Assembly: GCA_024743055.1 (NCBI GenBank)
Contig: JANSXH010000012.1
Location: forward strand, 62,001-126,000
Direction of reading: 5' to 3'
Source of the DNA: Pseudomonadota bacterium
GTDB taxonomy: Bacteria; Pseudomonadota; Alphaproteobacteria; Sneathiellales; Sneathiellaceae
Length of the DNA: 64,000 nt
Each line of letters opens with the position of its first letter. The first letter of the stretch is position 1. Made by a program: the position numbers and the translations under genes. Of this stretch, positions 1 through 64,000 are shown piece after piece. Under the pieces are notes generated by a model, which had not been told where the DNA came from, made no database searches, and worked only from the letters and a program-made list of their open reading frames with translations.

Positions 1-373
1 TGATCCCGACCGCCTGTAATGTGGCGATGACGGCAACGGCGATGGCCACCAGCTCGACGATCAGCTGACCATTAAAGGTCAGGGAGCCGGGGAAGAAGAT
101 CAGGATCACCATCGATCCAACAACCCAGAGCACGTCCGCTCCGGTGATCAGTTTGGCAAACATCAGATTGATCCGGGGGCGGGTAGCTGTAAAAGTCGCA
201 TCCGCGGCGAACAGGAGAAGACCAACACCCAGGGTGTAGAGCATCCAGGGCGCGATCCCCATGATATGGGCGAGGCTGCTGGCGAACAGCAGACAGATCA
301 GAGCACAGAGGACTGAGAAACCTGCATTGATCAGCAGGGCCGATTTGAGCAGTTGCGGTGACGTTTGTTTCAT
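1..373 (-). CDS. Integral membrane protein, 3' end outside window
   Basis: The reverse strand reads open from an ATG at 373 to the window edge, giving the first 124 residues of a protein that starts MKQTSPQLLKSALL. Four hydrophobic stretches are visible (about residues 12-33, 43-60, 78-95 and 103-122), so it is a small multi-pass inner-membrane protein. No catalytic or transport motif was recognised. It is divergent from the XRE regulator at 506, with a perfect palindrome in the shared 132-bp spacer, so that regulator may control it. The ORF has no stop inside the window. Confidence 0.6.
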   Translation of the reverse strand, partial: MKQTSPQLLKSALLINAGFSVLCALICLLFASSLAHIMGIAPWMLYTLGVGLLLFAADATFTATRPRINLMFAKLITGADVLWVVGSMVILIFFPGSLTFNGQLIVELVAIAVAVIATLQAVGI

Positions 374-434
374 CGGATCTTCCTTTCCGTTTGAAGATGT
401 CCCGGGAAGATGGCGTTTACGCGTCATTCACTCA

Positions 435-451
435 ATTACCTGACAGGTAAT
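435..451. promoter_or_regulatory. Perfect 17-bp palindrome, candidate operator
   Basis: Arms ATTACCTG and CAGGTAAT are perfect inverted repeats around a single A. The site lies between the divergent membrane-protein gene (start 373) and the XRE regulator (start 506). A -10-like TATACT follows at 473-478. The placement suggests autoregulation by the XRE protein; that is inference. Confidence 0.55.
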
Positions 452-505
452 GTCTTTCGTTTTTTTTGCCTCTATACTGGCGGCAACAGGACGAAAGGAT
501 GCGCT

Positions 506-1345
506 ATGAGTGGTATGGCTGAAAAACAAATGCGGGCTCCATCGGTATCGGAGTTCGGTGCGCTGTTGAAGCAATGGCGGCAAATTCAGGGCTTGAGCCA
601 GCTCGATCTGGCGCTGGCCGCGGACAGCTCCGCCCGGCATCTCAGCTTTATTGAGACCGGGCGGTCAAAGCCGAGCCGGGAAATGGTGCTGCGATTGGCC
701 GAGGTCATGGAACTCCCGCTCAGGGAGCGCAACCGGCTGCTTAACGCCGCAGGTTTTACTGGTGCCTATGCGGAGAGCTCCCTCGATGATGAGGGGCTGG
801 CCCAGGTGCGCCGGGCGCTCGATCATATGTTGCAGCAGCAGGAGCCCTATCCGGCGATTGTCATGAACCGTTGTTTTGATGTCTTGATGATCAATCATGC
901 CGGGGCGGCGATGATGAATATGCTCGGCCTGCAAATGGGTGGATCGGAAGGCCCGCCTAATATGCTGCGCATCACCATGGCGCCGGGCGGGCTGCGCACC
1001 ATCGTCAAGGACTGGAACCGCATTGCCCATCACATGATTGAGCGGGCCCACCGTCAGGTGCGCGGCGCCGGCGAGAGTGATCCGCTGAAAAAGCTGATCG
1101 AGGAAGTGCTGGGCTATCCGGAGATCCCGGAGGAATGGGAAATCGCTGATCCGACCGACGCGGCCCTACCGGTGATGCCGGTCGAGTTTGAGATGGGCGG
1201 GGCGACCCTCTCTTGGATCACCACCATCACCAGCTTCGGCACCCCACAGGACGTGACGGCGGAGGAGATCATGGTCGAATGCATGTTCCCCGCCAATGCG
1301 GAAACGGAAGCGATGGTCCGATCCATGGCGGATAACGGGAGTTAG
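506..1345 (+). CDS. XRE-family regulator with MmyB-like ligand-binding domain
   Basis: The 279-residue protein has an N-terminal XRE helix-turn-helix (about residues 15-75; segment QGLSQLDLALAADSSARHLS followed by ETGRSKPS) and a C-terminal domain with the MmyB-type pattern PAIVMNRCFDVLMINHAGAAM. In this family the C-terminal domain is thought to bind a small ligand. I chose the ATG at 506 because an AAAGGA ribosome site sits 6-7 nt upstream; the frame is open back to 410, but that would place coding sequence over the palindrome at 435-451. Its stop overlaps the convergent hydrolase stop by 4 nt. Confidence 0.8.
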   Translation: MSGMAEKQMRAPSVSEFGALLKQWRQIQGLSQLDLALAADSSARHLSFIETGRSKPSREMVLRLAEVMELPLRERNRLLNAAGFTGAYAESSLDDEGLAQVRRALDHMLQQQEPYPAIVMNRCFDVLMINHAGAAMMNMLGLQMGGSEGPPNMLRITMAPGGLRTIVKDWNRIAHHMIERAHRQVRGAGESDPLKKLIEEVLGYPEIPEEWEIADPTDAALPVMPVEFEMGGATLSWITTITSFGTPQDVTAEEIMVECMFPANAETEAMVRSMADNGS

Positions 1346-2223
1346 TCGGCACTTTCAACCTGGGCCCGGATCCACTGATCCATCCGCGCCCAAACTTTCT
1401 CACCGGTCCTTAAATGATCGAAATGACCAAGCGCGGAAACCTCCAGCTCTTCGGGGGACAAGGTCCAGCGGGTGAGGACACAGGCTGGCAGCAGGGCATT
1501 GAAATGATCGATCCCGGCAGGTCGGGCGAGGCGTTTGTCATCGGTAAAGCCAATACTGAGCAACGGCTTCTTGAGGCGCGCCATCGCCGGCTCGATATCG
1601 CGGCCGTCACTCCCCGAAAAGCGATCGGTCAATCCCCAGCGGACCCAGTCAAGCACCTGGGATTTGGCCATAGGTGTTCCCCAGCCTACATATTGCCCGG
1701 GCAGATAGCCAAACAGACGCGCGAGCAGGGCGAAGGAGAGGATCAGACTGATCGAGGGCAGACCGAGTTTTCGAAAATACACATGGGTCGTGGTCAGGGT
1801 GATAAGGGCGCTGACATCCTCTGGATGCTCCGCTGCATACATCGCCGAGATATGGCCGCCGAGACTATGGCCGATGAAAAGCCGGGGAAGCTCAGGATAG
1901 TGTTCTTTCGCATGGGCCACCACCGCGGCCACATCCTGGGTCATGATATCGTCAATGCTATAGTCAATGCCACGCTTCGGATGCGGCAGGCTTTGACCAT
2001 GCCCACGAGGATCAACAGTAATCACAAGATGCCCCGCCTGGGCCAAAGCAGCCGCCATAAAACGATAGGGCCGGGCATGGGCGCCCATGGCGGGAAGAAC
2101 AATCAGGACCGAAACTGGATCGACGCTTTTCGGCGGTGAAAAAACCGTGCAAGCCAGATCCCAGCCATCAAGGGCAGGGAGAGCAAGCGCTGCCCCGGCA
2201 GCCGGATCCGCCTCATTTTTCAT
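1342..2223 (-). CDS. Alpha/beta-fold hydrolase
   Basis: A 293-residue soluble alpha/beta hydrolase. Visible landmarks are the DPRGHGQS strand-loop (71-78), the nucleophile elbow GHSLGG with Ser120, and a late histidine in ALGHFDHLRTGEKVW as the likely catalytic His. The overall pattern recalls the predicted hydrolases of COG4757; the substrate is unknown. The frame is open to 2289, but the extra residues would be encoded inside the hairpin terminator at 2246-2277, so the ATG at 2223 is preferred. The gene is convergent with the XRE regulator and downstream of rpsU beyond a terminator. Confidence 0.75.
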   Translation of the reverse strand: MKNEADPAAGAALALPALDGWDLACTVFSPPKSVDPVSVLIVLPAMGAHARPYRFMAAALAQAGHLVITVDPRGHGQSLPHPKRGIDYSIDDIMTQDVAAVVAHAKEHYPELPRLFIGHSLGGHISAMYAAEHPEDVSALITLTTTHVYFRKLGLPSISLILSFALLARLFGYLPGQYVGWGTPMAKSQVLDWVRWGLTDRFSGSDGRDIEPAMARLKKPLLSIGFTDDKRLARPAGIDHFNALLPACVLTRWTLSPEELEVSALGHFDHLRTGEKVWARMDQWIRAQVESAD

Positions 2224-2245
2224 ATCGACACCATCCACACATGAC

Positions 2246-2277
2246 AAAAGCCGCTGTCGGCGAACCGGAGCGGCTTT
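2246..2277 (-). terminator. Rho-independent terminator after rpsU
   Basis: AAAGCCGCT and AGCGGCTTT form a 9-bp stem; the 14-nt interior holds a further CGG/CCG pairing. Read on the minus strand the stem is followed by TTTTG. It lies 50 nt past the rpsU stop. Confidence 0.65.
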
Positions 2278-2327
2278 GAATTTCGGCAAATCGCAAGAGC
2301 ATGTGTCTCGCGAAAGAGAAGGGCTGT

Positions 2328-2528
2328 TTAGCCTTCGCGCTGGGCGCGTTTACGGGCCAGCTTACGGGCACGACGGATGGCTTCCGCCTGCTGCCGGGCA
2401 CGTTTCTCAGAGGGTTTCTCATAGGCCTGACGCATTTTCAGTTCCCGGAAGATACCTTCACGTTGCATTTTTTTCTTCAGTGCGCGTAGCGCTTGATCGA
2501 CATTGTTGTCGCGTACAGTAACTTGCAC
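2328..2528 (-). CDS. rpsU: 30S ribosomal protein S21
   Basis: The 66-residue basic protein starts [20 protein letters not shown] and ends in an Arg/Lys-rich tail ([15 protein letters not shown]), which is the classic S21 sequence and length. S21 is a small-subunit protein that helps initiation-site recognition. The start codon is GTG at 2528, with a GGAG ribosome site about 11 nt upstream. It is divergent from def across a 160-bp spacer. Confidence 0.95.
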
Positions 2529-2688
2529 AGCTAACAGTGCTCCTAACTAAATCTGACTTATGGTTCACTTCGGTGGCGCGGGTTTAGCACCTTTACTTCC
2601 CGCTGTGAAGCGTTAAACAACATATTTAAGGTGAAATCCTTAAAGAAAAAGGGTTTTATCATAAAAGACAGCAATTTGGCAGTGAAAA

Positions 2689-3276
2689 ATGACCGTAAAA
2701 CCGATTATCAAGATGGGAAACCCCACCCTCAGGCGTATCGCCGCCCCCATAGACGACCCGACAACGCCCGAGATTCAGGCGCTGGTGGCTGAGATGCGGG
2801 CCAGTCTTGAGGCTGTAGGCGGGGTAGGCCTGGCCGCCCCGCAGATCGCCGTATCCAGACGGCTGGTGATTTTTGAGGTGCCGGCCGAGCGCGCCGAAGC
2901 CGAGGATGGCGACGCGGCAGAGCCCGTCGGCTCCACCGTTCTTGTTAATCCGGTCATCACGCCGCTTTCTGATGAGGTCGAGATGGGGTGGGAGGGCTGC
3001 CTGTCGGTCCCGGGCCTGCGCGGTCTGGTCCCGCGCCATACCCATATCCGCTATACGGGCCTCACCCTTGAAGGGGCACCCGTCGATGTCGAGGCCACAG
3101 GTTTTCACGCCCGGGTCGTGCAGCATGAATGCGATCACCTGGATGGGATTTTATACCCGCAGCGGATGACAGACCTGCGCTATCTGGTGTATGAAGAAGA
3201 GGTACCTGCCTTCATGGAGGGGTTGAAGGCGGACGCGGAAATGGCTGAGGCGGAAAAGGAAAAAGCCGATGACTGA
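2689..3276 (+). CDS. def: Peptide deformylase
   Basis: The 195-residue enzyme removes the formyl group from the N-terminal methionine of new proteins, using an iron or zinc centre. All three family motifs are present: GVGLAAPQ (45-52), EGCLSVP (102-108, metal ligand Cys104) and HECDH (146-150, two His ligands and catalytic Glu). Length is typical. The usual fmt partner is not next to it; instead the last 8 nt overlap the COQ9-family gene, so the two are probably translated from one mRNA. Confidence 0.95.
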   Translation: MTVKPIIKMGNPTLRRIAAPIDDPTTPEIQALVAEMRASLEAVGGVGLAAPQIAVSRRLVIFEVPAERAEAEDGDAAEPVGSTVLVNPVITPLSDEVEMGWEGCLSVPGLRGLVPRHTHIRYTGLTLEGAPVDVEATGFHARVVQHECDHLDGILYPQRMTDLRYLVYEEEVPAFMEGLKADAEMAEAEKEKADD

Positions 3277-3934
3277 CAAAGCAAACGAGAGTGACCCGAG
3301 ACTCCCTTACCTGGAGGCCGTACTGCCCCATGTTCTGTTTGACGGCTGGTCCCGCACGGCCATGCAGGCGGCTGCGAAGGACCTCGATACCGATATCTCC
3401 ACCCTCGATCTTGCCTTTCCCAACGGCCCCATCGATATGATCACCTTGTTTATCGAAAATGCCGATGACCGCATGGAGGAAGAGCTCGCCAGGCAAGGCG
3501 TGCTGGACATGAAAATCCGAGATCGCATCACCCTCGCCATTCGTCTGCGTCTTGAAATGTACGCCCCCCATAAGGAGGCTGTGCGCCGCGCCGTCAATAT
3601 CCTGACCCTGCCGGCCCATGCCATTCAGGCCACCAAACTCACCGCCGGCACCGTCAGCCGCATGTGGTACGCCACCGGCGATACTTCCACCGATTTCAAC
3701 TACTACACCAAACGCCTGACCCTCTCCGCGGTCTATGGTTCGACCTTGCTCTACTGGCTCGACGACACCTCCGACAACCACCAGAAAACCTGGGAATTCC
3801 TCGACCGCCGCATCGAAAACGTCATGCAATTCGAAACCGCCAAATGGAAACTCCGCGAGAAGCTGAAACAGAAACCGGAGTTTTCACAGTTTCCCAATCC
3901 GGCACGGTTCTGGCGGAATTTGCGGGTGCGGTGA
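3269..3934 (+). CDS. COQ9 family protein
   Basis: The 221-residue protein matches the alphaproteobacterial COQ9 family: a helical TetR-like N-terminal part and a C-terminal region containing WYATGDTSTDFNYYTKR and LLYWLDDTSDNHQKTWEFLD. Mitochondrial COQ9 is a lipid-binding partner of the COQ7 hydroxylase in ubiquinone synthesis; a similar role here follows from the family. It overlaps def by 8 nt. The C-terminus (PNPARFWRNLRVR) looks complete, so the AT-rich sequence after 3934 is not a broken end of this gene. Confidence 0.88.
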   Translation: MTDKANESDPRLPYLEAVLPHVLFDGWSRTAMQAAAKDLDTDISTLDLAFPNGPIDMITLFIENADDRMEEELARQGVLDMKIRDRITLAIRLRLEMYAPHKEAVRRAVNILTLPAHAIQATKLTAGTVSRMWYATGDTSTDFNYYTKRLTLSAVYGSTLLYWLDDTSDNHQKTWEFLDRRIENVMQFETAKWKLREKLKQKPEFSQFPNPARFWRNLRVR

Positions 3935-3942
3935 GTGCTGGC

Positions 3943-4164
3943 ATGTTCTTGACAATAGTATTCGGTATACCGTTTATACTCTGTGTTTTATTGGCGGTGT
4001 TCTTTGGTATCCGCTGGGTTGCCAACGCAATAAGAGTGCAGTTTGGCAGAAATACCGTTCCTGCATATGCTCCACTTTTTGAGCTTGAGTGGCGCAACGA
4101 TCTTGTGAAATCTTTTACCTTTATTGCCGCCGCCAGCTGCTTGCAGTTTTTTTTGCCGGTTTGA
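3943..4164 (+). CDS. Small hypothetical membrane protein
   Basis: An ORF of about 73 codons starts at ATG 3943 (a GTG at 3931 overlaps the COQ9 stop and could also serve). The product has one strong hydrophobic segment (MFLTIVFGIPFILCVLLAVF) and a second weaker one near the C-terminus. I do not recognise a family. The sequence is AT-rich compared with the preceding genes, marking the left edge of the island that runs to about 6.2 kb. Coding status rests on the hydrophobic pattern and position alone. Confidence 0.35.
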   Translation: MFLTIVFGIPFILCVLLAVFFGIRWVANAIRVQFGRNTVPAYAPLFELEWRNDLVKSFTFIAAASCLQFFLPV

Positions 4165-4309
4165 CAATTGGCCAGGGGAAGCATAGGGCGGCTGGCCTAA
4201 TTGGGGGGCAATTCACCTTGTCTAAGAGAGCAAAAACGAGGGCTTTGTTGTTTTTTAAATGAGTTCAGCAGGCGGAGAACCCGTGAAGGTGGGTGAGAGG
4301 TGAAAGACC

Positions 4310-4897
4310 ATGTTTAAGGAGTTTATTCCTATCGGGATTGTGAGTGCCTTTTGTGCCTATTTTCTTGGCAAGATGAACATTGAATTCTTCAATTCTTTCA
4401 AGACTATAGGATCCAACAACATTTTGGGTTATACAAATTTATATAAGATCTGTCAGGTAGATATCCGTCATTTTTGCGCCGGCAGCACAAATCTGTATTT
4501 TTTCATTTTTCTGGTCGTATTTCTTGTTTTGCTTCTCTATTTTTTGCTCAAAATTTTTGTTCATATCGAAGGAGACGCCCGCCGGCATGTCCAAGATATA
4601 CGGAAGAACTGCAATAATCTCCGTGATTTTCAAGATACTGTGAGTGTTGAAGTCCCTTTGTCGGCGTTTTTTTTCGCGTTCGCACTTCTGCTTTCCGTGA
4701 CAGTTCCATTTTATTCTGAGGGCTTTTCGTTTCGCCGAGACCCTTTCTTGAGTCTCGCGAACTATCTGGGGAATTACTGGTTTATAATGTTCGCCTTTTT
4801 ACTCAGCTTTTCCGTCTATTCTGCCTATCAAGTTATGATCTCAAAAAGAGGTAAAAAGCTGGCTATGTCATCTAACCCTAAAGATTTCTCCGGATGA
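4310..4897 (+). CDS. Hypothetical four-helix membrane protein
   Basis: The 195-residue protein has four predicted membrane spans (about residues 5-22, 62-86, 118-138 and 158-178) with a charged cytoplasmic stretch between spans 2 and 3 (HIEGDARRHVQDIRKNCNN). An AGGTG ribosome site lies 8 nt before the ATG. Base composition is markedly AT-rich and poly-T runs are frequent, unlike the flanking genes. No known family was recognised. It sits between the small membrane protein and the secreted protein at 5060, all on the same strand. Confidence 0.6.
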   Translation: MFKEFIPIGIVSAFCAYFLGKMNIEFFNSFKTIGSNNILGYTNLYKICQVDIRHFCAGSTNLYFFIFLVVFLVLLLYFLLKIFVHIEGDARRHVQDIRKNCNNLRDFQDTVSVEVPLSAFFFAFALLLSVTVPFYSEGFSFRRDPFLSLANYLGNYWFIMFAFLLSFSVYSAYQVMISKRGKKLAMSSNPKDFSG

Positions 4898-5059
4898 GGG
4901 GGAAACAAAAATATATGGCAGCTACCAATGGTTAAATAGTTGGCCCTTTACTAGTTAAATTCGTTTTGATGTTTTAAACCTGAAATTTGTGCTAATGCGA
5001 AAAAGTGATCAATTGCCAGCAGTTAGAAAGACCAATTTATATCAAACATGGAACTATAA

Positions 5060-6187
5060 ATGAGACCTTTTTTATTCTTGAAAGCCTGCCTTTTAAAAGT
5101 GTTCTTTGTTTTTGCGATTTGTCCTGTTGCAATGGCGGAAAAAACTGATGCTGCGTGGCACAGTTTTCTAAGTGGCAATTATGCTGAAGCGTCAGAATTT
5201 TTGGAAAAAGATACTACCGGTTCGATTGAAAAAAGCTCCTATCTGAAATTCCTGCTAAGCGAAGCCTATCTCTGGAATCAGCAAATGCCGTATTCGAGAG
5301 AAGAGGGGTTGGCAGCTCTTGCTTCGATTGATCCCGTTGAAGATGTACAGGCAATAAATGATTTGCAGATTATAAACAGGATTTCTTTTCGCTTTGCCCC
5401 CAATGATGAAATTGAGAAAATTTTTGATCTCGTGTCAATCGCGAAAGAAAATCCGACCAGTAACTATGCGGTACTCTTGGCCGAAATTGTAACCGGGAAG
5501 CATTTTATTGAAGATGGCGGTGCCTTTAAAGAAGAGGTCTGGAAGCGGTTCCCAGAATTTGACGGCATGACAACCCTGCAAATATTTGCCTTTAATTTCG
5601 GAAAACGGAAAGATACTTATTCCGCCCTGTCATTGGCATTCCATTTAGCGAGGTATTACCTCTATTTAGAGAAATCTGAGAGCAAACGTGAACTCGATCC
5701 TGATCTTATTAAGGATCTTGAAGATTTTGCAAATCGTGGCAACTTCGAGATTTATTATGTTTTGCGGCGCCTTTATGAAGGCGAGACGACGACTATCGAA
5801 GCTGACTACTACAAGGCGCTGAAATATGCCTTGCTGGGCCGCAAGGCTGGAACGAGGACAAAGGATCAATATATTGATTTAATCAGGGATAGACTGACCC
5901 CATCCGAAATTCAAAAAGTTGAGGAAGAGGTTGATCAAATCTATGAGAAAATGTTGGAAGACGGCTCCCCTTATGCCGAAACAATTGCTTGGTGTGAGGC
6001 GACATTTGCCCACCAGACACGTCTAAATTATTGCCGTGAATTTTCTCCCCTTCATCACATGATATGTAAGAAAAAATACCCTGAGAAATACAGAGATTTC
6101 GAACTTGGCACGCCCTATCAGGATTGCCGCTGGGGATATGTTAAATCTCTAGTAAGGCCATTTCAGCGTGAGAAGAGCAAAAATTAA
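5060..6187 (+). CDS. Hypothetical exported protein, helical-repeat-like
   Basis: The 375-residue product begins with a signal peptide (hydrophobic run to about residue 26, cleavage near AMA/EK) and continues as a largely helical protein. AWHSFLSGNYAEASEFLEKD and YYKALKYALLGRKAGTRTKDQ resemble TPR/Sel1-type helices, so a periplasmic protein-interaction role is possible. Two C-terminal cysteine clusters (WCEATF, YCREF; ICKKK, DCRWGY) might form disulfides. AT-rich codon use matches the two preceding genes. I do not recognise a named family. Confidence 0.65.
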   Translation: MRPFLFLKACLLKVFFVFAICPVAMAEKTDAAWHSFLSGNYAEASEFLEKDTTGSIEKSSYLKFLLSEAYLWNQQMPYSREEGLAALASIDPVEDVQAINDLQIINRISFRFAPNDEIEKIFDLVSIAKENPTSNYAVLLAEIVTGKHFIEDGGAFKEEVWKRFPEFDGMTTLQIFAFNFGKRKDTYSALSLAFHLARYYLYLEKSESKRELDPDLIKDLEDFANRGNFEIYYVLRRLYEGETTTIEADYYKALKYALLGRKAGTRTKDQYIDLIRDRLTPSEIQKVEEEVDQIYEKMLEDGSPYAETIAWCEATFAHQTRLNYCREFSPLHHMICKKKYPEKYRDFELGTPYQDCRWGYVKSLVRPFQREKSKN

Positions 6188-6213
6188 TTCTTTCCATTTC
6201 TAAGGTACTTCCC

Positions 6214-6384
6214 ATGACCACCGCCCATATCTATATCGCTGCCAGCCTCGATGGCTATATCGCTCGCCCGGACGGATCCCTTGATCGGGATATTGATCTT
6301 CGGCATAGTGAGACCCGGACTTTTCCCTCCGGGTTGGTCCAGTCAATTTATGAAATCCTGCCTAGACCTGGACAACAAGAATAA
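6214..6384 (+). pseudogene. Remnant of a RibD/DHFR-like reductase, internal deletion
   Basis: The 56-codon frame starts MTTAHIYIAASLDGYIARPD, the canonical N-terminus of dihydrofolate-reductase-like proteins of the RibD C-terminal family. It then jumps within a few residues to LRHSETRTFPSGLVQSIYE, which looks like the C-terminal strand of the same family. The normal protein is about 170-200 residues, so roughly two thirds of the middle is missing while the frame is kept. It lies exactly at the right edge of the AT-rich island and just before the MaoC gene, with only 6 nt between. Confidence 0.6.
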
Positions 6385-6390
6385 GAAAAA

Positions 6391-6837
6391 ATGACGGAAA
6401 AACTGTATTTCGAGGATATTGCCGAGGGGGATCGGTTTGAGGGGGCGACGGTCACGGTCGACCGGGCGCGGATGCTGGAATTTGCCAATGAATTTGATGA
6501 TCAGCCGATGCATCTGGACGAAGCCGCGGCGCGTGAAATGGGCTTTCGCGATATTGTCTGTAACGGTTCCTATATCTTTTGCCTGTCCTCCAAATCCTCG
6601 ACCAAGATCTGGCAGGAATGGCATTTCCTGCCCTCAGGCGTCGGGATTGAAGTGAGTTTTCTGGCGCCGGTCTTTGCGGGGGACGTTCTCAGCGGAGAGA
6701 TGGTGGTTACCGGGACCCGATTGAGCCGCAAGCCGGGACGTGGTTGGCTTGCTAATGAGCTGACCCTGACCAATCAGGACGGAGAGGTGGTTTTGCTCAC
6801 CAAGTCAAATTCTCTGGTGCGCTGCCGGGAAAAATAA
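6391..6837 (+). CDS. MaoC-family dehydratase
   Basis: The 148-residue hot-dog-fold protein carries the hydratase pattern FDDQPMHLDEAAARE (Asp and His of the D-x4-H type catalytic pair, about residues 35-41). Family members hydrate enoyl-CoA thioesters in the R-specific sense or act on related acyl groups; the substrate here is not evident. Later motifs are SFLAPVFAGD and TLTNQDGEVV, both typical. It stands alone and is followed at 52 nt by the terminator-like hairpin that precedes the SMR exporter. Confidence 0.85.
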   Translation: MTEKLYFEDIAEGDRFEGATVTVDRARMLEFANEFDDQPMHLDEAAAREMGFRDIVCNGSYIFCLSSKSSTKIWQEWHFLPSGVGIEVSFLAPVFAGDVLSGEMVVTGTRLSRKPGRGWLANELTLTNQDGEVVLLTKSNSLVRCREK

Positions 6838-6864
6838 TTTTATATATTAGCCTTGTATTTAGAA

Positions 6865-6913
6865 CCCCTTGTCCCACCTGTGGAGAATGAGGGGAAAGAC
6901 CCCTCTTTTTTTT
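6865..6913 (+). promoter_or_regulatory. Attenuator-like leader of the SMR exporter
   Basis: GAGGGG (6889-6894) pairs with CCCCTC (6900-6905) around an AAAGA loop and is followed at once by eight T (6906-6913), a full intrinsic terminator. The same GAGGGG can instead pair with CCCCTT at 6865-6870, giving a mutually exclusive antiterminator. Only 14 nt separate the T-tract from the exporter ATG, and that space holds its GGGAG ribosome site, so transcription of the gene must read through this element. Confidence 0.55.
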
Positions 6914-6927
6914 ATGGGAGTAAGATT

Positions 6928-7260
6928 ATGGCTTGGGTGTATCTGGTCATTGCGGGATTGTTTGAATGTGGTTGGGCTATCGGTCTGAAATATACCGAGG
7001 GCTTTACCAAGATTGTGCCGACGGGTCTGACCCTCGGTGCCATGGCCATCAGTTTCTGGCTGCTGGCCCTCGCCATGAAGACCATTCCCGTCGGTACGGC
7101 CTATGCCATCTGGACCGGGATCGGGGCTGTTGGCGTCGCCACGCTCGGCATGTTTTTGTTCGGGGAATCGCGGGATATCTTGCGGATACTTTGCTTGCTC
7201 CTGATTGTTGCCGGGATTATCGGATTGAAGATTTTTTCGTCCACCCAAGGAACAGCCTGA
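6928..7260 (+). CDS. gdx: SMR-family efflux protein, Gdx/SugE type
   Basis: The 110-residue protein has four transmembrane helices and the SMR signature at its start: [22 protein letters not shown], with the membrane Glu13 that carries protons. The GWA(I/V)GLKY(T/S)EGFT pattern is characteristic of the SugE/Gdx branch, whose members export guanidinium, rather than of EmrE-like multidrug pumps. SMR proteins act as antiparallel dimers in the inner membrane. The ATG at 6928 has a GGGAG site 7 nt upstream; the longer open frame from 6853 would run through the attenuator hairpin. Confidence 0.88.
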
Positions 7261-7300
7261 GCGTCCTTTTGTCATAAAAGGGTCGCAGCCTTGCGGCAGA

Positions 7301-7346
7301 CTGCCCCGGTTTAGTGTTCTACCGGGGCGGTTTTTGTGTTTTTTCT
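7301..7346 (+). terminator. Rho-independent terminator after the SMR gene
   Basis: CTGCCCCGGT pairs with ACCGGGGCGG (one G-U) around a 10-nt loop, followed by TTTTTGTGTTTTTT. It closes the SMR transcript 40 nt past its stop. Confidence 0.85.
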
Positions 7347-7348
7347 CC

Positions 7349-7364
7349 GGTCCTTGACAGGACC
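7349..7364. promoter_or_regulatory. Palindrome over a -35-like TTGACA upstream of chrB
   Basis: GGTCCT and AGGACC are perfect arms around TGAC; the centre contains TTGACA (7354-7359), a consensus -35. No equally good -10 is visible at 16-18 bp, so the promoter is tentative. A repressor or activator bound here would control the chromate genes. Confidence 0.4.
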
Positions 7365-7466
7365 CTCCTCCATATGCATTTTGAAGGCGACGGGGGCGCG
7401 CGATCTCCCCGTGAGGCATGGTGCCCAAGTATCGTGTTCCGCATTTACGCACGGAGGAACACATCT

Positions 7467-8294
7467 ATGCCTGCTTTAAATCCATCCCTTTCCCTGGATA
7501 TCCTGTCCCGTATGATCGGCACTGCCGACTGTCCGGTGCTTATTGATTGCCGCATTGACGAGGATTTCGACCATGATCCACGTCTTCTGCCGACGGCCAT
7601 CCGCCGCTCCGCCTTCGATACCGCAGATTGGGCGGCTGACTATATGGGCCGCTCCGTTGTGCTCTATTGTCACAAAGGCCTCAAGCTAAGTCAGGGCGCG
7701 GCGGCCTGGCTCCGTCATTGCGGGGTTGATGCTGCGGTTCTGGAAGGTGGTTTCGTCGGCTGGAATGCTGCTGCTCTGTCACTGGTCCCTGAGGCAAAAC
7801 TGCCAAAGCGAGACGGCGAGGGGCGGACCGTCTGGGTCACCCGCAGCCGGCCGAAAATTGATCGTATTGCCTGCCCCTGGCTGATCCGCCGTTTTATTGA
7901 TCCAAAAGCCGTATTTTTATTTGTCGATCCGTCCGAGGTCCAAGCGGTGGCCGATCGCTTCAATGTGGTGCCTTTTGATATCGAGAATGTCCATTGGAGT
8001 CATCGCGGGGACCAGTGTACCTTTGATACAATGATCGAAGAATTTGGCCTGACAACAGAGCCCTTGCGGCGGTTGGCAAAAATTGTCCGGGGCGCGGATA
8101 CGGGCTGCCCGGATTTGGCGCCGGAATCTGCCGGATTGCTGGCCGCTTCTCTTGGCCTCTCGCAGATTTATGAGGATGATCTGGCCCAGCTCGAAAAGGG
8201 ACTGGAGCTCTATGACGCTTTCTATCGCTGGGCCCGGGATGCGGCAACGGAAACTCATAACTGGCCCGCGAGCCAGGCAGGAGATGCCGCATGA
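7467..8294 (+). CDS. chrB: Rhodanese-ChrB fusion, chromate resistance protein
   Basis: The 275-residue protein joins two parts. Residues 10-105 are a rhodanese-like domain with the cysteine loop CHKGLKLS (Cys68). Residues 115-265 are the ChrB C-terminal domain, with WVTRSRPKIDRIACPWLIRR, GDQCTFDTMIEEFGL and IVRGADTGCPDLAPES. ChrB proteins are needed for chromate resistance and in some bacteria sense chromate. A GGAGGA site 8 nt upstream fixes the start at 7467, although the frame opens earlier. The last 4 nt overlap chrA, so the two are translationally coupled. Confidence 0.85.
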   Translation: MPALNPSLSLDILSRMIGTADCPVLIDCRIDEDFDHDPRLLPTAIRRSAFDTADWAADYMGRSVVLYCHKGLKLSQGAAAWLRHCGVDAAVLEGGFVGWNAAALSLVPEAKLPKRDGEGRTVWVTRSRPKIDRIACPWLIRRFIDPKAVFLFVDPSEVQAVADRFNVVPFDIENVHWSHRGDQCTFDTMIEEFGLTTEPLRRLAKIVRGADTGCPDLAPESAGLLAASLGLSQIYEDDLAQLEKGLELYDAFYRWARDAATETHNWPASQAGDAA

Positions 8295-9691
8295 GTGAGA
8301 ATCAAGATCCCTCAGCGCAGCGTCTTGGCGCAGACGGCCGACCCTGGCCGAGCTTTGCCGAGGCCCTCTCTGTTTGGGCCCGGATTGCCTTACTCAGTTT
8401 TGGCGGACCTGCCGGACAGATTGCCGTCATGCATCGCATTCTGGTGGAGGAGAAGCGCTGGCTTGGTGAGGCACGGTTTCTTCACGCCCTTAATTTCTGC
8501 ATGCTGCTACCCGGGCCGGAAGCCCAGCAGCTCACTGTCTATATCGGCTGGCTCATGCATAAGACCAAGGGAGGGATCGCCGCCGGGCTGTTATTCGTAC
8601 TTCCCGGTGTTTTGGCAATCCTCGCGCTCAGCCTGATCTATGCCGAATTTGGACAGATAGGCGCGGTCGCCGCCCTGTTTTTCGGCCTGAAAGCCGCGGT
8701 TCTGGCCATTGTTCTGCAGGCTCTCTTTCGTATTGGAAGCAAGGCGCTCAAAAATCTCGTGATGATTGCCATTGCCATCGCTTCTTTCCTTGCCATCTTT
8801 GTCTTCGACGTCGCCTTTCCGCTCATCATCATCGGCGCAGGGGTGATTGGTTACCTCGGCGGCAAAGCCGGGATTGAAGCCTTTCAAAATGGCGGTGGTC
8901 ATGGCAGTAACGGTGCTGACGGGATCAGTGGCGAGCAGACTATCCTTGGTCTGGAAAGCAATGCGGAGGCAGTAAAACATACCAGCATCTGGACCGTTGT
9001 TCTCCTCCTCCTCCTCTGGCTCGGGCCTGTCGCGGGACTTCTGCTGTTGCTCGGCCCGGACAGTGTTTTTAGCGATATTGCTGTTTTCTTTAGCAAAATG
9101 GCAGTCGTCACGTTCGGCGGGGCCTATGCGGTTCTTGCCTATGTGGCCCAAGCCGCGGTGGAAACTTTCGGTTGGCTGAAACCCGGTGAAATGCTGGACG
9201 GTCTCGGCATGGCAGAAACCACACCTGGCCCTCTGATTATGGTGACCCAGTTCGTGGGCTTTATGGGCTCCTATCGGGATCCGGGAGCAATGCCGCCAAT
9301 GATGGCAGGAATTCTCGGTGGATTACTCACCACTTGGGTGACTTTCGCCCCTTGCTTTCTGTGGATCTTCCTGGGCGGTCCCTATATCGAAAAGCTGAGA
9401 GGCAACAAAGCTCTTTCAGCGGCATTGACAGCCATTACGGCCGCCGTTGTCGGTGTCATTCTTAACCTGGCGGTCTGGTTCGTCCTGCACGTAATTTTTA
9501 CGGAAGTCGACCGGTTTGAGGGGGGAGGCCTCAGTATTGCGGCGCCAGCCCTATCCTCTCTGGATCACTATGCCTTACTATTAACGGTTCTCGCCCTTGT
9601 GGCGGTTTTTCGGTTCAAGATCAATGTTCTGCTTCTTATTGCCGCAGCCGCACTTGCCGGAATTGCGCTATACGGTCTTGGACTGATTTGA
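8291..9691 (+). CDS. chrA: Chromate efflux transporter ChrA
   Basis: The 466-residue polytopic protein is a long-chain member of the CHR family, with the two homologous halves typical of it. Signatures are ALLSFGGPAGQIAVMHR, FLHALNFCMLLPGPEAQQL and, in the second half, AVVTFGGAYAVLAYVAQ and GLGMAETTPGPLIMVTQFVG. These proteins export chromate from the cytoplasm in exchange for protons. It overlaps chrB by ATGA. A MarR regulator gene follows after a 66-bp spacer that holds its own promoter, so it is not simply co-transcribed. Confidence 0.92.
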   Translation: MSENQDPSAQRLGADGRPWPSFAEALSVWARIALLSFGGPAGQIAVMHRILVEEKRWLGEARFLHALNFCMLLPGPEAQQLTVYIGWLMHKTKGGIAAGLLFVLPGVLAILALSLIYAEFGQIGAVAALFFGLKAAVLAIVLQALFRIGSKALKNLVMIAIAIASFLAIFVFDVAFPLIIIGAGVIGYLGGKAGIEAFQNGGGHGSNGADGISGEQTILGLESNAEAVKHTSIWTVVLLLLLWLGPVAGLLLLLGPDSVFSDIAVFFSKMAVVTFGGAYAVLAYVAQAAVETFGWLKPGEMLDGLGMAETTPGPLIMVTQFVGFMGSYRDPGAMPPMMAGILGGLLTTWVTFAPCFLWIFLGGPYIEKLRGNKALSAALTAITAAVVGVILNLAVWFVLHVIFTEVDRFEGGGLSIAAPALSSLDHYALLLTVLALVAVFRFKINVLLLIAAAALAGIALYGLGLI

Positions 9692-9705
9692 GGGTTTTTT
9701 GATAT

Positions 9706-9751
9706 AGTTATTTGTCAACTGAGTTGACAAATAACTTATGCATTCTATGAT
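9706..9751 (+). promoter_or_regulatory. 31-bp perfect palindrome and leaderless promoter of the MarR gene
   Basis: Arms AGTTATTTGTCAACT (9706-9720) and AGTTGACAAATAACT (9722-9736) are perfectly complementary around one G. The right arm contains the -35 TTGACA (9724-9729), followed after 16 bp by the -10 TATGAT (9746-9751). Transcription would begin at or next to the ATG at 9758, and no Shine-Dalgarno sequence exists, so the message appears leaderless and autorepressed. Confidence 0.75.
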
Positions 9752-9757
9752 GCGGGC

Positions 9758-10228
9758 ATGGAAAAAGAACCCGCAACAAAGGAAGAGCTTCTTTATGAAG
9801 CTATTCAAATGACCCGCCCGCTATTGCGTCATATAACAGCCGCCATTGATACGTTATCGCTGGAACAAGGTATTTCGGTCGGTCAACGGGCAGTATTGGA
9901 GGGATTGCTTAAAAGCTCTCCACTAACCGCCCCTCAGCTGACCCAAAACCTTCAATTGAAGCGTCAATTTGTGGCAAGAATGCTGGCTGAGGTGAAGGCA
10001 CTGGGGCTAGTGACAGTTCAGGCCAACCCTCTTCATAAACGGTCGGTATATTACCTTCTATCCGAAAGCGGAAAATCCAGGATAACCGAGATAAGACGTC
10101 TCGAAATGGATCGAGTGACAGATATCTGCAAGCAATTTAGCGAGGAGCAGATTATTGCTTATCACCATCTGCAAGCCAGCCTTACAAACTGGTTTGCAGA
10201 TACTGAGATCTGGAAAGGAGAGGGGTGA
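9758..10228 (+). CDS. MarR-family transcriptional regulator
   Basis: The 156-residue protein has the MarR arrangement: an N-terminal helix, a winged helix-turn-helix at about 45-100 (APQLTQNLQLKRQFVARMLAEVKALGLV, with wing residues NPLHKRSVYYLLSESG) and a C-terminal dimerisation helix. The gene has no ribosome site; its promoter places the start point at the ATG. The 31-bp palindrome over the -35 is the obvious operator. It overlaps the isochorismatase-like gene by 1 nt (TGATG), so the regulator and enzyme form an operon. The effector is unknown. Confidence 0.85.
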   Translation: MEKEPATKEELLYEAIQMTRPLLRHITAAIDTLSLEQGISVGQRAVLEGLLKSSPLTAPQLTQNLQLKRQFVARMLAEVKALGLVTVQANPLHKRSVYYLLSESGKSRITEIRRLEMDRVTDICKQFSEEQIIAYHHLQASLTNWFADTEIWKGEG

Positions 10229-10893
10229 TGTGGAGTATTGTTTCTCTGGTGGCCCTCATTGTCCTGCTGGCGGTCGGATATACGATATGGGGCATGCGAA
10301 AAATCGGCAGACCTACGACGGGCCCGAAAATTGATCTTTCCCAGCGTACCGGAACAGCCTTGATCGTAATCGACATGCAGCGAGATTTTACGGAGATGAC
10401 GGGTCCGAAATCCTGGGAGCCGGAAGAGGCGCAACGGGTGATCGACGGGATCAATCATCGAGCCGAGTTTGCTCATAAATCTGGATGGCAGGTTGTGACA
10501 ATCCGTCAGGTTTATGAAGGAGCTTACACAAATTTTCTTGTTCGTCTTTTGGGCGGCGGGCTCGGGGCGAAGGGATCTGACGGCCTTGGTTTGGACTCTA
10601 GGGTTTCGGTCAATGCTGATGCGGATTTCGTAAAACCAATGAGCGATTCCTTTTCTTGCAAGGCGCTGGAGGCCTATCTTCAGGAAAACAGGATTGGTCA
10701 TCTGGAGCTGGTTGGCTTGAACGGTGTGTATTGTGTTAAGAACACGGCTTATGGTGCGCTGAACAGGGGATATAAAGTTACGCTGAATACAGAGGCGATC
10801 CTGGCATCATCGGAAGAGGGTTGGGTGAAAGAAAAAGAAAATCTCGCCAATAGGGGCGGTATTCTCACGGCGGCCTCCGGGAGCCCCCTGTAA
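10228..10893 (+). CDS. Membrane-anchored isochorismatase-like cysteine hydrolase
   Basis: The 221-residue protein begins with one transmembrane helix (residues 2-22) and continues as an isochorismatase-fold domain. The catalytic triad is visible: Asp49 in VIDMQRDF, Lys136 in FVKPMSDSF and Cys169 in VGLNGVYCVKNTA. Such enzymes hydrolyse amides, isochorismate or ureido groups; the substrate cannot be read off. A membrane anchor is unusual for the family. The start ATG overlaps the MarR stop, behind a strong GGAAAGGAGAGG site. A GTG three bases upstream is also open. Confidence 0.85.
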   Translation: MWSIVSLVALIVLLAVGYTIWGMRKIGRPTTGPKIDLSQRTGTALIVIDMQRDFTEMTGPKSWEPEEAQRVIDGINHRAEFAHKSGWQVVTIRQVYEGAYTNFLVRLLGGGLGAKGSDGLGLDSRVSVNADADFVKPMSDSFSCKALEAYLQENRIGHLELVGLNGVYCVKNTAYGALNRGYKVTLNTEAILASSEEGWVKEKENLANRGGILTAASGSPL

Positions 10894-10905
10894 TAGCTCC
10901 CGGAG
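10875..10905 (+). terminator. GC-rich hairpin over the end of the isochorismatase-like gene
   Basis: CTCCGGGAGC pairs perfectly with GCTCCCGGAG around an 11-nt loop that contains the TAA stop. There is no T-tract after it, so it may stabilise the 3' end or give only weak termination. The following 150 bp to the porin gene hold no gene that I can see. Confidence 0.4.
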
Positions 10906-11055
10906 TGGGGTCGTTTCCTGCCGCCGCTCCCCCTAGTCGTGTGACCGTCCGAATTGCGGATAGACGGAGGGTCTGGGGGACGAGCCTGGGAGGGGAGACC
11001 TCTCCAGTAACTCGCTAGTTGAGAATTTCTTTGTCATCATCGGATTCTTGTCAGA

Positions 11056-11784
11056 TCAGAATGACCGAGAGACGGAAGCAACGAAGTTGCCACAAGCGCT
11101 ATCACATTGGTTCTTATCCAGATCCGTGTCGTTATACCCGATACTGAGGGTAAACCCGGCGAGCTCAGTTGAAACCGCGACTCCCCAGTCCAGATAATCA
11201 TCGGTTCCGAAATTGGCGTTATTATCGATGGACTGATATCCGATATTGCCACCTAAGGTAAAGTAAGGACCCAAAGGAACTTCAACGCCTGCGTGACTGT
11301 AGAGAGCATCACCGCTATCCCCGAAATAATCAGGAGAGTAGTTCACACCGGCTGAGGCGGAGAGAAACCCGAAATCGTACCCCACTGAGGGGGCAATCTC
11401 GAAGAAATCATAGTTCAGACTGCTCTCAGCCCCTGGATATGTGTAATAAATAGCAGAAACATCCCAACTGAAGTCATCAATTGATCCGCCCACACCTACC
11501 GTGTAATCGATTTCAATTGTGGCATCGGTAAATTTTACATTAGAGGCCCATATGCCAGCATGAACTGCGGCTGGTCCAAAGTCATACTCGTAATCTAAAC
11601 TGCCCTGAATGGCGGCGTTGTTTCCTGTCTGGGATATCCCCCGAAATACGTAGTCATTGGTCAAAAGAACGCTAGCGGAGAACTCTCCAGGAATAGCGTC
11701 TTCACTAATCAATTGCTCAGCATATGCTGATGTTGCAATGCCGAAGGATAGAATAACTAATGTGAGGCATTTTAAGAATTTCAT
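11056..11784 (-). CDS. TorF-family putative porin
   Basis: The 242-residue protein starts with a signal peptide (about 22 residues, ending SAYA/EQ) and then shows the TorF/Gcw_chp pattern: ASVLLTNDYVFRGISQTGNNAAIQGSLDYEY, alternating amphipathic strands with many Gly, Asp and aromatic residues, and a terminal Phe (VASVSRSF) typical of outer-membrane beta-barrels. The substrate of this porin type is not established. Two cysteines near the C-terminus (QCDSACG) may form a disulfide. It is divergent from the SulP transporter. Confidence 0.85.
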   Translation of the reverse strand: MKFLKCLTLVILSFGIATSAYAEQLISEDAIPGEFSASVLLTNDYVFRGISQTGNNAAIQGSLDYEYDFGPAAVHAGIWASNVKFTDATIEIDYTVGVGGSIDDFSWDVSAIYYTYPGAESSLNYDFFEIAPSVGYDFGFLSASAGVNYSPDYFGDSGDALYSHAGVEVPLGPYFTLGGNIGYQSIDNNANFGTDDYLDWGVAVSTELAGFTLSIGYNDTDLDKNQCDSACGNFVASVSRSF

Positions 11785-12015
11785 TGAAAACTGTCCTAGC
11801 TGTTACTGTTGAGCTTATAAGAGCAAGCAGCATGCCAAAAAATAAAAACGTTTAAAAACAATATATTAAGAAATTTAGTTACCAGAATGTTCCTTATTTA
11901 GCCTATAATTTGATCGATTTATTCAAAACAGTGCATAAATTTTTTGCAGTGCAATATAAATACTTGCATTGAGCGTTGAGTGGGGTATGAAGTACCCCTG
12001 ACACTTCTCCAAAAA

Positions 12016-13638
12016 ATGGATATTTCAGTGACTAAGCAATCTTTCGCCGCGTTTGCCGACAGGTTTTCGCTGTCCGGACGCAACAAAACCGATTTCTCAC
12101 TTCTGAACCCCATGCGGGTCAAAACAGAATTGCTGTCAGGTTTGACCGTGGCTTTAGCCCTGGTCCCAGAAGCTGTGGCCTTCGCTTTTGTTGCTGGTGT
12201 TCATCCCCTGGTCGGTCTCTATGCCGCCTTTATCGTCGGGCTTGTGACAGCTTGCGTAGGCGGAAGGGCTGGCATGATTTCCGGTGCGACCGGGGCTTTG
12301 GCGGTAGTGATGGTCGCCTTGGTCGCACGACATGGCGTGGAATATCTTTTTGCAACAGTGGTGTTGATGGGGGTATTGCAGATACTTGCCGGTCTGTTTC
12401 GGCTTGGAAAATTCATCAGGCTGGTACCCCATCCGGTGATGCTGGGCTTCGTCAATGGACTTGCCATTGTCATTTTCATGGCCCAGCTAACACAGTTTCA
12501 GGTGCCAGGCGTAGATGGTTCTAAGGAATGGATGACTGGAACACCGCTTGCCATCATGTTGGGGCTTGTTGCCTTGACCATGGCTATCATTTGGTTGCTT
12601 CCCAAGCTTACAAATATTGTTCCGGCACCGCTGGCTGGTATTGGTATTGTCGCGGCCATAGTTATTCTTTTTGGTATTGATGTACCGCGGGTTGGCGATC
12701 TGGCTTCTATTGAGGGCGGGTTGCCCGCGTTTCATATTCCCATGGTGCCATTAACTTTTGAAACTCTGGAAATCATCTTTCCCTTCGCGGTCATTCTGGC
12801 GGCCATTGGACTGATCGAAAGCCTCTTGACCCTCAACCTTGTGGGAGAGATTACCGGGAAACGAGGGGGCGCTTCGCAGGAATGTATTGCCCAGGGCGTT
12901 GCCAATTCCGTCACCGGCTTTTTCGGTGGTATGGGCGGGTGCGCTATGATCGGGCAATCCATGATCAATATGAAGTCCGGTGGCCGGACCCGGCTCTCCG
13001 GCATTTCCGCCGCCTTGTTTCTGCTGATATTCATCCTCTTTACATCCAACCTGATAGAGCAGATTCCGTTGGCGGCGCTGGTCGGGGTCATGTTCATGGT
13101 GGTGATCGGGACCTTTGCTTGGAAAAGCTTTGTTATTATGCGTCGGGTACCGCTATCAGATGCTTTAGTGATTGTTCTGGTCACGCTTGTAACTGTGTTT
13201 GCCGACCTCGCTATTGCAGTTGTTGTTGGTGTCATCGTATCGGCACTGACCTATGCTTGGCAGAACGCCACGCGAATTCAGGCAAAAACCTCGCAAGCAG
13301 AGAACGGAAGCAAGATCTATGAAATTGAAGGACCATTGTTTTTTGGTTCCACCGATGGCTTTTCGGAGCTGTTCGATCCGGCTGAGGATCCTGCCCTGGT
13401 GATTGTCGACTTTGCTGGCAGCCGGGTTGCCGATCAGTCTGCTTTGCAGGCAATTGAGGCTTTGGCCCTTAAATATGAGAGGGAAGGCAAAACCTTACAG
13501 CTGCGCCATCTCTCGCACGATTGTCACCGCCTGCTCAACCGCGCCGGTCAGCTGATGGTAGATTCCGAAGATGATCCTGATTACGGCATTGCCGTGGATT
13601 ACTCCGTGAAAACCGGGATCATTGGGGACAGTCATTAA
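12016..13638 (+). CDS. SulP-family anion permease with STAS domain
   Basis: About 540 residues: 10-14 membrane spans (residues 40-410) followed by a C-terminal STAS domain (about 430-525, with [22 protein letters not shown]). The signature [27 protein letters not shown] near the start and [26 protein letters not shown] in the middle are diagnostic. SulP proteins carry sulfate, bicarbonate or other anions; which one cannot be told. The start is uncertain: ATG 12016 is used here, but a GTG at 11980 is in frame, and a GGGGTA/TACCCC hairpin lies between the two. A halohydrin dehalogenase-like gene follows 114 bp downstream. Confidence 0.85.
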
Positions 13639-13707
13639 GCTTGGCAGTACAATACTCCTGTCTTGCCTTTCCTGTGCGAAACTTTATTCTCGATTTTAAT
13701 AAAAATC

Positions 13708-13733
13708 CCGCTGGTCGATCAATCGAACAGCGG
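13708..13733. promoter_or_regulatory. Interrupted hairpin or dyad before the dehalogenase gene
   Basis: CCGCTG/CAGCGG and, inside, TCGAT/ATCGA are paired around a CA centre, with a single G-A mismatch between the two stems. It lies 19 bp before the ATG at 13753 and has no T-tract, so a protein-binding dyad or an mRNA structure near the ribosome site is more likely than a terminator. Confidence 0.45.
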
Positions 13734-13752
13734 CCCAAATCGGGACTAAAAA

Positions 13753-14484
13753 ATGCTCAATGATAAAATCATCCTGATCACCGACGCGCTGCACTTTCTT
13801 GGAATTCCCGGCTCAACTGCCATGATCGCCAATGGGGCAACCGTTTATGCCCATGACAACGAATTTACCGATGCTGCTAAGCGGGCAGAGTTTGAAGCGG
13901 AAGTGCCGGGTGCTAAGGCCCTTTCCCTTCAGGACCCTGAGGAGCTGGTTGCTTACGTAGTGGAGGCGGAGGGACGGCTTGACGTCATGATTAACAATGA
14001 CGCTTTTCCAGCTTTGAAAGCCTCGATTGATGAAATTAATGTTGAGCAATTGCGGCAGACCCTGGAATCCTTGGTCGTGCGTGGATTTATGTTTGCCAGT
14101 GCAGCTTCAAAGCGGATGAAACCGGCCAAGAGCGGCAAGATCATCTTTATCTCCTCTGCCGCCCCGGCCCATGGCATTCCCAATTACTCCATGTATGTCG
14201 CGGCGCGGGGAGGGACCAATGCGCTGGCCCATAGTCTGGCCAAGGAGTTGGGCCGCTATAATATTCAGGTCAATGCGCTGGCCCCGAATTTTGTTGAGAG
14301 CCCGACCTATTTTCCAAAAGAGCTGTTGGAGAATGAAACGGCGTTTAAAAAGATTACCTCCCAGATTCCTCTGGGCCGTCTCGGCAAGCGCGAGGAAGCT
14401 GGAGACTATCTCGTCTTTCTGGCTTCCAACAAATCGGATTTCATTACCGGACAGGTGCTGTATTTCGCAGGTGGCTGGGCTTGA
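13753..14484 (+). CDS. Probable halohydrin dehalogenase (SDR fold)
   Basis: The 243-residue protein has an SDR fold but lacks the TGxxxGxG cofactor motif. In its place is T-x4-F-x-G (Thr10-Phe15-Gly17, ITDALHFLG), and the active site is Ser135-x12-Tyr148-x3-Arg152 instead of Tyr-x3-Lys. These two replacements define halohydrin dehalogenases such as HheC, which convert vicinal haloalcohols to epoxides and bind halide where SDRs bind NAD(P). Other HheC-like blocks are VMINNDAF (78-85), SGKIIFISSAAP and ITGQVLYFAGGW. Enzymatic activity is inferred, not shown. A SulP anion transporter lies upstream and an MFS gene is convergent. Confidence 0.82.
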   Translation: MLNDKIILITDALHFLGIPGSTAMIANGATVYAHDNEFTDAAKRAEFEAEVPGAKALSLQDPEELVAYVVEAEGRLDVMINNDAFPALKASIDEINVEQLRQTLESLVVRGFMFASAASKRMKPAKSGKIIFISSAAPAHGIPNYSMYVAARGGTNALAHSLAKELGRYNIQVNALAPNFVESPTYFPKELLENETAFKKITSQIPLGRLGKREEAGDYLVFLASNKSDFITGQVLYFAGGWA

Positions 14485-14490
14485 TATCAA

Positions 14491-15909
14491 TCATGCTGAG
14501 ACAGCTGCTTTCGATCTGACAAATCGAAATGCAGCGATTAGACCGACGATGGCTGCCGGCAGACAGGCAATGAAAATTGTATAGGCTACGTCGCGCATAA
14601 GATGAGGGTCGTTCCCCTCGGCGATACCGGACCAATTGGCGACAATCCCCATATAGGCGGCCCCAAGGGCGTATCCAAGTCGCTGCATTGTCGGGATGGC
14701 GGCTGAAACCCGCTCAGTCTCTGCCGGTCCGGCGACCACCGTTGCGCGGTGCAGAACAAATGTCCAGGCCATCCCGAAACCGACACCTTCAAGGACGGTA
14801 AAAACGGCGATGAGAAGCGGTGGGCCATTAGGGACGCTATAAATGAAACCAAGAATACTTAGCGTCAGAATGGTCATGCCGCCGGCAATCATTCTGCCTC
14901 CCTGGCTAGTCGGCACGCCTGAAATGAAAAACGCGGTGATCGACCAACCGATGGAGGAACAGGCGATGATATAACCGGCTTCGAGTGCCGTGGATCCGTG
15001 GAGTAAGGTGATCAGGAGAGGGCCGTAGACGCTGACGGCGATGGTGGCAATTGAAAAGCACAGGACCATTGTGAGGCCAGCGCCAACCGGATCGCGCAAG
15101 GAGAGAGTTGTCACCGGGAACAACCGGTTGCCCTGTTTGCCAGAATCGAGCCGAAAGAAGAGAAACAGAAAGCAGATACCGGCGATAAGGAATAAAGGTG
15201 TTTTGACAATGGAGACATCAACCCCGGCATAGGCGATAAACAATACCGAGAGAGACAGAAAAGCGAGGCGCCAGATGGGAAAGCGTTGGAACGTTTCGTC
15301 TGATCTTGTTGGTTTTGGCTCCTTTATGCTGAGGAAGATCCAGAGAGCGAGACCCAAGGCCTGAATGCAGAAAAACCAGAAGCCACCGCGCCAGGTACTA
15401 AATTCAACAAACAACCCGCCAATCAACGGACCAGTGAAAGCGGAGACGCCCCATAGGGTCGAAATCGCCCCGAGAGCCCGCGCCATCAGCCGTTCCGGGA
15501 ACAACTGGCTGCAGGCGACAAAGGCGAGCGCCATCAAGCCGCCACCCCCAAAGCCCTGCATCAGCCTACCGAGCAGGACGATCCACATTTCCGGGGCGAT
15601 GGCACTGACCATACAGCCAGCGGCGAACAGAAGGGCGGCAAAAGTCATGGGCCTGCGAATGCCCAGACGTAAGGCGAGTAGACCGCTTGCGGCTCCAGCG
15701 ACGATGGATCCGATTTCGTAGAGCGCAACGGTCCAGGAGATCAGGTTTGTGCCACCAATTTCCGCCACAATGGCCGGCATCATCGTCGCCACTAGTAGAC
15801 TATCTGCTGCGTGCAGCCAGACCCCGAGGCAGACCAGGGCCAACGGTACGGCATATTGACGGTTGACGATTTCCCGCCATTTTACAAAAGACGGATCACT
15901 CTTGCTCAT
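14491..15909 (-). CDS. MFS transporter, drug-exporter-like
   Basis: The 472-residue protein has 12-14 membrane spans. The motif-A-like loop LALRLGIRRPMTFAAL and the motif-C-like segment GVSAFTGPLIGGLF are typical of DHA-type proton-drug antiporters, with GRLMQGFGGGGLMAL between them. Substrate unknown. It is divergent from a regulator at 15979 with only 69 bp between the starts, a common layout for an exporter and its own regulator. Confidence 0.85.
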   Translation of the reverse strand: MSKSDPSFVKWREIVNRQYAVPLALVCLGVWLHAADSLLVATMMPAIVAEIGGTNLISWTVALYEIGSIVAGAASGLLALRLGIRRPMTFAALLFAAGCMVSAIAPEMWIVLLGRLMQGFGGGGLMALAFVACSQLFPERLMARALGAISTLWGVSAFTGPLIGGLFVEFSTWRGGFWFFCIQALGLALWIFLSIKEPKPTRSDETFQRFPIWRLAFLSLSVLFIAYAGVDVSIVKTPLFLIAGICFLFLFFRLDSGKQGNRLFPVTTLSLRDPVGAGLTMVLCFSIATIAVSVYGPLLITLLHGSTALEAGYIIACSSIGWSITAFFISGVPTSQGGRMIAGGMTILTLSILGFIYSVPNGPPLLIAVFTVLEGVGFGMAWTFVLHRATVVAGPAETERVSAAIPTMQRLGYALGAAYMGIVANWSGIAEGNDPHLMRDVAYTIFIACLPAAIVGLIAAFRFVRSKAAVSA

Positions 15910-15978
15910 CGACAGAAAAACCTATATTAATAAAGTTGATAATTTTAATAAGCATTTACTTTAAATAAAAAGTTGTCA

Positions 15979-16602
15979 ATGGAAAAAACATCGCAGGATC
16001 GCATTCTCTATCTTCTTAAAAGCCAGGGACCGCAAATGGCAAGAGACATTGCTGCTGATCTGGAAGTTACGACGCCGGGTGCACAGCAGAAGCTGGCCAA
16101 GCTTGCGGAGATGGAGCTTATCAGTTTTAAAGATCGTATTCACGGCAAAGGTCGACCGCATCGGTTCTGGGAACTCACGGATAGAGGCCATGCCCGCTTC
16201 CCGGACCGGCATTCTGATTTGACCCTCGACATCCTTCAATCAACGGAAGAGGTGTTTGGCAAAGAAGGGGTAGAGGCTCTGATCAGCCATCGAGAGAAGC
16301 AAACGCTCGCTCTTTATAGTGCTGAGATTGCCAAAAAGAAGACTCTTCCTGAAAGGCTGAAGGCCCTGGTGGAGATTCGATCCCGGGAAGGATATATGGC
16401 GGAAGTTGAGACGCTGGGAAAAGGTGAGTACAGGCTGATTGAAAATCACTGTCCGATCTGCGCTGCCGCCACCAAATGTCAAGGATTGTGCCGCTCGGAA
16501 CTCGATATCTTCCGGATGATCCTGGGGCCGGAAGCACAGGTCGAGCGGGAGGACCATATTCTCGCCGGGGCTCGCCGTTGCGCCTACCGAATAACAATTT
16601 AG
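15979..16602 (+). CDS. HTH regulator with cysteine cluster, SufR-like
   Basis: The 207-residue protein has an N-terminal winged helix-turn-helix (residues 5-75; QMARDIAADLEVTTPGAQQKLAKL) and a C-terminal cysteine region. The latter reads NHCPICAAATKCQGLCRSELD, ending GARRCAYRI; the five cysteines resemble the 4Fe-4S site of SufR-type repressors. An Fe-S or metal sensor is therefore likely, by analogy. The ATG at 15979 lacks a ribosome site; a TTG six bases upstream is in frame. The divergent MFS gene is the probable target. Confidence 0.75.
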   Translation: MEKTSQDRILYLLKSQGPQMARDIAADLEVTTPGAQQKLAKLAEMELISFKDRIHGKGRPHRFWELTDRGHARFPDRHSDLTLDILQSTEEVFGKEGVEALISHREKQTLALYSAEIAKKKTLPERLKALVEIRSREGYMAEVETLGKGEYRLIENHCPICAAATKCQGLCRSELDIFRMILGPEAQVEREDHILAGARRCAYRITI

Positions 16603-16606
16603 CTTT

Positions 16607-17695
16607 TTAGGCAGTCGGTTTTTTCTTCAAGTCAAACAGCTTGGTGACATGCCCCATTTTCCGACCATCGCGGGCCTCCGCCTTGCCGTAGAGATGCAGG
16701 CAGTTATCGGGGTCTTTAACCAAATCCTGCCACCCATCAACATCATCCCCGATCAGGTTTTTCATGACGGCGTTGGAATGACGTTTTGACGTCCCCAACG
16801 GAAGGCCGCAGACCGCACGAATAATTTGGTGAAACTGGCTGGTGGGACATGCATCCAAGGTCCAGTGTCCGGAATTGTGAGGACGCGGTGCCAGTTCATT
16901 GACCAGTAAATCCCCGTCCTTGGTCACGAACATCTCGACCGCCAGCAAACCGACCAGATCAATTTTTTTGGCGATTGTTGTCGCCATTTTCAAGGCGTTT
17001 TTGGTGATCCGGTCCGGAATATCCGCCGGGGCCAGCGTGATATCGAGGATATGGTTCTTGTGCAGGTTCTCAACTGGAACAAAGGCATCGGTTTCTCCAT
17101 TGGGGCTGCGCGCCACAATCACAGAGATTTCCATCTTGAAATTGACGAAGCCTTCAAGAATGGAGGGAGCATTTTTCATTTGCGACCAGGCATCATCAAT
17201 CTGGCTGGCCTGACTGATCTTAACCTGGCCTTTGCCGTCATACCCTAGTCGTCGGGTTTTAAGGACAGCCGGGGTGCCGACCTGCTGAACCGCCTGAACC
17301 AGGTCATCGAGATTTTCGACATTGGCGAATGACGTTGTCCCAATTCCCAAATTATTGACGAAACTTTTCTCCAGTAGCCGGTCCTGGGTAATCTCGAGGA
17401 CCTTATTGTTAGGTCGGACGGGGACAAACTCGCTGAGATATTCAACCGTTGTGGTCGGGATATTTTCAAACTCCAACGTCACCACATCTACTGCTTCAGC
17501 GAAGGCTTTGAGCGCATCCTTGTCACTATAGCTGGCAACCGTAGAACGATGACTGACCTGGGCGGCAGGGCTGTTTTCCTCCTGTCCATAGATATGGACA
17601 TAGTAACCAAGTTCCGCAGCCGCCATGGCCATCATCCGACCAAGCTGTCCATCCCCTAGAATGCCGATCCGGCCGCCGGGTGCAATCAGTGTCAT
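16607..17695 (-). CDS. purK: N5-carboxyaminoimidazole ribonucleotide synthase
   Basis: The 362-residue ATP-grasp enzyme carboxylates AIR with bicarbonate and ATP, in purine synthesis. Recognised segments are GRIGILGDGQLGRMMAMAA (N-terminal loop), PAVLKTRRLGYDGKGQ (ATP-binding lysines) and NELAPRPHNSGHWT (metal and substrate site). It lies 19 bp after purE on the same strand, the usual purEK order. Its end is 4 bp from the convergent regulator stop, with no obvious terminator between. Confidence 0.95.
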   Translation of the reverse strand: MTLIAPGGRIGILGDGQLGRMMAMAAAELGYYVHIYGQEENSPAAQVSHRSTVASYSDKDALKAFAEAVDVVTLEFENIPTTTVEYLSEFVPVRPNNKVLEITQDRLLEKSFVNNLGIGTTSFANVENLDDLVQAVQQVGTPAVLKTRRLGYDGKGQVKISQASQIDDAWSQMKNAPSILEGFVNFKMEISVIVARSPNGETDAFVPVENLHKNHILDITLAPADIPDRITKNALKMATTIAKKIDLVGLLAVEMFVTKDGDLLVNELAPRPHNSGHWTLDACPTSQFHQIIRAVCGLPLGTSKRHSNAVMKNLIGDDVDGWQDLVKDPDNCLHLYGKAEARDGRKMGHVTKLFDLKKKPTA

Positions 17696-17714
17696 GGGTA
17701 TTTTTCCTTAAAAA

Positions 17715-18206
17715 TCAGGATTTTGGTTCGATGGTAACCGCTTCGGTTTGCTGCTCGCGCCAGATGTTGATTGCACGGGCGTATTGCTCATTTTCAAGTG
17801 CAAGTATCTGAACGGCAAGCAAGGCGGCATTGATTGCACCTGCCCGGCCGATGGCCAGAGTGCCGACCGGAACGCCGCCCGGCATCTGAACAATGGATAA
17901 CAAACTGTCCATTCCCTTCAAGGCTTTGCTTTCGATAGGGACACCGAGGACGGGAAGAGGGGTCAAAGCTGCGACCATGCCTGGTAAATGGGCTGATCCG
18001 CCTGCGGCGGCGATGATGACCTTCAGGCCTCTGATTTTTGCCTGCTCGGCATATTCATACATCCGTTTTGGGGTGCGGTGGGCAGAAACAATCCGGGTCT
18101 CAAAAGGAACCTCCAACGCCTCAAGGGTATCGGCGGCATTTTTCATGATTTCCCAGTCGGACTGGCTTCCCATGATGATCCCAATTTCAATGTCTGGATT
18201 GCTCAT
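17715..18206 (-). CDS. purE: N5-carboxyaminoimidazole ribonucleotide mutase
   Basis: The 163-residue class I PurE moves the carboxylate of N5-CAIR to C4, the step after PurK. Signatures are [13 protein letters not shown] at the N-terminus, [14 protein letters not shown] with the active-site His, and [14 protein letters not shown]. Length is typical. purE and purK form a two-gene operon; a promoter is expected in the 196 bp up to the divergent diguanylate cyclase. Confidence 0.95.
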
Positions 18207-18402
18207 TACCTGCGCCCCTGAATATTCAGTTTGTCATTCGAAGACGCGGATTATAGGCATGCGCAGAAAAGACGCAAGAGAAGCCTTAGCAATGATCAGT
18301 CAAGAGTTGTAAAACACAAGATGTTGATAGATTCCTTTGAAATTTACAAAATAATGTAATACTTTAAACATCAGTAATATTGTTTTGGGGGCGGGAAATA
18401 CC

Positions 18403-19140
18403 GTGAAAATTGGCTCAAGCAGCGGACCAAGAGCTACTGAAAGAACCGTTAGAACTACAGCCGCCCGCGCGGCAAGTGCGACCCAATCGGCCGTAGCCCC
18501 GAGGGACATAGAAGATACAGCCTCTGTTCTTGGAATTCCTGAAGAAGAAGTGACCCCTCGGGTACGAGACGCCATCGTCACTCTGATGGCAGAAGTAGAC
18601 AGATTACGTCGCTCTCTCGGTCAGATTACTCAGCGCCTGAATGATACAGAGCAGTTGGCGGATCAGGATCCGCTGCTTCCGATTTATAATCGTAGAGCCT
18701 TTGTGCGTGAGCTGACACGGGTCCAGGCCTCTGTTGAACGGTACAAGACGGAGGCAAGCCTGGTTTATATCGATCTTAATCGGTTCAAGGCAATAAATGA
18801 CGAGCATGGCCATGAAGCTGGAGATTATGTTTTAGCAGAAGTGGCCATGCGGCTGGTCGACAGCGTCCGCGAGACAGACATTGTTGGTCGGCTTGGCGGG
18901 GATGAGTTTGGATTGATCCTGTCCCGAACCAGTCTGGAAGCAGCGCGGGTCATCATCGGACGCTTGCCGCAATATATCAGTCAGAAACCCATTACTTGGC
19001 ATGGCAGCATTTTGGAAATCGGGCTTTCAGCCGGGGTTGTTCCGATACAAGCCGGCGGCAACGCAGAGCAGGCTCTGAGCGCAGCAGATACGGCCATGTA
19101 TGAAGATAAAAAAGGCAATGCCCAAGCAGCAGCGGATTAA
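18403..19140 (+). CDS. GGDEF-domain diguanylate cyclase
   Basis: The 245-residue protein has an unstructured Ser/Thr/Ala/Arg-rich N-terminus (about 60 residues), a short coiled coil (VTLMAEVDRLRRSLGQITQRL) and a GGDEF domain. The active-site loop GGDEFG is intact, and the RxxD inhibitory site (RETD) lies five residues before it, so a c-di-GMP-producing, product-inhibited enzyme is expected. It has no membrane segment or signal peptide. The GTG at 18403 was chosen because a GGGGGCGGG stretch lies about 8 nt upstream; a TTG at 18385 is also open. Confidence 0.85.
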   Translation: MKIGSSSGPRATERTVRTTAARAASATQSAVAPRDIEDTASVLGIPEEEVTPRVRDAIVTLMAEVDRLRRSLGQITQRLNDTEQLADQDPLLPIYNRRAFVRELTRVQASVERYKTEASLVYIDLNRFKAINDEHGHEAGDYVLAEVAMRLVDSVRETDIVGRLGGDEFGLILSRTSLEAARVIIGRLPQYISQKPITWHGSILEIGLSAGVVPIQAGGNAEQALSAADTAMYEDKKGNAQAAAD

Positions 19141-19155
19141 GCGCAGATCTTCTAA

Positions 19156-19365
19156 TCAGGCAATAATATCCGGTAAAAGAGAATTCTCCGTCGCAAAAAT
19201 CTGATCCTTGAGAATCAGTTTTCTCTTTTTCAGCCGCTGTAATTGTAAGGTATTGTAGTTTCCAGATTGCACAAGCGCATCAATGGCTAAATCCAAATCG
19301 CTATGTTCCGATTTTAAACTCTGCAATCTCATCCTGAGCACTTCCTGCTCGTCTATTTCCGCCAT
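19156..19365 (-). CDS. YdcH family protein (DUF465)
   Basis: The 69-residue peptide is a coiled-coil DUF465 protein: LKSEHSDLDLAIDAL and LQLQRLKKRKLILKDQI, ending LLPDIIA, follow the family consensus closely. Its function is unknown. It is convergent with the diguanylate cyclase gene (16 bp between stops). A second family member occurs at 20825. Confidence 0.85.
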   Translation of the reverse strand: MAEIDEQEVLRMRLQSLKSEHSDLDLAIDALVQSGNYNTLQLQRLKKRKLILKDQIFATENSLLPDIIA

Positions 19366-19458
19366 AGTCCGAAGTACCTTGAAAACGAATTTCTTACGCA
19401 GGTAAGGTTATGCTAATCTTTGTCGAGCTAGCATGTTATGTTACGAATATCTTAGCAC

Positions 19459-19510
19459 TTTTTGTCGTATAAGCCTAGTTTTTGTCGTATTTCATGCGCA
19501 TTTTCGTCGC
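19459..19510. repeat. Three direct repeats at 20-bp period
   Basis: TTTTTGTCGTAT occurs at 19459-19470 and 19479-19490, and a diverged copy ATTTTCGTCGC at 19500-19510, all exactly 20 bp apart. The array ends 3 bp before the ATG at 19514. A period of two helical turns suggests same-face protein binding, or an upstream element of that gene. Confidence 0.5.
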
Positions 19511-19513
19511 TAA

Positions 19514-20116
19514 ATGACATTTATCCGGAGTCAGAATTTGACGATCTATTCATCTGCCGCCTTTCCCCCCAGCCAGTTTTGGGATTTTGCTGTCAAACTC
19601 TACAGCAACGGTTCCGTATCGGAAGCTTGTCTTGGATTGCAGGACCGCCGGGGAATCGACGTAAATATGCTACTGTTTTGTGTCTGGGTTGCAGCCAGCG
19701 GTCGCGGCCAGCTGACGGAAACGGAAATGGCAGCGGGTATTGAAGCCGGCCAGGTATGGCAGTCAGAAGTTGTCGCACCGTTACGTCATGTGCGCCGATA
19801 TCTCAAAGGACCGATTACACCGGCTGACGGCCGGCTGGGAGCTGAACTTGCCCGGGTGATTACCGAGAGCGAGCTCTATGCGGAGCATATGGAAGTTCAG
19901 ATCCTGAGCGAGATCGTCACTCGGCCTGCGGTCGGTTCCTTCGATAATCAGGAACGCGGACGCGAAGCAGCTGACAATCTGCAGACATATATGATGCAGG
20001 TTCTTGATCGGATTGAAGATCAAGACCGACAGGATCTCCATGCTATCTGGCAGGAAGCCTTTCCCGATGCCAATCCGCGACTGACGGAACTCTTTTTTCC
20101 AATGACTGTCGCTTAA
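19514..20116 (+). CDS. TIGR02444 family protein
   Basis: The 200-residue protein matches the TIGR02444/DUF2390 family: FWDFAVKLYSNGSVSEACLGLQDRRGIDVNMLLFCVWVA near the N-terminus, followed by W-containing helices. Function is unknown. The first ATG lies directly after the 20-bp-period repeats and has no clear ribosome site; a downstream start cannot be excluded, because the family usually begins close to the FW motif. Its stop overlaps the convergent ubiX stop by 4 nt. Confidence 0.75.
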   Translation: MTFIRSQNLTIYSSAAFPPSQFWDFAVKLYSNGSVSEACLGLQDRRGIDVNMLLFCVWVAASGRGQLTETEMAAGIEAGQVWQSEVVAPLRHVRRYLKGPITPADGRLGAELARVITESELYAEHMEVQILSEIVTRPAVGSFDNQERGREAADNLQTYMMQVLDRIEDQDRQDLHAIWQEAFPDANPRLTELFFPMTVA

Positions 20117-20691
20117 GAGCCTTTCAGACCATTCCACTGTTTGGCCAGATCATTTTCCAGCCCCAGAAGATTTAGGATATGACCCACATGCTGGTTGACG
20201 ATATCGTCGATTGAGGAGGGATTGGTATAGAAGGCGGGCACTGGCGGGGCGATGATGGCGCCGATCTCAGCAAGCTGGGTCATGGACCTGAGGTGACCCA
20301 AATGAAACGGCGTTTCACGTACTGATAATATAAGTTTACGGCCTTCTTTTAAAGTAACGTCTGCAGCTCTGGTGAGGAGCGTGCTGGTCACACCAGTATT
20401 GATTTCCGCCATGGAATGGACGGAGCAGGGAACGACAACCATGCCGTCGGTGCGAAATGAGCCTGAGGCGATGGTGGCGCCAATATCAGCCGGTTTATAT
20501 GAGAAATCCGCCAGTTTCTTGACATCTGAGACGCTCAAGTCTGTCTCCTGGGTGATGGTGATTTCGCCGGCTTTGCTGATCACCAAATGGGTTTCCACGG
20601 CAAGTGAACGGCAGACTTCCAGCAGGCGAACGCCATAGTGCGGGCCAGAGGCGCCGCTTATTCCAATCACTATTCTTTTTGCATCGGGCAT
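20113..20691 (-). CDS. ubiX: Flavin prenyltransferase UbiX
   Basis: The 192-residue enzyme makes prenylated FMN, the cofactor of the UbiD decarboxylase in ubiquinone synthesis. Clear motifs are VIGISGASGPHYGVRLLE (FMN phosphate loop), VVPCSVHSMAEI and VRETPFHLGHL (prenyl phosphate site). Its presence fits the COQ9-type protein elsewhere in the window. It stands alone, convergent with the TIGR02444 gene. Confidence 0.93.
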   Translation of the reverse strand: MPDAKRIVIGISGASGPHYGVRLLEVCRSLAVETHLVISKAGEITITQETDLSVSDVKKLADFSYKPADIGATIASGSFRTDGMVVVPCSVHSMAEINTGVTSTLLTRAADVTLKEGRKLILSVRETPFHLGHLRSMTQLAEIGAIIAPPVPAFYTNPSSIDDIVNQHVGHILNLLGLENDLAKQWNGLKGS

Positions 20692-20824
20692 GGTGGCAAA
20701 TTTCTACAAAATATTTTGGTATGAAACCATTGATTCATATCATTCGAGTTCATAATTCTGTAATATAGAGTTGTCCACCGTTGGGTCACCAACGTCCTGT
20801 ATTTTTTAGCTAAGGAGATACACT

Positions 20825-21007
20825 ATGAGCACAGCAGACCATGTTTCACAGCTGACCGAAAAACATCATCAGATTGAAGAAAAAATTCAAGCTGAAATGG
20901 CCAGCCCGTCTGCAGATCATGTGCATATCAGTGAACTCAAGCGAGAAAAACTCAGGATCAAGGAAAAGATATCCTTACTGTCTATGTCGCAGGAATCTGC
21001 ACATTAG
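20825..21007 (+). CDS. Small YdcH-like protein (DUF465)
   Basis: The 60-residue peptide HVSQLTEKHHQIEEKIQAEM...HISELKREKLRIKEKISLL has the DUF465 layout of two short helices with a conserved LKREKLRIKEKI segment. A consensus TAAGGAG ribosome site lies 8 nt before the ATG, which suggests good expression. It is monocistronic, closed by a strong terminator at 21055. Confidence 0.8.
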   Translation: MSTADHVSQLTEKHHQIEEKIQAEMASPSADHVHISELKREKLRIKEKISLLSMSQESAH

Positions 21008-21054
21008 AGAAGAGTAAGCTTCAGTCCCTATTGATTTTGGGGCGAACCGAAAAG

Positions 21055-21083
21055 GCGTTGGAATTCGTTCCGACGCTTTTTTT
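21055..21083 (+). terminator. Rho-independent terminator with UUCG loop
   Basis: GCGTTGGAA pairs with TTCCGACGC (one G-U) around a TTCG tetraloop, followed by seven T. It closes the small DUF465 gene. Confidence 0.92.
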
Positions 21084-21499
21084 AGCCTCAAAAGTTAGAG
21101 TCCCACAGCAAGTACCGGAAAGCAGATTTTGACCGAAACAGACTCGCCAAATCCAGTGAATATCATCGCCGGCAGGAAGGGGATTTTGAGGGCAGAGTCG
21201 ATAAATTGGCCAAAAAGTCAAAATTACCGATTCGTCAAGAAGTTTATTTTTAGAAAGTTTTCCACAAGCTGTTGACGTCGAAACAGCGTTTATACAATAT
21301 GTAGTGGTTGCCCGGCACGCGAGGGGGCATCATTTGTTCGAGTAACGAGATAAAAAACGGCATTTTTTGAAATAAACTGGATAATCTTGGACCCTATTCC
21401 GGAATTATTGCAAAAAAATGGCAATTCGAGCGCAATAACATGACAAAAATAAGATTTTTTGAGTTGTCAAAGAACGAATTTGGTAAGGGGATAAAGTAA
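21084..21499 (+). promoter_or_regulatory. nrdA upstream region with candidate NrdR boxes
   Basis: This 416-bp gap has no convincing gene. ATACAATATGTAGTGG (21292-21307) matches the NrdR consensus acaCwAtATaTwGtgt at 13 of 16 positions. A weaker partner, CCACAAGCTGTTGACG (21262-21277), lies 30 bp upstream, the usual three-turn spacing. TTTTCCACA (21258-21266) is an 8/9 DnaA-box match. A TTGACG (21272) and TACAAT (21293) suggest the promoter overlaps the boxes. The 190-nt leader that follows is AT-rich, and I see no defined structure in it. Confidence 0.6.
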
Positions 21500-23377
21500 A
21501 TGCTCGATACGGTCGATATGCTAACTGACATCGTACAGGTGAAGGGCGGTGCGCGTGTTCATATAGATCACAGTCGTGACAAATATTTGACAGAGTTCGG
21601 CATGGCGGTGCTTAAGGACCGCTACCTGCTCCCGGAAGAAAGTTTTCAGGATCTGTTCGGCCGGGTCGCCAGTGCCTATGGTGAAGGTGATGCCCATGCT
21701 CAACGTATCTATGAATATATCAGCAAGCTCTGGTTCATGCCCTCAACCCCGGTTCTCAGCAATGGCGGGTCGAGTCGTGGTCTGCCGATCTCTTGTTTTT
21801 TGAACGAATCCAACGACAGCCTGAAAGGCATTGTCGATCTGTGGACGGAAAATGTCTGGCTCGCCTCAAAAGGTGGCGGCATTGGTAGCTACTGGGGTAA
21901 TTTGCGATCCATCGGGGAAGGCGTCGGGGCCGTCGGGAAAACCTCCGGTGTAGTGCCGTTTATCAGGGTCATGGACAGCCTTACTCTTGCCATCAGTCAG
22001 GGCAGCCTGCGTCGCGGCTCCGCGGCCGTTTATCTGCCCGTTTCCCATCCGGAGATAGAGGAATTTGTCGAAATCCGCCGCCCGACCGGCGGGGATCCCA
22101 ACCGCAAGACCCCGAACCTGCATCACGGCATCCTCATTTCCGATGCTTTCATGCGGGCTGTCGAGGAAGACGGGGAGTGGGCTTTGACCAGCCCCAAGGA
22201 TGACGCGGTTGTCCGGACCATCAGCGCCCGCAGCCTGTGGATCCGTATTCTCACGGCTCGGGTCGAAACCGGTGAGCCCTATATTATCTTCAATGATCGG
22301 GTGAACAGCCTGGTGCCAGAGCATCACAAGCTCGCCGGCTTGTCCGTAAAGACGTCAAATCTCTGCGCTGAGATCACTCTGCCGACAGGGATCGATCATC
22401 TCGGCAATGACCGGACAGCTGTTTGCTGCCTGTCGTCCCTTAATCTTGAGAAATATGATGATTGGCAGGGGCAGGACGGCTTTATCGAAGACGTGATGCT
22501 GTTCCTCGACAATGTCCTGCAGGATTTCATTGATCGTGCGCCTGATGAGATGGAGCGGGCCAAATATGCCGCCATGCGCGAACGCAGTGTTGGCCTTGGT
22601 GTGATGGGTTTTCATTCCTTCCTGCAGGCGAAACGAGTGCCGCTGGAATCGGTTATGGCCAAGGTCTGGAACAACAAGATCTTCACTCATATCCAAGAAG
22701 GCGTGAATGCGGCGTCCAAATCTCTGGCGACTTTACGCGGGGCCTGTCCCGATGCGGCCGACTATGGATTTAACGAGCGCTTTTCCAACAAGACTGCCAT
22801 CGCGCCGACAGCTTCCATCTCCATCATCTGTGGTGGGGCCAGCCCGGGAATCGAACCGGCGGCGGCCAACAGCTACACCCATAAGACTTTGTCCGGGTCC
22901 TTCAATGTCCGCAATCCGCACCTGAAGGCACTGCTGGCCGAGAAGGGACAGGACACGGAGGAGATCTGGAGCTCGATCACCGTTAAGGAAGGCTCGGTCC
23001 AGCATCTCGATTTCCTTGATGATCATGAGAAAGACGTGTTCAAGACGGCGTTTGAGCTGGATCAACGCTGGATCATCGAGCTCGCTGCCGATCGCACACC
23101 GATGATTGATCAGTCCCAGTCCGTGAATATCTTCCTGCCGGCGGATGTCCATAAACGGGATCTGCATCAGATTCATTTCCAGGCCTGGAAGCAAGGGGTC
23201 AAAAGCCTCTATTACTGCCGCTCCAAGTCCATGCAGCGGGCCGAGGTGGTGGCGACCAAGGAAGAGCTGCCGTCGGAGCTTACGGATCTTGCGGCAACTT
23301 TATCCATTGCCGCGAAATCCATGCTTGAAACCGGCGGCGAAACCACCGACTATGAGGAATGCCTAGCCTGCCAGTAA
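21500..23377 (+). CDS. nrdA: Ribonucleotide reductase class I, large subunit
   Basis: The 625-residue alpha subunit reduces ribonucleoside diphosphates. It contains PSTPVLSNGG, the active-site cysteine block TSNLCAEITLP with Asn, Cys and Glu of the radical site, the loop SIICGGASPGIEPAAANSYTHK, and a C-terminal CLACQ thiol pair for re-reduction. It is over 100 residues shorter than E. coli NrdA because the N-terminal ATP-cone is absent, so dATP shut-off through this subunit is not expected. nrdB follows after 46 bp. NrdR-like boxes lie upstream. Confidence 0.93.
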   Translation: MLDTVDMLTDIVQVKGGARVHIDHSRDKYLTEFGMAVLKDRYLLPEESFQDLFGRVASAYGEGDAHAQRIYEYISKLWFMPSTPVLSNGGSSRGLPISCFLNESNDSLKGIVDLWTENVWLASKGGGIGSYWGNLRSIGEGVGAVGKTSGVVPFIRVMDSLTLAISQGSLRRGSAAVYLPVSHPEIEEFVEIRRPTGGDPNRKTPNLHHGILISDAFMRAVEEDGEWALTSPKDDAVVRTISARSLWIRILTARVETGEPYIIFNDRVNSLVPEHHKLAGLSVKTSNLCAEITLPTGIDHLGNDRTAVCCLSSLNLEKYDDWQGQDGFIEDVMLFLDNVLQDFIDRAPDEMERAKYAAMRERSVGLGVMGFHSFLQAKRVPLESVMAKVWNNKIFTHIQEGVNAASKSLATLRGACPDAADYGFNERFSNKTAIAPTASISIICGGASPGIEPAAANSYTHKTLSGSFNVRNPHLKALLAEKGQDTEEIWSSITVKEGSVQHLDFLDDHEKDVFKTAFELDQRWIIELAADRTPMIDQSQSVNIFLPADVHKRDLHQIHFQAWKQGVKSLYYCRSKSMQRAEVVATKEELPSELTDLAATLSIAAKSMLETGGETTDYEECLACQ

Positions 23378-23423
23378 AGGGCCGGGCAATTCCCAGTTCA
23401 ACAATCTAGATAAGAGCACGATC

Positions 23424-24383
23424 ATGTCCTTGCTTGATGCAAAGCCGGTTTACAAACCCTTCTCCTACCCCTGGTGCTATGATGCCTGGCTGATGCAGCA
23501 GCAGATTCACTGGTTGCCCGAGGAGGTGCCGCTGGCGGATGATGTCAAGGATTGGCATAACACCTTGTCGGAGACTGAGCGTCATCTGCTGACCCAGATT
23601 TTCCGGTTTTTCACCCAGTCGGATATTGAGGTGAATAACTGCTATATGCGTCATTACAGCCGGGTCTTCAAACCGACGGAAGTGCAGATGATGCTGGCCG
23701 CTTTCTCCAATATGGAGACGGTGCATATCGCCGCCTATTCCCATCTGCTCGACACCATCGGCATGCCGGAGACCGAATATTCCGCCTTCCTCCATTACAA
23801 GGAGATGAAGGACAAATACGATTACATGCAGCAGTTCAATGTCGACAGCAAGAAGGACATTGCCAAGACCCTGGCCGTGTTCGGCGCCTTTACTGAAGGG
23901 CTGCAGCTGTTCGCGAGCTTCGCCATCCTGCTCAACTTCCCCCGCATGGGCAAGATGAAGGGCATGGGCCAGATCGTCACCTGGTCGGTCCGCGATGAAT
24001 CACTGCATTGCAATTCCATCGTCAAGCTGTTCAAGACCTTTGTGTCGGAAAACCCTGAGATCTGGACGGAAGACTTCCAGGCCGAGCTCTATCAGACCTG
24101 CCGCGAAATCGTCGAGCATGAAGACGCCTTTATCGACCTTGCGTTCGATGCAGGTGAGATTGAGGGCCTGACCCCGGATGAAATCAAGTCCTACATCCGC
24201 TACATCGCTGACCGTCGCCTCGGTCAACTCGGCCTCGATGAAATCTACCATATCGAGAAAAACCCACTTCCCTGGCTCGACTCCATCCTCAACGCCGTGG
24301 AGCACACTAACTTCTTCGAAAACCGCGCCACGGAATATTCGAAGGCGGCCACCAAAGGAAGCTGGGAAGAGGCGTTTGCCTGA
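23424..24383 (+). CDS. nrdB: Ribonucleotide reductase class I, small subunit
   Basis: The 319-residue beta subunit has a full diiron set: Asp67, Glu98, His101, Glu158, Glu192 and His195. Tyr105, four residues after His101 (METVHIAAYSH), matches the radical tyrosine, so a conventional tyrosyl-radical class Ia-type enzyme is expected. There is no ATP-cone at its N-terminus either. The C-terminal tail KGSWEEAFA presumably docks on NrdA. A ComB-like gene begins 13 bp later. Confidence 0.93.
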   Translation: MSLLDAKPVYKPFSYPWCYDAWLMQQQIHWLPEEVPLADDVKDWHNTLSETERHLLTQIFRFFTQSDIEVNNCYMRHYSRVFKPTEVQMMLAAFSNMETVHIAAYSHLLDTIGMPETEYSAFLHYKEMKDKYDYMQQFNVDSKKDIAKTLAVFGAFTEGLQLFASFAILLNFPRMGKMKGMGQIVTWSVRDESLHCNSIVKLFKTFVSENPEIWTEDFQAELYQTCREIVEHEDAFIDLAFDAGEIEGLTPDEIKSYIRYIADRRLGQLGLDEIYHIEKNPLPWLDSILNAVEHTNFFENRATEYSKAATKGSWEEAFA

Positions 24384-24395
24384 GGGGGAGGCCTC

Positions 24396-25085
24396 GTGCC
24401 CTTAGCGACAACCGATATCCGTATCGGATCTTTTTCCACTGACGCCGCTAATGCTACTGGAACTGTTGTCATCATTGATGTCTTCCGTGCCTTTACTACT
24501 GCGGCCGTCGCGCTGTCGAAGGGGGCAGAGCGAATTGTTATGGTGGATGATCTGGATACGGCGCGGGAGTTGCGGAAAAATGGTGTGGGCCGCTACTGCC
24601 TCGGCGAGCGTAAGGGGATAAAACCACCAGGATTCGATTTTGGTAATTCACCGGTGGAATTGCAAAACACCAGGCTTGATGGTGAAACACTGATCCAGAC
24701 GACATCGAACGGAACACGTGGCATTTTGGCGGCAGGTGGCGCTGAAAGAATATACGCCGGATCTTTAGTGACAGCTAAAGCCACGGCACAAGCAATTCTG
24801 AACGGCCCGAAACAACTCGTAACCCTTGTGGCTATGGGCGAAAACGACAGTGTCCGTGCCGACGAAGATGAAATCTGTGCGTTATATCTCCGTAGCCTGC
24901 TGTTGGGCCTTAAACCCGATGCAAAAGCGGTTGCCACCACCATCAAAACCATGAGCCGCCGTCGAGACACCGAAGTTATGAGTGTTGCTGACGTTGAGCA
25001 CTGCTTGAAAATCGACAGTGAAGCCTTCGCAATCCGGGTCACGGAAACAGAAGGCTACTGGATTGCCACGGCAGATCAGCCTTAA
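24396..25085 (+). CDS. 2-phosphosulfolactate phosphatase-like (ComB family)
   Basis: The 229-residue protein follows the ComB pattern: VVIIDVFRAFTTAAVALSKGA, GERKGIKPPGFDFGNSPVE, QTTSNGTRGILAAGGAE and MGENDSVRADEDE. Archaeal ComB hydrolyses 2-phosphosulfolactate in coenzyme M synthesis; in bacteria the physiological substrate is usually unproven. The start is GTG 24396, 13 bp after the nrdB stop, with a GGGGGAGG ribosome site, so it is probably the third gene of the nrd operon. Confidence 0.85.
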   Translation: MPLATTDIRIGSFSTDAANATGTVVIIDVFRAFTTAAVALSKGAERIVMVDDLDTARELRKNGVGRYCLGERKGIKPPGFDFGNSPVELQNTRLDGETLIQTTSNGTRGILAAGGAERIYAGSLVTAKATAQAILNGPKQLVTLVAMGENDSVRADEDEICALYLRSLLLGLKPDAKAVATTIKTMSRRRDTEVMSVADVEHCLKIDSEAFAIRVTETEGYWIATADQP

Positions 25086-25155
25086 GAAGAAGCGTTCGTT
25101 TGATAGTCCTTGAAAATCTTGGCAGTATTGCTTGCCAGGCAGAAATACTCGTTAT

Positions 25156-25189
25156 AGTGTAATTTTATTTCCGCAAATAAAATTACACT
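25156..25189. promoter_or_regulatory. 34-bp perfect palindrome
   Basis: AGTGTAATTTTATTT and AAATAAAATTACACT are perfect 15-bp arms around CCGC. It lies 20 bp before the ATG at 25209 and is not followed by T, so an operator or an mRNA hairpin close to the ribosome site is more likely than a terminator. Confidence 0.6.
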
Positions 25190-25208
25190 GATGTTGAGTA
25201 ATTAGACC

Positions 25209-25949
25209 ATGTATAAAGAATCGTTCCTTCTAACAGCTAGATTGTTCCCTGTTGTATCGGTAACTATCGTTGCTGCCATGGCGTCACTGCTTTTGGACAG
25301 GCTAGAAATACATTGGATTGCCGAAGCTATAACGAATTTATTAGTATGGACTACACTTTACTTTATTGCCTATTTTTTTGTGATCTTTCCGAGCAAAAAC
25401 TACTCTCAAATAACCTTCAAGAGTTTGTTTGGGTTCATGCAGAGATATTTTGGGTTGTATGCTCTGTGTGCATTACCAGCCCTTCCGTTCTTACTTCCTG
25501 AAATTGAGGCAATCGCAGATGGCAACCAAAACGCTTTGGATGGAATGGCCGAAGCATATTTTTACTTGATTCTTCTTTTCATATTACTGATTGTTTTTAG
25601 CCTGTTAGGTACCTATTTACCCGCTTTTGTTTCTGGGAAAAACGAAGGGTTAAAAAAAGCTTTCGACAGGGGTAAGCGTAGTTTTTTCCGCGTCGCTGGA
25701 CTTTTAATTATTGGACCTTTTGCAGTATCCATTGTCTCTGCTGTGATCTACTGGGTTGTCCTGATATTACTGGAATTGCCGGAATGCTATTTTCTGGAGG
25801 ATTGGACCCCAAATTACTTTGTTTTGCTTATTTCATTGCCTTTCTTTTGGTTTCAAGCTTGGTCAGTTGTGATGGGTGCCTGGATAATATCAAAGACGTT
25901 TCTGGGTATTGAGGAAGTTGATGCCGAGGAACTATCGAAGCAGGTCTGA
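25209..25949 (+). CDS. Hypothetical membrane protein, tandem paralogue 1
   Basis: The 246-residue protein has about six membrane spans and no recognised domain name. It is clearly paralogous to the next gene: both contain SLLGT-LPA-V-G-N-G--KA--RG-R-FF---G-L-IGP in the same place and end with a W-x-VM--AWI-S-TFL block. The pattern recalls Yip1/DUF975-like glycerophosphoryl-type membrane families, but I would not assign one. It has no clear ribosome site, and it is more AT-rich than its neighbour. A 34-bp palindrome sits just upstream. Confidence 0.65.
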   Translation: MYKESFLLTARLFPVVSVTIVAAMASLLLDRLEIHWIAEAITNLLVWTTLYFIAYFFVIFPSKNYSQITFKSLFGFMQRYFGLYALCALPALPFLLPEIEAIADGNQNALDGMAEAYFYLILLFILLIVFSLLGTYLPAFVSGKNEGLKKAFDRGKRSFFRVAGLLIIGPFAVSIVSAVIYWVVLILLELPECYFLEDWTPNYFVLLISLPFFWFQAWSVVMGAWIISKTFLGIEEVDAEELSKQV

Positions 25950-25997
25950 CTTGGTAGAGTATTGTGAAACGTATCTTGACTTTCTGGAATTGAGAAC

Positions 25998-26753
25998 ATG
26001 TATGTAGGTTCATTACGCCTTGCTCTTAAACTGTACCCCTATATTCTGTTTGCTGTTTTTGCAGAGATAGCTATTCAGGCCCTGAAAGAGCAGGATGTCA
26101 TTGGGTCAGGCGGGGCGTTTGCCAGTTTTTTTATCTGGTCGATCCTGGCCTGCTATGCTCATATTTCAATCCTCTTGCCTGAGAAGAGAGATGCAAGGGC
26201 AGACAACAAGATAATGATGGGATTTGTCTTGCGTAATCTTGGCCTGACGGCTCTGTTTCTCGTGCCGTCAATTGTCATAATTATCTTTGCTTACAATGCG
26301 TTAAACACGGCGATGGGTGGTAGCGATGATGAGGCGTTTTTTACTGCCGTAGGCATGGCGGCAATTCCCATCATGCTTATATTTCTTTTTGTTTACAGCC
26401 TGCTCGGAACACTCCTGCCAGCCTATGTTGCGGGTCGAAACACGGGGATCGGAAAAGCGCTTCGTCGCGGACGCAGGAACTTCTTTCCCCTCATGGGGCG
26501 ATTAGTTATCGGTCCTGGAATCCTGTATCTGGGGCCGCTGATTATTGTTGTTACCCTGTCAAATTTGCTTCAGATTCCGGAAGTATTTTTCAACGAGAAC
26601 TGGGTTCCAAATTTCACAGCCCTATTTTCATACGCGCTGATATATTGTTTTCAGGGTTGGGCGATTGTGATGATTGCCTGGATTTTATCCTATACATTTC
26701 TCGCGTCCGAAGCCGAGGAAAATACAGCTGACCAATCCGGGGAATCGGCATAG
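25998..26753 (+). CDS. Hypothetical membrane protein, tandem paralogue 2
   Basis: The 251-residue protein shares its architecture and the central motif (SLLGTLLPAYVAGRNTGIGKA, then RRGRRNFF) with the preceding gene, 48 bp upstream, and is likely the product of an old tandem duplication. About six membrane spans are visible, with an acidic C-terminal tail (SEAEENTADQSGESA). The conserved basic loop between spans 4 and 5 is probably cytoplasmic. Function unknown. GC content is closer to the chromosome average than that of paralogue 1. Confidence 0.7.
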   Translation: MYVGSLRLALKLYPYILFAVFAEIAIQALKEQDVIGSGGAFASFFIWSILACYAHISILLPEKRDARADNKIMMGFVLRNLGLTALFLVPSIVIIIFAYNALNTAMGGSDDEAFFTAVGMAAIPIMLIFLFVYSLLGTLLPAYVAGRNTGIGKALRRGRRNFFPLMGRLVIGPGILYLGPLIIVVTLSNLLQIPEVFFNENWVPNFTALFSYALIYCFQGWAIVMIAWILSYTFLASEAEENTADQSGESA

Positions 26754-26789
26754 AGTTTCATTCTGATCTGGGTAGAAGGCGCTAAATAG

Positions 26790-27854
26790 ATGTTGTTACA
26801 CACTTTATTTCTTGTCCTCACGATGGGGGTATTTGTTATGGCAGGGACAGCCCAGGCCACGGATGAGGCATTGGAGAAGAAGCTGGATGAGGCCTTTGCG
26901 GCGGGAGAGCTCGACGGGTTGCATGGGGTTTTGATTCTTCATAAAGGGGACGTTCTGGCGGAGCGCTATTATCCCGGGGAGGATCAGAATTGGGGGCGGC
27001 CCATGGGGGTTCGGACCCTGGATAAGACCGAGCTTCATGACCTGCGCTCGGTGACCAAGAGTGTGGTCAGTCTGCTCTATGGTATCGCCCTGGAAGAGGG
27101 GTTGGTGCCGGATCTCGAGGCGCCTCTGATCGACGGTTTTCCGGAATATGAGGATCTTGCGGCTGATCCGGAACGGCGTAAGATCACCGTTCGTCATGCC
27201 CTCTCCATGGAGATGGGAACGGAGTGGAACGAACAGCTGCCCTATACCAACCCTGAAAATAGCGAGATCGCCATGGAACTGGCGCCGGATCGCTATCGCT
27301 TCGTCCTCGACCGGCCCATGGTGCAGGAACCGGGGGCGGGGTGGGTCTATAATGGCGGCGCCACCGCGGTGATCTCTCATCTCATCGCCAAAGGGGCGGG
27401 ACGGCCCGTCGATGACTATGCCCGCGAGAAACTGTTTGCCCCTCTCGGTATCACGGAATTTGAATGGGCCCGCGGGTCCGACGGCGTGCCCTCCGCCGCC
27501 TCCGGTCTTCGCATGAATATCCATGACCTCGCCAAGATCGGTCAGATGATGATGGACGGCGGGAAATGGGACGGGAAACAGGTCGTGCCCGAAAGCTGGG
27601 TGCAGGAGTCGATGACACCCGAGGCCGAGCCGGAACCGGGCATCCGCTACGGTCTTTTCTGGTGGCTCTCGGGGGAAGGGGACCCGCCTTACTGGGCCGC
27701 CGGATTTGGCAATGGCGGACAGCGTTTGTTTTTCAATAAAACGAGCGATCTGATCGTGGTTGTCTTTGCCGGAAACTATAATCGCGCGAGTGCCTGGCAG
27801 GTGCCGGTGAAGATCATTACCGACTTCGCCTTTCCGACCATCCGAAAAAACTGA
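26790..27854 (+). CDS. Exported serine hydrolase, beta-lactamase class C-like
   Basis: The 354-residue protein has a signal peptide (hydrophobic to about residue 18, cleavage near AQA/TD) and a class C beta-lactamase/esterase fold. The SxxK motif is Ser87-Val-Thr-Lys90, the YxN-type motif is in GWVYNGG, and the third motif position reads GFGNGGQ. Family members include esterases, DD-peptidases and peptidases; an antibiotic-degrading role is not implied. The gene stands 36 bp after the paralogue pair and is followed by a large inverted repeat. Confidence 0.85.
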   Translation: MLLHTLFLVLTMGVFVMAGTAQATDEALEKKLDEAFAAGELDGLHGVLILHKGDVLAERYYPGEDQNWGRPMGVRTLDKTELHDLRSVTKSVVSLLYGIALEEGLVPDLEAPLIDGFPEYEDLAADPERRKITVRHALSMEMGTEWNEQLPYTNPENSEIAMELAPDRYRFVLDRPMVQEPGAGWVYNGGATAVISHLIAKGAGRPVDDYAREKLFAPLGITEFEWARGSDGVPSAASGLRMNIHDLAKIGQMMMDGGKWDGKQVVPESWVQESMTPEAEPEPGIRYGLFWWLSGEGDPPYWAAGFGNGGQRLFFNKTSDLIVVVFAGNYNRASAWQVPVKIITDFAFPTIRKN

Positions 27855-27914
27855 TTTTTCAAAAATGAAAAACTCAAGGCCAATTTCAGGACAATCTTTT
27901 TCATTTTTGAAAAA
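27855..27914. repeat. Pair of TTTTTCA-N4-TGAAAAA dyads forming a long inverted repeat
   Basis: TTTTTCAAAAATGAAAAA (27855-27872) and its exact reverse complement TTTTTCATTTTTGAAAAA (27897-27914) flank a 24-nt loop. Each arm is itself a 7-bp dyad around four A or four T, and the two lie 42 bp apart, about four helical turns. It begins right after the hydrolase stop and precedes the nsrR promoter; it can be a terminator-like hairpin, a twin operator, or both. Confidence 0.6.
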
Positions 27915-27946
27915 CTCTATCTCTGCAGATTAATAAAACATTCCTC

Positions 27947-27986
27947 TTGAATACCTCTTTTAAAAGATGTATATAAAATGCATCTT
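27947..27986 (+). promoter_or_regulatory. nsrR promoter with NsrR box
   Basis: TTGAAT (27947-27952) and TATATA (27970-27975) are 17 bp apart. The 23-bp site AAGATGTATAT-A-AAATGCATCTT (27964-27986) has the 11-1-11 layout of NsrR operators, with 9 of 11 positions symmetric, and covers the -10. It abuts the AAAGGAG ribosome site of nsrR. Confidence 0.85.
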
Positions 27987-27999
27987 AAAGGAGCGTGCG

Positions 28000-28440
28000 A
28001 TGAGATTAAATGTGCAAACGGATTATGCCTTGCGGGTCCTGATGATGCTGACACTTGAGCCGAACCGCCTGGTCACCATTCAGGAAATATCCGAGCGGTT
28101 CAAGGTTTCCAAAAACCACCTGATGAAAGTCGCCCAAGCCCTCGGTCATCTCGGCTATATCGAGACAGTACGGGGACGGGCAGGCGGACTGCGGCTCGCA
28201 AAACAAGCGGCGGACATTCGCCTCGGCGAGGTGGTGTGGAATATGGAAGGGGATTTCGCCCTGGTGGAATGTTTTCCGCCGCGCCGGAATGCCTGCCCCA
28301 TATCCGGCGCCTGCCGCCTCAACGGGGTTCTCTCAAAAGCGACGACAGCCTTTCTCGACGTCCTCGATCAATATACGCTCGAAGATCTGGTCGCGAATAA
28401 CGCTGACCTCAGAGCCATTCTCGCACCGGAGGCCGCATGA
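28000..28440 (+). CDS. nsrR: NsrR-type Rrf2 regulator, nitric oxide sensor
   Basis: The 146-residue Rrf2 protein has an N-terminal winged HTH (MRLNVQTDYALRVLMMLTLE; VSKNHLMKVAQALGHLGYI) and wing RGRAGGLRLA. Three cysteines, Cys91, Cys99 and Cys105 (ECFPPRRNACPISGACRL), are the expected Fe-S ligands of NsrR, whose cluster is destroyed by NO and so releases repression. A near-consensus NsrR box overlaps its own promoter. The gene is first of a four-gene operon with ATGA overlaps. Confidence 0.9.
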   Translation: MRLNVQTDYALRVLMMLTLEPNRLVTIQEISERFKVSKNHLMKVAQALGHLGYIETVRGRAGGLRLAKQAADIRLGEVVWNMEGDFALVECFPPRRNACPISGACRLNGVLSKATTAFLDVLDQYTLEDLVANNADLRAILAPEAA

Positions 28441-28886
28441 CATTCGCCGTTCGTAGCGCCGAGGAGCGCCGAAAAGAAATCCAGGCCCGGGCCGCCGCCA
28501 TGGGCATCGACGACGCTTATATCTCTTTGCTCGTCGATAGCTTTTACCATCGGGTGCGGGCGCATCCGGAACTGGGACCGATTTTCGATGAGAGGATCGG
28601 CGATAACTGGGATCCGCACCTGGCCAAGATGAAGAGCTTCTGGTCATCCGTCGCTCTCAATTCCGGGTCCTATTCCGGTCGCCCGGTACCGGTCCATAAA
28701 TCGCTTTCAGAGGTCAACAAGTCCCATTTCGAGACCTGGCTGTCCCTGTTTCAGCAGACCCTGGAAGAGACGGCGCCAACGGAGGCTGTTGTTCCCTATT
28801 TCATGGAGCGGGCCTTTCGTATTGCCGAGAGCCTGCAGTTGGCCATGTTCGGCTATCCGGGTATTCCGGGGAGTAAAGCGTCATGA
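28437..28886 (+). CDS. Group III truncated haemoglobin
   Basis: The 149-residue protein has the trHbIII pattern: DSFYHRVRAHPELGPIF, HLAKMKSFWSSVALNSGSYS, GRPVPVHKSL and HFETWLSLFQQTL. His87 and His97 are conserved, one being the probable proximal haem ligand. Group III truncated haemoglobins are associated with NO and reactive nitrogen stress. The gene overlaps nsrR and the following gene by 4 nt each, consistent with NO detoxification or binding. Confidence 0.9.
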   Translation: MTFAVRSAEERRKEIQARAAAMGIDDAYISLLVDSFYHRVRAHPELGPIFDERIGDNWDPHLAKMKSFWSSVALNSGSYSGRPVPVHKSLSEVNKSHFETWLSLFQQTLEETAPTEAVVPYFMERAFRIAESLQLAMFGYPGIPGSKAS

Positions 28887-29170
28887 GCAAAGACCCCTAC
28901 GAAAACCTGACCAAATACAGCGAGACTGCGGTCTTCACCGAAACAACGGTGCCCGAAAAACTGAAATCGCGGCATCAAACTAAGGCCGGCGTGTGGGGTA
29001 AATTGGTTGTTCTCTCGGGTGAGCTTACCTATATAGAAGATAGGGAAAAGCCGGTGGTCCAGGCCGTTGATCCGTCCACTCACGCGGTGATAAAGCCGGA
29101 AATGCCCCATCATCTAGAAGTTACCGGTCCGGTCTCTTTTCAGGTTGAGTTTTACAGAGATGAACCATGA
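28883..29170 (+). CDS. DUF1971 (YeaR/TehB-like) protein
   Basis: The 95-residue cupin-like protein matches DUF1971: YSETAVFTETTVPEKLKSRH, KAGVWGKLVVLSGELTY and PEMPHHLEVTGPVSFQVEFYR. E. coli YeaR of this family is induced by nitrate and NO; its biochemical function is not established. Conserved His residues (RH and PHH) could bind a metal. It is translationally coupled on both sides (ATGA overlaps), which ties it to the NO response. Confidence 0.88.
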   Translation: MSKDPYENLTKYSETAVFTETTVPEKLKSRHQTKAGVWGKLVVLSGELTYIEDREKPVVQAVDPSTHAVIKPEMPHHLEVTGPVSFQVEFYRDEP

Positions 29171-29850
29171 CTAAAATATCAGAAAAAGCGGCGGTGCACC
29201 CTACCGAAGAAGTCGATATCGACCGCCATGTAGTCCCGACAACAGCGAGCGATCATATCGCCTTTGGCTTTGTAAAGGCGCTGCGCTTCGTCGCCGACAA
29301 ATTCTTTGCCAAGCGCTACGGCCATCGCGCCGTTGTGCTGGAAACCGTCGCGGCGGTTCCGGGGATGGTCGGCGGTCTCTGGCAGCATCTGTCCGCCCTT
29401 CGCCATATTCGTGATGATCAGGGCTGGATCAAAATTCTGCTGGATGAGGCGGAGAATGAACGCATGCATCTGATGACATTTATCGAGATCGCTCAACCGA
29501 CAAAGCTAGAACGGTTCATCATCTTGATGACCCAGATGATATTCTATAACTTCTATTTCTTCCTCTATCTGATCTCGCCGAAAACCGCCCATCGGGTTGT
29601 TGGGTATTTTGAAGAGGAAGCGGTGATAAGCTACACCCAGTATTTACAGGAAATCGACCTCGGCAATCATGAAAATGTGCCGGCGCCTCAGATCGCGATT
29701 GATTACTGGAACATGGAGCCGGAGGCGCGGCTGAGAGACGTAGTGATTGCCATACGCGCCGATGAAACGGAGCATCGCGACGTCAATCACAGTTTCGCCG
29801 CTGAACTGGCGAGCCGGCCGAAGAAGATTATTCGTCCCGATGCGGCCTAA
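29167..29850 (+). CDS. aox: Alternative oxidase
   Basis: The 227-residue diiron quinol oxidase has all the AOX ligand motifs: LETVAAVPGM (Glu59), ENERMH (Glu98, His101), GYFEEEAV (Glu150) and ADETEHRDVNH (Glu200, His203), with RYGHRAVVLET before them. AOX passes electrons from ubiquinol to oxygen without proton pumping and is insensitive to cyanide and NO. In an NsrR-controlled operon it would keep respiration going when haem oxidases are blocked. Bacterial AOX genes are uncommon. It overlaps the DUF1971 gene by 4 nt. Confidence 0.93.
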   Translation: MTKISEKAAVHPTEEVDIDRHVVPTTASDHIAFGFVKALRFVADKFFAKRYGHRAVVLETVAAVPGMVGGLWQHLSALRHIRDDQGWIKILLDEAENERMHLMTFIEIAQPTKLERFIILMTQMIFYNFYFFLYLISPKTAHRVVGYFEEEAVISYTQYLQEIDLGNHENVPAPQIAIDYWNMEPEARLRDVVIAIRADETEHRDVNHSFAAELASRPKKIIRPDAA

Positions 29851-29900
29851 ATTTCATAGTTCGGTCGTGATCGAAGCATAATCCAAATTCCTTGTGTCAT

Positions 29901-29928
29901 AGTCCTTCCAGCAAAAAATGGAAGGACT
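29901..29928 (+). promoter_or_regulatory. Hairpin that hides the ribosome site of the NIPSNAP gene
   Basis: AGTCCTTCCA and TGGAAGGACT form a perfect 10-bp stem around GCAAAAAA. The 3' arm contains the Shine-Dalgarno sequence GGAAGGA (29920-29926), 7 nt before the ATG at 29934. In RNA the ribosome site would be closed; in DNA the same dyad could be an operator. No T-tract follows. Confidence 0.6.
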
Positions 29929-29933
29929 TGACC

Positions 29934-30263
29934 ATGATCACCTGTTTCATCCGATACCAAATCGACCCCACGAAAAAAGAAGCATTTGAGCAATATGCCC
30001 GAAATTGGGGGCAGGCTATTCCGAGATGTGGTGCCGATCTGATCGGCTATTATGCCCCCCATGAAGGATCGAGCAGCCTGGCCTATGGTGTTTATAACAT
30101 CGCCAGCCTGGCGGAATATGAGGCCTATCGGGCCCGTCTCGCCGCTGACCCAATGGGCCGGGAAAATTATCAATTTGCCCAAAGGGAAAAGTTTCTGCTG
30201 CGCGAAGACCGGACTTTCCTTAAACTGGCATCCCACCCGCACGGCTCATCCGAGCAAAAATAA
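29934..30263 (+). CDS. NIPSNAP family protein
   Basis: The 109-residue protein is a dimeric alpha/beta-barrel type: MITCFIRYQIDPTKKEAFEQYARNW, LIGYYAPHEGSSSLAYGVYNI and YEAYRARLAADPMGRENYQFA match NIPSNAP. Biochemical role unknown. The open frame begins at 29892, but that would translate through the hairpin, and the ATG at 29934 has the better ribosome site. A DMT exporter follows 34 bp downstream on the same strand. Confidence 0.85.
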   Translation: MITCFIRYQIDPTKKEAFEQYARNWGQAIPRCGADLIGYYAPHEGSSSLAYGVYNIASLAEYEAYRARLAADPMGRENYQFAQREKFLLREDRTFLKLASHPHGSSEQK

Positions 30264-30297
30264 CAATAAGCGCAAAGCGCAGACAAGTGAGCCCAGC

Positions 30298-31212
30298 ATG
30301 ACGGATCGATCGGAGACAAAATTATGGTTTGAGCTGTGCATGCTCGGTCTATTGGCACTTCTGTGGGGCTCTTCCTATCTGTTCCTGAAGGTGGCCGTTG
30401 ACACCATCCCGCCCTTGACCCTGATCGCCATTCGGGTGTCGGTCGCAGCGATTTTCCTGATGATGGTCATGACCTGGCGGCAAGAGAAACTGCCGCGGGA
30501 AAAGAAGATTTGGGGGCAGCTGTTTGTCCAATCCAACCTCAACAGCATCTGCGCCTGGACCTTGCTGGCCTGGGGGCAGCAATATGTGGCCAGTAGCCTC
30601 TCCAGTGTTTTAAACTCCACGTCTCCCATCTTCGTTTTCTTTCTGACCCTGTTCGTTACCCGCCATGAAGCAACCAATGGCTTGCGCCTGATCGGCGCCT
30701 GTTTTGGGGTGTCAGGGGTGATCCTGATCGTCGGTTTCGATGCCTTTGAAGGCCTGGGACAGCAGGTTGTCGCCCAGCTCGCCGTCTTGCTGAGTGCCTT
30801 TCTTTATGCCATTGCCGCCATTTACGGCAAGAGATTTTCCGATGTGTCGCCGACGGTTGTCGCGACGGGGACCATGATCTGGGCGTCGGTCTGCCTGATC
30901 CCGGCGAGCTTGATTTTCGAACAACCCTGGACCTTGCAACCTTCTATGATATCCATCTTGGCGGCCTTGACCCTGGCGGTTTTCTGTACCGGTTGCGCGC
31001 TCCTGATTTACTTCCGCCTGATCCAGACTCTGGGCTCTCTGGGCGTTACCAGCCAAAGTTATTTGCGGGCTGGAGTTGGCGTCTTGCTCGGCGTCTTCCT
31101 CTTGGGGGAGCATATTACGCCGATCATCGGTCTCGGCCTGCTGTTCGCCATCATCGGGGTGGCAGCCATCAATCTGCCCGCCAGGAAGCGTGCGTCCAAA
31201 AGCTCGAATTGA
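30298..31212 (+). CDS. EamA/DMT-superfamily transporter
   Basis: The 304-residue protein has ten membrane spans in two EamA repeats: LLALLWGSSYLFLKVAVDTIPP at the start and a second repeat from about residue 155 (AVLLSAFLYAIAAIYGKR), ending with YLRAGVGVLLGVFLLGEHITP. These are exporters of amino acids or metabolites, substrate unknown. Lys/Arg-rich tail (PARKRASKSSN). The start at 30298 avoids overlap with the NIPSNAP gene, although the frame is open from 30052. It probably shares the NIPSNAP transcript. Confidence 0.85.
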   Translation: MTDRSETKLWFELCMLGLLALLWGSSYLFLKVAVDTIPPLTLIAIRVSVAAIFLMMVMTWRQEKLPREKKIWGQLFVQSNLNSICAWTLLAWGQQYVASSLSSVLNSTSPIFVFFLTLFVTRHEATNGLRLIGACFGVSGVILIVGFDAFEGLGQQVVAQLAVLLSAFLYAIAAIYGKRFSDVSPTVVATGTMIWASVCLIPASLIFEQPWTLQPSMISILAALTLAVFCTGCALLIYFRLIQTLGSLGVTSQSYLRAGVGVLLGVFLLGEHITPIIGLGLLFAIIGVAAINLPARKRASKSSN

Positions 31213-31223
31213 AGCATGTAAGT

Positions 31224-31862
31224 TCAGTCGGGAAGTGGCGGGAAGGTGTCGACAAAACCGTCGCGGGCTGAAATCTGCCGCCAACAGCTCTCAAGCTTAG
31301 GATGGTCCTTCAGCATTTCCCGACCTTCCGAGGTCTTGGTGAAATATCCGATCATTGGTGCCAGATGAATATCCGCGAGGGAGAGGTGATCGCCGATCAG
31401 ATAAAGCCCGTCATCGGCGATATCGGAGAGGGCTTTGAGCACCTTTGGAGAGGCTTTGAGGCCAGCCTCCAGCTCCGCGGGATCACTTTCCCGTTCGATG
31501 CGCGGACCAAAGAAACCATGGCTGAATACCTGGCGAACCAATGGCCAATAGCCGTAACTGTCAACGATGGCAATAATCTGGGTCATTCTTGCCCGATCGG
31601 CAGGATTAGAAGGCTGTAAGGCGGGACCGTCAAACCCTTCATCCACATAGCGGGTGATGGCGCAGGTTTCATAAAGGGTGAGGGAGCCATCGACCAAGGT
31701 CGGCACTCTCTGGAAGGGATGGAGATCCAGATAGGATTTCGGCATGTCCGGGGAGAATGGATTGACCTCCACCCAGTCATAGTCCACGACTTTTTCATGC
31801 AAGGCAAATCGGGCAATCCAGGCATAAACACTGAATTTAAATCCATGCAGGGTAACGGCCAT
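31224..31862 (-). CDS. Glutathione S-transferase family protein
   Basis: The 212-residue protein has a thioredoxin-like N-terminal domain (LHGFKFSVYAWIARFALHEK; PFQRVPTLVDGSLTLYETCAITRYVDE, with the cis-Pro and Glu-Ser/Thr-like glutathione site) and a helical C-terminal domain (GDHLSLADIHLAPMIGYF). Usual functions are detoxification or isomerisation; the substrate is unknown. The ATG at 31862 has GGAG 6 nt upstream, so the longer frame to 31928 was not used. It is convergent with the DMT transporter. Confidence 0.85.
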   Translation of the reverse strand: MAVTLHGFKFSVYAWIARFALHEKVVDYDWVEVNPFSPDMPKSYLDLHPFQRVPTLVDGSLTLYETCAITRYVDEGFDGPALQPSNPADRARMTQIIAIVDSYGYWPLVRQVFSHGFFGPRIERESDPAELEAGLKASPKVLKALSDIADDGLYLIGDHLSLADIHLAPMIGYFTKTSEGREMLKDHPKLESCWRQISARDGFVDTFPPLPD

Positions 31863-31958
31863 GACGATCTCCGGACATTGTCTAGAATAAGGGATGACTA
31901 TGCTAACGGCTGGTCCTATGATCCGCAAATAAGTTGTGGATTTTGAAGGATTGAGCCC

Positions 31959-32573
31959 ATGGATATTGCGATTGTAACTCTCGACGGATTTAACGAGCTG
32001 GACAGCTTTATCGCCTCGGCGATCTTGAACAGGGTAAGTTTACCGGATTGGACTGTCAGCATTTGCGGGGCAACCGAAGAAATCACGTCTATGAATGGCG
32101 CCGTAGTGAAGGCTCAAAAACCCTTGGATTTTGCCAATCGGGCTGATGTGGTGCTGTTCGGCAGTGGCATCAAAACCGCGGAGTTCGCGGCGGACAACGA
32201 CTTCCTGACGCGCTTTTCCTTGGATCCTGCGCGACAACTGATCGGCTCACAATGCTCTGGCGCGTTGCTGTTACATAAACTGGGGCTTGTCTCGTCTCTT
32301 GTGGCGACAGATACCACGACAGCACCCTTTATGGAGGCGGAAGGGGTCCAGGTGAGCGGGGAGGCTTTTCATGCAGAAGGCAATGTGGCTACTGCGGGTG
32401 GTTGCTTGTCATCCCAATATCTGGCGGCCTGGGTGATCGCCAGCAAAACCGATTGGCAATCCGCCGCCGACATTATTCATTACATTGCTCCCATCGGGCA
32501 GAAAGAAGAATATGTGGCCCGGGCCAAGTCTACAGTCCTGCCTTGGGTTGGTGCAGCGGATAAAGTCGCCTGA
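31959..32573 (+). CDS. DJ-1/PfpI family protein
   Basis: The 204-residue protein has the DJ-1/PfpI fold: AIVTLDGFNELDSFIASAIL at the N-terminus and a nucleophile elbow GSQCSGALLLHKLGL with the reactive cysteine. AxGG near ATAGGCLSSQYLAAW is also typical. Family functions range from chaperone-like and glyoxalase activity to regulators; no HTH domain is present. Divergent from the GST gene, 97 bp between starts. Confidence 0.82.
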   Translation: MDIAIVTLDGFNELDSFIASAILNRVSLPDWTVSICGATEEITSMNGAVVKAQKPLDFANRADVVLFGSGIKTAEFAADNDFLTRFSLDPARQLIGSQCSGALLLHKLGLVSSLVATDTTTAPFMEAEGVQVSGEAFHAEGNVATAGGCLSSQYLAAWVIASKTDWQSAADIIHYIAPIGQKEEYVARAKSTVLPWVGAADKVA

Positions 32574-32595
32574 GCGGGATTAGTCAGGAACGATC

Positions 32596-33066
32596 ATGAC
32601 CGAAATTGAGCAATTCTGGGAAAGTTTTCGTAAAGAGACCGGAACTGAGGCTAGCAGCTATGTTGCTGTTTCCTTTGGGAATTCGCCTGAGATGGCCGAT
32701 GAACTGCTAGAGCTTGTCATTATAGGCCAAAAGCGAGCGACCGCTTCCTTGCTACGCGAATATGAGCCAGTGGATCAGCCGGTTCCACAAGTTGGCGACC
32801 ATGTCATAGTCGCCGATGGGGCTGGCACTCCCAGGGCTATCTGGCAGACAACAGAAATAACCATCAAACCTCTCAATCAGGTGGATGTGGCCTTCGCCTG
32901 GGATGAAGGGGAAGGGGACAGAAGCCGGGAGGGTTGGCTCTCCCTGCATCGCGCATATTATTCTGACCAGGCCCGACGGGAGGGGTTCGAGTTCGAAGAC
33001 GATATTGAGACAGTCTTTGAGCGATTCCGTATAATTTGGCCGCTTGATATCGCGGATCCAGCGTAA
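32596..33066 (+). CDS. ASCH-domain protein
   Basis: The 156-residue protein matches the larger bacterial ASCH proteins: FGNSPEMADELLELVIIGQKRATASLL, followed by PQVGDHVIVADGAGTPRAIWQTTE and FAWDEGEGDRSREGWLSLHRAYY. ASCH domains have a PUA-like fold that binds RNA, and some members hydrolyse modified cytidines. The role here is unknown. It lies 22 bp after the DJ-1-like gene and may be co-transcribed with it. Confidence 0.85.
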   Translation: MTEIEQFWESFRKETGTEASSYVAVSFGNSPEMADELLELVIIGQKRATASLLREYEPVDQPVPQVGDHVIVADGAGTPRAIWQTTEITIKPLNQVDVAFAWDEGEGDRSREGWLSLHRAYYSDQARREGFEFEDDIETVFERFRIIWPLDIADPA

Positions 33067-33119
33067 CTTTCACCCGCATTGAAGCCTGTGCGATAGGGTT
33101 CCTGCTTTGCCCTGCCAAT

Positions 33120-33178
33120 ATTCAACTAAATGGTTGACAATTATGTCGGTATATTTATATTCAACTATATGGTTGAAT
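33120..33178 (+). promoter_or_regulatory. Promoter and two operators of the ArsR-SRPBCC pair
   Basis: Two near-identical dyads occur: ATTCAACTAAATGGTTGA (33120-33137) and ATTCAACTATATGGTTGAAT (33159-33178). TTGACA (33134-33139) and TATATT (33156-33161) are 16 bp apart. The first dyad overlaps the -35; the second overlaps the -10 and the ATG at 33169. The predicted start point is at or next to the ATG, so the mRNA seems leaderless. Confidence 0.75.
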
Positions 33179-33540
33179 ATAATACTGAGATACTGGACAC
33201 CACCTTCGCCGCTCTTGCGGATCCAACCCGTCGCGCCATTCTGGAAAAGCTGGCGGCCGGGGAACAGACGGTGGGAGAGCTGGCCGAGCCTTTTGACATG
33301 TCTTTGGCGGCGGTCTCAAAACACATCCATCTATTGACCCGGGCAAATCTTGTGTCCCAGCGCAAAGAGGGGAGGATCCGCCATTGCCGCTTGGAGCCTG
33401 ACACCCTGAGGACCGCGACCGACTGGATGGATTTCTATCGTCAATTCTGGTCGGAAAAATTATCGGCACTTGAAAAACTGCTGGAAGCTGATGCCGCGTC
33501 TCGACCCATGGGCAAGAACAAAGATAAGAGGACAAAATGA
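33169..33540 (+). CDS. ArsR-family regulator, SdpR-like
   Basis: The 123-residue winged-helix protein has TFAALADPTRRAILEKLAAGEQTVGELAEPF, the recognition helix SLAAVSKHIHLLTRANLVSQ and wing RKEGRIRHCRL. No metal-binding cysteine pair is present; this subgroup is usually paired with an SRPBCC/AHSA1 protein, as here. A start at 33130 is open, but it would place coding sequence inside the promoter, and the family N-terminus fits the ATG at 33169. It overlaps the next gene by 4 nt. Confidence 0.85.
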   Translation: MVEYNTEILDTTFAALADPTRRAILEKLAAGEQTVGELAEPFDMSLAAVSKHIHLLTRANLVSQRKEGRIRHCRLEPDTLRTATDWMDFYRQFWSEKLSALEKLLEADAASRPMGKNKDKRTK

Positions 33541-34004
33541 ATATACATGCTGAGAAACCCAAGACCCAATCCCTGCAATTGCGCCATGTGTTCCATGTTC
33601 CGGCAGAAAGGCTTTTCGATGCCTGGACGGATCCGTCGTTGGTGGTGCAGTGGTTCGGCCCCGCCGGATTTACAACACCGGAGGCAAAAATTGACCTGAG
33701 GGTTGGTGGTGGCTATCGCTTTCGCATGCATCCTCCCCATGGAGAGCCTTTCGATCATTGGGGGGAATACAAAATCATTGATCGACCAAAGACTTTGGCT
33801 TTTACCTGGATCCTTGAAAATCAGGGATGCGAGGGGAGCAAAGACACCCATTGCGAAACCCTGGTGACGCTTGAATTTATTGATATGGGGGACAAAACCG
33901 AACTGATTGTCACCCATGACGGCTTGCCGACGGAGAAATCCCGCGAAGGCCATGCTTACGGCTGGAACAGCAGCCTCGCCTGCCTCACGGAAATGATCGG
34001 CTAA
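33537..34004 (+). CDS. SRPBCC/AHSA1-domain protein
   Basis: The 155-residue protein has the hydrophobic-cavity AHSA1 fold: LRHVFHVPAERLFDAWTDPSLVVQWFGP, DLRVGGGYRFRM and the closing helix GHAYGWNSSLACLTEMI. Such proteins probably bind a small hydrophobic ligand; when paired with an ArsR regulator they are thought to take part in the response to that ligand. It is coupled to the regulator by an ATGA overlap and followed after 28 bp by the DUF899 gene. Confidence 0.88.
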   Translation: MNIHAEKPKTQSLQLRHVFHVPAERLFDAWTDPSLVVQWFGPAGFTTPEAKIDLRVGGGYRFRMHPPHGEPFDHWGEYKIIDRPKTLAFTWILENQGCEGSKDTHCETLVTLEFIDMGDKTELIVTHDGLPTEKSREGHAYGWNSSLACLTEMIG

Positions 34005-34032
34005 CTATACTCTAAAGACGGAGGAAATTCAG

Positions 34033-34734
34033 ATGACATCCCCAAATATTGTTGATCGGGATACCTGGCTTAAACAACGTCAGGAGCTTTTGGCTCGCGA
34101 AAAAGAATTTACCCGGGAGCGGGACGCTCTCAGTCAGGCGCGTCAGCAGATGCCGTGGGTCGAGGTGGCTGAGGACTATGTCTTTGAAAATGAAGATGGT
34201 CCGATACATTTGAGTGAACTGTTCGATGGCAAGAGCCAGCTCGTGGTCTATCACTTCATGTATGGCCCCGAATGGGAGGTCGGCTGCAAGAGCTGTTCCT
34301 TCTGGGCGGATGGCTATAACGGCCTTGATACTCATCTGGCAGCCCGGGATGTTTCCCTTATCGCCATCTCCCGCACCAGCCTCGATAATATCAGGGCTTT
34401 CAAGGAGCGCATGGGCTGGACCTTTACCTGGGTCTCGTCCCTGGGCAACAATTTCAATTTTGATTATCAGGTGTCCTTCACCGAAAAGGAACGGGAGAGC
34501 GGGGCCGTCACCTATAACTATCGGGAAACCTCCATGGGCTCCGATGAAATGCCGGGGGTGAGTGTGTTTGTAAAAGACGAGGACGGCAAGATCTATCACA
34601 GCTACTCGACCTATAGTCGCGGTCTCGACCTTATGAATGCCGCCTATAATATCCTCGATATGGTACCGAAAGGCCGCGACGAAGCAGATCTTCCATATTC
34701 TATGGCCTGGTTGCAACTTCACGATACCTATTAA
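34033..34734 (+). CDS. DUF899 thioredoxin-like protein
   Basis: The 233-residue protein matches DUF899: an N-terminal helix (WLKQRQELLAREKEFTRERDALSQ), a thioredoxin-like core with the CxxC-type GCKSCSFWADG, and a C-terminal segment HSYSTYSRGLDLMNAAYNILD. A redox role is suggested by the CKSC pair but is not proven. It probably belongs to the ArsR-SRPBCC operon and ends with a hairpin over its stop codon. Confidence 0.85.
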   Translation: MTSPNIVDRDTWLKQRQELLAREKEFTRERDALSQARQQMPWVEVAEDYVFENEDGPIHLSELFDGKSQLVVYHFMYGPEWEVGCKSCSFWADGYNGLDTHLAARDVSLIAISRTSLDNIRAFKERMGWTFTWVSSLGNNFNFDYQVSFTEKERESGAVTYNYRETSMGSDEMPGVSVFVKDEDGKIYHSYSTYSRGLDLMNAAYNILDMVPKGRDEADLPYSMAWLQLHDTY

Positions 34735-34754
34735 GCCTGAAAAAATTTCAGGCT
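34734..34754 (+). terminator. Hairpin after the DUF899 gene
   Basis: AGCCTGAAA and TTTCAGGCT are perfect 9-bp arms around AAA. It starts at the last base of the stop codon. No T-run follows, so termination is likely only partial, 35 nt before dctB. Confidence 0.5.
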
Positions 34755-34788
34755 AGGCAAGGGACCACAACAGGGCGATAATTAGCCC

Positions 34789-36633
34789 ATGAACTTGCCG
34801 AGTATAAAAAACTGGCGATTGATGATGGTGTTGGTCGTGGCAGTTGCCGCTTCAGCCTGGATTGGCTTCGGCGTCGCTGAGCGCTACTTTATTGCTGGCA
34901 CAGCCGAGCAAAATCTCAGTACCTTACGCATTGCCGTCGCTGGTCTGAGAGGAGAGCTGCGCCGCTATCAGCCACTTCCTGCGTTGATTGCCGACAAGGC
35001 CAGTATCCGGGAACTTCTGGAAAACCCGACAGACCCGATCATTGTGGAAGACGTAAATCTCAAGCTAAAAGACATCGCTGAGACGGTGGACGCCTCTGAT
35101 GTTTATGTAATTGACAAAGATGGCCTGACCCTGGCCGCCAGCAACTACGAAAAACCAACAACCTTTGTTGGCCGCAATTACGGCTTCCGGCCTTACTTCA
35201 AACAAGCTATTGACGGTGAATTGGGCCGCTACTTCGCCTTTGGCATCGCCTCTTTCCGGCGAGGGTACTATTTCTCATCTCCTGTTTGGATTGACGGGGA
35301 AATCTCAGGTGTGGTCGTCGTGAAAATCAATGTGGATGCATTTGAGTCTGTCTGGCGCGGTAATCAGAGTCAGATCGCTGTGGTCGATAAATACGGCATT
35401 ATTTTCATGTCGAGCCGTATTGACTGGCATTTCAAATCTCTGGTGACATTGCCAAGTGAAACTCTTGCTGCCATCCAGAAGTCCCGGCAATACCCTCCGG
35501 GCGTCATCAAGCCGCTGGCCATCGAAAGCCGAGAAGCTGGGCCCAATGGCACCTTGGTTTTTTCACTGGATGAAGCGCCGGAACCGGAAAGCTTCCTGGT
35601 CCAGAAAGCCCAGATGCAAGAGGCGGAATGGACAGTCTATATCCTCTCGCCTCTGGCCTCTGCCAGCACACAGACCTATATCGCCTTCTTCCTATCCCTG
35701 TTCAGCGTCCTTTTTGTCTTGTTGGTTGCCGCTGTATTGCTGCAGCGGCGCGCCCGGCTGATGGACCGAATTGCTGCTCAGCGAGAAGCCCAGGAAACCT
35801 TAGAGAAGCGGGTGGCGGAACGCACCGCTGATCTTAATACGGCGAACCGGCAATTGATGAGTGAGGTGGAAGAGCGGACAGCAGCGGAAGAACAATTGCG
35901 TCAGACCCAGGCGGATTTGGTTCAGGCCAGTAAGCTGGCAGCCCTTGGTCAAATGTCAGCGGCCTTGTCCCATGAATTGAACCAACCGCTTGGGGCCGTC
36001 AGGTCTTACGCAGAAAATGCTGCCATCTTTCTCGATCGGAAACAGCCGGAAGACGCGAGGTCCAACATCTCCCGAATTTCCGAGCTTGTGGACCGGATGG
36101 CGGCGATCAGCAAGCATTTGCGCAATTTCGCTCGCAAGCCCAGAGAAAAGCTTGAGCCGATCCCTGTTGCGACCGTGATCAACGATGCTTGCGCCATTAT
36201 GGACGGCAAGGTCAAATCCAAAATGATGGCGCTTGAGATTTCGTTGCCGGATCGGGAACTCTGGGCGCTGGGCGGGCAGGTCAGACTGCAGCAGGTTCTT
36301 GTAAATCTTATCAGCAATGCCCTCGATGCGATGTCCGAGCGCGCGAAACTCCCAGTCATCACTATCTCAGCAGAAGAGAATGAGGGCAGGGTATTCATCA
36401 AGGTACGGGATCATGGCCCCGGATTGTCCGAGGAAATAGCGGATCAGATCTTCGATCCGTTCTTCACCACCAAGGGCATCAGCAAGGGCCTCGGTCTCGG
36501 CCTTTCAATCTCCTACAACATTGTCAAAGATTTTGGTGGGACGCTGGGCTACAAAAATCATCCCGAAGGCGGAGTTGTGATGATCGTTGATCTGCCTGCC
36601 GTTGCAAAACCTGAGGAAGTTGCCGCAGAATGA
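34789..36633 (+). CDS. dctB: C4-dicarboxylate sensor histidine kinase
   Basis: The 614-residue kinase has a membrane span at about 11-30, a periplasmic double-PAS (dCache-like) sensor from 35 to 295 (VYVIDKDGLTLAASNY; NYGFRPYFKQA), a second span at 297-319, a coiled coil and the kinase core. His395 in ALSHELNQPLGAV is the phosphorylation site; N box LVNLISNALDAM, G1 RDHGPGL, F box FDPFFTTK and G2 GLGLGLS are intact. DctB senses dicarboxylates such as succinate or malate. It overlaps dctD by 4 nt. Confidence 0.92.
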   Translation: MNLPSIKNWRLMMVLVVAVAASAWIGFGVAERYFIAGTAEQNLSTLRIAVAGLRGELRRYQPLPALIADKASIRELLENPTDPIIVEDVNLKLKDIAETVDASDVYVIDKDGLTLAASNYEKPTTFVGRNYGFRPYFKQAIDGELGRYFAFGIASFRRGYYFSSPVWIDGEISGVVVVKINVDAFESVWRGNQSQIAVVDKYGIIFMSSRIDWHFKSLVTLPSETLAAIQKSRQYPPGVIKPLAIESREAGPNGTLVFSLDEAPEPESFLVQKAQMQEAEWTVYILSPLASASTQTYIAFFLSLFSVLFVLLVAAVLLQRRARLMDRIAAQREAQETLEKRVAERTADLNTANRQLMSEVEERTAAEEQLRQTQADLVQASKLAALGQMSAALSHELNQPLGAVRSYAENAAIFLDRKQPEDARSNISRISELVDRMAAISKHLRNFARKPREKLEPIPVATVINDACAIMDGKVKSKMMALEISLPDRELWALGGQVRLQQVLVNLISNALDAMSERAKLPVITISAEENEGRVFIKVRDHGPGLSEEIADQIFDPFFTTKGISKGLGLGLSISYNIVKDFGGTLGYKNHPEGGVVMIVDLPAVAKPEEVAAE

Positions 36634-37970
36634 GTAAAGGTAAAGTCATATTCATCGATGATGAGGAGCATTTGCGCATTGCTTCCAAGCAAACTCTTGA
36701 CCTTGCCGGGTTTGATGTTGACTGTTTCGCAGATGCCAAAGAAGCCCTTGATCTGCTGAGCCGAGATTTTACCGGTGTAGTGATTTCCGATATTCGGATG
36801 CCCGGTATGGGTGGTATGGAAGTCCTTGAGAAAGTGCTTGAAGTCGATGTCGATCAGCCGGTTGTTTTGGTCACCGGTCACGGCGATGTCCAACTGGCTG
36901 TGGAAGCTATGCGTAAAGGGGCCTATGACTTTATCGAAAAGCCATTCGCCTCGAATTACCTGATTGACGTGGTGGGACGAGCTATAGAGAAGCGACGCCT
37001 GACCCTGGAGAACCGGGAACTGAGATCAGCCGCAGCCGGCCGTGATCAGTTGGAGGCCCGTCTTATGGGTCGGTCCAAGGCAGTCGTTGAACTTCGTCAG
37101 CAAATTCGATCCGTCGCGCAAACTGATGCGGATGTGTTGATCATCGGTGAAACAGGTACAGGTAAGGAAGTCGCGGCGCGGGCCCTGCATAGTGACAGTG
37201 CGAGGGGCGATAGGTCTTTCGTTGCGATAAACTGTGGCGCGCTTCCAGAAGCACTGATTGAAAGCGAGTTATTTGGGCACGAACCAGGTGCCTTCCCGGG
37301 AGCGACGCGGGCAAGAGTTGGAAAATTTGAACATGCCCGGGGCGGCACGATCTTTCTTGATGAAATAGAAAGCATGCCGATGACTCTCCAGGTGAAACTG
37401 CTTCGGGTAATCCAGGAACGCAGTATTACCCGACTTGGATCAAACGATGCAGTTGAACTGGACGTGCGTTTTATTGCGACAAGTAAGGTGGATCTGGAAG
37501 CCGCGGCAGAAGCGGGCAAGTTCAGGAGTGATCTTTTGTACCGACTGAATGTCATTACTTTGACGATCCCAACCCTTGAGCAGCGAAAAGAGGATATCCC
37601 GCGCCTCTTTACCCAACTCGTGAACGAGGCTTGTCTCAGGTATCGGCGAGACCTTCTAGACATTCCGGCTGGCACTTTGGCAGAGATGGCTAACCGTTCC
37701 TGGCCAGGAAATGTCCGAGAGCTACGCAATGCAGCAGATCGCTTTGCCCTTGGTCTGACAGAAATAGATGAGGGACTGGACGGAGACACCGGACCCGGAA
37801 GCCTTGCAGACCGGGTCTCTGAATTTGAGAAAAACGCCATCGTTGCCGAACTTGCAGCCAATGACGGGCAGCTTAAAAACACCTATGAATCCTTAGGCCT
37901 ATCTCGAAAAACCCTCTATGAGAAAATGCAAAAATACAAACTCAGTCGGGAAGAATTCAACGATGGGTGA
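36630..37970 (+). CDS. dctD: Sigma-54-dependent response regulator
   Basis: The 446-residue regulator has a receiver domain (Asp54 in VVISDIRMPGMGG, Lys104), an AAA+ domain with Walker A GETGTGKE (173-180) and Walker B IFLDE (241-245), and a Fis-type HTH at the C-terminus (NTYESLGLSRKTLYEKMQKY). The sigma-54 contact loop reads GAFPGA (220-225) instead of the common GAFTGA. The AAA+ domain and the neighbouring dctPQM genes identify it as DctD. The candidate target promoter is upstream of dctP. Confidence 0.92.
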   Translation: MSKGKVIFIDDEEHLRIASKQTLDLAGFDVDCFADAKEALDLLSRDFTGVVISDIRMPGMGGMEVLEKVLEVDVDQPVVLVTGHGDVQLAVEAMRKGAYDFIEKPFASNYLIDVVGRAIEKRRLTLENRELRSAAAGRDQLEARLMGRSKAVVELRQQIRSVAQTDADVLIIGETGTGKEVAARALHSDSARGDRSFVAINCGALPEALIESELFGHEPGAFPGATRARVGKFEHARGGTIFLDEIESMPMTLQVKLLRVIQERSITRLGSNDAVELDVRFIATSKVDLEAAAEAGKFRSDLLYRLNVITLTIPTLEQRKEDIPRLFTQLVNEACLRYRRDLLDIPAGTLAEMANRSWPGNVRELRNAADRFALGLTEIDEGLDGDTGPGSLADRVSEFEKNAIVAELAANDGQLKNTYESLGLSRKTLYEKMQKYKLSREEFNDG

Positions 37971-38027
37971 AAACTGATACATAACTCTACTGCATATGTC
38001 CCCAAATCCACCCATTGCTCTATTTTA

Positions 38028-38077
38028 TTGGCATTTTCGTCGCCATTTCCTTGGAAATATGCTTGAATTCGTTCAAG
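38028..38077 (+). promoter_or_regulatory. Candidate sigma-54 promoter and palindrome upstream of dctP
   Basis: TTGGCATTTTCGTCGC (38028-38043) has the invariant GG-N10-GC of sigma-54 promoters with a good -24 element (TTGGCA) but a weak -12 (TCGC). A perfect dyad CTTGAA-TTCG-TTCAAG follows at 38062-38077. A DctD-activated promoter is expected in this 196-bp gap by analogy with other dct systems. Confidence 0.45.
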
Positions 38078-38166
38078 TCTTTTGACCTTATCAGGGGCGA
38101 TGCAGGTCCTGGGGGTCAGGATGTGCTATACTGAATTAGACATATTTGATCAATTCTGGGAGGAAT

Positions 38167-39177
38167 ATGAAAATGCGTAAGGCATTCATGGTAGCTGCTG
38201 CTACCGCCATTCTTGTTGCATCAGGGTCAACCGCCTATGCAAATTGTGACGATGGTGAAATCGTCATCAAGTTCAGTCATGTAACGAACACGGACAAGCA
38301 TCCAAAGGGGATTGCAGCGTCTTTGCTTGAGGATCGGGTGAATAAGGAAATGCAGGGCAAAGCCTGTATGGAAGTATTCCCAAATTCCACACTTTACAAT
38401 GACAACAAGGTTTTAGAAGCGCTTCTAAACGGTGACGTACAGCTTGCGGCTCCTTCCTTGTCGAAGTTCGAAAAATTCACCAAGCAGTTCCGGATTTTCG
38501 ATCTGCCTTTCATGTTTACGGACATCGCGGCAGTAGATCGGTTCCAGAACTCTGAAGCTGGTGAGAAAATGAAACAATCCATGGTCAAGCGCGGATTGCT
38601 CGGTCTTGAATTCTGGCACAATGGCATGAAGCAGTTCTCAGCTGACAAACCGCTTCTGGTACCTAGTGACGCCAAGGGTCTGAAATTCCGTGTCCAGTCT
38701 TCGGATGTACTTGTTGCACAAATTAAAGCACTTGGTGCAAACCCTCAGAAAATGGCTTTCTCTGAAGTTTATGGCGCATTGCAACAAGGCGTTGTGAATG
38801 GTCAGGAGAATACCTGGTCAAACATCTACGGTAAAAAGTTCTTCGAAGTGCAAGATGGAACGACGCAAACCAACCATGGCATTATTGACTATCTGGTCGT
38901 GACCTCAACGAAGTTCTGGGATGGTCTGCCCGACGATGTACGCACTCAGCTGGCCGGTATTCTTGAAGAAGTCACAACTGTGAGAAATTCAGAATCGACT
39001 GTTGTCAACGAACAGGCGCGCGAAGCTATCATGAAAGCGGGTGGCGTTATTCGGACTTTGAACCCAGATCAGCGTCAGCTTTGGGTTGATGCCATGAAGC
39101 CGGTTTGGGCCGAGTTCGAAAAAGATGTCGGTGCTGCCAACATTGCAGCTGCTCAAAAAATGAATATGACCAACTAA
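38167..39177 (+). CDS. dctP: TRAP transporter substrate-binding protein
   Basis: The 336-residue protein has a signal peptide (about 26 residues, cleavage near AYA/NC) and the DctP fold: IVIKFSHVTNTDKHPKG, FDLPFMFTDIAAVDRF, KGLKFRVQSSDVLVAQIKALGANPQ with the substrate-binding Arg, and GQENTWSNIYGKKFFEVQ. It captures C4-dicarboxylates in the periplasm and delivers them to DctQM. The ATG at 38167 has a GGGAGGA site 4-6 nt upstream. A long intercistronic hairpin separates it from dctQ. Confidence 0.93.
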   Translation: MKMRKAFMVAAATAILVASGSTAYANCDDGEIVIKFSHVTNTDKHPKGIAASLLEDRVNKEMQGKACMEVFPNSTLYNDNKVLEALLNGDVQLAAPSLSKFEKFTKQFRIFDLPFMFTDIAAVDRFQNSEAGEKMKQSMVKRGLLGLEFWHNGMKQFSADKPLLVPSDAKGLKFRVQSSDVLVAQIKALGANPQKMAFSEVYGALQQGVVNGQENTWSNIYGKKFFEVQDGTTQTNHGIIDYLVVTSTKFWDGLPDDVRTQLAGILEEVTTVRNSESTVVNEQAREAIMKAGGVIRTLNPDQRQLWVDAMKPVWAEFEKDVGAANIAAAQKMNMTN

Positions 39178-39187
39178 TCGGTCATGC

Positions 39188-39230
39188 GCTGACTGGCGCG
39201 GAGGGGATCCGCGCCAGTCAGCATGCTTTT
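39188..39230 (+). terminator. Intercistronic hairpin between dctP and dctQ
   Basis: A perfect 15-bp stem (GCTGACTGGCGCGGA with TCCGCGCCAGTCAGC) closes a GGGGA loop, followed by ATGCTTTTT. It is strong enough to terminate part of the transcripts or protect the dctP mRNA, giving more binding protein than permease. Confidence 0.75.
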
Positions 39231-39250
39231 TGGGAGAAGAGGGGGACGCG

Positions 39251-39931
39251 ATGCCAGGTCATGGCCATCATATAACGCGCAGTTTTACTGACAGCTTAGA
39301 AGAAACATTGATCGCCATCATTCTTGGAGTGATGACGGTTCTGACTTTTGCCAATGTTGTCGCCAGATATGTTTTCAATGATAATATTCTCTGGGCGCTG
39401 GAAGTCACCTCTATCCTTTTTGCATGGCTCGTTCTTTTGGGAGTGAGTTATTGCGTTAAGAAAACCGCGCATCTTGGTGTGGATGCCGTTGTCAATCTTC
39501 TCACAGCTTCAAAACGCCGACTCATAACTCTCCTCGCGGTTTTCCTATGTCTTGTCTACTCATTCCTATTATTGAAGGGCGGATGGGATTTCTGGGCAAA
39601 TTTCGCCAATTTACCGGGAACAGAAGGACGCTGGTTTCCGACCGGCTTTGAACAGGATTTCCTTGCCAAAGGCTGGTACGAGACGGAAGACGTGGAAATG
39701 CCAGAGATGTTCCAGTTTCTTTCCGTCTGGTTCAATGAGGGAGAGCCTTATGAGAAAATGCCTCGCCTCGTCCCTTACATTATGCTGCCGATCGGCATGG
39801 CACTTCTTTTTTATCGGTTTTTGCAGGTTGGATGGGCTGTGTATCTTGGCAAGAAAGATCTAATCATCGTCAGTCACGAGGCTGAAGAGGCGGTTGAAGA
39901 AGCCGCCGCTAAAGTTGGCAAGGAGGACTAG
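39251..39931 (+). CDS. dctQ: TRAP transporter small permease subunit
   Basis: The 226-residue DctQ has four membrane spans. The family segment FANVVARYVFNDNILWALEVTSILFAWLVLLG is clear. Between spans 3 and 4 lies an extended loop of about 60 residues (from WDFWANFANLPGTEGRWFPTG to MPRLVPY), found in the larger DctQ type known from Rhodobacter. Alternative in-frame starts exist upstream, but the ATG at 39251 follows an AGAGGGGG site. Confidence 0.88.
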   Translation: MPGHGHHITRSFTDSLEETLIAIILGVMTVLTFANVVARYVFNDNILWALEVTSILFAWLVLLGVSYCVKKTAHLGVDAVVNLLTASKRRLITLLAVFLCLVYSFLLLKGGWDFWANFANLPGTEGRWFPTGFEQDFLAKGWYETEDVEMPEMFQFLSVWFNEGEPYEKMPRLVPYIMLPIGMALLFYRFLQVGWAVYLGKKDLIIVSHEAEEAVEEAAAKVGKED

Positions 39932-39934
39932 TCC

Positions 39935-41308
39935 ATGGAAGTCCTCTTTTTATTCATCGGCATTATTGCTCTTCTGCTATTGGGCGTGCCTATCGCCGTT
40001 GCGCTCGGTTTGAGCTCGATCATATTTCTGCTGATCGCGTCAGACAGCTCTCTTGCGTCCGTTGCCCAAACCTTATTTGAAGCCATGGCGGGCCATTACA
40101 CTCTGCTCGCTATTCCATTCTTTATCCTGGCCTCCAGCTTCATGTCGACGGGAGGGGTTGCGAAGCGCATCATCCGCTTTTCCATCTCTATCGTCGGCCA
40201 TTTCAGTGGTGGCTTGGCGATTGCCGGTGTCTTTGCCTGTATGTTGTTTGCGGCCCTGTCCGGATCATCTCCAGCAACCGTGGTTGCCATCGGAACCATC
40301 GTTATCGCTGGCATGCGGCAAGTGGGATATACTAAGGACTTTGCTGCTGGCGTTATTTGTAACGCTGGTACACTTGGTATTCTTATTCCGCCCTCCATTG
40401 TCATGGTTGTCTATGCTGCGGCGACGGACGTCTCTGTTGGCCGGATGTTCCTGGCCGGAGTCATTCCAGGATTGCTCGCAGGCTTTATGTTGATGGTCGG
40501 CATCTATATTGCGGCCAAATGGAAAGACCTACCTAAAGGTGACTGGCTTGGCTGGGGAGAGGTGTTTGCCGCCGCACGCGACGCTGCCTGGGGCCTGTTT
40601 CTCATCGTCATTATTCTGGGCGGGATTTATGGGGGTGTCTTTACGCCGACGGAAGCGGCTGCTGTCGCCTCGGTTTACGCCTTTCTGATCGCTAATTTTG
40701 TGTATCGGGACATGGGACCCCTGCATCGGGAGAATGAAGAACCGATCTCCCTATTTCGAAAACCTCAGGCCCTTGTCACTGTGTTTTTCCACAAAGACAC
40801 GCGGGACACCCTGTTTGATGCTGGAAAACTGACCATAACTCTCCTGTTCATCATCGCCAACGCCCTGATCCTCAAGCATGTGCTGACCGATGAGCAGATC
40901 CCTCAACAGATTGCCGGGGCAATGCTGGACGCCGGATTTAACTGGTGGGTATTCCTGATTGTCGTCAATGTCATCCTGCTTGTCGGTGGTCAGTTCATGG
41001 AACCGTCCGGCTTGATCGTGATTGTTGCACCTCTGGTGTTTCCAATTGCCATCGAGCTTGGAATTGATCCCATTCATCTCGGGATTATCATGGTCGTGAA
41101 TATGGAAATTGGGATGATAACGCCGCCGGTCGGGCTCAATTTGTTTGTGACGTCCGGAGTGGCAGGCATGCCGATGATGCGGGTTGTCAAAGCAGCGCTT
41201 CCGTGGCTTGGCATCCTGTTTATCTTCCTGATCCTGGTGACTTACATACCGTTCCTGTCCACCTGGTTGCCAACCACCTTTATGGGTCCGGAGATCATCA
41301 CAAATTGA
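39935..41308 (+). CDS. dctM: TRAP transporter large permease subunit
   Basis: The 457-residue DctM has about 12 spans. Signatures are LLGVPIAVALGLSSIIFLLIA, LLAIPFFILASSFMSTGGVAKRI, FAALSGSSPATVVAIGTI and, near the end, MVVNMEIGMITPPVGLNLFVTSGVAG. It is the sodium- or proton-coupled channel half that works with DctP and DctQ. It lies 3 bp after dctQ, so the two are co-translated. Its stop is 3 bp from the convergent DUF3422 gene. Confidence 0.93.
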   Translation: MEVLFLFIGIIALLLLGVPIAVALGLSSIIFLLIASDSSLASVAQTLFEAMAGHYTLLAIPFFILASSFMSTGGVAKRIIRFSISIVGHFSGGLAIAGVFACMLFAALSGSSPATVVAIGTIVIAGMRQVGYTKDFAAGVICNAGTLGILIPPSIVMVVYAAATDVSVGRMFLAGVIPGLLAGFMLMVGIYIAAKWKDLPKGDWLGWGEVFAAARDAAWGLFLIVIILGGIYGGVFTPTEAAAVASVYAFLIANFVYRDMGPLHRENEEPISLFRKPQALVTVFFHKDTRDTLFDAGKLTITLLFIIANALILKHVLTDEQIPQQIAGAMLDAGFNWWVFLIVVNVILLVGGQFMEPSGLIVIVAPLVFPIAIELGIDPIHLGIIMVVNMEIGMITPPVGLNLFVTSGVAGMPMMRVVKAALPWLGILFIFLILVTYIPFLSTWLPTTFMGPEIITN

Positions 41309-41311
41309 TGG

Positions 41312-42628
41312 TCAAGTGTCGCGGTACAACCTTTTCTTGAACCGGCGCAGGGTCATCCAGACACTAAAAAGGATGACCGGGATGGAGATCCCTTTGACCA
41401 GGTCGACATTGAGGCTGAGCCCAACTGTATTTCCAGCCTCTGCCGCGTAGCCGACGAGGCTGACGAGATAGTAGCTGATGGCGGCAATAGACAGCCCCTC
41501 CACAGTCTCCTGCAGCCGCAGCTGCCGCTGAGCACGCTTGTTCATGGAAGCCAGCTGTTCTTGATTTTGTTCAGAAAGTACGAAATCGGTTTTAGTCCGC
41601 AAGAGATTGGCGGATCTCGTCGCGCGTCTTGAGAGGTCCGCCAATCGATCAGATGCAGAATTACAGGTTCGCACCGCAGGCGCAAGACGCCGGTCCAGAA
41701 ACTCGGCGATTGTCTGATACGGATTTACCTGTATCTCTTTGAGTTCAGATATCCGGGACAGAATGATTGGGTAATAGGCGCGAGTGGCACTAAAGCGATA
41801 GGCTGATTTGGCAGATAAAGACTCGATATCAGCAGAAACACGGGTGAGATTAAGCAACAGTTCTGCTTCTTCGGATGGGCTGCCTTCATGGCTCAGCTTG
41901 CCGGTAAGGTCCGCAAGTTCACTATTAATCAGCGCAACTTTGCGGCTTACGTCCCATGCGAGGGGTAGAGCAAGCAGGGCTAAGTTACGATAGACAGCGA
42001 TTTCAAAAATCCTGAGTACCACGCGGCCGGCTTTTCGGGGAGGCATATCGTGGTTATGCACTAGGGTCCGGTTATAGCCATCCCGATCGATCCTGAGGTC
42101 CGTCCAGAGTTGGGCGGCTTCACCGCCAATAATGCTACTGACCAGACTGTCGGATACAAAATACCGATCCAGATCCTGTTCCGTCGGCTTCTCTTGAGAT
42201 CTGTCCAGAAGCTCGATCTTGACTGCTGTCAGCAGCACGCCGGGTAAGCTTGAAAGCCAGTCTTTCGGAACTTCCGAACACGCAGATTCCGCGAAAGGCT
42301 CTTTACCATGGGTTGCTCGAAAGAAGGTATAGCTGGTGAATTCTGCGTGGCGCTCCCACCGTAGGCGGAAGCTTCCGAAATCCGCGGAAAAATGGTTCGT
42401 GTTCTCACCGGGCGGGTGCAGCCCATAACGGTCACAGAGGTTACAAATATGTCTGTACTCTTCTTTCTGGCCATGCTCTTCATGAAACATCGCATACATG
42501 GTGCCAGACAGGGGCGCGACCAGTTGTTCGAACGGCCTTGCATGCAGTTCGTTATTTATCTCAAATCGCAAGGGATGGGGCTTCAGACCAGCACAGCCCC
42601 GACTAAACTCGCGCTCATCCTCTACCAT
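41312..42628 (-). CDS. DUF3422 family membrane-anchored protein
   Basis: The 438-residue protein matches DUF3422: NELHARPFEQLVAPL near the N-terminus, RWERHAEFTSYTFFR in the first third, a long coiled-coil region, and two C-terminal hydrophobic spans (about residues 375-395 and 405-425). It is common in alphaproteobacteria, and its function is unknown. Because of the C-terminal anchor, the bulk is likely cytoplasmic. It converges with dctM and is divergent from the EAL protein. Confidence 0.85.
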   Translation of the reverse strand: MVEDEREFSRGCAGLKPHPLRFEINNELHARPFEQLVAPLSGTMYAMFHEEHGQKEEYRHICNLCDRYGLHPPGENTNHFSADFGSFRLRWERHAEFTSYTFFRATHGKEPFAESACSEVPKDWLSSLPGVLLTAVKIELLDRSQEKPTEQDLDRYFVSDSLVSSIIGGEAAQLWTDLRIDRDGYNRTLVHNHDMPPRKAGRVVLRIFEIAVYRNLALLALPLAWDVSRKVALINSELADLTGKLSHEGSPSEEAELLLNLTRVSADIESLSAKSAYRFSATRAYYPIILSRISELKEIQVNPYQTIAEFLDRRLAPAVRTCNSASDRLADLSRRATRSANLLRTKTDFVLSEQNQEQLASMNKRAQRQLRLQETVEGLSIAAISYYLVSLVGYAAEAGNTVGLSLNVDLVKGISIPVILFSVWMTLRRFKKRLYRDT

Positions 42629-42889
42629 CTGCCCCCTCCTGGTAATGCCGGATCTCGTGCCAATTCGGAATGGAGGTACTAGGGTATCTGCCCGCTAAAG
42701 TCAATTAGACAAAGATAATTTTGAATTCTCAATTGTGTTGGTCAACACCATTTGACGCAAGAATCATCGGAATAGTGCAAAAAATCAGCCGGTTTCGGCA
42801 AATCTGCGCCATATTAACATAAATATTTGCGTCCAAATGGAAATAGGGGCACAGTAATCTCACGTAACAGTATGAAATGAACGATAGTA

Positions 42890-45115
42890 ATGAATACGTT
42901 CGATGAGGGTAAACAACTTACAGGTACCAATGAGGCCGGATCGTCTGAGCCGAAATGGAAAGTACTGGTTGCTTGCGCAGACGTTATTGAAACTGAACAT
43001 CACTACAATCCCTTAGAGGCATTTGTTTACGATGATCAGGCGGTCCAGTTCCTGACAGCAGAAAATGCTGACGAAGTTGTTGATCATATTCAAACCAAAG
43101 ATGACATCGCCGTACTGCTTCTGAATGTTTCTGGAAAAAAGAACGAATGCGGTCATAAACTCCTGCGGCAAATTCGCCAGGGAGTTGGTAACAAGACCAT
43201 CCGGGTTATCCTGTTTGGAGATCAATCTGGGTACTTGCAAGACTGGAATTTGCTACGCCAGCAAGACGTCAGTGACTATCGGGATATATCAGAGCTAACT
43301 GTTCCCCAGTTATATACCAGCCTGACGATCGCGTTGCAGGCCTACGAGAAACTCATCTCCGAAGAGGCCAATAGGCAAGCTCTTCAGACGATTTTTGATG
43401 TCACAAGAGAGCTCTATGGGGTCCGGTCTGTAGAGGAATTCTGTTTCACCATTCTGACTCAACTACAGGTGATCAGAAAGAACCTTGAGCATTGTTTCTT
43501 CTGTATTCCGGATGACAAGGCTGGCGACTTGCTGGTCACTGCGGGCAAAGGCCTTTATGGCTCCTATATGAAGCAACGCGTTGTAGATATTCTTCCTTCA
43601 GAAATGTTCGAGAAGATTATTTCCGTTACTAGGGCAGGTGAGAACAGTTTCGAAGATGATTTGACGATTCTGTCTATTCGCAAGGATAATGTACTCAAAG
43701 GCGCCGTCGTTCTTCATACAGATCAAGGCCTTACACTGCTTGAGAAAAGGCAGATCAATCTGATTGTTGCAAATATCACTCTTGGCCTTGAAAACGCGGA
43801 CATGTTTGAAGAGATCAAACGCCTCGCTTTCTATGACTCGCTTACCGGTCTCGATAACCGTGCCAAATTTCGCAATGATATTCAAAGTTACCTGCAAGAC
43901 GACGGAGCTGGATTGCAGAAACGCTTTGTTGTTGTCCAGTTTGTGCTCGACTATTTACCAGAGTTGAATATTGCGCTCGGACATGACGCTGTGGATGAGC
44001 TTTTACAGTTCGTCTCGGAACAGCTAAGCCAAAAGTTTCCAAATGCCATTTCACTGGCTCGCACGTCTGGGGATGGATTTGGAATCTGCGTTCCATATGA
44101 AGAATACAGGGACCTGCGTCTGATTCCAGAAACCATTCATCGGTTGTTTGAAAGGAAACCGGACGAAGAAGTCAATCTTCCTCATGTTACCCCGCGGCTT
44201 GGGCTGGCGATTTATCCTGAAGATGCGGATGACGCTGCGGCGCTGTGGCGGAACACCAATATTGCACTGGCGACAATTCGGCGAAAAGGCGGCGCCTATT
44301 TTAAGTTTTATAACAGTGAGATTGCAGAAAGTATTAATGCAAGGGTTCAAATGAATAATGCCCTCCGTCAGGGTATTGGAAGAGAAGATTTATCCTTACG
44401 CTATCAGCCTCAAATTGACCTCCATACTGATGAGTTAGTCGGTGTAGAGGCTTTGGTACGTTGGCAAATGGATGACGGTAGTTTCATTGCGCCAGATGAT
44501 TTTATACCAATTGCGGAAACCTCCGGCTTAATTACACCCATAAGCGAATGGGTTCTGTTTGAAGCCTGTCGCCAACGTAAAGAATGGTTGGATAAAGGCG
44601 CGCAGGAATTCAAAATCGCTGTCAATCTATCTCTTTCCATGTTCCAGGACGATGATTTCGCTGATCTGATCAGAAAGGTGTTAAGCGAAACAGGCTGCCC
44701 AGCTTCTCTCCTTGAGCTGGAAATAACGGAGAGCGTCATCATGGACGATCCGGAACAGGCCCTTCGGAGCTTTTTAGAACTCGGTGATATTGGCGTTGGG
44801 TTCTCAATTGATGATTTCGGTACTGGATATTCCTCGCTCAGCTATTTAAGGCGCCTGCCGGTCTCGGTTCTTAAGATCGATAAGGCATTTGTCGATGGTA
44901 TGACAGATAACGCTGACGATGCAGCTATCACGCGCACAGTCATCACCCTTGGTCGAAATCTTGGTCTTAAAGTCCTTGCCGAAGGAGTAGAGCGGGCCGA
45001 GCAAGTTCAATTCCTGCAAGCGGCTGGCTGTCATCAGGCACAAGGATACTTCTTCTCTAAGCCCATAACGGCAGATGCTTTTACGCCTATCGCGATTGGA
45101 TCGGGCGCGAGCTAA
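42890..45115 (+). CDS. c-di-GMP phosphodiesterase with degenerate GGDEF domain
   Basis: The 741-residue protein has an N-terminal receiver-like and DUF3369/GAF-like region (residues 20-300), a GGDEF domain (about 315-470) and an EAL domain (about 480-735). The GGDEF loop reads SGDGF, so cyclase activity is unlikely. The EAL domain keeps EALVRW, ITESVIMDD, DDFGTGYSSLSYL, KIDKAFV and AEGVE, so hydrolysis of c-di-GMP is expected. No receiver Asp in a standard context was seen. No membrane spans. Confidence 0.88.
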   Translation: MNTFDEGKQLTGTNEAGSSEPKWKVLVACADVIETEHHYNPLEAFVYDDQAVQFLTAENADEVVDHIQTKDDIAVLLLNVSGKKNECGHKLLRQIRQGVGNKTIRVILFGDQSGYLQDWNLLRQQDVSDYRDISELTVPQLYTSLTIALQAYEKLISEEANRQALQTIFDVTRELYGVRSVEEFCFTILTQLQVIRKNLEHCFFCIPDDKAGDLLVTAGKGLYGSYMKQRVVDILPSEMFEKIISVTRAGENSFEDDLTILSIRKDNVLKGAVVLHTDQGLTLLEKRQINLIVANITLGLENADMFEEIKRLAFYDSLTGLDNRAKFRNDIQSYLQDDGAGLQKRFVVVQFVLDYLPELNIALGHDAVDELLQFVSEQLSQKFPNAISLARTSGDGFGICVPYEEYRDLRLIPETIHRLFERKPDEEVNLPHVTPRLGLAIYPEDADDAAALWRNTNIALATIRRKGGAYFKFYNSEIAESINARVQMNNALRQGIGREDLSLRYQPQIDLHTDELVGVEALVRWQMDDGSFIAPDDFIPIAETSGLITPISEWVLFEACRQRKEWLDKGAQEFKIAVNLSLSMFQDDDFADLIRKVLSETGCPASLLELEITESVIMDDPEQALRSFLELGDIGVGFSIDDFGTGYSSLSYLRRLPVSVLKIDKAFVDGMTDNADDAAITRTVITLGRNLGLKVLAEGVERAEQVQFLQAAGCHQAQGYFFSKPITADAFTPIAIGSGAS

Positions 45116-45122
45116 CCTCGAC

Positions 45123-46526
45123 TTATTTTAGAAGCTTTCCTGGATTCATAATCCCGTCGGGATCGAACGCCTTCTTGATTTTCCGCATCAGCTCTATTTC
45201 CACTTCAGACTTGTAGTGCACCAGGTCGTCGGCTTTCAGGCGACCGATCCCATGCTCGGCGCTGATGCTACCGCGCATGTTGACGGCGATATCATGGACA
45301 ACCCTGCTGATTTCCTCCCAATGAGAGAGATATTTCTCTCGATCCATATCGGCGGGTTGCATTGGATTATAATGAACATTGCCATCGCCTATATGCCCAA
45401 AGGCGACGGACCGAAAGTCCGGCACGATCTTGGCTACGGCGTTATCGGCTTCCCGGATAAAATCAGCAAAACGGGACACAGGGACAGAGATGTCATGCTT
45501 GATGCTGCCACCTTCCGGTTTTTGCGCACCGGATATTTCCTCCCTCAAATTCCAAAGTCGCTGCTGCTGTGCCTCACTCGCCGGCACAATGGCATCAAGA
45601 ACGATTCCTTTCTCGAGACCCTCTGCAAGAATATTTTCCATTAATTCTTTGAGGGTAGGGGTGCTGCTTGAGGACAACTCAACGAGAAGGTGCCAGTCAT
45701 ATCGGGTTGGCATAGGATCGGTGAAATTGGGAACGTGACGCACGACCATATCAATGCAGTAGCGCGAGATCAGCTCAATCGCGGTCACCTGATCGCCGCT
45801 CATTTGACGGGCGAGGCTGAGGAATTCGACCGCCGCCTCTACAGAGGGAATGGCGACAAGGGCAATCTGGGTGTATTTAGGCTCAGGATACATTTTGACA
45901 ACGGCCCCTGTCACAATGCCTAATGTTCCTTCAGCGCCAATAAAAAGCTGTTTGAGATCATAACCGGTATTGTCTTTTCGAAGGCTGGTCAGTCCATCCC
46001 AGATCCGTCCATCCGGTAAAACGACCTCCAGACCCAACACCTGTTCCCGCGCATTGCCATAATGCAGGACCTGCACACCACCTGCATTTGTCGAGATGTT
46101 GCCGCCGATCTGACAGCTGCCTTCAGAGCCGATGCGGAGCGGAAAATGAAACCCTTTTTCCAATGCTGCTTGCTGGAGATTTGCAAGGATGCAGCCCGCA
46201 TCCACCGTCATTGTTCCGTTGAGGGGATCCACATCGCGAATTGTGTTCATCCGACTCAGGGAGAGAATGATCTCATCACCGCCAGTGAAAGGAATGGAGC
46301 CGCCGACCAGACTGGTATTGCCGCCTTGGGGCACTAAGGGTGTTTTTGACGCAGCACAAATCTTGACGACCTCAGCCACTTCTTCTGTCGTCTTGGGTTG
46401 GACAACTGCGCGTGCTTTTCCAAAAAACTTGTCCCGCCATTCAACCACAAAGCCCTGCATATCTGCTTCATCAATGAGGACCGCATTTGGGCCAACAATT
46501 TCCGATATCTGGGCGATTACATCCAT
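45123..46526 (-). CDS. FAD-linked 2-hydroxyacid dehydrogenase, GlcD/DLD-like
   Basis: The 467-residue flavoprotein has a PCMH-type FAD domain (VPQGGNTSLVGGSIPFTGGDE; GGNISTNAGGVQVLHYGNAREQVLG) and a C-terminal FAD-oxidase domain with the metal-binding HIGDGNVHYN and the ending SAEHGIGRLKADDL and FDPDGIMNPGKLL. Relatives oxidise D-lactate, D-2-hydroxyglutarate or glycolate; the exact substrate is not evident. It is followed at the 5' side by the Sua5-type gene, 11 bp upstream, suggesting an operon. Confidence 0.88.
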   Translation of the reverse strand: MDVIAQISEIVGPNAVLIDEADMQGFVVEWRDKFFGKARAVVQPKTTEEVAEVVKICAASKTPLVPQGGNTSLVGGSIPFTGGDEIILSLSRMNTIRDVDPLNGTMTVDAGCILANLQQAALEKGFHFPLRIGSEGSCQIGGNISTNAGGVQVLHYGNAREQVLGLEVVLPDGRIWDGLTSLRKDNTGYDLKQLFIGAEGTLGIVTGAVVKMYPEPKYTQIALVAIPSVEAAVEFLSLARQMSGDQVTAIELISRYCIDMVVRHVPNFTDPMPTRYDWHLLVELSSSSTPTLKELMENILAEGLEKGIVLDAIVPASEAQQQRLWNLREEISGAQKPEGGSIKHDISVPVSRFADFIREADNAVAKIVPDFRSVAFGHIGDGNVHYNPMQPADMDREKYLSHWEEISRVVHDIAVNMRGSISAEHGIGRLKADDLVHYKSEVEIELMRKIKKAFDPDGIMNPGKLLK

Positions 46527-46537
46527 CTTTTCTTCCT

Positions 46538-47494
46538 TTATTGTTCTGGACGAGGTGCGGCGGCCCGACGCAACCGATCATTTATGGCGACCCCAAGGCC
46601 TATTTCAGGTATGGGCCCTACCGCGATCCCGTTTTCCGATACTTCATCGAGGAAATGCAGCGCAGAGAAAAGCTTCGAAGTTGCCTCTGTCAAATCCCCG
46701 GATTCACTCAAATTAACATCAGCCAAACGATCCTGATCTCGACCAAATCCGATAAAACTCTCACCTGGTTGCTTGTCTGTTGCATTGAGACGAAGTTTCG
46801 AATTGGGAGCATAGTGGCTTTGTAACATTCCGGGGCTGGTGATAGCGTCATTTACAGTGGGAGATTGCAGGTTTCCTATACATGCCTCTATGGCCTCTTC
46901 CGTGATACCACCAGGGCGGAGCAAGACCGCTTGGTCTCCATCAAATCCAACAACCGTGCTCTCTACACCAATCTGGCAAGGCCCGTCATCAATGATACCA
47001 GCAATCTTGTCGCCTAGGCTACTAAGGACATGATCCGCCTTTGTTGGGCTGATACTGCCGGAGCGATTGGCGCTCGGTGCTGCCAAAGGTTTGTCACAAA
47101 TCTCCAGGAATTCGAGTGCCAGACGATGCCCCGGCACCCGAATGGCCAAGGTCTCCAAACCGGCACTTGCCAGCAGGGAAACCGGGCAGGCTGGGGTGCG
47201 TGGAAGGACTAGGGTCAAAGCTCCAGGCCAGAAATTTTTGGCCAGTTTCTCCGCCATTGGGTTAAACAGCACATATTGCTTTGCCGCATCGAAGGAGGGG
47301 ACGTGAATAATCAACGGGTTGAAGCTTGGTCGTCCCTTGGCCTCAAAAATACCGGCGACGGCCTTATCATCCAGGGCATTCGCGCCGAGCCCATAGACTG
47401 TCTCGGTCGGAAACGCAACGAGCTCTCCATTTCGGATGTTTTCTGCGGCCTTCTTCAGGTCCTCACCCGAGGTGCCGAACATTTTCACTGTCAT
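46538..47494 (-). CDS. L-threonylcarbamoyladenylate synthase, Sua5 type
   Basis: The 318-residue protein makes threonylcarbamoyl-AMP for the t6A modification of tRNAs reading ANN codons. The YrdC domain (1-205) shows VAFPTETVYGLGANAL, KGRPSFNPLIIHV, PGALTLVLPR and APSANRSGSISPT. A C-terminal Sua5 domain (about 215-318) follows SPGMLQSHYAP. This two-domain form corresponds to Sua5/YwlC rather than the short TsaC. The frame is open to a GTG at 47563; the ATG at 47494 matches the usual family start better. Confidence 0.88.
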   Translation of the reverse strand: MTVKMFGTSGEDLKKAAENIRNGELVAFPTETVYGLGANALDDKAVAGIFEAKGRPSFNPLIIHVPSFDAAKQYVLFNPMAEKLAKNFWPGALTLVLPRTPACPVSLLASAGLETLAIRVPGHRLALEFLEICDKPLAAPSANRSGSISPTKADHVLSSLGDKIAGIIDDGPCQIGVESTVVGFDGDQAVLLRPGGITEEAIEACIGNLQSPTVNDAITSPGMLQSHYAPNSKLRLNATDKQPGESFIGFGRDQDRLADVNLSESGDLTEATSKLFSALHFLDEVSENGIAVGPIPEIGLGVAINDRLRRAAAPRPEQ

Positions 47495-47645
47495 ACTGGT
47501 TGCTCTTGGAAGATAAAATCCTAGTTTACTGCAAGGCCTGTCCGCATCGAAAGTCTTTGTCACAAAGCGAAGTACTTTTTTATCACCGCGGGATATGCCA
47601 TAACAAACAAAAGATGAGAATAATGTTTACGGGAAGGAAATTTCC

Positions 47646-49445
47646 ATGGGCGAATATACCGCACCAATAAAAGATATGCGTTTCGTGTTGAACAATATTG
47701 TCGATATGGACGCCTTGTCGAAGCTGAAAACATTTGCACATGCGGAGGCAGATGTCGTCGATGCGGTTCTGGAGGAAGCAGGAAAGTTTGCGACTAACGT
47801 CTTGTCACCCCTGAATAAACCGGGCGATCTGCAGGGTTCTCATGTCAAGGATGCGGTTGTCACGACACCAGATGGCTGGAATGAGGCATATACCCAATTC
47901 GTTGAAGGTGGCTGGAACGGAATATCCGCCCCAGAGAAATATGATGGCGGAGGACTGCCAGGCGCGGTTGCGCTCGCCACTGTCGAAATGTGGAACGCTG
48001 CCAATCTCGGCTTCTCTCTCTGCCCCTTGCTGACACAGGGAGCGATCGAATCCATCATGGCGCACGGCACTGACGAGCAAAAGGAAACCTACCTGAACAA
48101 ACTGGTGACAGGGGAGTGGGCGGCGACCATGAACCTTACGGAAAGCCATGCAGGATCCGATGTAGGGGCATTGCGATCCAAAGCGGAACCTGCTGAAGAT
48201 GGCACTTGGCGTATTTCGGGCCAGAAAATATTTATCACCTACGGCGACCATGAAATGAGTGAGAATATCATTCATCTGGTGCTGGCCCGTACACCTGGGG
48301 CACCGGCGGGAACCAAAGGGATCTCCCTCTTTATCGTGCCTAAATATCTAGTCAATGAAGATGGTACGCTCGGTGTTCGCAACGATCTTAAATGTGTATC
48401 CCTGGAAGAAAAAATCGGTATCCATGCCAGTCCGACAGCAGTGATGTCTTATGGCGATGAAGGAAATTGTGTCGGCTATCTTCTAGGCGGTGAAAATAAA
48501 GGGATGGCCTGCATGTTCACCATGATGAACAGCGCGCGTCTGAATGTCGGTGTACAAGGACTTGCAATCGCGGAACGCGCCTATCAGCAGGCCGTAGAAT
48601 ATGCCATCGACCGCAAACAGGGCCAGTCTCCAGGTATGCCCAAAGGCGAGATGGCACCGATCATCCATCATGCTGATGTGCGCCGTATGCTGATGACTAT
48701 GAAAGCGAATATAGAAGCCATGCGTTGCCTGATCTATCTGAATGGGGAGTGTCTTGATAAGGCTCATAATCATCCGGATGAAGAAGTTCGGGAGCAAAGC
48801 ATGGGCATGGCGGAGCTTTTGACACCCTTGTCAAAAGCCTGGTCAACAGATCTTGGAGTGGAGATGGCCTCTATTGCTGTTCAGATTCATGGAGGGATGG
48901 GGTTTGTGGAGGAAACTGGCGTCGGTCAATATTATCGCGATGCCCGCATCCTGCCAATCTATGAAGGCACCAACGGTATCCAGGCTCTTGACCTTGTAGG
49001 ACGTAAACTGGGCCTGCAGGGAGGGGCGCCCGTCAAGCAGCTTCTTTCAGACATTGAAGGGACTGTGAAAGATCTGGCTGCTGAAGGTGATGAGTTTGTC
49101 GCTATGTCGCTGCAGATAAATCTAGCGGTGTCAGCGCTGAAAGAGGCGACCGACTGGCTCTATACCAATGCCCCAAATGATCCGAATGCGGCTCCAGCTG
49201 GAGCGACGCCGTATTTGCGGATGTTTTCAACAGTTGTCGGTGCCTATTTGCTGGCAAAATCCGCCCTTAAGGCGAAGGCCCTCATGGACAATGGTGACAG
49301 CGATACGGAGTTTCTTTCCGCTAAACTCGTCACTGCCAGGTTTTTCGCGGCTCAGATCCTGCCTCAGGCAACAGCACTGCTAGGGCCCGTTACTGAGGGC
49401 CCAGAGACATTATTTGCCCTAAATGAAGAGCAGCTTTCTGCTTAA
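47646..49445 (+). CDS. Acyl-CoA dehydrogenase, large type with C-terminal domain
   Basis: The 599-residue flavoprotein follows the long acyl-CoA dehydrogenase layout: N-terminal and central domains (MNLTESHAGSDVGALRSKA as FAD/substrate loop), IHGGMGFVEETGVGQYYRDARILPIYEGTNGIQALDL with the catalytic Glu region, and an additional C-terminal helical domain. This branch includes FadE-like enzymes and 3-methylmercaptopropionyl-CoA dehydrogenase (DmdC); sequence alone does not separate them. It leads a run of four acyl-CoA-type genes. Confidence 0.88.
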   Translation: MGEYTAPIKDMRFVLNNIVDMDALSKLKTFAHAEADVVDAVLEEAGKFATNVLSPLNKPGDLQGSHVKDAVVTTPDGWNEAYTQFVEGGWNGISAPEKYDGGGLPGAVALATVEMWNAANLGFSLCPLLTQGAIESIMAHGTDEQKETYLNKLVTGEWAATMNLTESHAGSDVGALRSKAEPAEDGTWRISGQKIFITYGDHEMSENIIHLVLARTPGAPAGTKGISLFIVPKYLVNEDGTLGVRNDLKCVSLEEKIGIHASPTAVMSYGDEGNCVGYLLGGENKGMACMFTMMNSARLNVGVQGLAIAERAYQQAVEYAIDRKQGQSPGMPKGEMAPIIHHADVRRMLMTMKANIEAMRCLIYLNGECLDKAHNHPDEEVREQSMGMAELLTPLSKAWSTDLGVEMASIAVQIHGGMGFVEETGVGQYYRDARILPIYEGTNGIQALDLVGRKLGLQGGAPVKQLLSDIEGTVKDLAAEGDEFVAMSLQINLAVSALKEATDWLYTNAPNDPNAAPAGATPYLRMFSTVVGAYLLAKSALKAKALMDNGDSDTEFLSAKLVTARFFAAQILPQATALLGPVTEGPETLFALNEEQLSA

Positions 49446-49461
49446 AACTTTAAGTGAATAA

Positions 49462-49483
49462 TTGACGTTTACGTTAACGTCAA
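49462..49483. promoter_or_regulatory. ACGT-rich palindrome before the acyl-CoA cluster
   Basis: TTGACGTT and AACGTCAA are perfect arms around TACGTT. The composition resembles operators described for MerR-type LiuR regulators of branched-chain acyl-CoA breakdown. It lies 60 bp before the MBL-fold gene and 17 bp after the dehydrogenase stop. The assignment to a regulator is tentative. Confidence 0.5.
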
Positions 49484-49542
49484 AGTAAAATGGCGGCAAG
49501 GGAACAAGAAACCGGTCCTTGTCGCCAACAAAAGGGTTCATA

Positions 49543-50601
49543 ATGAAAAAACAAGAAATAGAATACCCGCTCGGTACCCGTCCCGCAGATGGTGAAGTTT
49601 TAAAGATAAGAGAAGGGCTGCTCTGGGTACGCATGCCGATCCCGATCAAAGGCCTCGAATTCATCAACCTCTACCTGATCGAAGATGGGGATGGCTGGAC
49701 CATGGTCGATACGGGTCTAAACACAGGTGTTATTCGTGATCTGTGGGAACATATCTTTGAAACTCACCTTAAGGGAAAGCCTGTAACTCGTTTAATTTGC
49801 ACTCATTTTCACCCCGATCATATGGGTCTCGCCGGATGGATAGCGGATCGCTGGAATATCCCGTTGACTATGACGTTTGGCGAATGGACTTTTGGCAGGA
49901 TGTTGTATCTGGAAGGGGCTAAGGAAACCCCTCAGTTCGTTATTGATTTCTATACCTCGGTTGGATTTACCGAAGACATGCTGGATCGGGTCCGCTCTCG
50001 TAATTTCAATAATTTCCGAAAAGCCATGTGGGAAGTCCCCATGGGCTTCAATCGCATTGCAGATGGTCAGATCCTTAGCATTGGACAGAAAGACTGGCAG
50101 GTCGTTGTTGGCCGTGGCCATGCGCCCGAGCATGCCTGTCTATATTGTGCCGAGGAAGGGATTCTAATTTCGGGAGATCAGATCCTGCCACGGATCACGC
50201 CGCATATCGGTGTTTACCCATCTGAGCCATTCGCTAATCCGTTGAAGGAATTCATTCAATCCATTGATACATTTATGAAAATTCCAGCGGATACCATGGT
50301 GTTGCCGGCTCATAATGATGTCTTTACTGGCTTTCATAATCAGCTCGAGTTTTATCAAAACCATCATCAAGAGCGTCTGGATCAGCTATTGGCAGCCTGC
50401 GATAGGCCCATGTCAGCTCTTGATCTGCTGCCGGTTCTGTTTAACCGGGAGCTTTCAGTCCCAGATAAAGGACTTGCCATTGCCGAAGGACTGGCCCATT
50501 GCCACTACTTGGTTGGCGAAGGAGAGTTGGAGCGGCAAATAGGTGCAGATGGCATCTGGCGGTTCGAACGCACTAAATCGATCAAAGCCGCTGTCGCTTG
50601 A
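49543..50601 (+). CDS. MBL-fold metallo-hydrolase
   Basis: The 352-residue protein is a metallo-beta-lactamase-fold hydrolase. THFHPDHMGL gives the HxHxDH metal motif; VVVGRGHAPEHACLY has the next His, GDQILPRITPH the bridging Asp, and VLPAHNDVF the last His. Relatives act on thioesters or other esters; given its place between an acyl-CoA dehydrogenase and an enoyl-CoA hydratase, a thioesterase-like task is possible. The in-frame ATG at 49519 is less likely because the 49543 site is preceded by AAAGGG. Confidence 0.82.
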   Translation: MKKQEIEYPLGTRPADGEVLKIREGLLWVRMPIPIKGLEFINLYLIEDGDGWTMVDTGLNTGVIRDLWEHIFETHLKGKPVTRLICTHFHPDHMGLAGWIADRWNIPLTMTFGEWTFGRMLYLEGAKETPQFVIDFYTSVGFTEDMLDRVRSRNFNNFRKAMWEVPMGFNRIADGQILSIGQKDWQVVVGRGHAPEHACLYCAEEGILISGDQILPRITPHIGVYPSEPFANPLKEFIQSIDTFMKIPADTMVLPAHNDVFTGFHNQLEFYQNHHQERLDQLLAACDRPMSALDLLPVLFNRELSVPDKGLAIAEGLAHCHYLVGEGELERQIGADGIWRFERTKSIKAAVA

Positions 50602-50646
50602 GCGCACAAGAAAATCAAACAAAAAAGAACAAGAAAAGGAATAATC

Positions 50647-51444
50647 ATGACGGATCATCTTCTAGTCTCCAAGGAAAATGGCATTGCCACCTTGACCCTT
50701 AACCGGCCGGAGGCGCGAAACGCCCTCTCCCTGGAAATGCGTGAAGCATTGTTTTTGGCTGTGACTGACATTGAGACAGACGACAGTATCCGTTGCGTTG
50801 TCATGACAGGGGCAGGGGAACATTTCCAGGCCGGTGGTGACGTGAAATCCTTCAATGATTTTGTTTCCAAAACACCCGATGAGCGTCGCCAAAATTTTGA
50901 GCGGCGCATCCATGGCCTGCATCCAACCATGTTCACTATGCGCCGCATGCAAAAACCGATTATCGCGAGTGTTCAGGGCGCCGCTGCCGGTTTTGGCCTG
51001 TCGCTGATGATGGCCTGCGATATGGTTATTGCAGCGGATAATGCCTTCTTTACCCTGGCCTATATCAATATTGGAACCACGCCGGACGGCTCCGGAACCT
51101 ATACGTTACCACGTATCGTCGGCCTCAAAAAGGCAATGGAGATTGCAATGCTTGGTGATCGGTTCGGTGCCCAGGAGGCAAAAGACATGGGCCTGATTAA
51201 TTTCATCGTTCCAAGCGCGGATCTGGCAGTAGAAACCACAAAACTGGCAGAACGACTGGCAAATGGTCCCACGGTCGCTATTGGCCGCACAAAGGCTCTT
51301 CTCAATTCTTCTCTTGGTAATAGTATGGAAGAGCAGCTGTCCCTCGAAGCAGAGAATTTTGCAGCCTGCGCAGCCAGTAATGACTGGGTGGAAGGGGTTA
51401 CCGCATTCAAGGAAAAACGTAAACCGGACTACAAAGGCAATTAA
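50647..51444 (+). CDS. Enoyl-CoA hydratase/isomerase
   Basis: The 265-residue crotonase-fold enzyme has GIATLTLNRPEARNALSLEM, the oxyanion-hole segment HFQAGGDVKSF and AAAGFGLSLMMACDMVIAADNAFFTLAYINIGTTPDG. In the second position usually holding a catalytic Glu, the region reads IGTTPDGSG, with Asp in place of the later acid; this resembles hydratase/isomerase subtypes rather than classical crotonase. It is preceded by AGAAAAGGA and followed after 21 bp by an SDR gene. Confidence 0.85.
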   Translation: MTDHLLVSKENGIATLTLNRPEARNALSLEMREALFLAVTDIETDDSIRCVVMTGAGEHFQAGGDVKSFNDFVSKTPDERRQNFERRIHGLHPTMFTMRRMQKPIIASVQGAAAGFGLSLMMACDMVIAADNAFFTLAYINIGTTPDGSGTYTLPRIVGLKKAMEIAMLGDRFGAQEAKDMGLINFIVPSADLAVETTKLAERLANGPTVAIGRTKALLNSSLGNSMEEQLSLEAENFAACAASNDWVEGVTAFKEKRKPDYKGN

Positions 51445-51465
51445 CAACATTAAAAGGATTGGGCT

Positions 51466-52290
51466 ATGGCGGATTTAAAAGGCAAGACACTCTTCATCAC
51501 CGGGGCTAGCCGTGGCATTGGGCTGGCCATCGGCAAGCGGGCCGCTGCGGATGGCGCCAATGTCGTCATTGCTGCAAAAACTGCCGAGCCACATGCTAAG
51601 CTTGCCGGGACTATTTATACTGCTGCCGAGGAGATTGAGGCGGCGGGCGGTAAGGCGCTGCCTCTGGTCGTTGACGTTCGGGAAGAAGAGCTCGTCGAAG
51701 CCGCCATTGAAAAAGCGGTGGAGACATTCGGCGGCCTTGATATTCTCATAAACAATGCCTCAGCAATCAGCCTGACCGGTACTCTGCAGACACCGATGAA
51801 GCGCTATGATCTGATGCATCAGATCAATACCCGCGGTACATATCTGTGTTCGCAAAAGGCCATTCCTCACCTGAAAAAGGCTGAGAACCCCCATGTGCTC
51901 AACCTGTCACCGCCCCTCAATTTCGAAACCCATTGGTTCTCGCCCCATGTTGCCTACAGCATGGCGAAATATGGGATGAGCCTTTGCGTTCTGGGTATGG
52001 CAGATGAATTTAAGAAAGATGGGATTGCCTTTAATGCCCTTTGGCCCAGGACGGCTATTGCAACTGCGGCTATGGACTTGATCGCTGGTGGGGATGTGCA
52101 TAACAAATGCCGAAAAGTCGAAATCATGTCCGATGCGGCCCATGTCATCCTGACCAAGCCATCCCGGGAATTTACCGGCAATTTCTGTGTCGATGACGAA
52201 ACCCTTGCGTCTGTTGGCGTGACTGATCTCTCTCAATACCGTTTCGACGGTGTCAAGGAAGAGGAACTGCTCCCCGATTTCTTCGTTTAG
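51466..52290 (+). CDS. SDR oxidoreductase, HSDL2-like
   Basis: The 274-residue SDR has the cofactor motif TGASRGIG (12-19), NNAS at about 92, and active-site Tyr and Lys in HVAYSMAKYGM. The pattern, including LNLSPPLNFETHWFSPHVAYSMAKYGMS, matches the HSDL2/citronellal-dehydrogenase-like subgroup of SDRs, which is linked to fatty acyl or isoprenoid metabolism. Here it closes the acyl-CoA cluster. Substrate unknown. Confidence 0.85.
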   Translation: MADLKGKTLFITGASRGIGLAIGKRAAADGANVVIAAKTAEPHAKLAGTIYTAAEEIEAAGGKALPLVVDVREEELVEAAIEKAVETFGGLDILINNASAISLTGTLQTPMKRYDLMHQINTRGTYLCSQKAIPHLKKAENPHVLNLSPPLNFETHWFSPHVAYSMAKYGMSLCVLGMADEFKKDGIAFNALWPRTAIATAAMDLIAGGDVHNKCRKVEIMSDAAHVILTKPSREFTGNFCVDDETLASVGVTDLSQYRFDGVKEEELLPDFFV

Positions 52291-52318
52291 GCAGGGTTTA
52301 GACGGGAAAAGTCTGGGT

Positions 52319-53533
52319 TTACGCCGCCTGGCGTAAGTTCAGGCGGTTCCAAACGTCTTTGAGCGCTCCAACCAACTCCGCCATCATTGCGTCGTTATGG
52401 AAGGGGGTTGGGGTGATCCGGAGCCGTTCTGATCCTCGGGGGACTGTTGGGTAATTGATTGGCTGCAGATAGATTCCATAATCTTCCAGCAGCATATCAC
52501 TGGCCTGCTTGCAAAGTTCGGCGTCATACACCATTACCGGCACGATATGGGTGACGGACGGAAGGACTGGCATTCCAGCTTCTGTTAGCAGTTTTTTGAG
52601 GGTTGCGGCACGCTCTTGATGCTGCTCTCTTTCAATCTGGCTTAACTTTAAATGCCGGACACTGGCGAGCGCGCCCGCCGACATGACCGGTGACAAGGTG
52701 GTCGTAAAGATAAATCCAGAAGCATAGGAACGAATGGCATCGACGATATTCGACGTTGAGGTAATGAAACCGCCAACAACCCCAAAGGCTTTACCAAGGG
52801 TGCCTTCCATAATAGTGATCCGGTCCATTAGTCCTTCACGCTCGGCAACACCGCCGCCGCGCGGGCCGTAAAGGCCGACCGCATGAACTTCATCCAGATA
52901 GGTAAGTGCGCCGTATTCGTCGGCGAGATCACAGAATTCCTTAATTGGGGATATGTCACCATCCATTGAATAGACGGACTCAAAGGCGATAATTTTGGCT
53001 TGGTTCGGATCAAGGCTTTTCAGCTTGTCCTCAAGATCCCGAACATCGTTATGACGGAAGATGATCTTCTCGCAACCCGCATGGCGGACGCCGTCGATCA
53101 TGGAGGCGTGGTTCAGCTCATCTGAGAGGATGACACATCCTGGAAGCAGTTTTCCAAGAGTGGAAAGGGTCGCATCATTTGACACAAAGCCTGATGTGAA
53201 AACGAGCGCGCTTTCCTTCCCATGCAAATCGGCAAGCTCTCTTTCAAGCTCGCAAATCATATGGGTGTTCCCTGAGATGTTCCGAGTTCCGCCGGCACCG
53301 GCGCCGTACTTATCAGCGGCGGCCTTGATCGCGTTCAGAACGTCCGGATGCTGACCCATACCGAGATAGTCATTGGAACACCAGATCGTTACGTCCTGTT
53401 CCTGACCATTTGGAAGATGGCGGGTTGCTTTCGGGAATTCGCCTGCGTGACGACCAAGTTCGGTGAACACGCGATACCTGTTCTCCTCTTTCAAGGAGAG
53501 AAGGGCCTGCTCAAAAACCTGATCATAATCCAT
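52319..53533 (-). CDS. hemA: 5-aminolevulinate synthase
   Basis: The 404-residue PLP enzyme condenses glycine and succinyl-CoA, the first step of haem synthesis by the C4 route found in alphaproteobacteria. Recognised are [52 protein letters not shown] and the PLP lysine in [15 protein letters not shown]. An AGGAAG ribosome site precedes the ATG at 53533; the longer frame to 53575 is not needed. It is convergent with the SDR gene. Confidence 0.95.
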
Positions 53534-53682
53534 TTGACGACTTCCTGATTGTTTCCACCACACTGGTATGATCAAAACCTACTAAACAACGCGTTTCCTT
53601 GACAAGGGACAAAAGGTCGCATTGCTCTTGAAGTACCGATATTGTGATCAATGTTTACCTTATAGAGCAATCTCAGACAGAT

Positions 53683-54564
53683 TTAATGGGCCAAGAGTAC
53701 TGGAATAGGACAGCTTTCCAGAATTTCCTCCGTGACCGCACCAAAAAACAAACGGCGCAATCTGCTACGCGTGTAGGCGCCCATCACCAATAGGTCCGCA
53801 TCGCATTTTGCCGCCTGAGCCAGAAGAGATTCAGCCGTCGACTTACCCGAGTTTCCGGTAATCTCGCAGCTTTTTGCCGAAATACCGTGTAGGGCCAGAT
53901 AGCGGATGGCATCTTCGGAATGAACCTCCTCATCCAGATCATCAGTGGCTGAGACCAATGTCACTGTCTCGGCATTCTTCAACAAGGGCAGTGAATAAGT
54001 GATAGCCCGGCTTGATTCGACAGAACCATTCCAAGCGAGCGCTATTTTGTTTCCGACCGTTTCCTCCACCGTATCTTCAACCAGCAAGACAGGTCGCCCG
54101 GTTTCCCGAAGAGCGGTGTTGATCATCAGCCGATGGCTGCCATCTTCGTCTTCTTTGAGTTTGCTGACGACGATCAGATCAAATAATCGTCCATACATGA
54201 GCAGGACTTCTTCCCGATTTCCCTGTTTCTCCACGAACTGAGCAGAGGCGCCTGACAATGGACGATCGGCAATCGCCTCTATGGCTGGGACACGAGCTTT
54301 GTCGCAAATCTCGTTAAATTGACCATGGGCAGCCTGCCGTCGTTTCTCGCCGTCTTTCTCTGCTAAATCAATGACACTTTCGATCATAGCCGATGTCATG
54401 CCCTCTCCGACAAAGGCGGCGGCTGTTCTCGGATCAATTTTGATATGAAGGGCGTCGACATGGGCGCCAAATCGTTCTGCCAGTTTCAACGCGCTTTCAA
54501 GGGCCCTGGTGTCGCAATCGTTTTCGGCGCCGGTCACAGGGACTAGAATGGATTTGAATGACAT
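53683..54564 (-). CDS. Tandem universal stress protein
   Basis: The 293-residue protein contains two Usp domains. The first (MSFKSILVPVTG... to about residue 160) is diverged, and the second ends with LLVMGAYTRSRLRRLFFGAVTEEILESCPIPVLLAH, which carries the G-x-x-x-R-type phosphate loop. Double-Usp proteins like this help survival under stress, often by an unknown mechanism. It is monocistronic, between hemA and the cation transporter. Confidence 0.85.
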   Translation of the reverse strand: MSFKSILVPVTGAENDCDTRALESALKLAERFGAHVDALHIKIDPRTAAAFVGEGMTSAMIESVIDLAEKDGEKRRQAAHGQFNEICDKARVPAIEAIADRPLSGASAQFVEKQGNREEVLLMYGRLFDLIVVSKLKEDEDGSHRLMINTALRETGRPVLLVEDTVEETVGNKIALAWNGSVESSRAITYSLPLLKNAETVTLVSATDDLDEEVHSEDAIRYLALHGISAKSCEITGNSGKSTAESLLAQAAKCDADLLVMGAYTRSRLRRLFFGAVTEEILESCPIPVLLAH

Positions 54565-54655
54565 GCTTTTCGCAATCCTCCCGTTGTTTCAGATAGTATA
54601 CAGCTAACTCATTAAATTTAAAAGGATTTCTGAAAATTGAATCGGGTCGGTGCTT

Positions 54656-55573
54656 TCAAGCTTTGCGATGAATGGGGTCCTGATGAACAATAGCTTCCGC
54701 TTCCGGAAAAGCTTCCATCAGGCGCATTTCCACGGCATCCGATATGTCATGCGCTTCCCTCAAGCTCATGGTTCCATCCATGTCGATATGCATTTGGATA
54801 AAGACTTGTTGTCCAGAGCGCCGGGTTCGAAGGTCGTGAACACCCAGAACCCCAGGCTGTTCTTCTACGAGATCGAGGATTTTCTGTCGTTCGTCATCGC
54901 CGAGTTCCTCATCCATCAGGTCGGCAAGGGACACTCGGATGATTTTCCAGGAGCTCATCATAAGGAAAAGGGCGATGCCGACGGCGAAAAGTCCGTCCGC
55001 ATAGGGCCAGCCGAAATAGGCCCCGAGCAGCAGCGCGATGATGACACTGCCATTGATCAGCAAATCTCCCACATAATGTAGAGAATCAGCCGAAATGGCC
55101 ACGGAACGGGTCTTGCGGATCACATAACGCTGATAGGAGACGAGTAGTAGGGTCAGGATAATGGATACCACCATCACAGAAATGCCAAGGGGCATGGAAT
55201 GGATGGGTTTGGGGTTGAGCAGGCGTTCGGCGGCCTGGAAAACCAGAAATACGGCGGAACCTAAAATAACGGCAGACTGAAACAATCCGGCGAGGGCTTC
55301 AGCCTTGCCATGGCCAAAGCGGTGGTCCCGGTCAGCGGGAACAAGTGCTTGGCGGACAGCAAACAGATTGATCAGGGAGGCCAGCGCATCAAGAATGGAA
55401 TCCACCAGGGTCGAGAGGATCGCCACGGAGTTTGTTGCGAGATATGCCGCGAGCTTGATGACGATGAGGATGATGGCGACGGTTACGGAGGCATAGGTCG
55501 CCGTCCGCATCAATTTGCCGTTTTCACCTCCAGTGGAGGAGGAGAGATCTTCATCGATTTTTTCAGTCGCCAA
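54656..55573 (-). CDS. Cation diffusion facilitator, FieF-like
   Basis: The 305-residue protein has six membrane spans and a C-terminal cytoplasmic metal-binding domain. Metal-site residues are in LVDSILDALASLINLFAV (DxxxD) and SADSLHYVGDLLING (DxxxD in span 5), and HRFGHGKAEALAGL follows span 2. The C-terminal domain contains VHDLRTRRSGQQVFIQMHIDMDG. It exports divalent metals such as Fe, Zn or Mn. Only 82 bp separate it from the stress protein, which lies downstream on the same strand. Confidence 0.88.
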   Translation of the reverse strand: MATEKIDEDLSSSTGGENGKLMRTATYASVTVAIILIVIKLAAYLATNSVAILSTLVDSILDALASLINLFAVRQALVPADRDHRFGHGKAEALAGLFQSAVILGSAVFLVFQAAERLLNPKPIHSMPLGISVMVVSIILTLLLVSYQRYVIRKTRSVAISADSLHYVGDLLINGSVIIALLLGAYFGWPYADGLFAVGIALFLMMSSWKIIRVSLADLMDEELGDDERQKILDLVEEQPGVLGVHDLRTRRSGQQVFIQMHIDMDGTMSLREAHDISDAVEMRLMEAFPEAEAIVHQDPIHRKA

Positions 55574-55612
55574 GTCTGCTATCTTTCAACATTAAAAATG
55601 TCATTTAAGCAC

Positions 55613-56203
55613 TTATGGATACAAAATATTTTCTGTCCAGCCGCCAGCAGTCTTTGCATATTGGCGGCGCTCATGCAGGCGAAAGGGGCGGTCCCGCCAG
55701 AATTCCATACGGGTCGGAATCACCCGAAAACCGGACCAGTAATCGGGCCGCGGAATATCTCCAATACCAAATTTTGCCGTATATTTCGCAACGGCCTTTT
55801 CCAGGGAAAAGCGGCTGTCCATGGGCCTTGATTGCTGGCTTGCCCAGGCGCCGATGCGGCTGTCGCGGGGGCGGCTGGCAAAATAGGCATCCGCCTCTTC
55901 ATCGGTGACTTTCTCCACATCGCCCTGAATGCGAATGCTGCGGCGCAGGGATTTCCAATGAAAACACAGCGCTGCCTTAGGCGTCGCCAACAGCTCGCTG
56001 CCTTTCTGGCTTTCGAAATTCGTATAAAAAACAAATCCACGCTCATCGGCGTTCTTCAGCAAGACCATGCGTACGGAAGGCTGTCCATCCTTGTCCACTG
56101 TTGCCAACGACATGGAAGTGGGATCATTTGGCTCGCTTTTTTCCGCTTCCGCCATCCATTGCTGGAATTCTTCCAGAAGATCGGAGAAATTTTTCACGCT
56201 CAT
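55613..56203 (-). CDS. pdxH: Pyridoxamine 5'-phosphate oxidase
   Basis: The 196-residue FMN enzyme makes pyridoxal phosphate. It shows [64 protein letters not shown] and the C-terminal [27 protein letters not shown], the standard PdxH ending. Length is slightly short at the N-terminus, as is common. It sits upstream of the cation transporter on the same strand with 39 bp between. Confidence 0.93.
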
Positions 56204-56424
56204 CGAAGGAGGTCCGTTTTTAAGACTGTAACTGGTTTTGCAGGCCTATTTTTAGACATCTCGGCAGCTAATGTCGATAACTCTCGCACACGCCATCAAA
56301 ACAAACTGTAATTTATTGTGATCTGTCTTTTGCTATTAATGTTCAAATTGCCCATATATAATGATGCCAAGAAAGCGCGGAGGATTTTTTCTGTGCAAAT
56401 TGAACAGAGTATGAGGACAGGAAC

Positions 56425-56901
56425 ATGATAAAGTCGAAATTTGTTGTGGTCACGGCGGTGGCGGCCCTTCTTCTGGTCGCAGGCTGTGATGCGGAGAATA
56501 ACCCTAAAGCGACCGGCGGCGCAGTTCTAGGCGGTATTGGTGGAGCTATTCTGGGCTCTCTGGTTGGCGGCGGTTCTGGTAAGCTGGTAGCTGTTGGTGT
56601 CGGTACGCTCGCAGGCGCAATGATCGGCCAGGAGGTCGGAAAGTCTCTCGACAAGGCGGACCGGGCCCAGATTGATCGAGCGGAAAAACGAGCGACGACG
56701 GCGCCCATAGGGGAAACCATAACCTGGAATAATCCGCAAAGCGGTAATTCCGGGTCCGTTACACCCGTACGTGAAGGCAACCACAATGACGGACGTTATT
56801 GCCGGGAGTTTCAGCAGACCATTGAAATCGGTGGTAAGCTGGAAAAAGGCTACGGCACTGCTTGCCGCCAGCCCGATGGATCCTGGCAGATTATGAGCTG
56901 A
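56425..56901 (+). CDS. Glycine-zipper lipoprotein, 17 kDa antigen-like
   Basis: The 158-residue protein has a lipoprotein signal peptide with lipobox LVAGC (Cys21), a glycine-zipper stretch (GGAVLGGIGGAILGSLVGGG; GVGTLAGAMIGQEVG) and a C-terminal domain with CREFQQTIEIGGKLEKGYGTACRQPDGSW. This is the layout of the Rickettsia 17 kDa surface antigen and its alphaproteobacterial homologues. It probably sits in the outer membrane. Function unknown. Confidence 0.88.
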   Translation: MIKSKFVVVTAVAALLLVAGCDAENNPKATGGAVLGGIGGAILGSLVGGGSGKLVAVGVGTLAGAMIGQEVGKSLDKADRAQIDRAEKRATTAPIGETITWNNPQSGNSGSVTPVREGNHNDGRYCREFQQTIEIGGKLEKGYGTACRQPDGSWQIMS

Positions 56902-56947
56902 TCGGCTATAGCCGAGCAGTGCCTGAAATTATCAGCAAGAGGATTGA

Positions 56948-58336
56948 GTGGTCGAATATATGACCGGACTTCGGAATACAGCGGTTGGTTTGACAATGCT
57001 GGCCCTGATGGGCTTTGCCTTGCCAAACCCTGCGAAGGCTGGCTTTGAAGAAGGCGTCAAAGCCTATGAGGCCAAGGACTACAAAACCGCTCTGGATGAA
57101 TGGTTGCCCCTTGCCAAGGCCAACGATCCGGCGGCCATGCGCAATGTTGGGCATCTCTATCGGCGGGGACTGGGGACCCAGCAGGATTTCAAGAAAGCAC
57201 TGACATGGTATAAACGGGCGGCAACCATGGGCTTCGACAGAGCTCAGGCCAACGTCGCCGGGATGTATTTGAATGGTGAAGGGGTGGAGCGAGATTTCCT
57301 GCAGGCTGCGAGCTGGTTCGCCAAAGCGGCGGAGCAGGGGCATGTCCTTGCCCGCTATAATCTGGGGCTGATGTTTGAAACCGGCCTGGGTGTGAGCAAG
57401 AATCTCGACAAGGCGAAGGCCTTGTTCGAATTGGCGGCGGGAGATGGTCATCCTCAAGCGAAGGAACGGCTGGCTATCCTGGCGGCTCAGCAAGACAACC
57501 CTAAGGATCCAGATAAAGAGATAGTTGTCGCTATTGAAAAGCCACCAGAAGCCCCGGAACCACCAGCCCCGGCCACGCCACCGGCTGCCGCTACAGCAAA
57601 CAGCACGGAGGCAGCCAAGCCGCCAGTAAGTGCGCCTGCTGAGGCAGCTACTGCTCCGCTAGCATCAAATCCGGCTGCCGAGGGAGCCCCAAAGGTAGCT
57701 ACCAATACACCAGCCAATTCGTCAGGCTCGGTCCAGAAAAAAGGGTTTTATGAAGCTCTGAAGTCTCTTAAAGCCAAGAAACCGGCCGCAGCGACCTCTG
57801 TTCCCGCAATAGCTGCTGCATCAACCGAAGCATCTAAATCGGCACCGAAAGCCAAGATTGAGGCGGCAGAATCACAGAAAGCTGCGACAACTACGACGGC
57901 CAAAGAGCCTGAAATCGCTGAAACCTTAAAGACGAAACCCTCAGCACCAGCTAAAGCTGAGCCGGAAAAACCGGTCGTGGTAGCATCAGCTCCACCACCA
58001 CCGGCACCAAAGCCGGCACCTGCTGTATCCTCGGTTGCAAATGGGCTGACTTTGGAAGAAAAGCTGGAAATGGCGGACCTGGCCTTTGCCCTTAAGGAAT
58101 ATCAGCAGTCTTTGAGCATTTGGGCGATCCTGGCGCAGGAAGGGCATGCGGAGGCACAGTATAAACTTGGTACCATGTTTCATAACGGCCTTGCGGTTCC
58201 GGTGGATCGGGTCCGGGCCTATATCTGGTGGGAGAAAGCCAAGGATAATGGCTATGCAGAAGCGGCATCGGCGCTCGCTGGCCTTGAAAAATCGCTGACT
58301 CATATGGAAAAAAGGCAAATTCAAAGAACGAATTAG
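56948..58336 (+). CDS. Exported Sel1-repeat protein with Ala/Pro-rich linker
   Basis: The 462-residue protein has a signal peptide (to about ANPAKAG) and four Sel1-like repeats at residues 38-180 (NVGHLYRRGLGTQQDFKKALTWYKRAA; YLNGEGVERDFLQAASWFAKAA). A 170-residue Ala/Pro/Lys-rich linker follows, then a final Sel1 unit (AQYKLGTMFHNGLAVPVDRV). Such linkers often span the periplasm or cell wall. The start is GTG 56948 behind AAGAGG; an ATG at 56960 is also possible. Confidence 0.8.
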   Translation: MVEYMTGLRNTAVGLTMLALMGFALPNPAKAGFEEGVKAYEAKDYKTALDEWLPLAKANDPAAMRNVGHLYRRGLGTQQDFKKALTWYKRAATMGFDRAQANVAGMYLNGEGVERDFLQAASWFAKAAEQGHVLARYNLGLMFETGLGVSKNLDKAKALFELAAGDGHPQAKERLAILAAQQDNPKDPDKEIVVAIEKPPEAPEPPAPATPPAAATANSTEAAKPPVSAPAEAATAPLASNPAAEGAPKVATNTPANSSGSVQKKGFYEALKSLKAKKPAAATSVPAIAAASTEASKSAPKAKIEAAESQKAATTTTAKEPEIAETLKTKPSAPAKAEPEKPVVVASAPPPPAPKPAPAVSSVANGLTLEEKLEMADLAFALKEYQQSLSIWAILAQEGHAEAQYKLGTMFHNGLAVPVDRVRAYIWWEKAKDNGYAEAASALAGLEKSLTHMEKRQIQRTN

Positions 58337-58439
58337 TTAAATCCTAAGAGAAGCGGCATATTTTTTAGATCTTATGAGGGATCTCAGAACTAAATACTGT
58401 ACAGATGTAAGTATCTGAAGAGGTTTGATACAAGACGAA

Positions 58440-59348
58440 ATGAGAAATTTGTACACAATATTAGGTGTGTCTAAAGGCGCCAGCCAGCAAGATATCAAGT
58501 CTGCCTATCGCAAGCTGGCCAAGAAACACCACCCGGATGCCAATCCCGGCGACGCCAAGATTGAGGAAAAATTCAAGGAGATTTCCGCCGCCTACAATAT
58601 TCTGGGCGATGAAAAGCAGAAAGCCCGCTATGATCGCGGTGAGATTGACGAAGCTGGGCAGGAAAAAATGTCCGGTTTTGGCGGGGGTGGTCGAACACGG
58701 ACCTATAGCCAGTCCGGAGCCGGCTTTGGAGGTGCGGAAGATATTTTTTCTGAGATTTTCGGCAATTTCCGAACAGGCGGATCGCGGGCTCGGCAGCCCG
58801 AGAAGGGCCGGGATCGGAAGTTCGCCATTGAGATCAGTTTTACGGAAGCAGCCCTTGGTGGCAAGCGCCGCCTGACCATGGGGGAAGGTGGGCGGACATT
58901 GGATGTCAATATTCCGGCTGGTATTGCCGATGGCAAGCAGATTAGGCTGAAGGGCCAGGGGGAAAAGGGTCCCGGTGGTGGACCAGCAGGAGACATTTTG
59001 ATCAATGTAACTGTCAAGCCGCATGTGTTTTTTCAGCGGGACGGTAAAAATGTGATTGTCGAGCTGCCCGTCAGTTTGCCTGAGGCTGTGCTGGGGGCAC
59101 AGGTAAAGGTACCAACGGTTGACGGTACAGTCAGCTTGAAAGTCCCTCCCGGATCGAATACCGGATCGACCTTGCGGCTAAAAGGCAAAGGGATTGCGTC
59201 TGGAGCAAAAGGAGCCCGCGGCGATCAGCTTGTCCGCCTGAAGGTTGTCCTTCCGGAAGATCAGGATGACGAGTTGCAGGATCTTGTGACAAAATGGGCC
59301 GAGAGCCATCCATATGATGCGCGTTCGAAGTTGAAAACGGATCAGTAG
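58440..59348 (+). CDS. DnaJ/CbpA-type J-domain protein
   Basis: The 302-residue co-chaperone has a J domain (1-65) with the HPD motif in KKHHPDANPGD, a Gly/Phe-rich linker (GFGGGGRTRTYSQSGAGFGG) and a C-terminal substrate-binding region (DVNIPAGIADGKQIRLKGQG; VPTVDGTVSLKVPPGSNTGS). It has no zinc-finger cysteines, so it is CbpA/DnaJ class B. The ATG at 58440 is used; a TTG at 58425 is in frame. Confidence 0.9.
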   Translation: MRNLYTILGVSKGASQQDIKSAYRKLAKKHHPDANPGDAKIEEKFKEISAAYNILGDEKQKARYDRGEIDEAGQEKMSGFGGGGRTRTYSQSGAGFGGAEDIFSEIFGNFRTGGSRARQPEKGRDRKFAIEISFTEAALGGKRRLTMGEGGRTLDVNIPAGIADGKQIRLKGQGEKGPGGGPAGDILINVTVKPHVFFQRDGKNVIVELPVSLPEAVLGAQVKVPTVDGTVSLKVPPGSNTGSTLRLKGKGIASGAKGARGDQLVRLKVVLPEDQDDELQDLVTKWAESHPYDARSKLKTDQ

Positions 59349-59449
59349 GTAGGCTGCCGGGTGAATAAGTTTTTTGACTGTGATTTGCAGTCACGATAAA
59401 AAAGAAAAAAGTAGCGTATGATCGTCAATAGTAATGAGGGGTTTTGTGT

Positions 59450-60259
59450 ATGACTCAGCACAATGGCCTGATGGCCGGCAAAAAAGGTTTGATTATGGGG
59501 GTCGCCAATAATCATTCACTCGCATGGGGGATTGCGCGCACATTAAGTGAACATGGCGCAGAGCTGGCTTTCACCTATCAAGGAGAAGCCCTCGGAAAGC
59601 GGGTCATCCCGCTGGCAGACAGCCTGGGCTCCGATACGGTTCTGGAATGTGACGTCACCGACGATGCCTCGATGGATGCGGTATTTGAAGCACTGCGCGA
59701 GAAATGGGGCAAGATCGATTTCTTTGTCCATGCCATCGGTTTTTCTGACAAGACCCAATTGCGCGGGAATTTTTCTGATACGACCCGGGAAAACTTCGCC
59801 ATGACCATGGACATCTCTTGCTTTTCATTCATTGCCCTGGCCAAACGGGCAAGCGAGTTGATGACAGATGGTGGCAGCATGGTCACATTGACCTATTACG
59901 GCGCGGAGCGGGTGATCCCGCATTACAATGTAATGGGTGTGGCCAAAGCCGGACTGGAGGCAGCCGTTCGCTATCTCGCTGTGGAAATGGGCAAAAATAA
60001 TATCCGGGTGAATGCGTTGTCCGCGGGTCCGATCAAGACCCTGGCCGCCTCTGGGATTGGTGATTTCAGGTATATCTTGAAATGGAACGAATATCATTCT
60101 CCGCTTAAACGCAATGTCACCATTGATGATGTTGGCGGATCAGCCCTGTATCTGCTCAGTGATATCGGAGCCGGTGTTAGCGGTGAGACTCATCATGTGG
60201 ATGCCGGATATCATGTGGTCGGCATGAAGGCAGAAGACGCGCCCGACATTACCAAATAA
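59450..60259 (+). CDS. fabI: Enoyl-ACP reductase (NADH), FabI
   Basis: The 269-residue SDR-type enzyme catalyses the last step of each fatty-acid elongation round. It shows the FabI start MAGKKGLIMGVANNHSLAWGIA, HAIGFSDKTQLRGNF, and the active-site Tyr-x6-Lys in ERVIPHYNVMGVAKAGLEA, with SAGPIKTLAASGI and the terminal GYHVVGM. AGGGG lies 8 nt before the ATG at 59450. aroC follows at 42 bp and is possibly co-transcribed. Confidence 0.94.
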   Translation: MTQHNGLMAGKKGLIMGVANNHSLAWGIARTLSEHGAELAFTYQGEALGKRVIPLADSLGSDTVLECDVTDDASMDAVFEALREKWGKIDFFVHAIGFSDKTQLRGNFSDTTRENFAMTMDISCFSFIALAKRASELMTDGGSMVTLTYYGAERVIPHYNVMGVAKAGLEAAVRYLAVEMGKNNIRVNALSAGPIKTLAASGIGDFRYILKWNEYHSPLKRNVTIDDVGGSALYLLSDIGAGVSGETHHVDAGYHVVGMKAEDAPDITK

Positions 60260-60301
60260 GGCCTTCATTGGACCCAGAATTTTTACTAGGCGGTAGTCCC
60301 T

Positions 60302-61375
60302 ATGTCACATAATAGCTTTGGTCATCTGTTTCGGGTGACGACCTGGGGTGAGAGCCATGGCCCGGCGCTCGGTTGCGTTGTTGATGGTTGCCCGCCCTTG
60401 ATTGAGATAACGGAAGAGGAAATCCAGGTCTGGATGGATCGCCGCAAGCCTGGTCAGTCCCGTTTCACCACCCAGCGACGGGAGCCGGATCAGATCAAAA
60501 TTCTCTCCGGCGTGTTCGAAGGAAAGACGACAGGTACCCCCATCAGCCTGATGATCGAAAATGTCGATCAGCGCTCCAAGGATTATGGGGATATCAAAGA
60601 CAAATTTCGGCCAGGGCATGCTGATTATACATATCAGACGAAATACGGCATTCGCGATTATCGCGGCGGAGGCCGCTCCAGTGCACGGGAAACGGCGGCT
60701 CGGGTGGCCGCTGGTGGTATTGCCCGCAAGATTTTAGGATCGGGCGTCAAGATTACCGGCTATCTCACGCAGATTGGGGACCGGGTCATTGACCGGGAAA
60801 GGCTTGATCTCTCTATCATCAATGACAATCCGTTCTGGTGCCCGGATCCTGAGATGGTGGAGAATTGGACCGAGTATTTGGATGGTATCCGTAAAGCGGG
60901 ATCTTCCGTCGGCGCGGTGATCGAGCTGGTGGCTAGTGGCGTTCCTGCCGGGCTGGGAGCACCGGTCTATGGCAAGTTGGATTCCGATCTTGCCGGGGCT
61001 CTGATGACCATTAACGCGGTTAAGGGTGTAGAGATAGGGGATGGCTTCTCAACCGCGGCTCTGACCGGGGAGACCAATGCGGATGAAATGCGTGCCGGAA
61101 ACGAAGACGGCCCAAGATTTGTTTCAAATCATTCTGGCGGTATTCTGGGTGGCATATCCTCAGGTCAGGATATTGTCGCGAGATTTGCGGTGAAGCCCAC
61201 ATCTTCCATCCTGAAACCCCGCGATACTATTGACATTCGGGGTGAAGAGACGGAGATCACGACGAAAGGACGGCATGACCCTTGTGTCGGAATTCGCGCT
61301 GTTCCTGTCGGGGAAGCTATGATGGCCTGTGTTCTGGCAGACCATCTATTAAGGCATCGCGGTCAAAACGGCTAA
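60302..61375 (+). CDS. aroC: Chorismate synthase
   Basis: The 357-residue enzyme makes chorismate from EPSP with reduced FMN. It carries the family signatures [49 protein letters not shown]-like segment [20 protein letters not shown] (the FMN-binding and active-site region), [17 protein letters not shown] and [19 protein letters not shown]. Length is typical. It lies between fabI and an AhpD-like gene, all on the plus strand. Confidence 0.95.
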
Positions 61376-61411
61376 AACCAAATAAAATCAAATAACTAAG
61401 GAGAGATTCGC

Positions 61412-61990
61412 ATGTCTCAGCCAAAGCATATCCATGGCCTCGATGTCCCGGTTCCAGCTCGTGAAGACCTCGATGAGGGGACGCGGAAATATTTTGATAT
61501 CTGTGATGAAAAGCTCGGCATGGTGCCCAATGTTCTGGCTTCCTACAGCTTCGATCCGGTCAAGCTGCGGGCTTTTTCAGATATGTATGGCGACCTGATG
61601 CTGGGTGAGTCTGGTCTCAGTAAGCTGGAGCGGGAGATGATCGCCGTGGTGGTCTCTTCCATCAATAAATGCTTCTACTGCCTGACGGCTCATGGTGCGG
61701 CGGTGCGGGAGCTTTCCGGTGATCCTATTCTCGGCGAGTTGATGGTGATGAATTATCGGGCAGCGGAACTGCCGGTTAGGCAACGTGCCATGCTCGATTT
61801 TGCCGACAAGCTGACGAAAACCCCGGCAGAGATTGTTGAACAGGATCGCGAAGCTTTACGCGGGGCGGGATGGTCCGATCGCGATATCTGGGATATCTCG
61901 GCGACCGTTGCTTTTTTTAATATGAGTAATCGCATGTCCACGGCGATTGATATGATGCCCAACGAGGCCTATCACGGGCAGGCCCGCTAA
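61412..61990 (+). CDS. Peroxidase-related AhpD-like protein
   Basis: The 192-residue protein has a carboxymuconolactone decarboxylase/AhpD domain: SGLSKLEREMIAVVVSSINKCFYCLTAHGAAVREL, with the CxxC redox pair and following His. It matches the uncharacterised peroxidase-related subgroup. The role is probably thiol-based peroxide defence, by family. AAGGAGAG lies just upstream. Its stop overlaps the convergent LysR stop by 4 nt. Confidence 0.86.
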   Translation: MSQPKHIHGLDVPVPAREDLDEGTRKYFDICDEKLGMVPNVLASYSFDPVKLRAFSDMYGDLMLGESGLSKLEREMIAVVVSSINKCFYCLTAHGAAVRELSGDPILGELMVMNYRAAELPVRQRAMLDFADKLTKTPAEIVEQDREALRGAGWSDRDIWDISATVAFFNMSNRMSTAIDMMPNEAYHGQAR

Positions 61991-62895
61991 ACCCGTTCTT
62001 CCTCCGGAATAACGGCCAGGCTGTGTTGCTGTATCTTATCAGCCAGCAACCGGGCGGCGGGGCCTGTGCTGTCGGCGCGTGGCAGGATCATATTCAGGGT
62101 GACGAGGCGTTCCAATTTGTCCCGGGTCGGGACGATTTCCAGGATGCCGTGCTCGATATCATCATGGAACATATATTCTGGCATCCAGCAGAAACCCATG
62201 CCGGAAATCATGATGTCCCGGGCATGTTGAAAATCGGCGACTGACCAGCGCTGTTCTGATTTCAACCAGCCGAGATCCGGCTGTTTATCCGGCTCCAGAC
62301 CATCACTGATCACAATTTGTAGATGCCGACTCAACTCGCGGGTTTCGACCAAACGACCCGCTGTCACAAGTGGATGGAAATAGGAGGCGAGGGGGACCAT
62401 CTTCACCGTTGTTAGGGGTGTCCCTACATAGCCGGGCGGGATGATGGGCGAGATCACGATATCCGCCTTGCCCTCGGTAATGGCGTTGACAGCCCCATTG
62501 AGCACGACCGTATTGATCTTCAGCCGGATATTCAGATCATCACCATAAAATTGTTCAAGGGCTCTGGTCAGCTGGCGCCGCGGATAGAGATTTTCGACGG
62601 CAATGGTCAGGTCCGTTTCCCATCCTTGGGCGGAAAATTCGACCATGGCTTCCATGTCCTCGGCATCGGCTAGAAGCTGCTTCGCTCGACGATGCATGAC
62701 TCTCCCAAGGGCTGTCAGATGCAGCTGGCGATCCTGGACATAAACAAGCCGCTCCCCCAATTGTGTTTCCAATTTACTGATGGCGTGATGGACAGAGGAA
62801 TGACTTCGGTTCAGCGCCTCGGCCGCCTTGAGATATCCGCGTTCCTCGACGACTTTGGTGAAAATTTGCCATTGGGTTAGAGTTGATTTCAGCAT
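61987..62895 (-). CDS. LysR-family transcriptional regulator
   Basis: The 302-residue protein has an N-terminal HTH (LTQWQIFTKVVEERGYLKAAEALNRSHSSVHHAISKLETQLG) and an inducer-binding domain from about residue 90. It has no ribosome site at the ATG; inverted AT-rich repeats begin directly at its start codon. It is divergent from the DoxX gene, which is a likely target; the effector is unknown. Confidence 0.88.
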   Translation of the reverse strand: MLKSTLTQWQIFTKVVEERGYLKAAEALNRSHSSVHHAISKLETQLGERLVYVQDRQLHLTALGRVMHRRAKQLLADAEDMEAMVEFSAQGWETDLTIAVENLYPRRQLTRALEQFYGDDLNIRLKINTVVLNGAVNAITEGKADIVISPIIPPGYVGTPLTTVKMVPLASYFHPLVTAGRLVETRELSRHLQIVISDGLEPDKQPDLGWLKSEQRWSVADFQHARDIMISGMGFCWMPEYMFHDDIEHGILEIVPTRDKLERLVTLNMILPRADSTGPAARLLADKIQQHSLAVIPEEERV

Positions 62896-62955
62896 TGTCT
62901 AAAAAATAGACAGTAAACTGCTAAAAAATGCAATTTAAATTCGATTTTTTAGACA
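62896..62955. promoter_or_regulatory. Paired TGTCTA/TAGACA operator sites in the LysR-doxX spacer
   Basis: TGTCTAAAAAAT (62896-62907) recurs as its exact reverse complement ATTTTTTAGACA (62944-62955). The first copy also forms a small dyad, TGTCTA-AAAAA-TAGACA (62896-62912). The first site touches the LysR start codon; such twin sites are usual for LysR control. Confidence 0.55.
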
Positions 62956-63000
62956 TACATTGCGAACTAATCTGATTTAAAACTAACTGGAGACCTCAAA

Positions 63001-63390
63001 ATGGATAAACTCAACCCTCTCTTTGATTTCGGTGGAAGGGTCTTTCTGGCCATATTATTTCTGCTCGCCGGATTTAACAAAATCGGTGGCTATGCCGGAA
63101 CACAGGGCTATATGGAATCAGTGGGGGTTCCCGGTTTCGTCCTGCCTCTCGTCATTTTGCTGGAAATCGGCGGCGGCATTGCCCTCGTTGTTGGATGGCA
63201 GACCCGGATCGTTGCATTCCTGCTGGCCGGTTTCTGTTTGGTATCCGGCGTGATTTTTCATCTGCAGCCGGAAGATCAGATACAGATGATCCTGTTTATG
63301 AAGAACATTGCCATCGCCGGTGGGTTGATGGTTCTCGTCAGCGCCGGGGCTGGCGTCTGGAGCCTGGATCAGCGCTTCAAAAAAGCTTAA
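63001..63390 (+). CDS. DoxX family membrane protein
   Basis: The 129-residue protein has four membrane helices and the DoxX pattern: FGGRVFLAILFLLAGFNKIGGYAGTQGYMES, followed by LPLVILLEIGGGIALVVGWQTR and AFLLAGFCLVSGVIFH. DoxX-like proteins are linked to thiol and oxidative stress or quinone chemistry, without a firm mechanism. A CTGGAGA ribosome site precedes it. It is divergent from LysR and ends at a strong terminator. Confidence 0.88.
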   Translation: MDKLNPLFDFGGRVFLAILFLLAGFNKIGGYAGTQGYMESVGVPGFVLPLVILLEIGGGIALVVGWQTRIVAFLLAGFCLVSGVIFHLQPEDQIQMILFMKNIAIAGGLMVLVSAGAGVWSLDQRFKKA

Positions 63391-63409
63391 GATATTGAAG
63401 TAAAAAAAT

Positions 63410-63439
63410 AAAACCCCGCATTCATCTGCGGGGTTTTTT
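63410..63439. terminator. Bidirectional Rho-independent terminator
   Basis: AAAACCCCGCA and TGCGGGGTTTT form an 11-bp stem around TTCATC, with T-runs on both strands. It serves doxX on the plus strand and dusA, whose stop overlaps it, on the minus strand. Confidence 0.92.
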
Positions 63440-64000
63440 AACGCGTTTTTGCAGCTGCTTCGGTTAGTAAGCTCGGATCGGCCCCGCTAAGATGGGCATT
63501 TTCCGAGATATGGCGACGCCAGGCCTTCGCTCCGGGACGCCCCTGAAACAGGCCCAGCATATGACGGGTAATAGACTTTAGCGGAACGCCTTTATTCATT
63601 TCCCGATCGATATAGGGCAGAATCTGCTCTACCACTTCCCGTCGCTCCGGTGCCGTGTCTTCGAGGCCATAATAGCGGTGGTCGATCTCGGCCAGGAAAT
63701 ACGGGTTCTGATAGGCTTCCCGCCCGATCATCACACCATCCACCTGCTCAAGATGGTCATCGATCTCCTCAACCGTCCGAATGCCGCCATTGATAATGAT
63801 CTCAAGCTCCGGGAAGTCCTGTTTCAATTGATAGACCCGTGGATAATCAAGGGGTGGAATGGTGCGGTTTTCCTTGGGGCTGAGTCCGGTCAACCAGGCC
63901 TTCCGGGCATGGATAATGAATGTCTCACAACCGGCCTCCGCAATGGTGCTGGTGAATTTCAGCAAATGGTCATAGCTGTCGAGATCATCAATTCCAATGC
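63438..64000 (-). CDS. dusA: tRNA-dihydrouridine synthase A, 5' part outside window
   Basis: The visible C-terminal 187 residues include IIHARKAWLTGLSPKENR with the active-site lysine region, IIINGGIRTVEEIDDHLEQVDGVMIGREAYQNPYFL (FMN phosphate-binding part of the TIM barrel) and the helical C-terminal domain MLGLFQGRPGAKAWRRHIS. The frame stays open to the window edge. DusA reduces uridine 20/20a in the tRNA D-loop. Confidence 0.92.
   Translation of the reverse strand, partial: IGIDDLDSYDHLLKFTSTIAEAGCETFIIHARKAWLTGLSPKENRTIPPLDYPRVYQLKQDFPELEIIINGGIRTVEEIDDHLEQVDGVMIGREAYQNPYFLAEIDHRYYGLEDTAPERREVVEQILPYIDREMNKGVPLKSITRHMLGLFQGRPGAKAWRRHISENAHLSGADPSLLTEAAAKTR

Follow-up and report, generated by a model that had tools for sequence, protein, structure and literature searches.

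The stretch of DNA analysed here, 64,000 nucleotides in full and referred to below as the window, contains a gene that very probably encodes a cofactor-independent halohydrin dehalogenase (HHDH) of the A/C branch (Table 1). HHDHs convert halogenated alcohols to epoxides without a cofactor; they are homotetramers and have a spacious halide pocket where SDRs, which carry an NNAG motif, have their NAD(P) site. The open reading frame starts with ATG, ends with TGA and specifies a product of 243 amino acids. The next gene upstream, 114 bases off and in the same orientation, codes for a SulP permease, and on the other side a gap of 2128 bp holding two genes separates the HHDH gene from purK. Genes for a chromate transporter-family protein, a MarR-type regulator and an isochorismatase-fold hydrolase are located further upstream of the HHDH region. 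A scan for promoters and terminators yielded nothing above chance.

Table 1. Positions of features in the window and, where a locus is named, in that locus of a relative
Feature	Position	Strand	Remarks
HHDH gene	13753..14484	+	ORF, PDB phmmer, motifs, tree, model and fold search
Motif 1, T10-D-A-L-H-F15-L-G17	13780..13803	+	replaces the SDR glycine-rich motif
Motif 2, S135-x12-Y148-x3-R152 (Y148-VAA-R152)	14155..14208	+	predicted catalytic triad, aligned with HheC Ser, Tyr and Arg
P178-N179-F180-V181	14284..14295	+	aligned with HheC P175-N176-Y177-L178, halide pocket
MFS transporter gene	14491-15909	-	between HHDH and purK
Weak ArsR-type match	15973-16602	+	between HHDH and purK; 21.5 bits, cut-off 22
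Chromate transporter-family protein	8291-9691
MarR-type regulator	9758-10228
Isochorismatase-fold hydrolase	10225-10893
L034	1501-2229		motif 1 variant, Trp for central Phe/Tyr
L109	6001-6729		motif 1 variant, Trp for central Phe/Tyr
L067	4017-4745		motif 1 variant, Ser for Thr
L037 (G059)	1501-2217		motif 1 without S-x12-Y-x3-R
L139 (G171, second copy)	299-1285	-	motif 1 without S-x12-Y-x3-R
L134 (G120), L135 (G228), L136 (G317)			tandem HHDH-like pairs

Diagnostic motifs and their conservation

In excerpts of two reports (PMC11976700; PMC4989007), HHDHs are defined by T-x4-F/Y-x-G together with S-x12-Y-x3-R, and SDRs by T-G/A-x3-G/A-x-G together with Y-x3-K; motif 1 of the HHDHs is described there as part of the nucleophile (halide) pocket. 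An earlier sequence-only reading of this DNA had proposed that T-x4-F-x-G replaces the SDR cofactor motif and S-x12-Y-x3-R replaces Y-x3-K. Both substitutions were confirmed, the first as T10-DALH-F15-L-G17 and the second as S135, Y148 and R152; the classical SDR signature is absent from the window HHDH, with F15 and R152 occupying the deciding places. Alignment placed T10, F15 and G17 opposite T7, F12 and G14, the residue numbers given for HheC motif 1 in an excerpt of PMC11976700, which also names HheC P175 and L178 at the halide pocket. At the level of the alignment, the halide-pocket positions of HHDHs have counterparts in the window protein.

Conservation was assessed among the named relatives, which are the best 80 of 163. 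Aligning 60 of these with the window HHDH gave 61 rows, in all of which G17, N82, D83, S135, Y148, R152 and N179 are identical; T10 and F15 are kept in 60 of the 61, and P178, which is not strict, in 42. Both canonical motifs occur in 77 of the 80 named relatives, the exceptions being a sequence truncated by a contig end (L054), one with S for T (L067) and one with W for F (L109). A smaller set gave 27 of 30 sequences with both motifs, the window HHDH counted; the other three are L028, which is cut, L034, with W for F, and L037, in which the catalytic place has no Tyr. The window protein has 42 further matches in its own genome (43 including itself), and neither HHDH motif was found in any of the 21 of these paralogues examined, indicating that the motifs in the window protein are not due to chance. 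The alternative, a classical NAD(P)-dependent SDR in which the two motifs were substituted by chance, is opposed by the conservation of F15, R152, N82 and D83 across the 61 rows, and we consider it very improbable.

The natural variants of motif 1 in L034, L109 and L067 are of interest to HheC motif 1 mutagenesis. Two further proteins retain motif 1 but lack S-x12-Y-x3-R, and in one of them (L037) a proline is aligned with the catalytic tyrosine; on these grounds L037 and L139 may be HHDH-fold proteins that are inactive or differently active. Tandem HHDH-like gene pairs, 18–45 bp apart, were observed in three genomes of one other genus. In every pair S-x12-Y-x3-R is retained by one copy, whose motif 1 is intact in two genomes and shows I for T in the third (G228); its partner carries Gln at the place of Arg, and its motif 1 lacks an aromatic residue. 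Such pairs might correspond to one subunit that is catalytic and one that is not.

Relationship to SDRs and to characterised HHDHs

A phmmer search of the PDB returned 6a41 as the top match (E 2.3e-68, residues 1–243), followed by nine HHDH entries with E-values from 2.5e-45 to 2.3e-38, so that the ten best matches are all titled dehalogenase, HHDH or halohydrin epoxidase. The best ordinary SDR was FabG 4nbu (E 3e-29), nine orders weaker than the tenth HHDH, a ranking that speaks against the SDR alternative. Family profiles favour that alternative in that Pfam matches the SDR superfamily only (adh_short/adh_short_C2) and the best 25 of 206 NCBIfam rows are all SDR-type, each under its cut-off. 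Identity to the window HHDH reaches 78–79% within the genus Sneathiella; among the best 80 of 163, relatives outside the genus include Rhodobiaceae and Parvibaculaceae (51–57%, with Parvibaculum sp. at 56%), Reyranella (48–49%), Rhodospirillales and various alphaproteobacteria.

Two trees separated the HHDH-type sequences from SDRs. The first contained 50 rows, made up of 29 HHDH-type rows (the window, six from the PDB and 22 relatives, HHDH subtypes E, F and G not being included) and 21 SDRs from one genome, the window's own. The HHDH-type rows, including the window, were split from these SDRs with support of 100/99; clustering with SDRs had been raised beforehand as grounds for rejecting the HHDH assignment, and the window HHDH stands apart from them. 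Within the tree it groups with HheA/HheC and not with HheB (A/C branch 96/93), and four Sneathiella rows group together (100/99). HheA joins HheC (98/92) in a poorly resolved set, from a tree that does not contain HheA3 and HheA5. Because only 15 of 47 inner branches are strongly supported, the branching order within the A/C branch is unsettled. In the second tree, of 38 rows with seven SDRs, the HHDH/SDR split was 100/100 and the A/C and B/D rows formed one unresolved fork. Both trees placed 6a41 among Reyranella sequences. We take 7b73 to be HheD2 and 8xxb to be D-like, both of which are SDRs by their PDB listing.

An AlphaFold2 model of the window HHDH as a monomer (pLDDT 93) had 6a41 and HheC as its best structural matches, and the top nine Foldseek rows and top eight VIA-align rows are all 6a41, HheC or HheA entries. 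The protein has the SDR fold, and in VIA-align the Z-scores of HheA entries (31.6–31.7) tie with those of SDRs (31.8), which is the structural argument for the SDR alternative; in Foldseek, FabG 4nbu has the same E-value as HheC 1pwx (5.8e-23). These ties indicate that fold alone is not decisive. As far as the fold comparison goes, the structure model came out in favour of the sequence-only reading, 6a41 and HheC ranking above SDRs and HheA structures level with them.

Comparison with individual enzymes points to a protein that is new as a sequence and belongs to a known family. The nearest structure, 6a41 (titled 'Dehalogenation enzyme'), differs at about half of its residues and has Ser where the window HHDH has Pro178. 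Among the open-licence PubMed Central papers searched, none was found with 6A41 together with dehalogenase, nor one with Sneathiella and halohydrin dehalogenase or haloalcohol dehalogenase. HheC of Agrobacterium radiobacter AD1 (1pwx; engineered 5kwe, 5kvc, 9ldq and 4ixt) is 37–38% identical and shares the catalytic triad, the phenylalanine F12/F15 and the Pro-Asn-aromatic-aliphatic loop. We take S132, Y145 and R149 to be the catalytic residues of HheC and assume halide-pocket roles for N176 and Y177 and substrate-side roles for P84, F86, W139 and L142; these last four are aligned with A87, K89, I142 and Y145, respectively, in the window HHDH. HheC has a C-terminal extension bearing Trp249 (excerpt of PMC4989007), which the window HHDH lacks, its residue 243 ending against HheC 244. 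HheA and HheA2 (4z9f, 1zmo) are distant, at 36% identity, and have in common with the window HHDH both motifs and the A/C branch, but HheA carries two additional residues close to position 90 of the window protein, and its counterpart of Val181 is Phe. An excerpt of PMC4989007 describes HheA3 (Parvibaculum lavamentivorans DS-1) and HheA5 (Tistrella mobilis) as characterised alphaproteobacterial A-type HHDHs; the 56% identity given above for Parvibaculum refers to relatives from that genus and not to the HheA3 sequence itself.

Distribution, inheritance and neighbourhood of the gene

Matches at E ≤ 1e-40 were found in 30 of 95 genomes: the window's own, 20 of 23 congeners, one other family member (the sole other genome of the taxonomic family in the sample) and 8 of the 70 remaining genomes of the class. 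When 385 genomes sampled from the class, representing 276 genera, were searched with a family profile at E ≤ 1e-60, matches came from 42 genomes in 25 genera; these profile matches include the own genome and congeners and some proteins lacking an HHDH motif. The description of the family as sparsely populated in the sequence-only reading therefore does not hold for this class.

In Sneathiella, a mostly marine genus to which the host probably belongs, the orthologue is convergent with purK in 20 of 20 gene-bearing congeners, with gaps of 8–50 bp. HHDH identity tracks PurK identity across these 20 (Spearman 0.70, p 0.0005, in a comparison of non-independent genomes that includes one truncated HHDH), and the GC content of the HHDH gene (0.53; GC3 0.59) is similar to that of neighbouring genes. 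Comparison with eight congeners gave pN of 0.14–0.21 and pS of 0.62–0.74, the latter near saturation; between closer congeners dN was 0.07 and dS 0.64–0.77. Taken together, the purK synteny, the PurK tracking, the neighbour-like GC and these substitution values speak for vertical inheritance of the Sneathiella HHDH under constraint, with purifying selection. The three congeners with no HHDH match differ in context: in G010 (65% complete) the SulP gene adjoins purK with no HHDH between, in G008 (98% complete) the end of another gene lies beside purK at a contig start, and in G002 there is no purK either. A plasmid origin was rejected: a search of 72,556 plasmid records at E ≤ 1e-30 gave a single match, in a Microbacterium plasmid (36%), where the matching region coincides with features annotated as a haloalcohol dehalogenase and an epoxide hydrolase family protein.

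The sequence-only reading had also raised the possibility that the upstream SulP permease handles the released anion. A SulP cluster is indeed directly upstream in 8 of 18 Sneathiella-group contexts, the window included, but another 8 have a COQ9-family cluster at this position, and the SulP of G010, at 83% identity, stands beside purK in the absence of an HHDH; functional coupling of the two genes is accordingly highly unlikely, and we set the proposal aside. In the remaining two contexts another gene is upstream (L050) or the locus is cut (L054). Clusters were judged by representatives, and the COQ9 assignment is a Pfam match of one (L044). Among representatives of other lineages, L055 has alpha-amylase and SIR2 genes as neighbours and L064 has genes of SapC, GST-like and cyclase type, and no partner gene shared across lineages was found in the contexts compared. 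Weaker associations may have been missed, since the greedy calling of neighbour ORFs produced antisense ORFs in GC-rich loci and left the HHDH unmarked in many Reyranella rows, and since the Pfam scan of neighbours covered ten proteins, nine from relatives and one from the window.

The HheC gene shares an operon with that of an epoxide hydrolase (excerpt of PMC11976700). An EHN-type epoxide hydrolase was found in none of 24 Sneathiella genomes and an LEH family member was not found in the own genome (86% complete), so the usual follow-up enzyme of an HHDH is not evident; the search covered these two families, leaving other families possible.

Predicted reaction and native role

From the observed sequence, motifs, tree placement, fold, conservation and purifying selection we infer catalysis of the HHDH type, and the proposal of a probable new halohydrin dehalogenase is supported by the motifs, by the tree split from SDRs and by a model nearest to 6a41 and HheC. 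The mechanism would follow the one given in an excerpt of PMC4989007. By homology to HheC, Ser135 would hold the hydroxyl of a vicinal haloalcohol, and Tyr148, its pKa lowered by Arg152, would take the proton. The resulting alkoxide would displace the neighbouring halide as the epoxide closes, and the halide would exit into a pocket lined by Phe15 and the Pro178–Val181 loop, at the place where SDRs bind NAD(P).

As to the natural role, our best guess, and only a guess, is the handling of small, naturally formed halohydrins, based on a vertically inherited chromosomal gene with no linked degradation operon. Alternatively, an enzyme of the HHDH type could have another native reaction, for instance one in which an anion opens an endogenous epoxide, and dehalogenation would be a side activity. 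Such a role is consistent with the near-core, chromosomal standing of the gene, with the lack of an EHN-type epoxide hydrolase in the genus and with the finding of no common neighbour across lineages, but the catalytic and halide-pocket positions match those of characterised HHDHs and no result points to a different substrate; we regard it as possible though unlikely. It is compatible with the assignment as an HHDH, which concerns what the enzyme can catalyse, and the two likelihoods are therefore not shares of one whole.

It is somewhat surprising that an HHDH is so steadily present within a single bacterial genus, and the unusual aspect is that a near-core chromosomal HHDH is found without its usual partner. 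A tentative reading, which we hold to be somewhat less likely than not, is that the HHDH of Sneathiella and other alphaproteobacteria is a long-established chromosomal gene with a general role involving natural halohydrins or epoxides, and that the HHDHs which pollutant degraders carry in operons or on plasmids were recruited later from this pool. Its basis is the purifying selection, the absence of an EHN-type epoxide hydrolase and the fact that no degradation cluster was seen. HHDHs serve as biocatalysts, so that a further candidate is practically useful. The near genus-wide syntenic presence indicates that HHDHs are more than recent pollutant-degradation genes, and it brings the question of the native substrate within reach of experiments on Sneathiella strains in culture.
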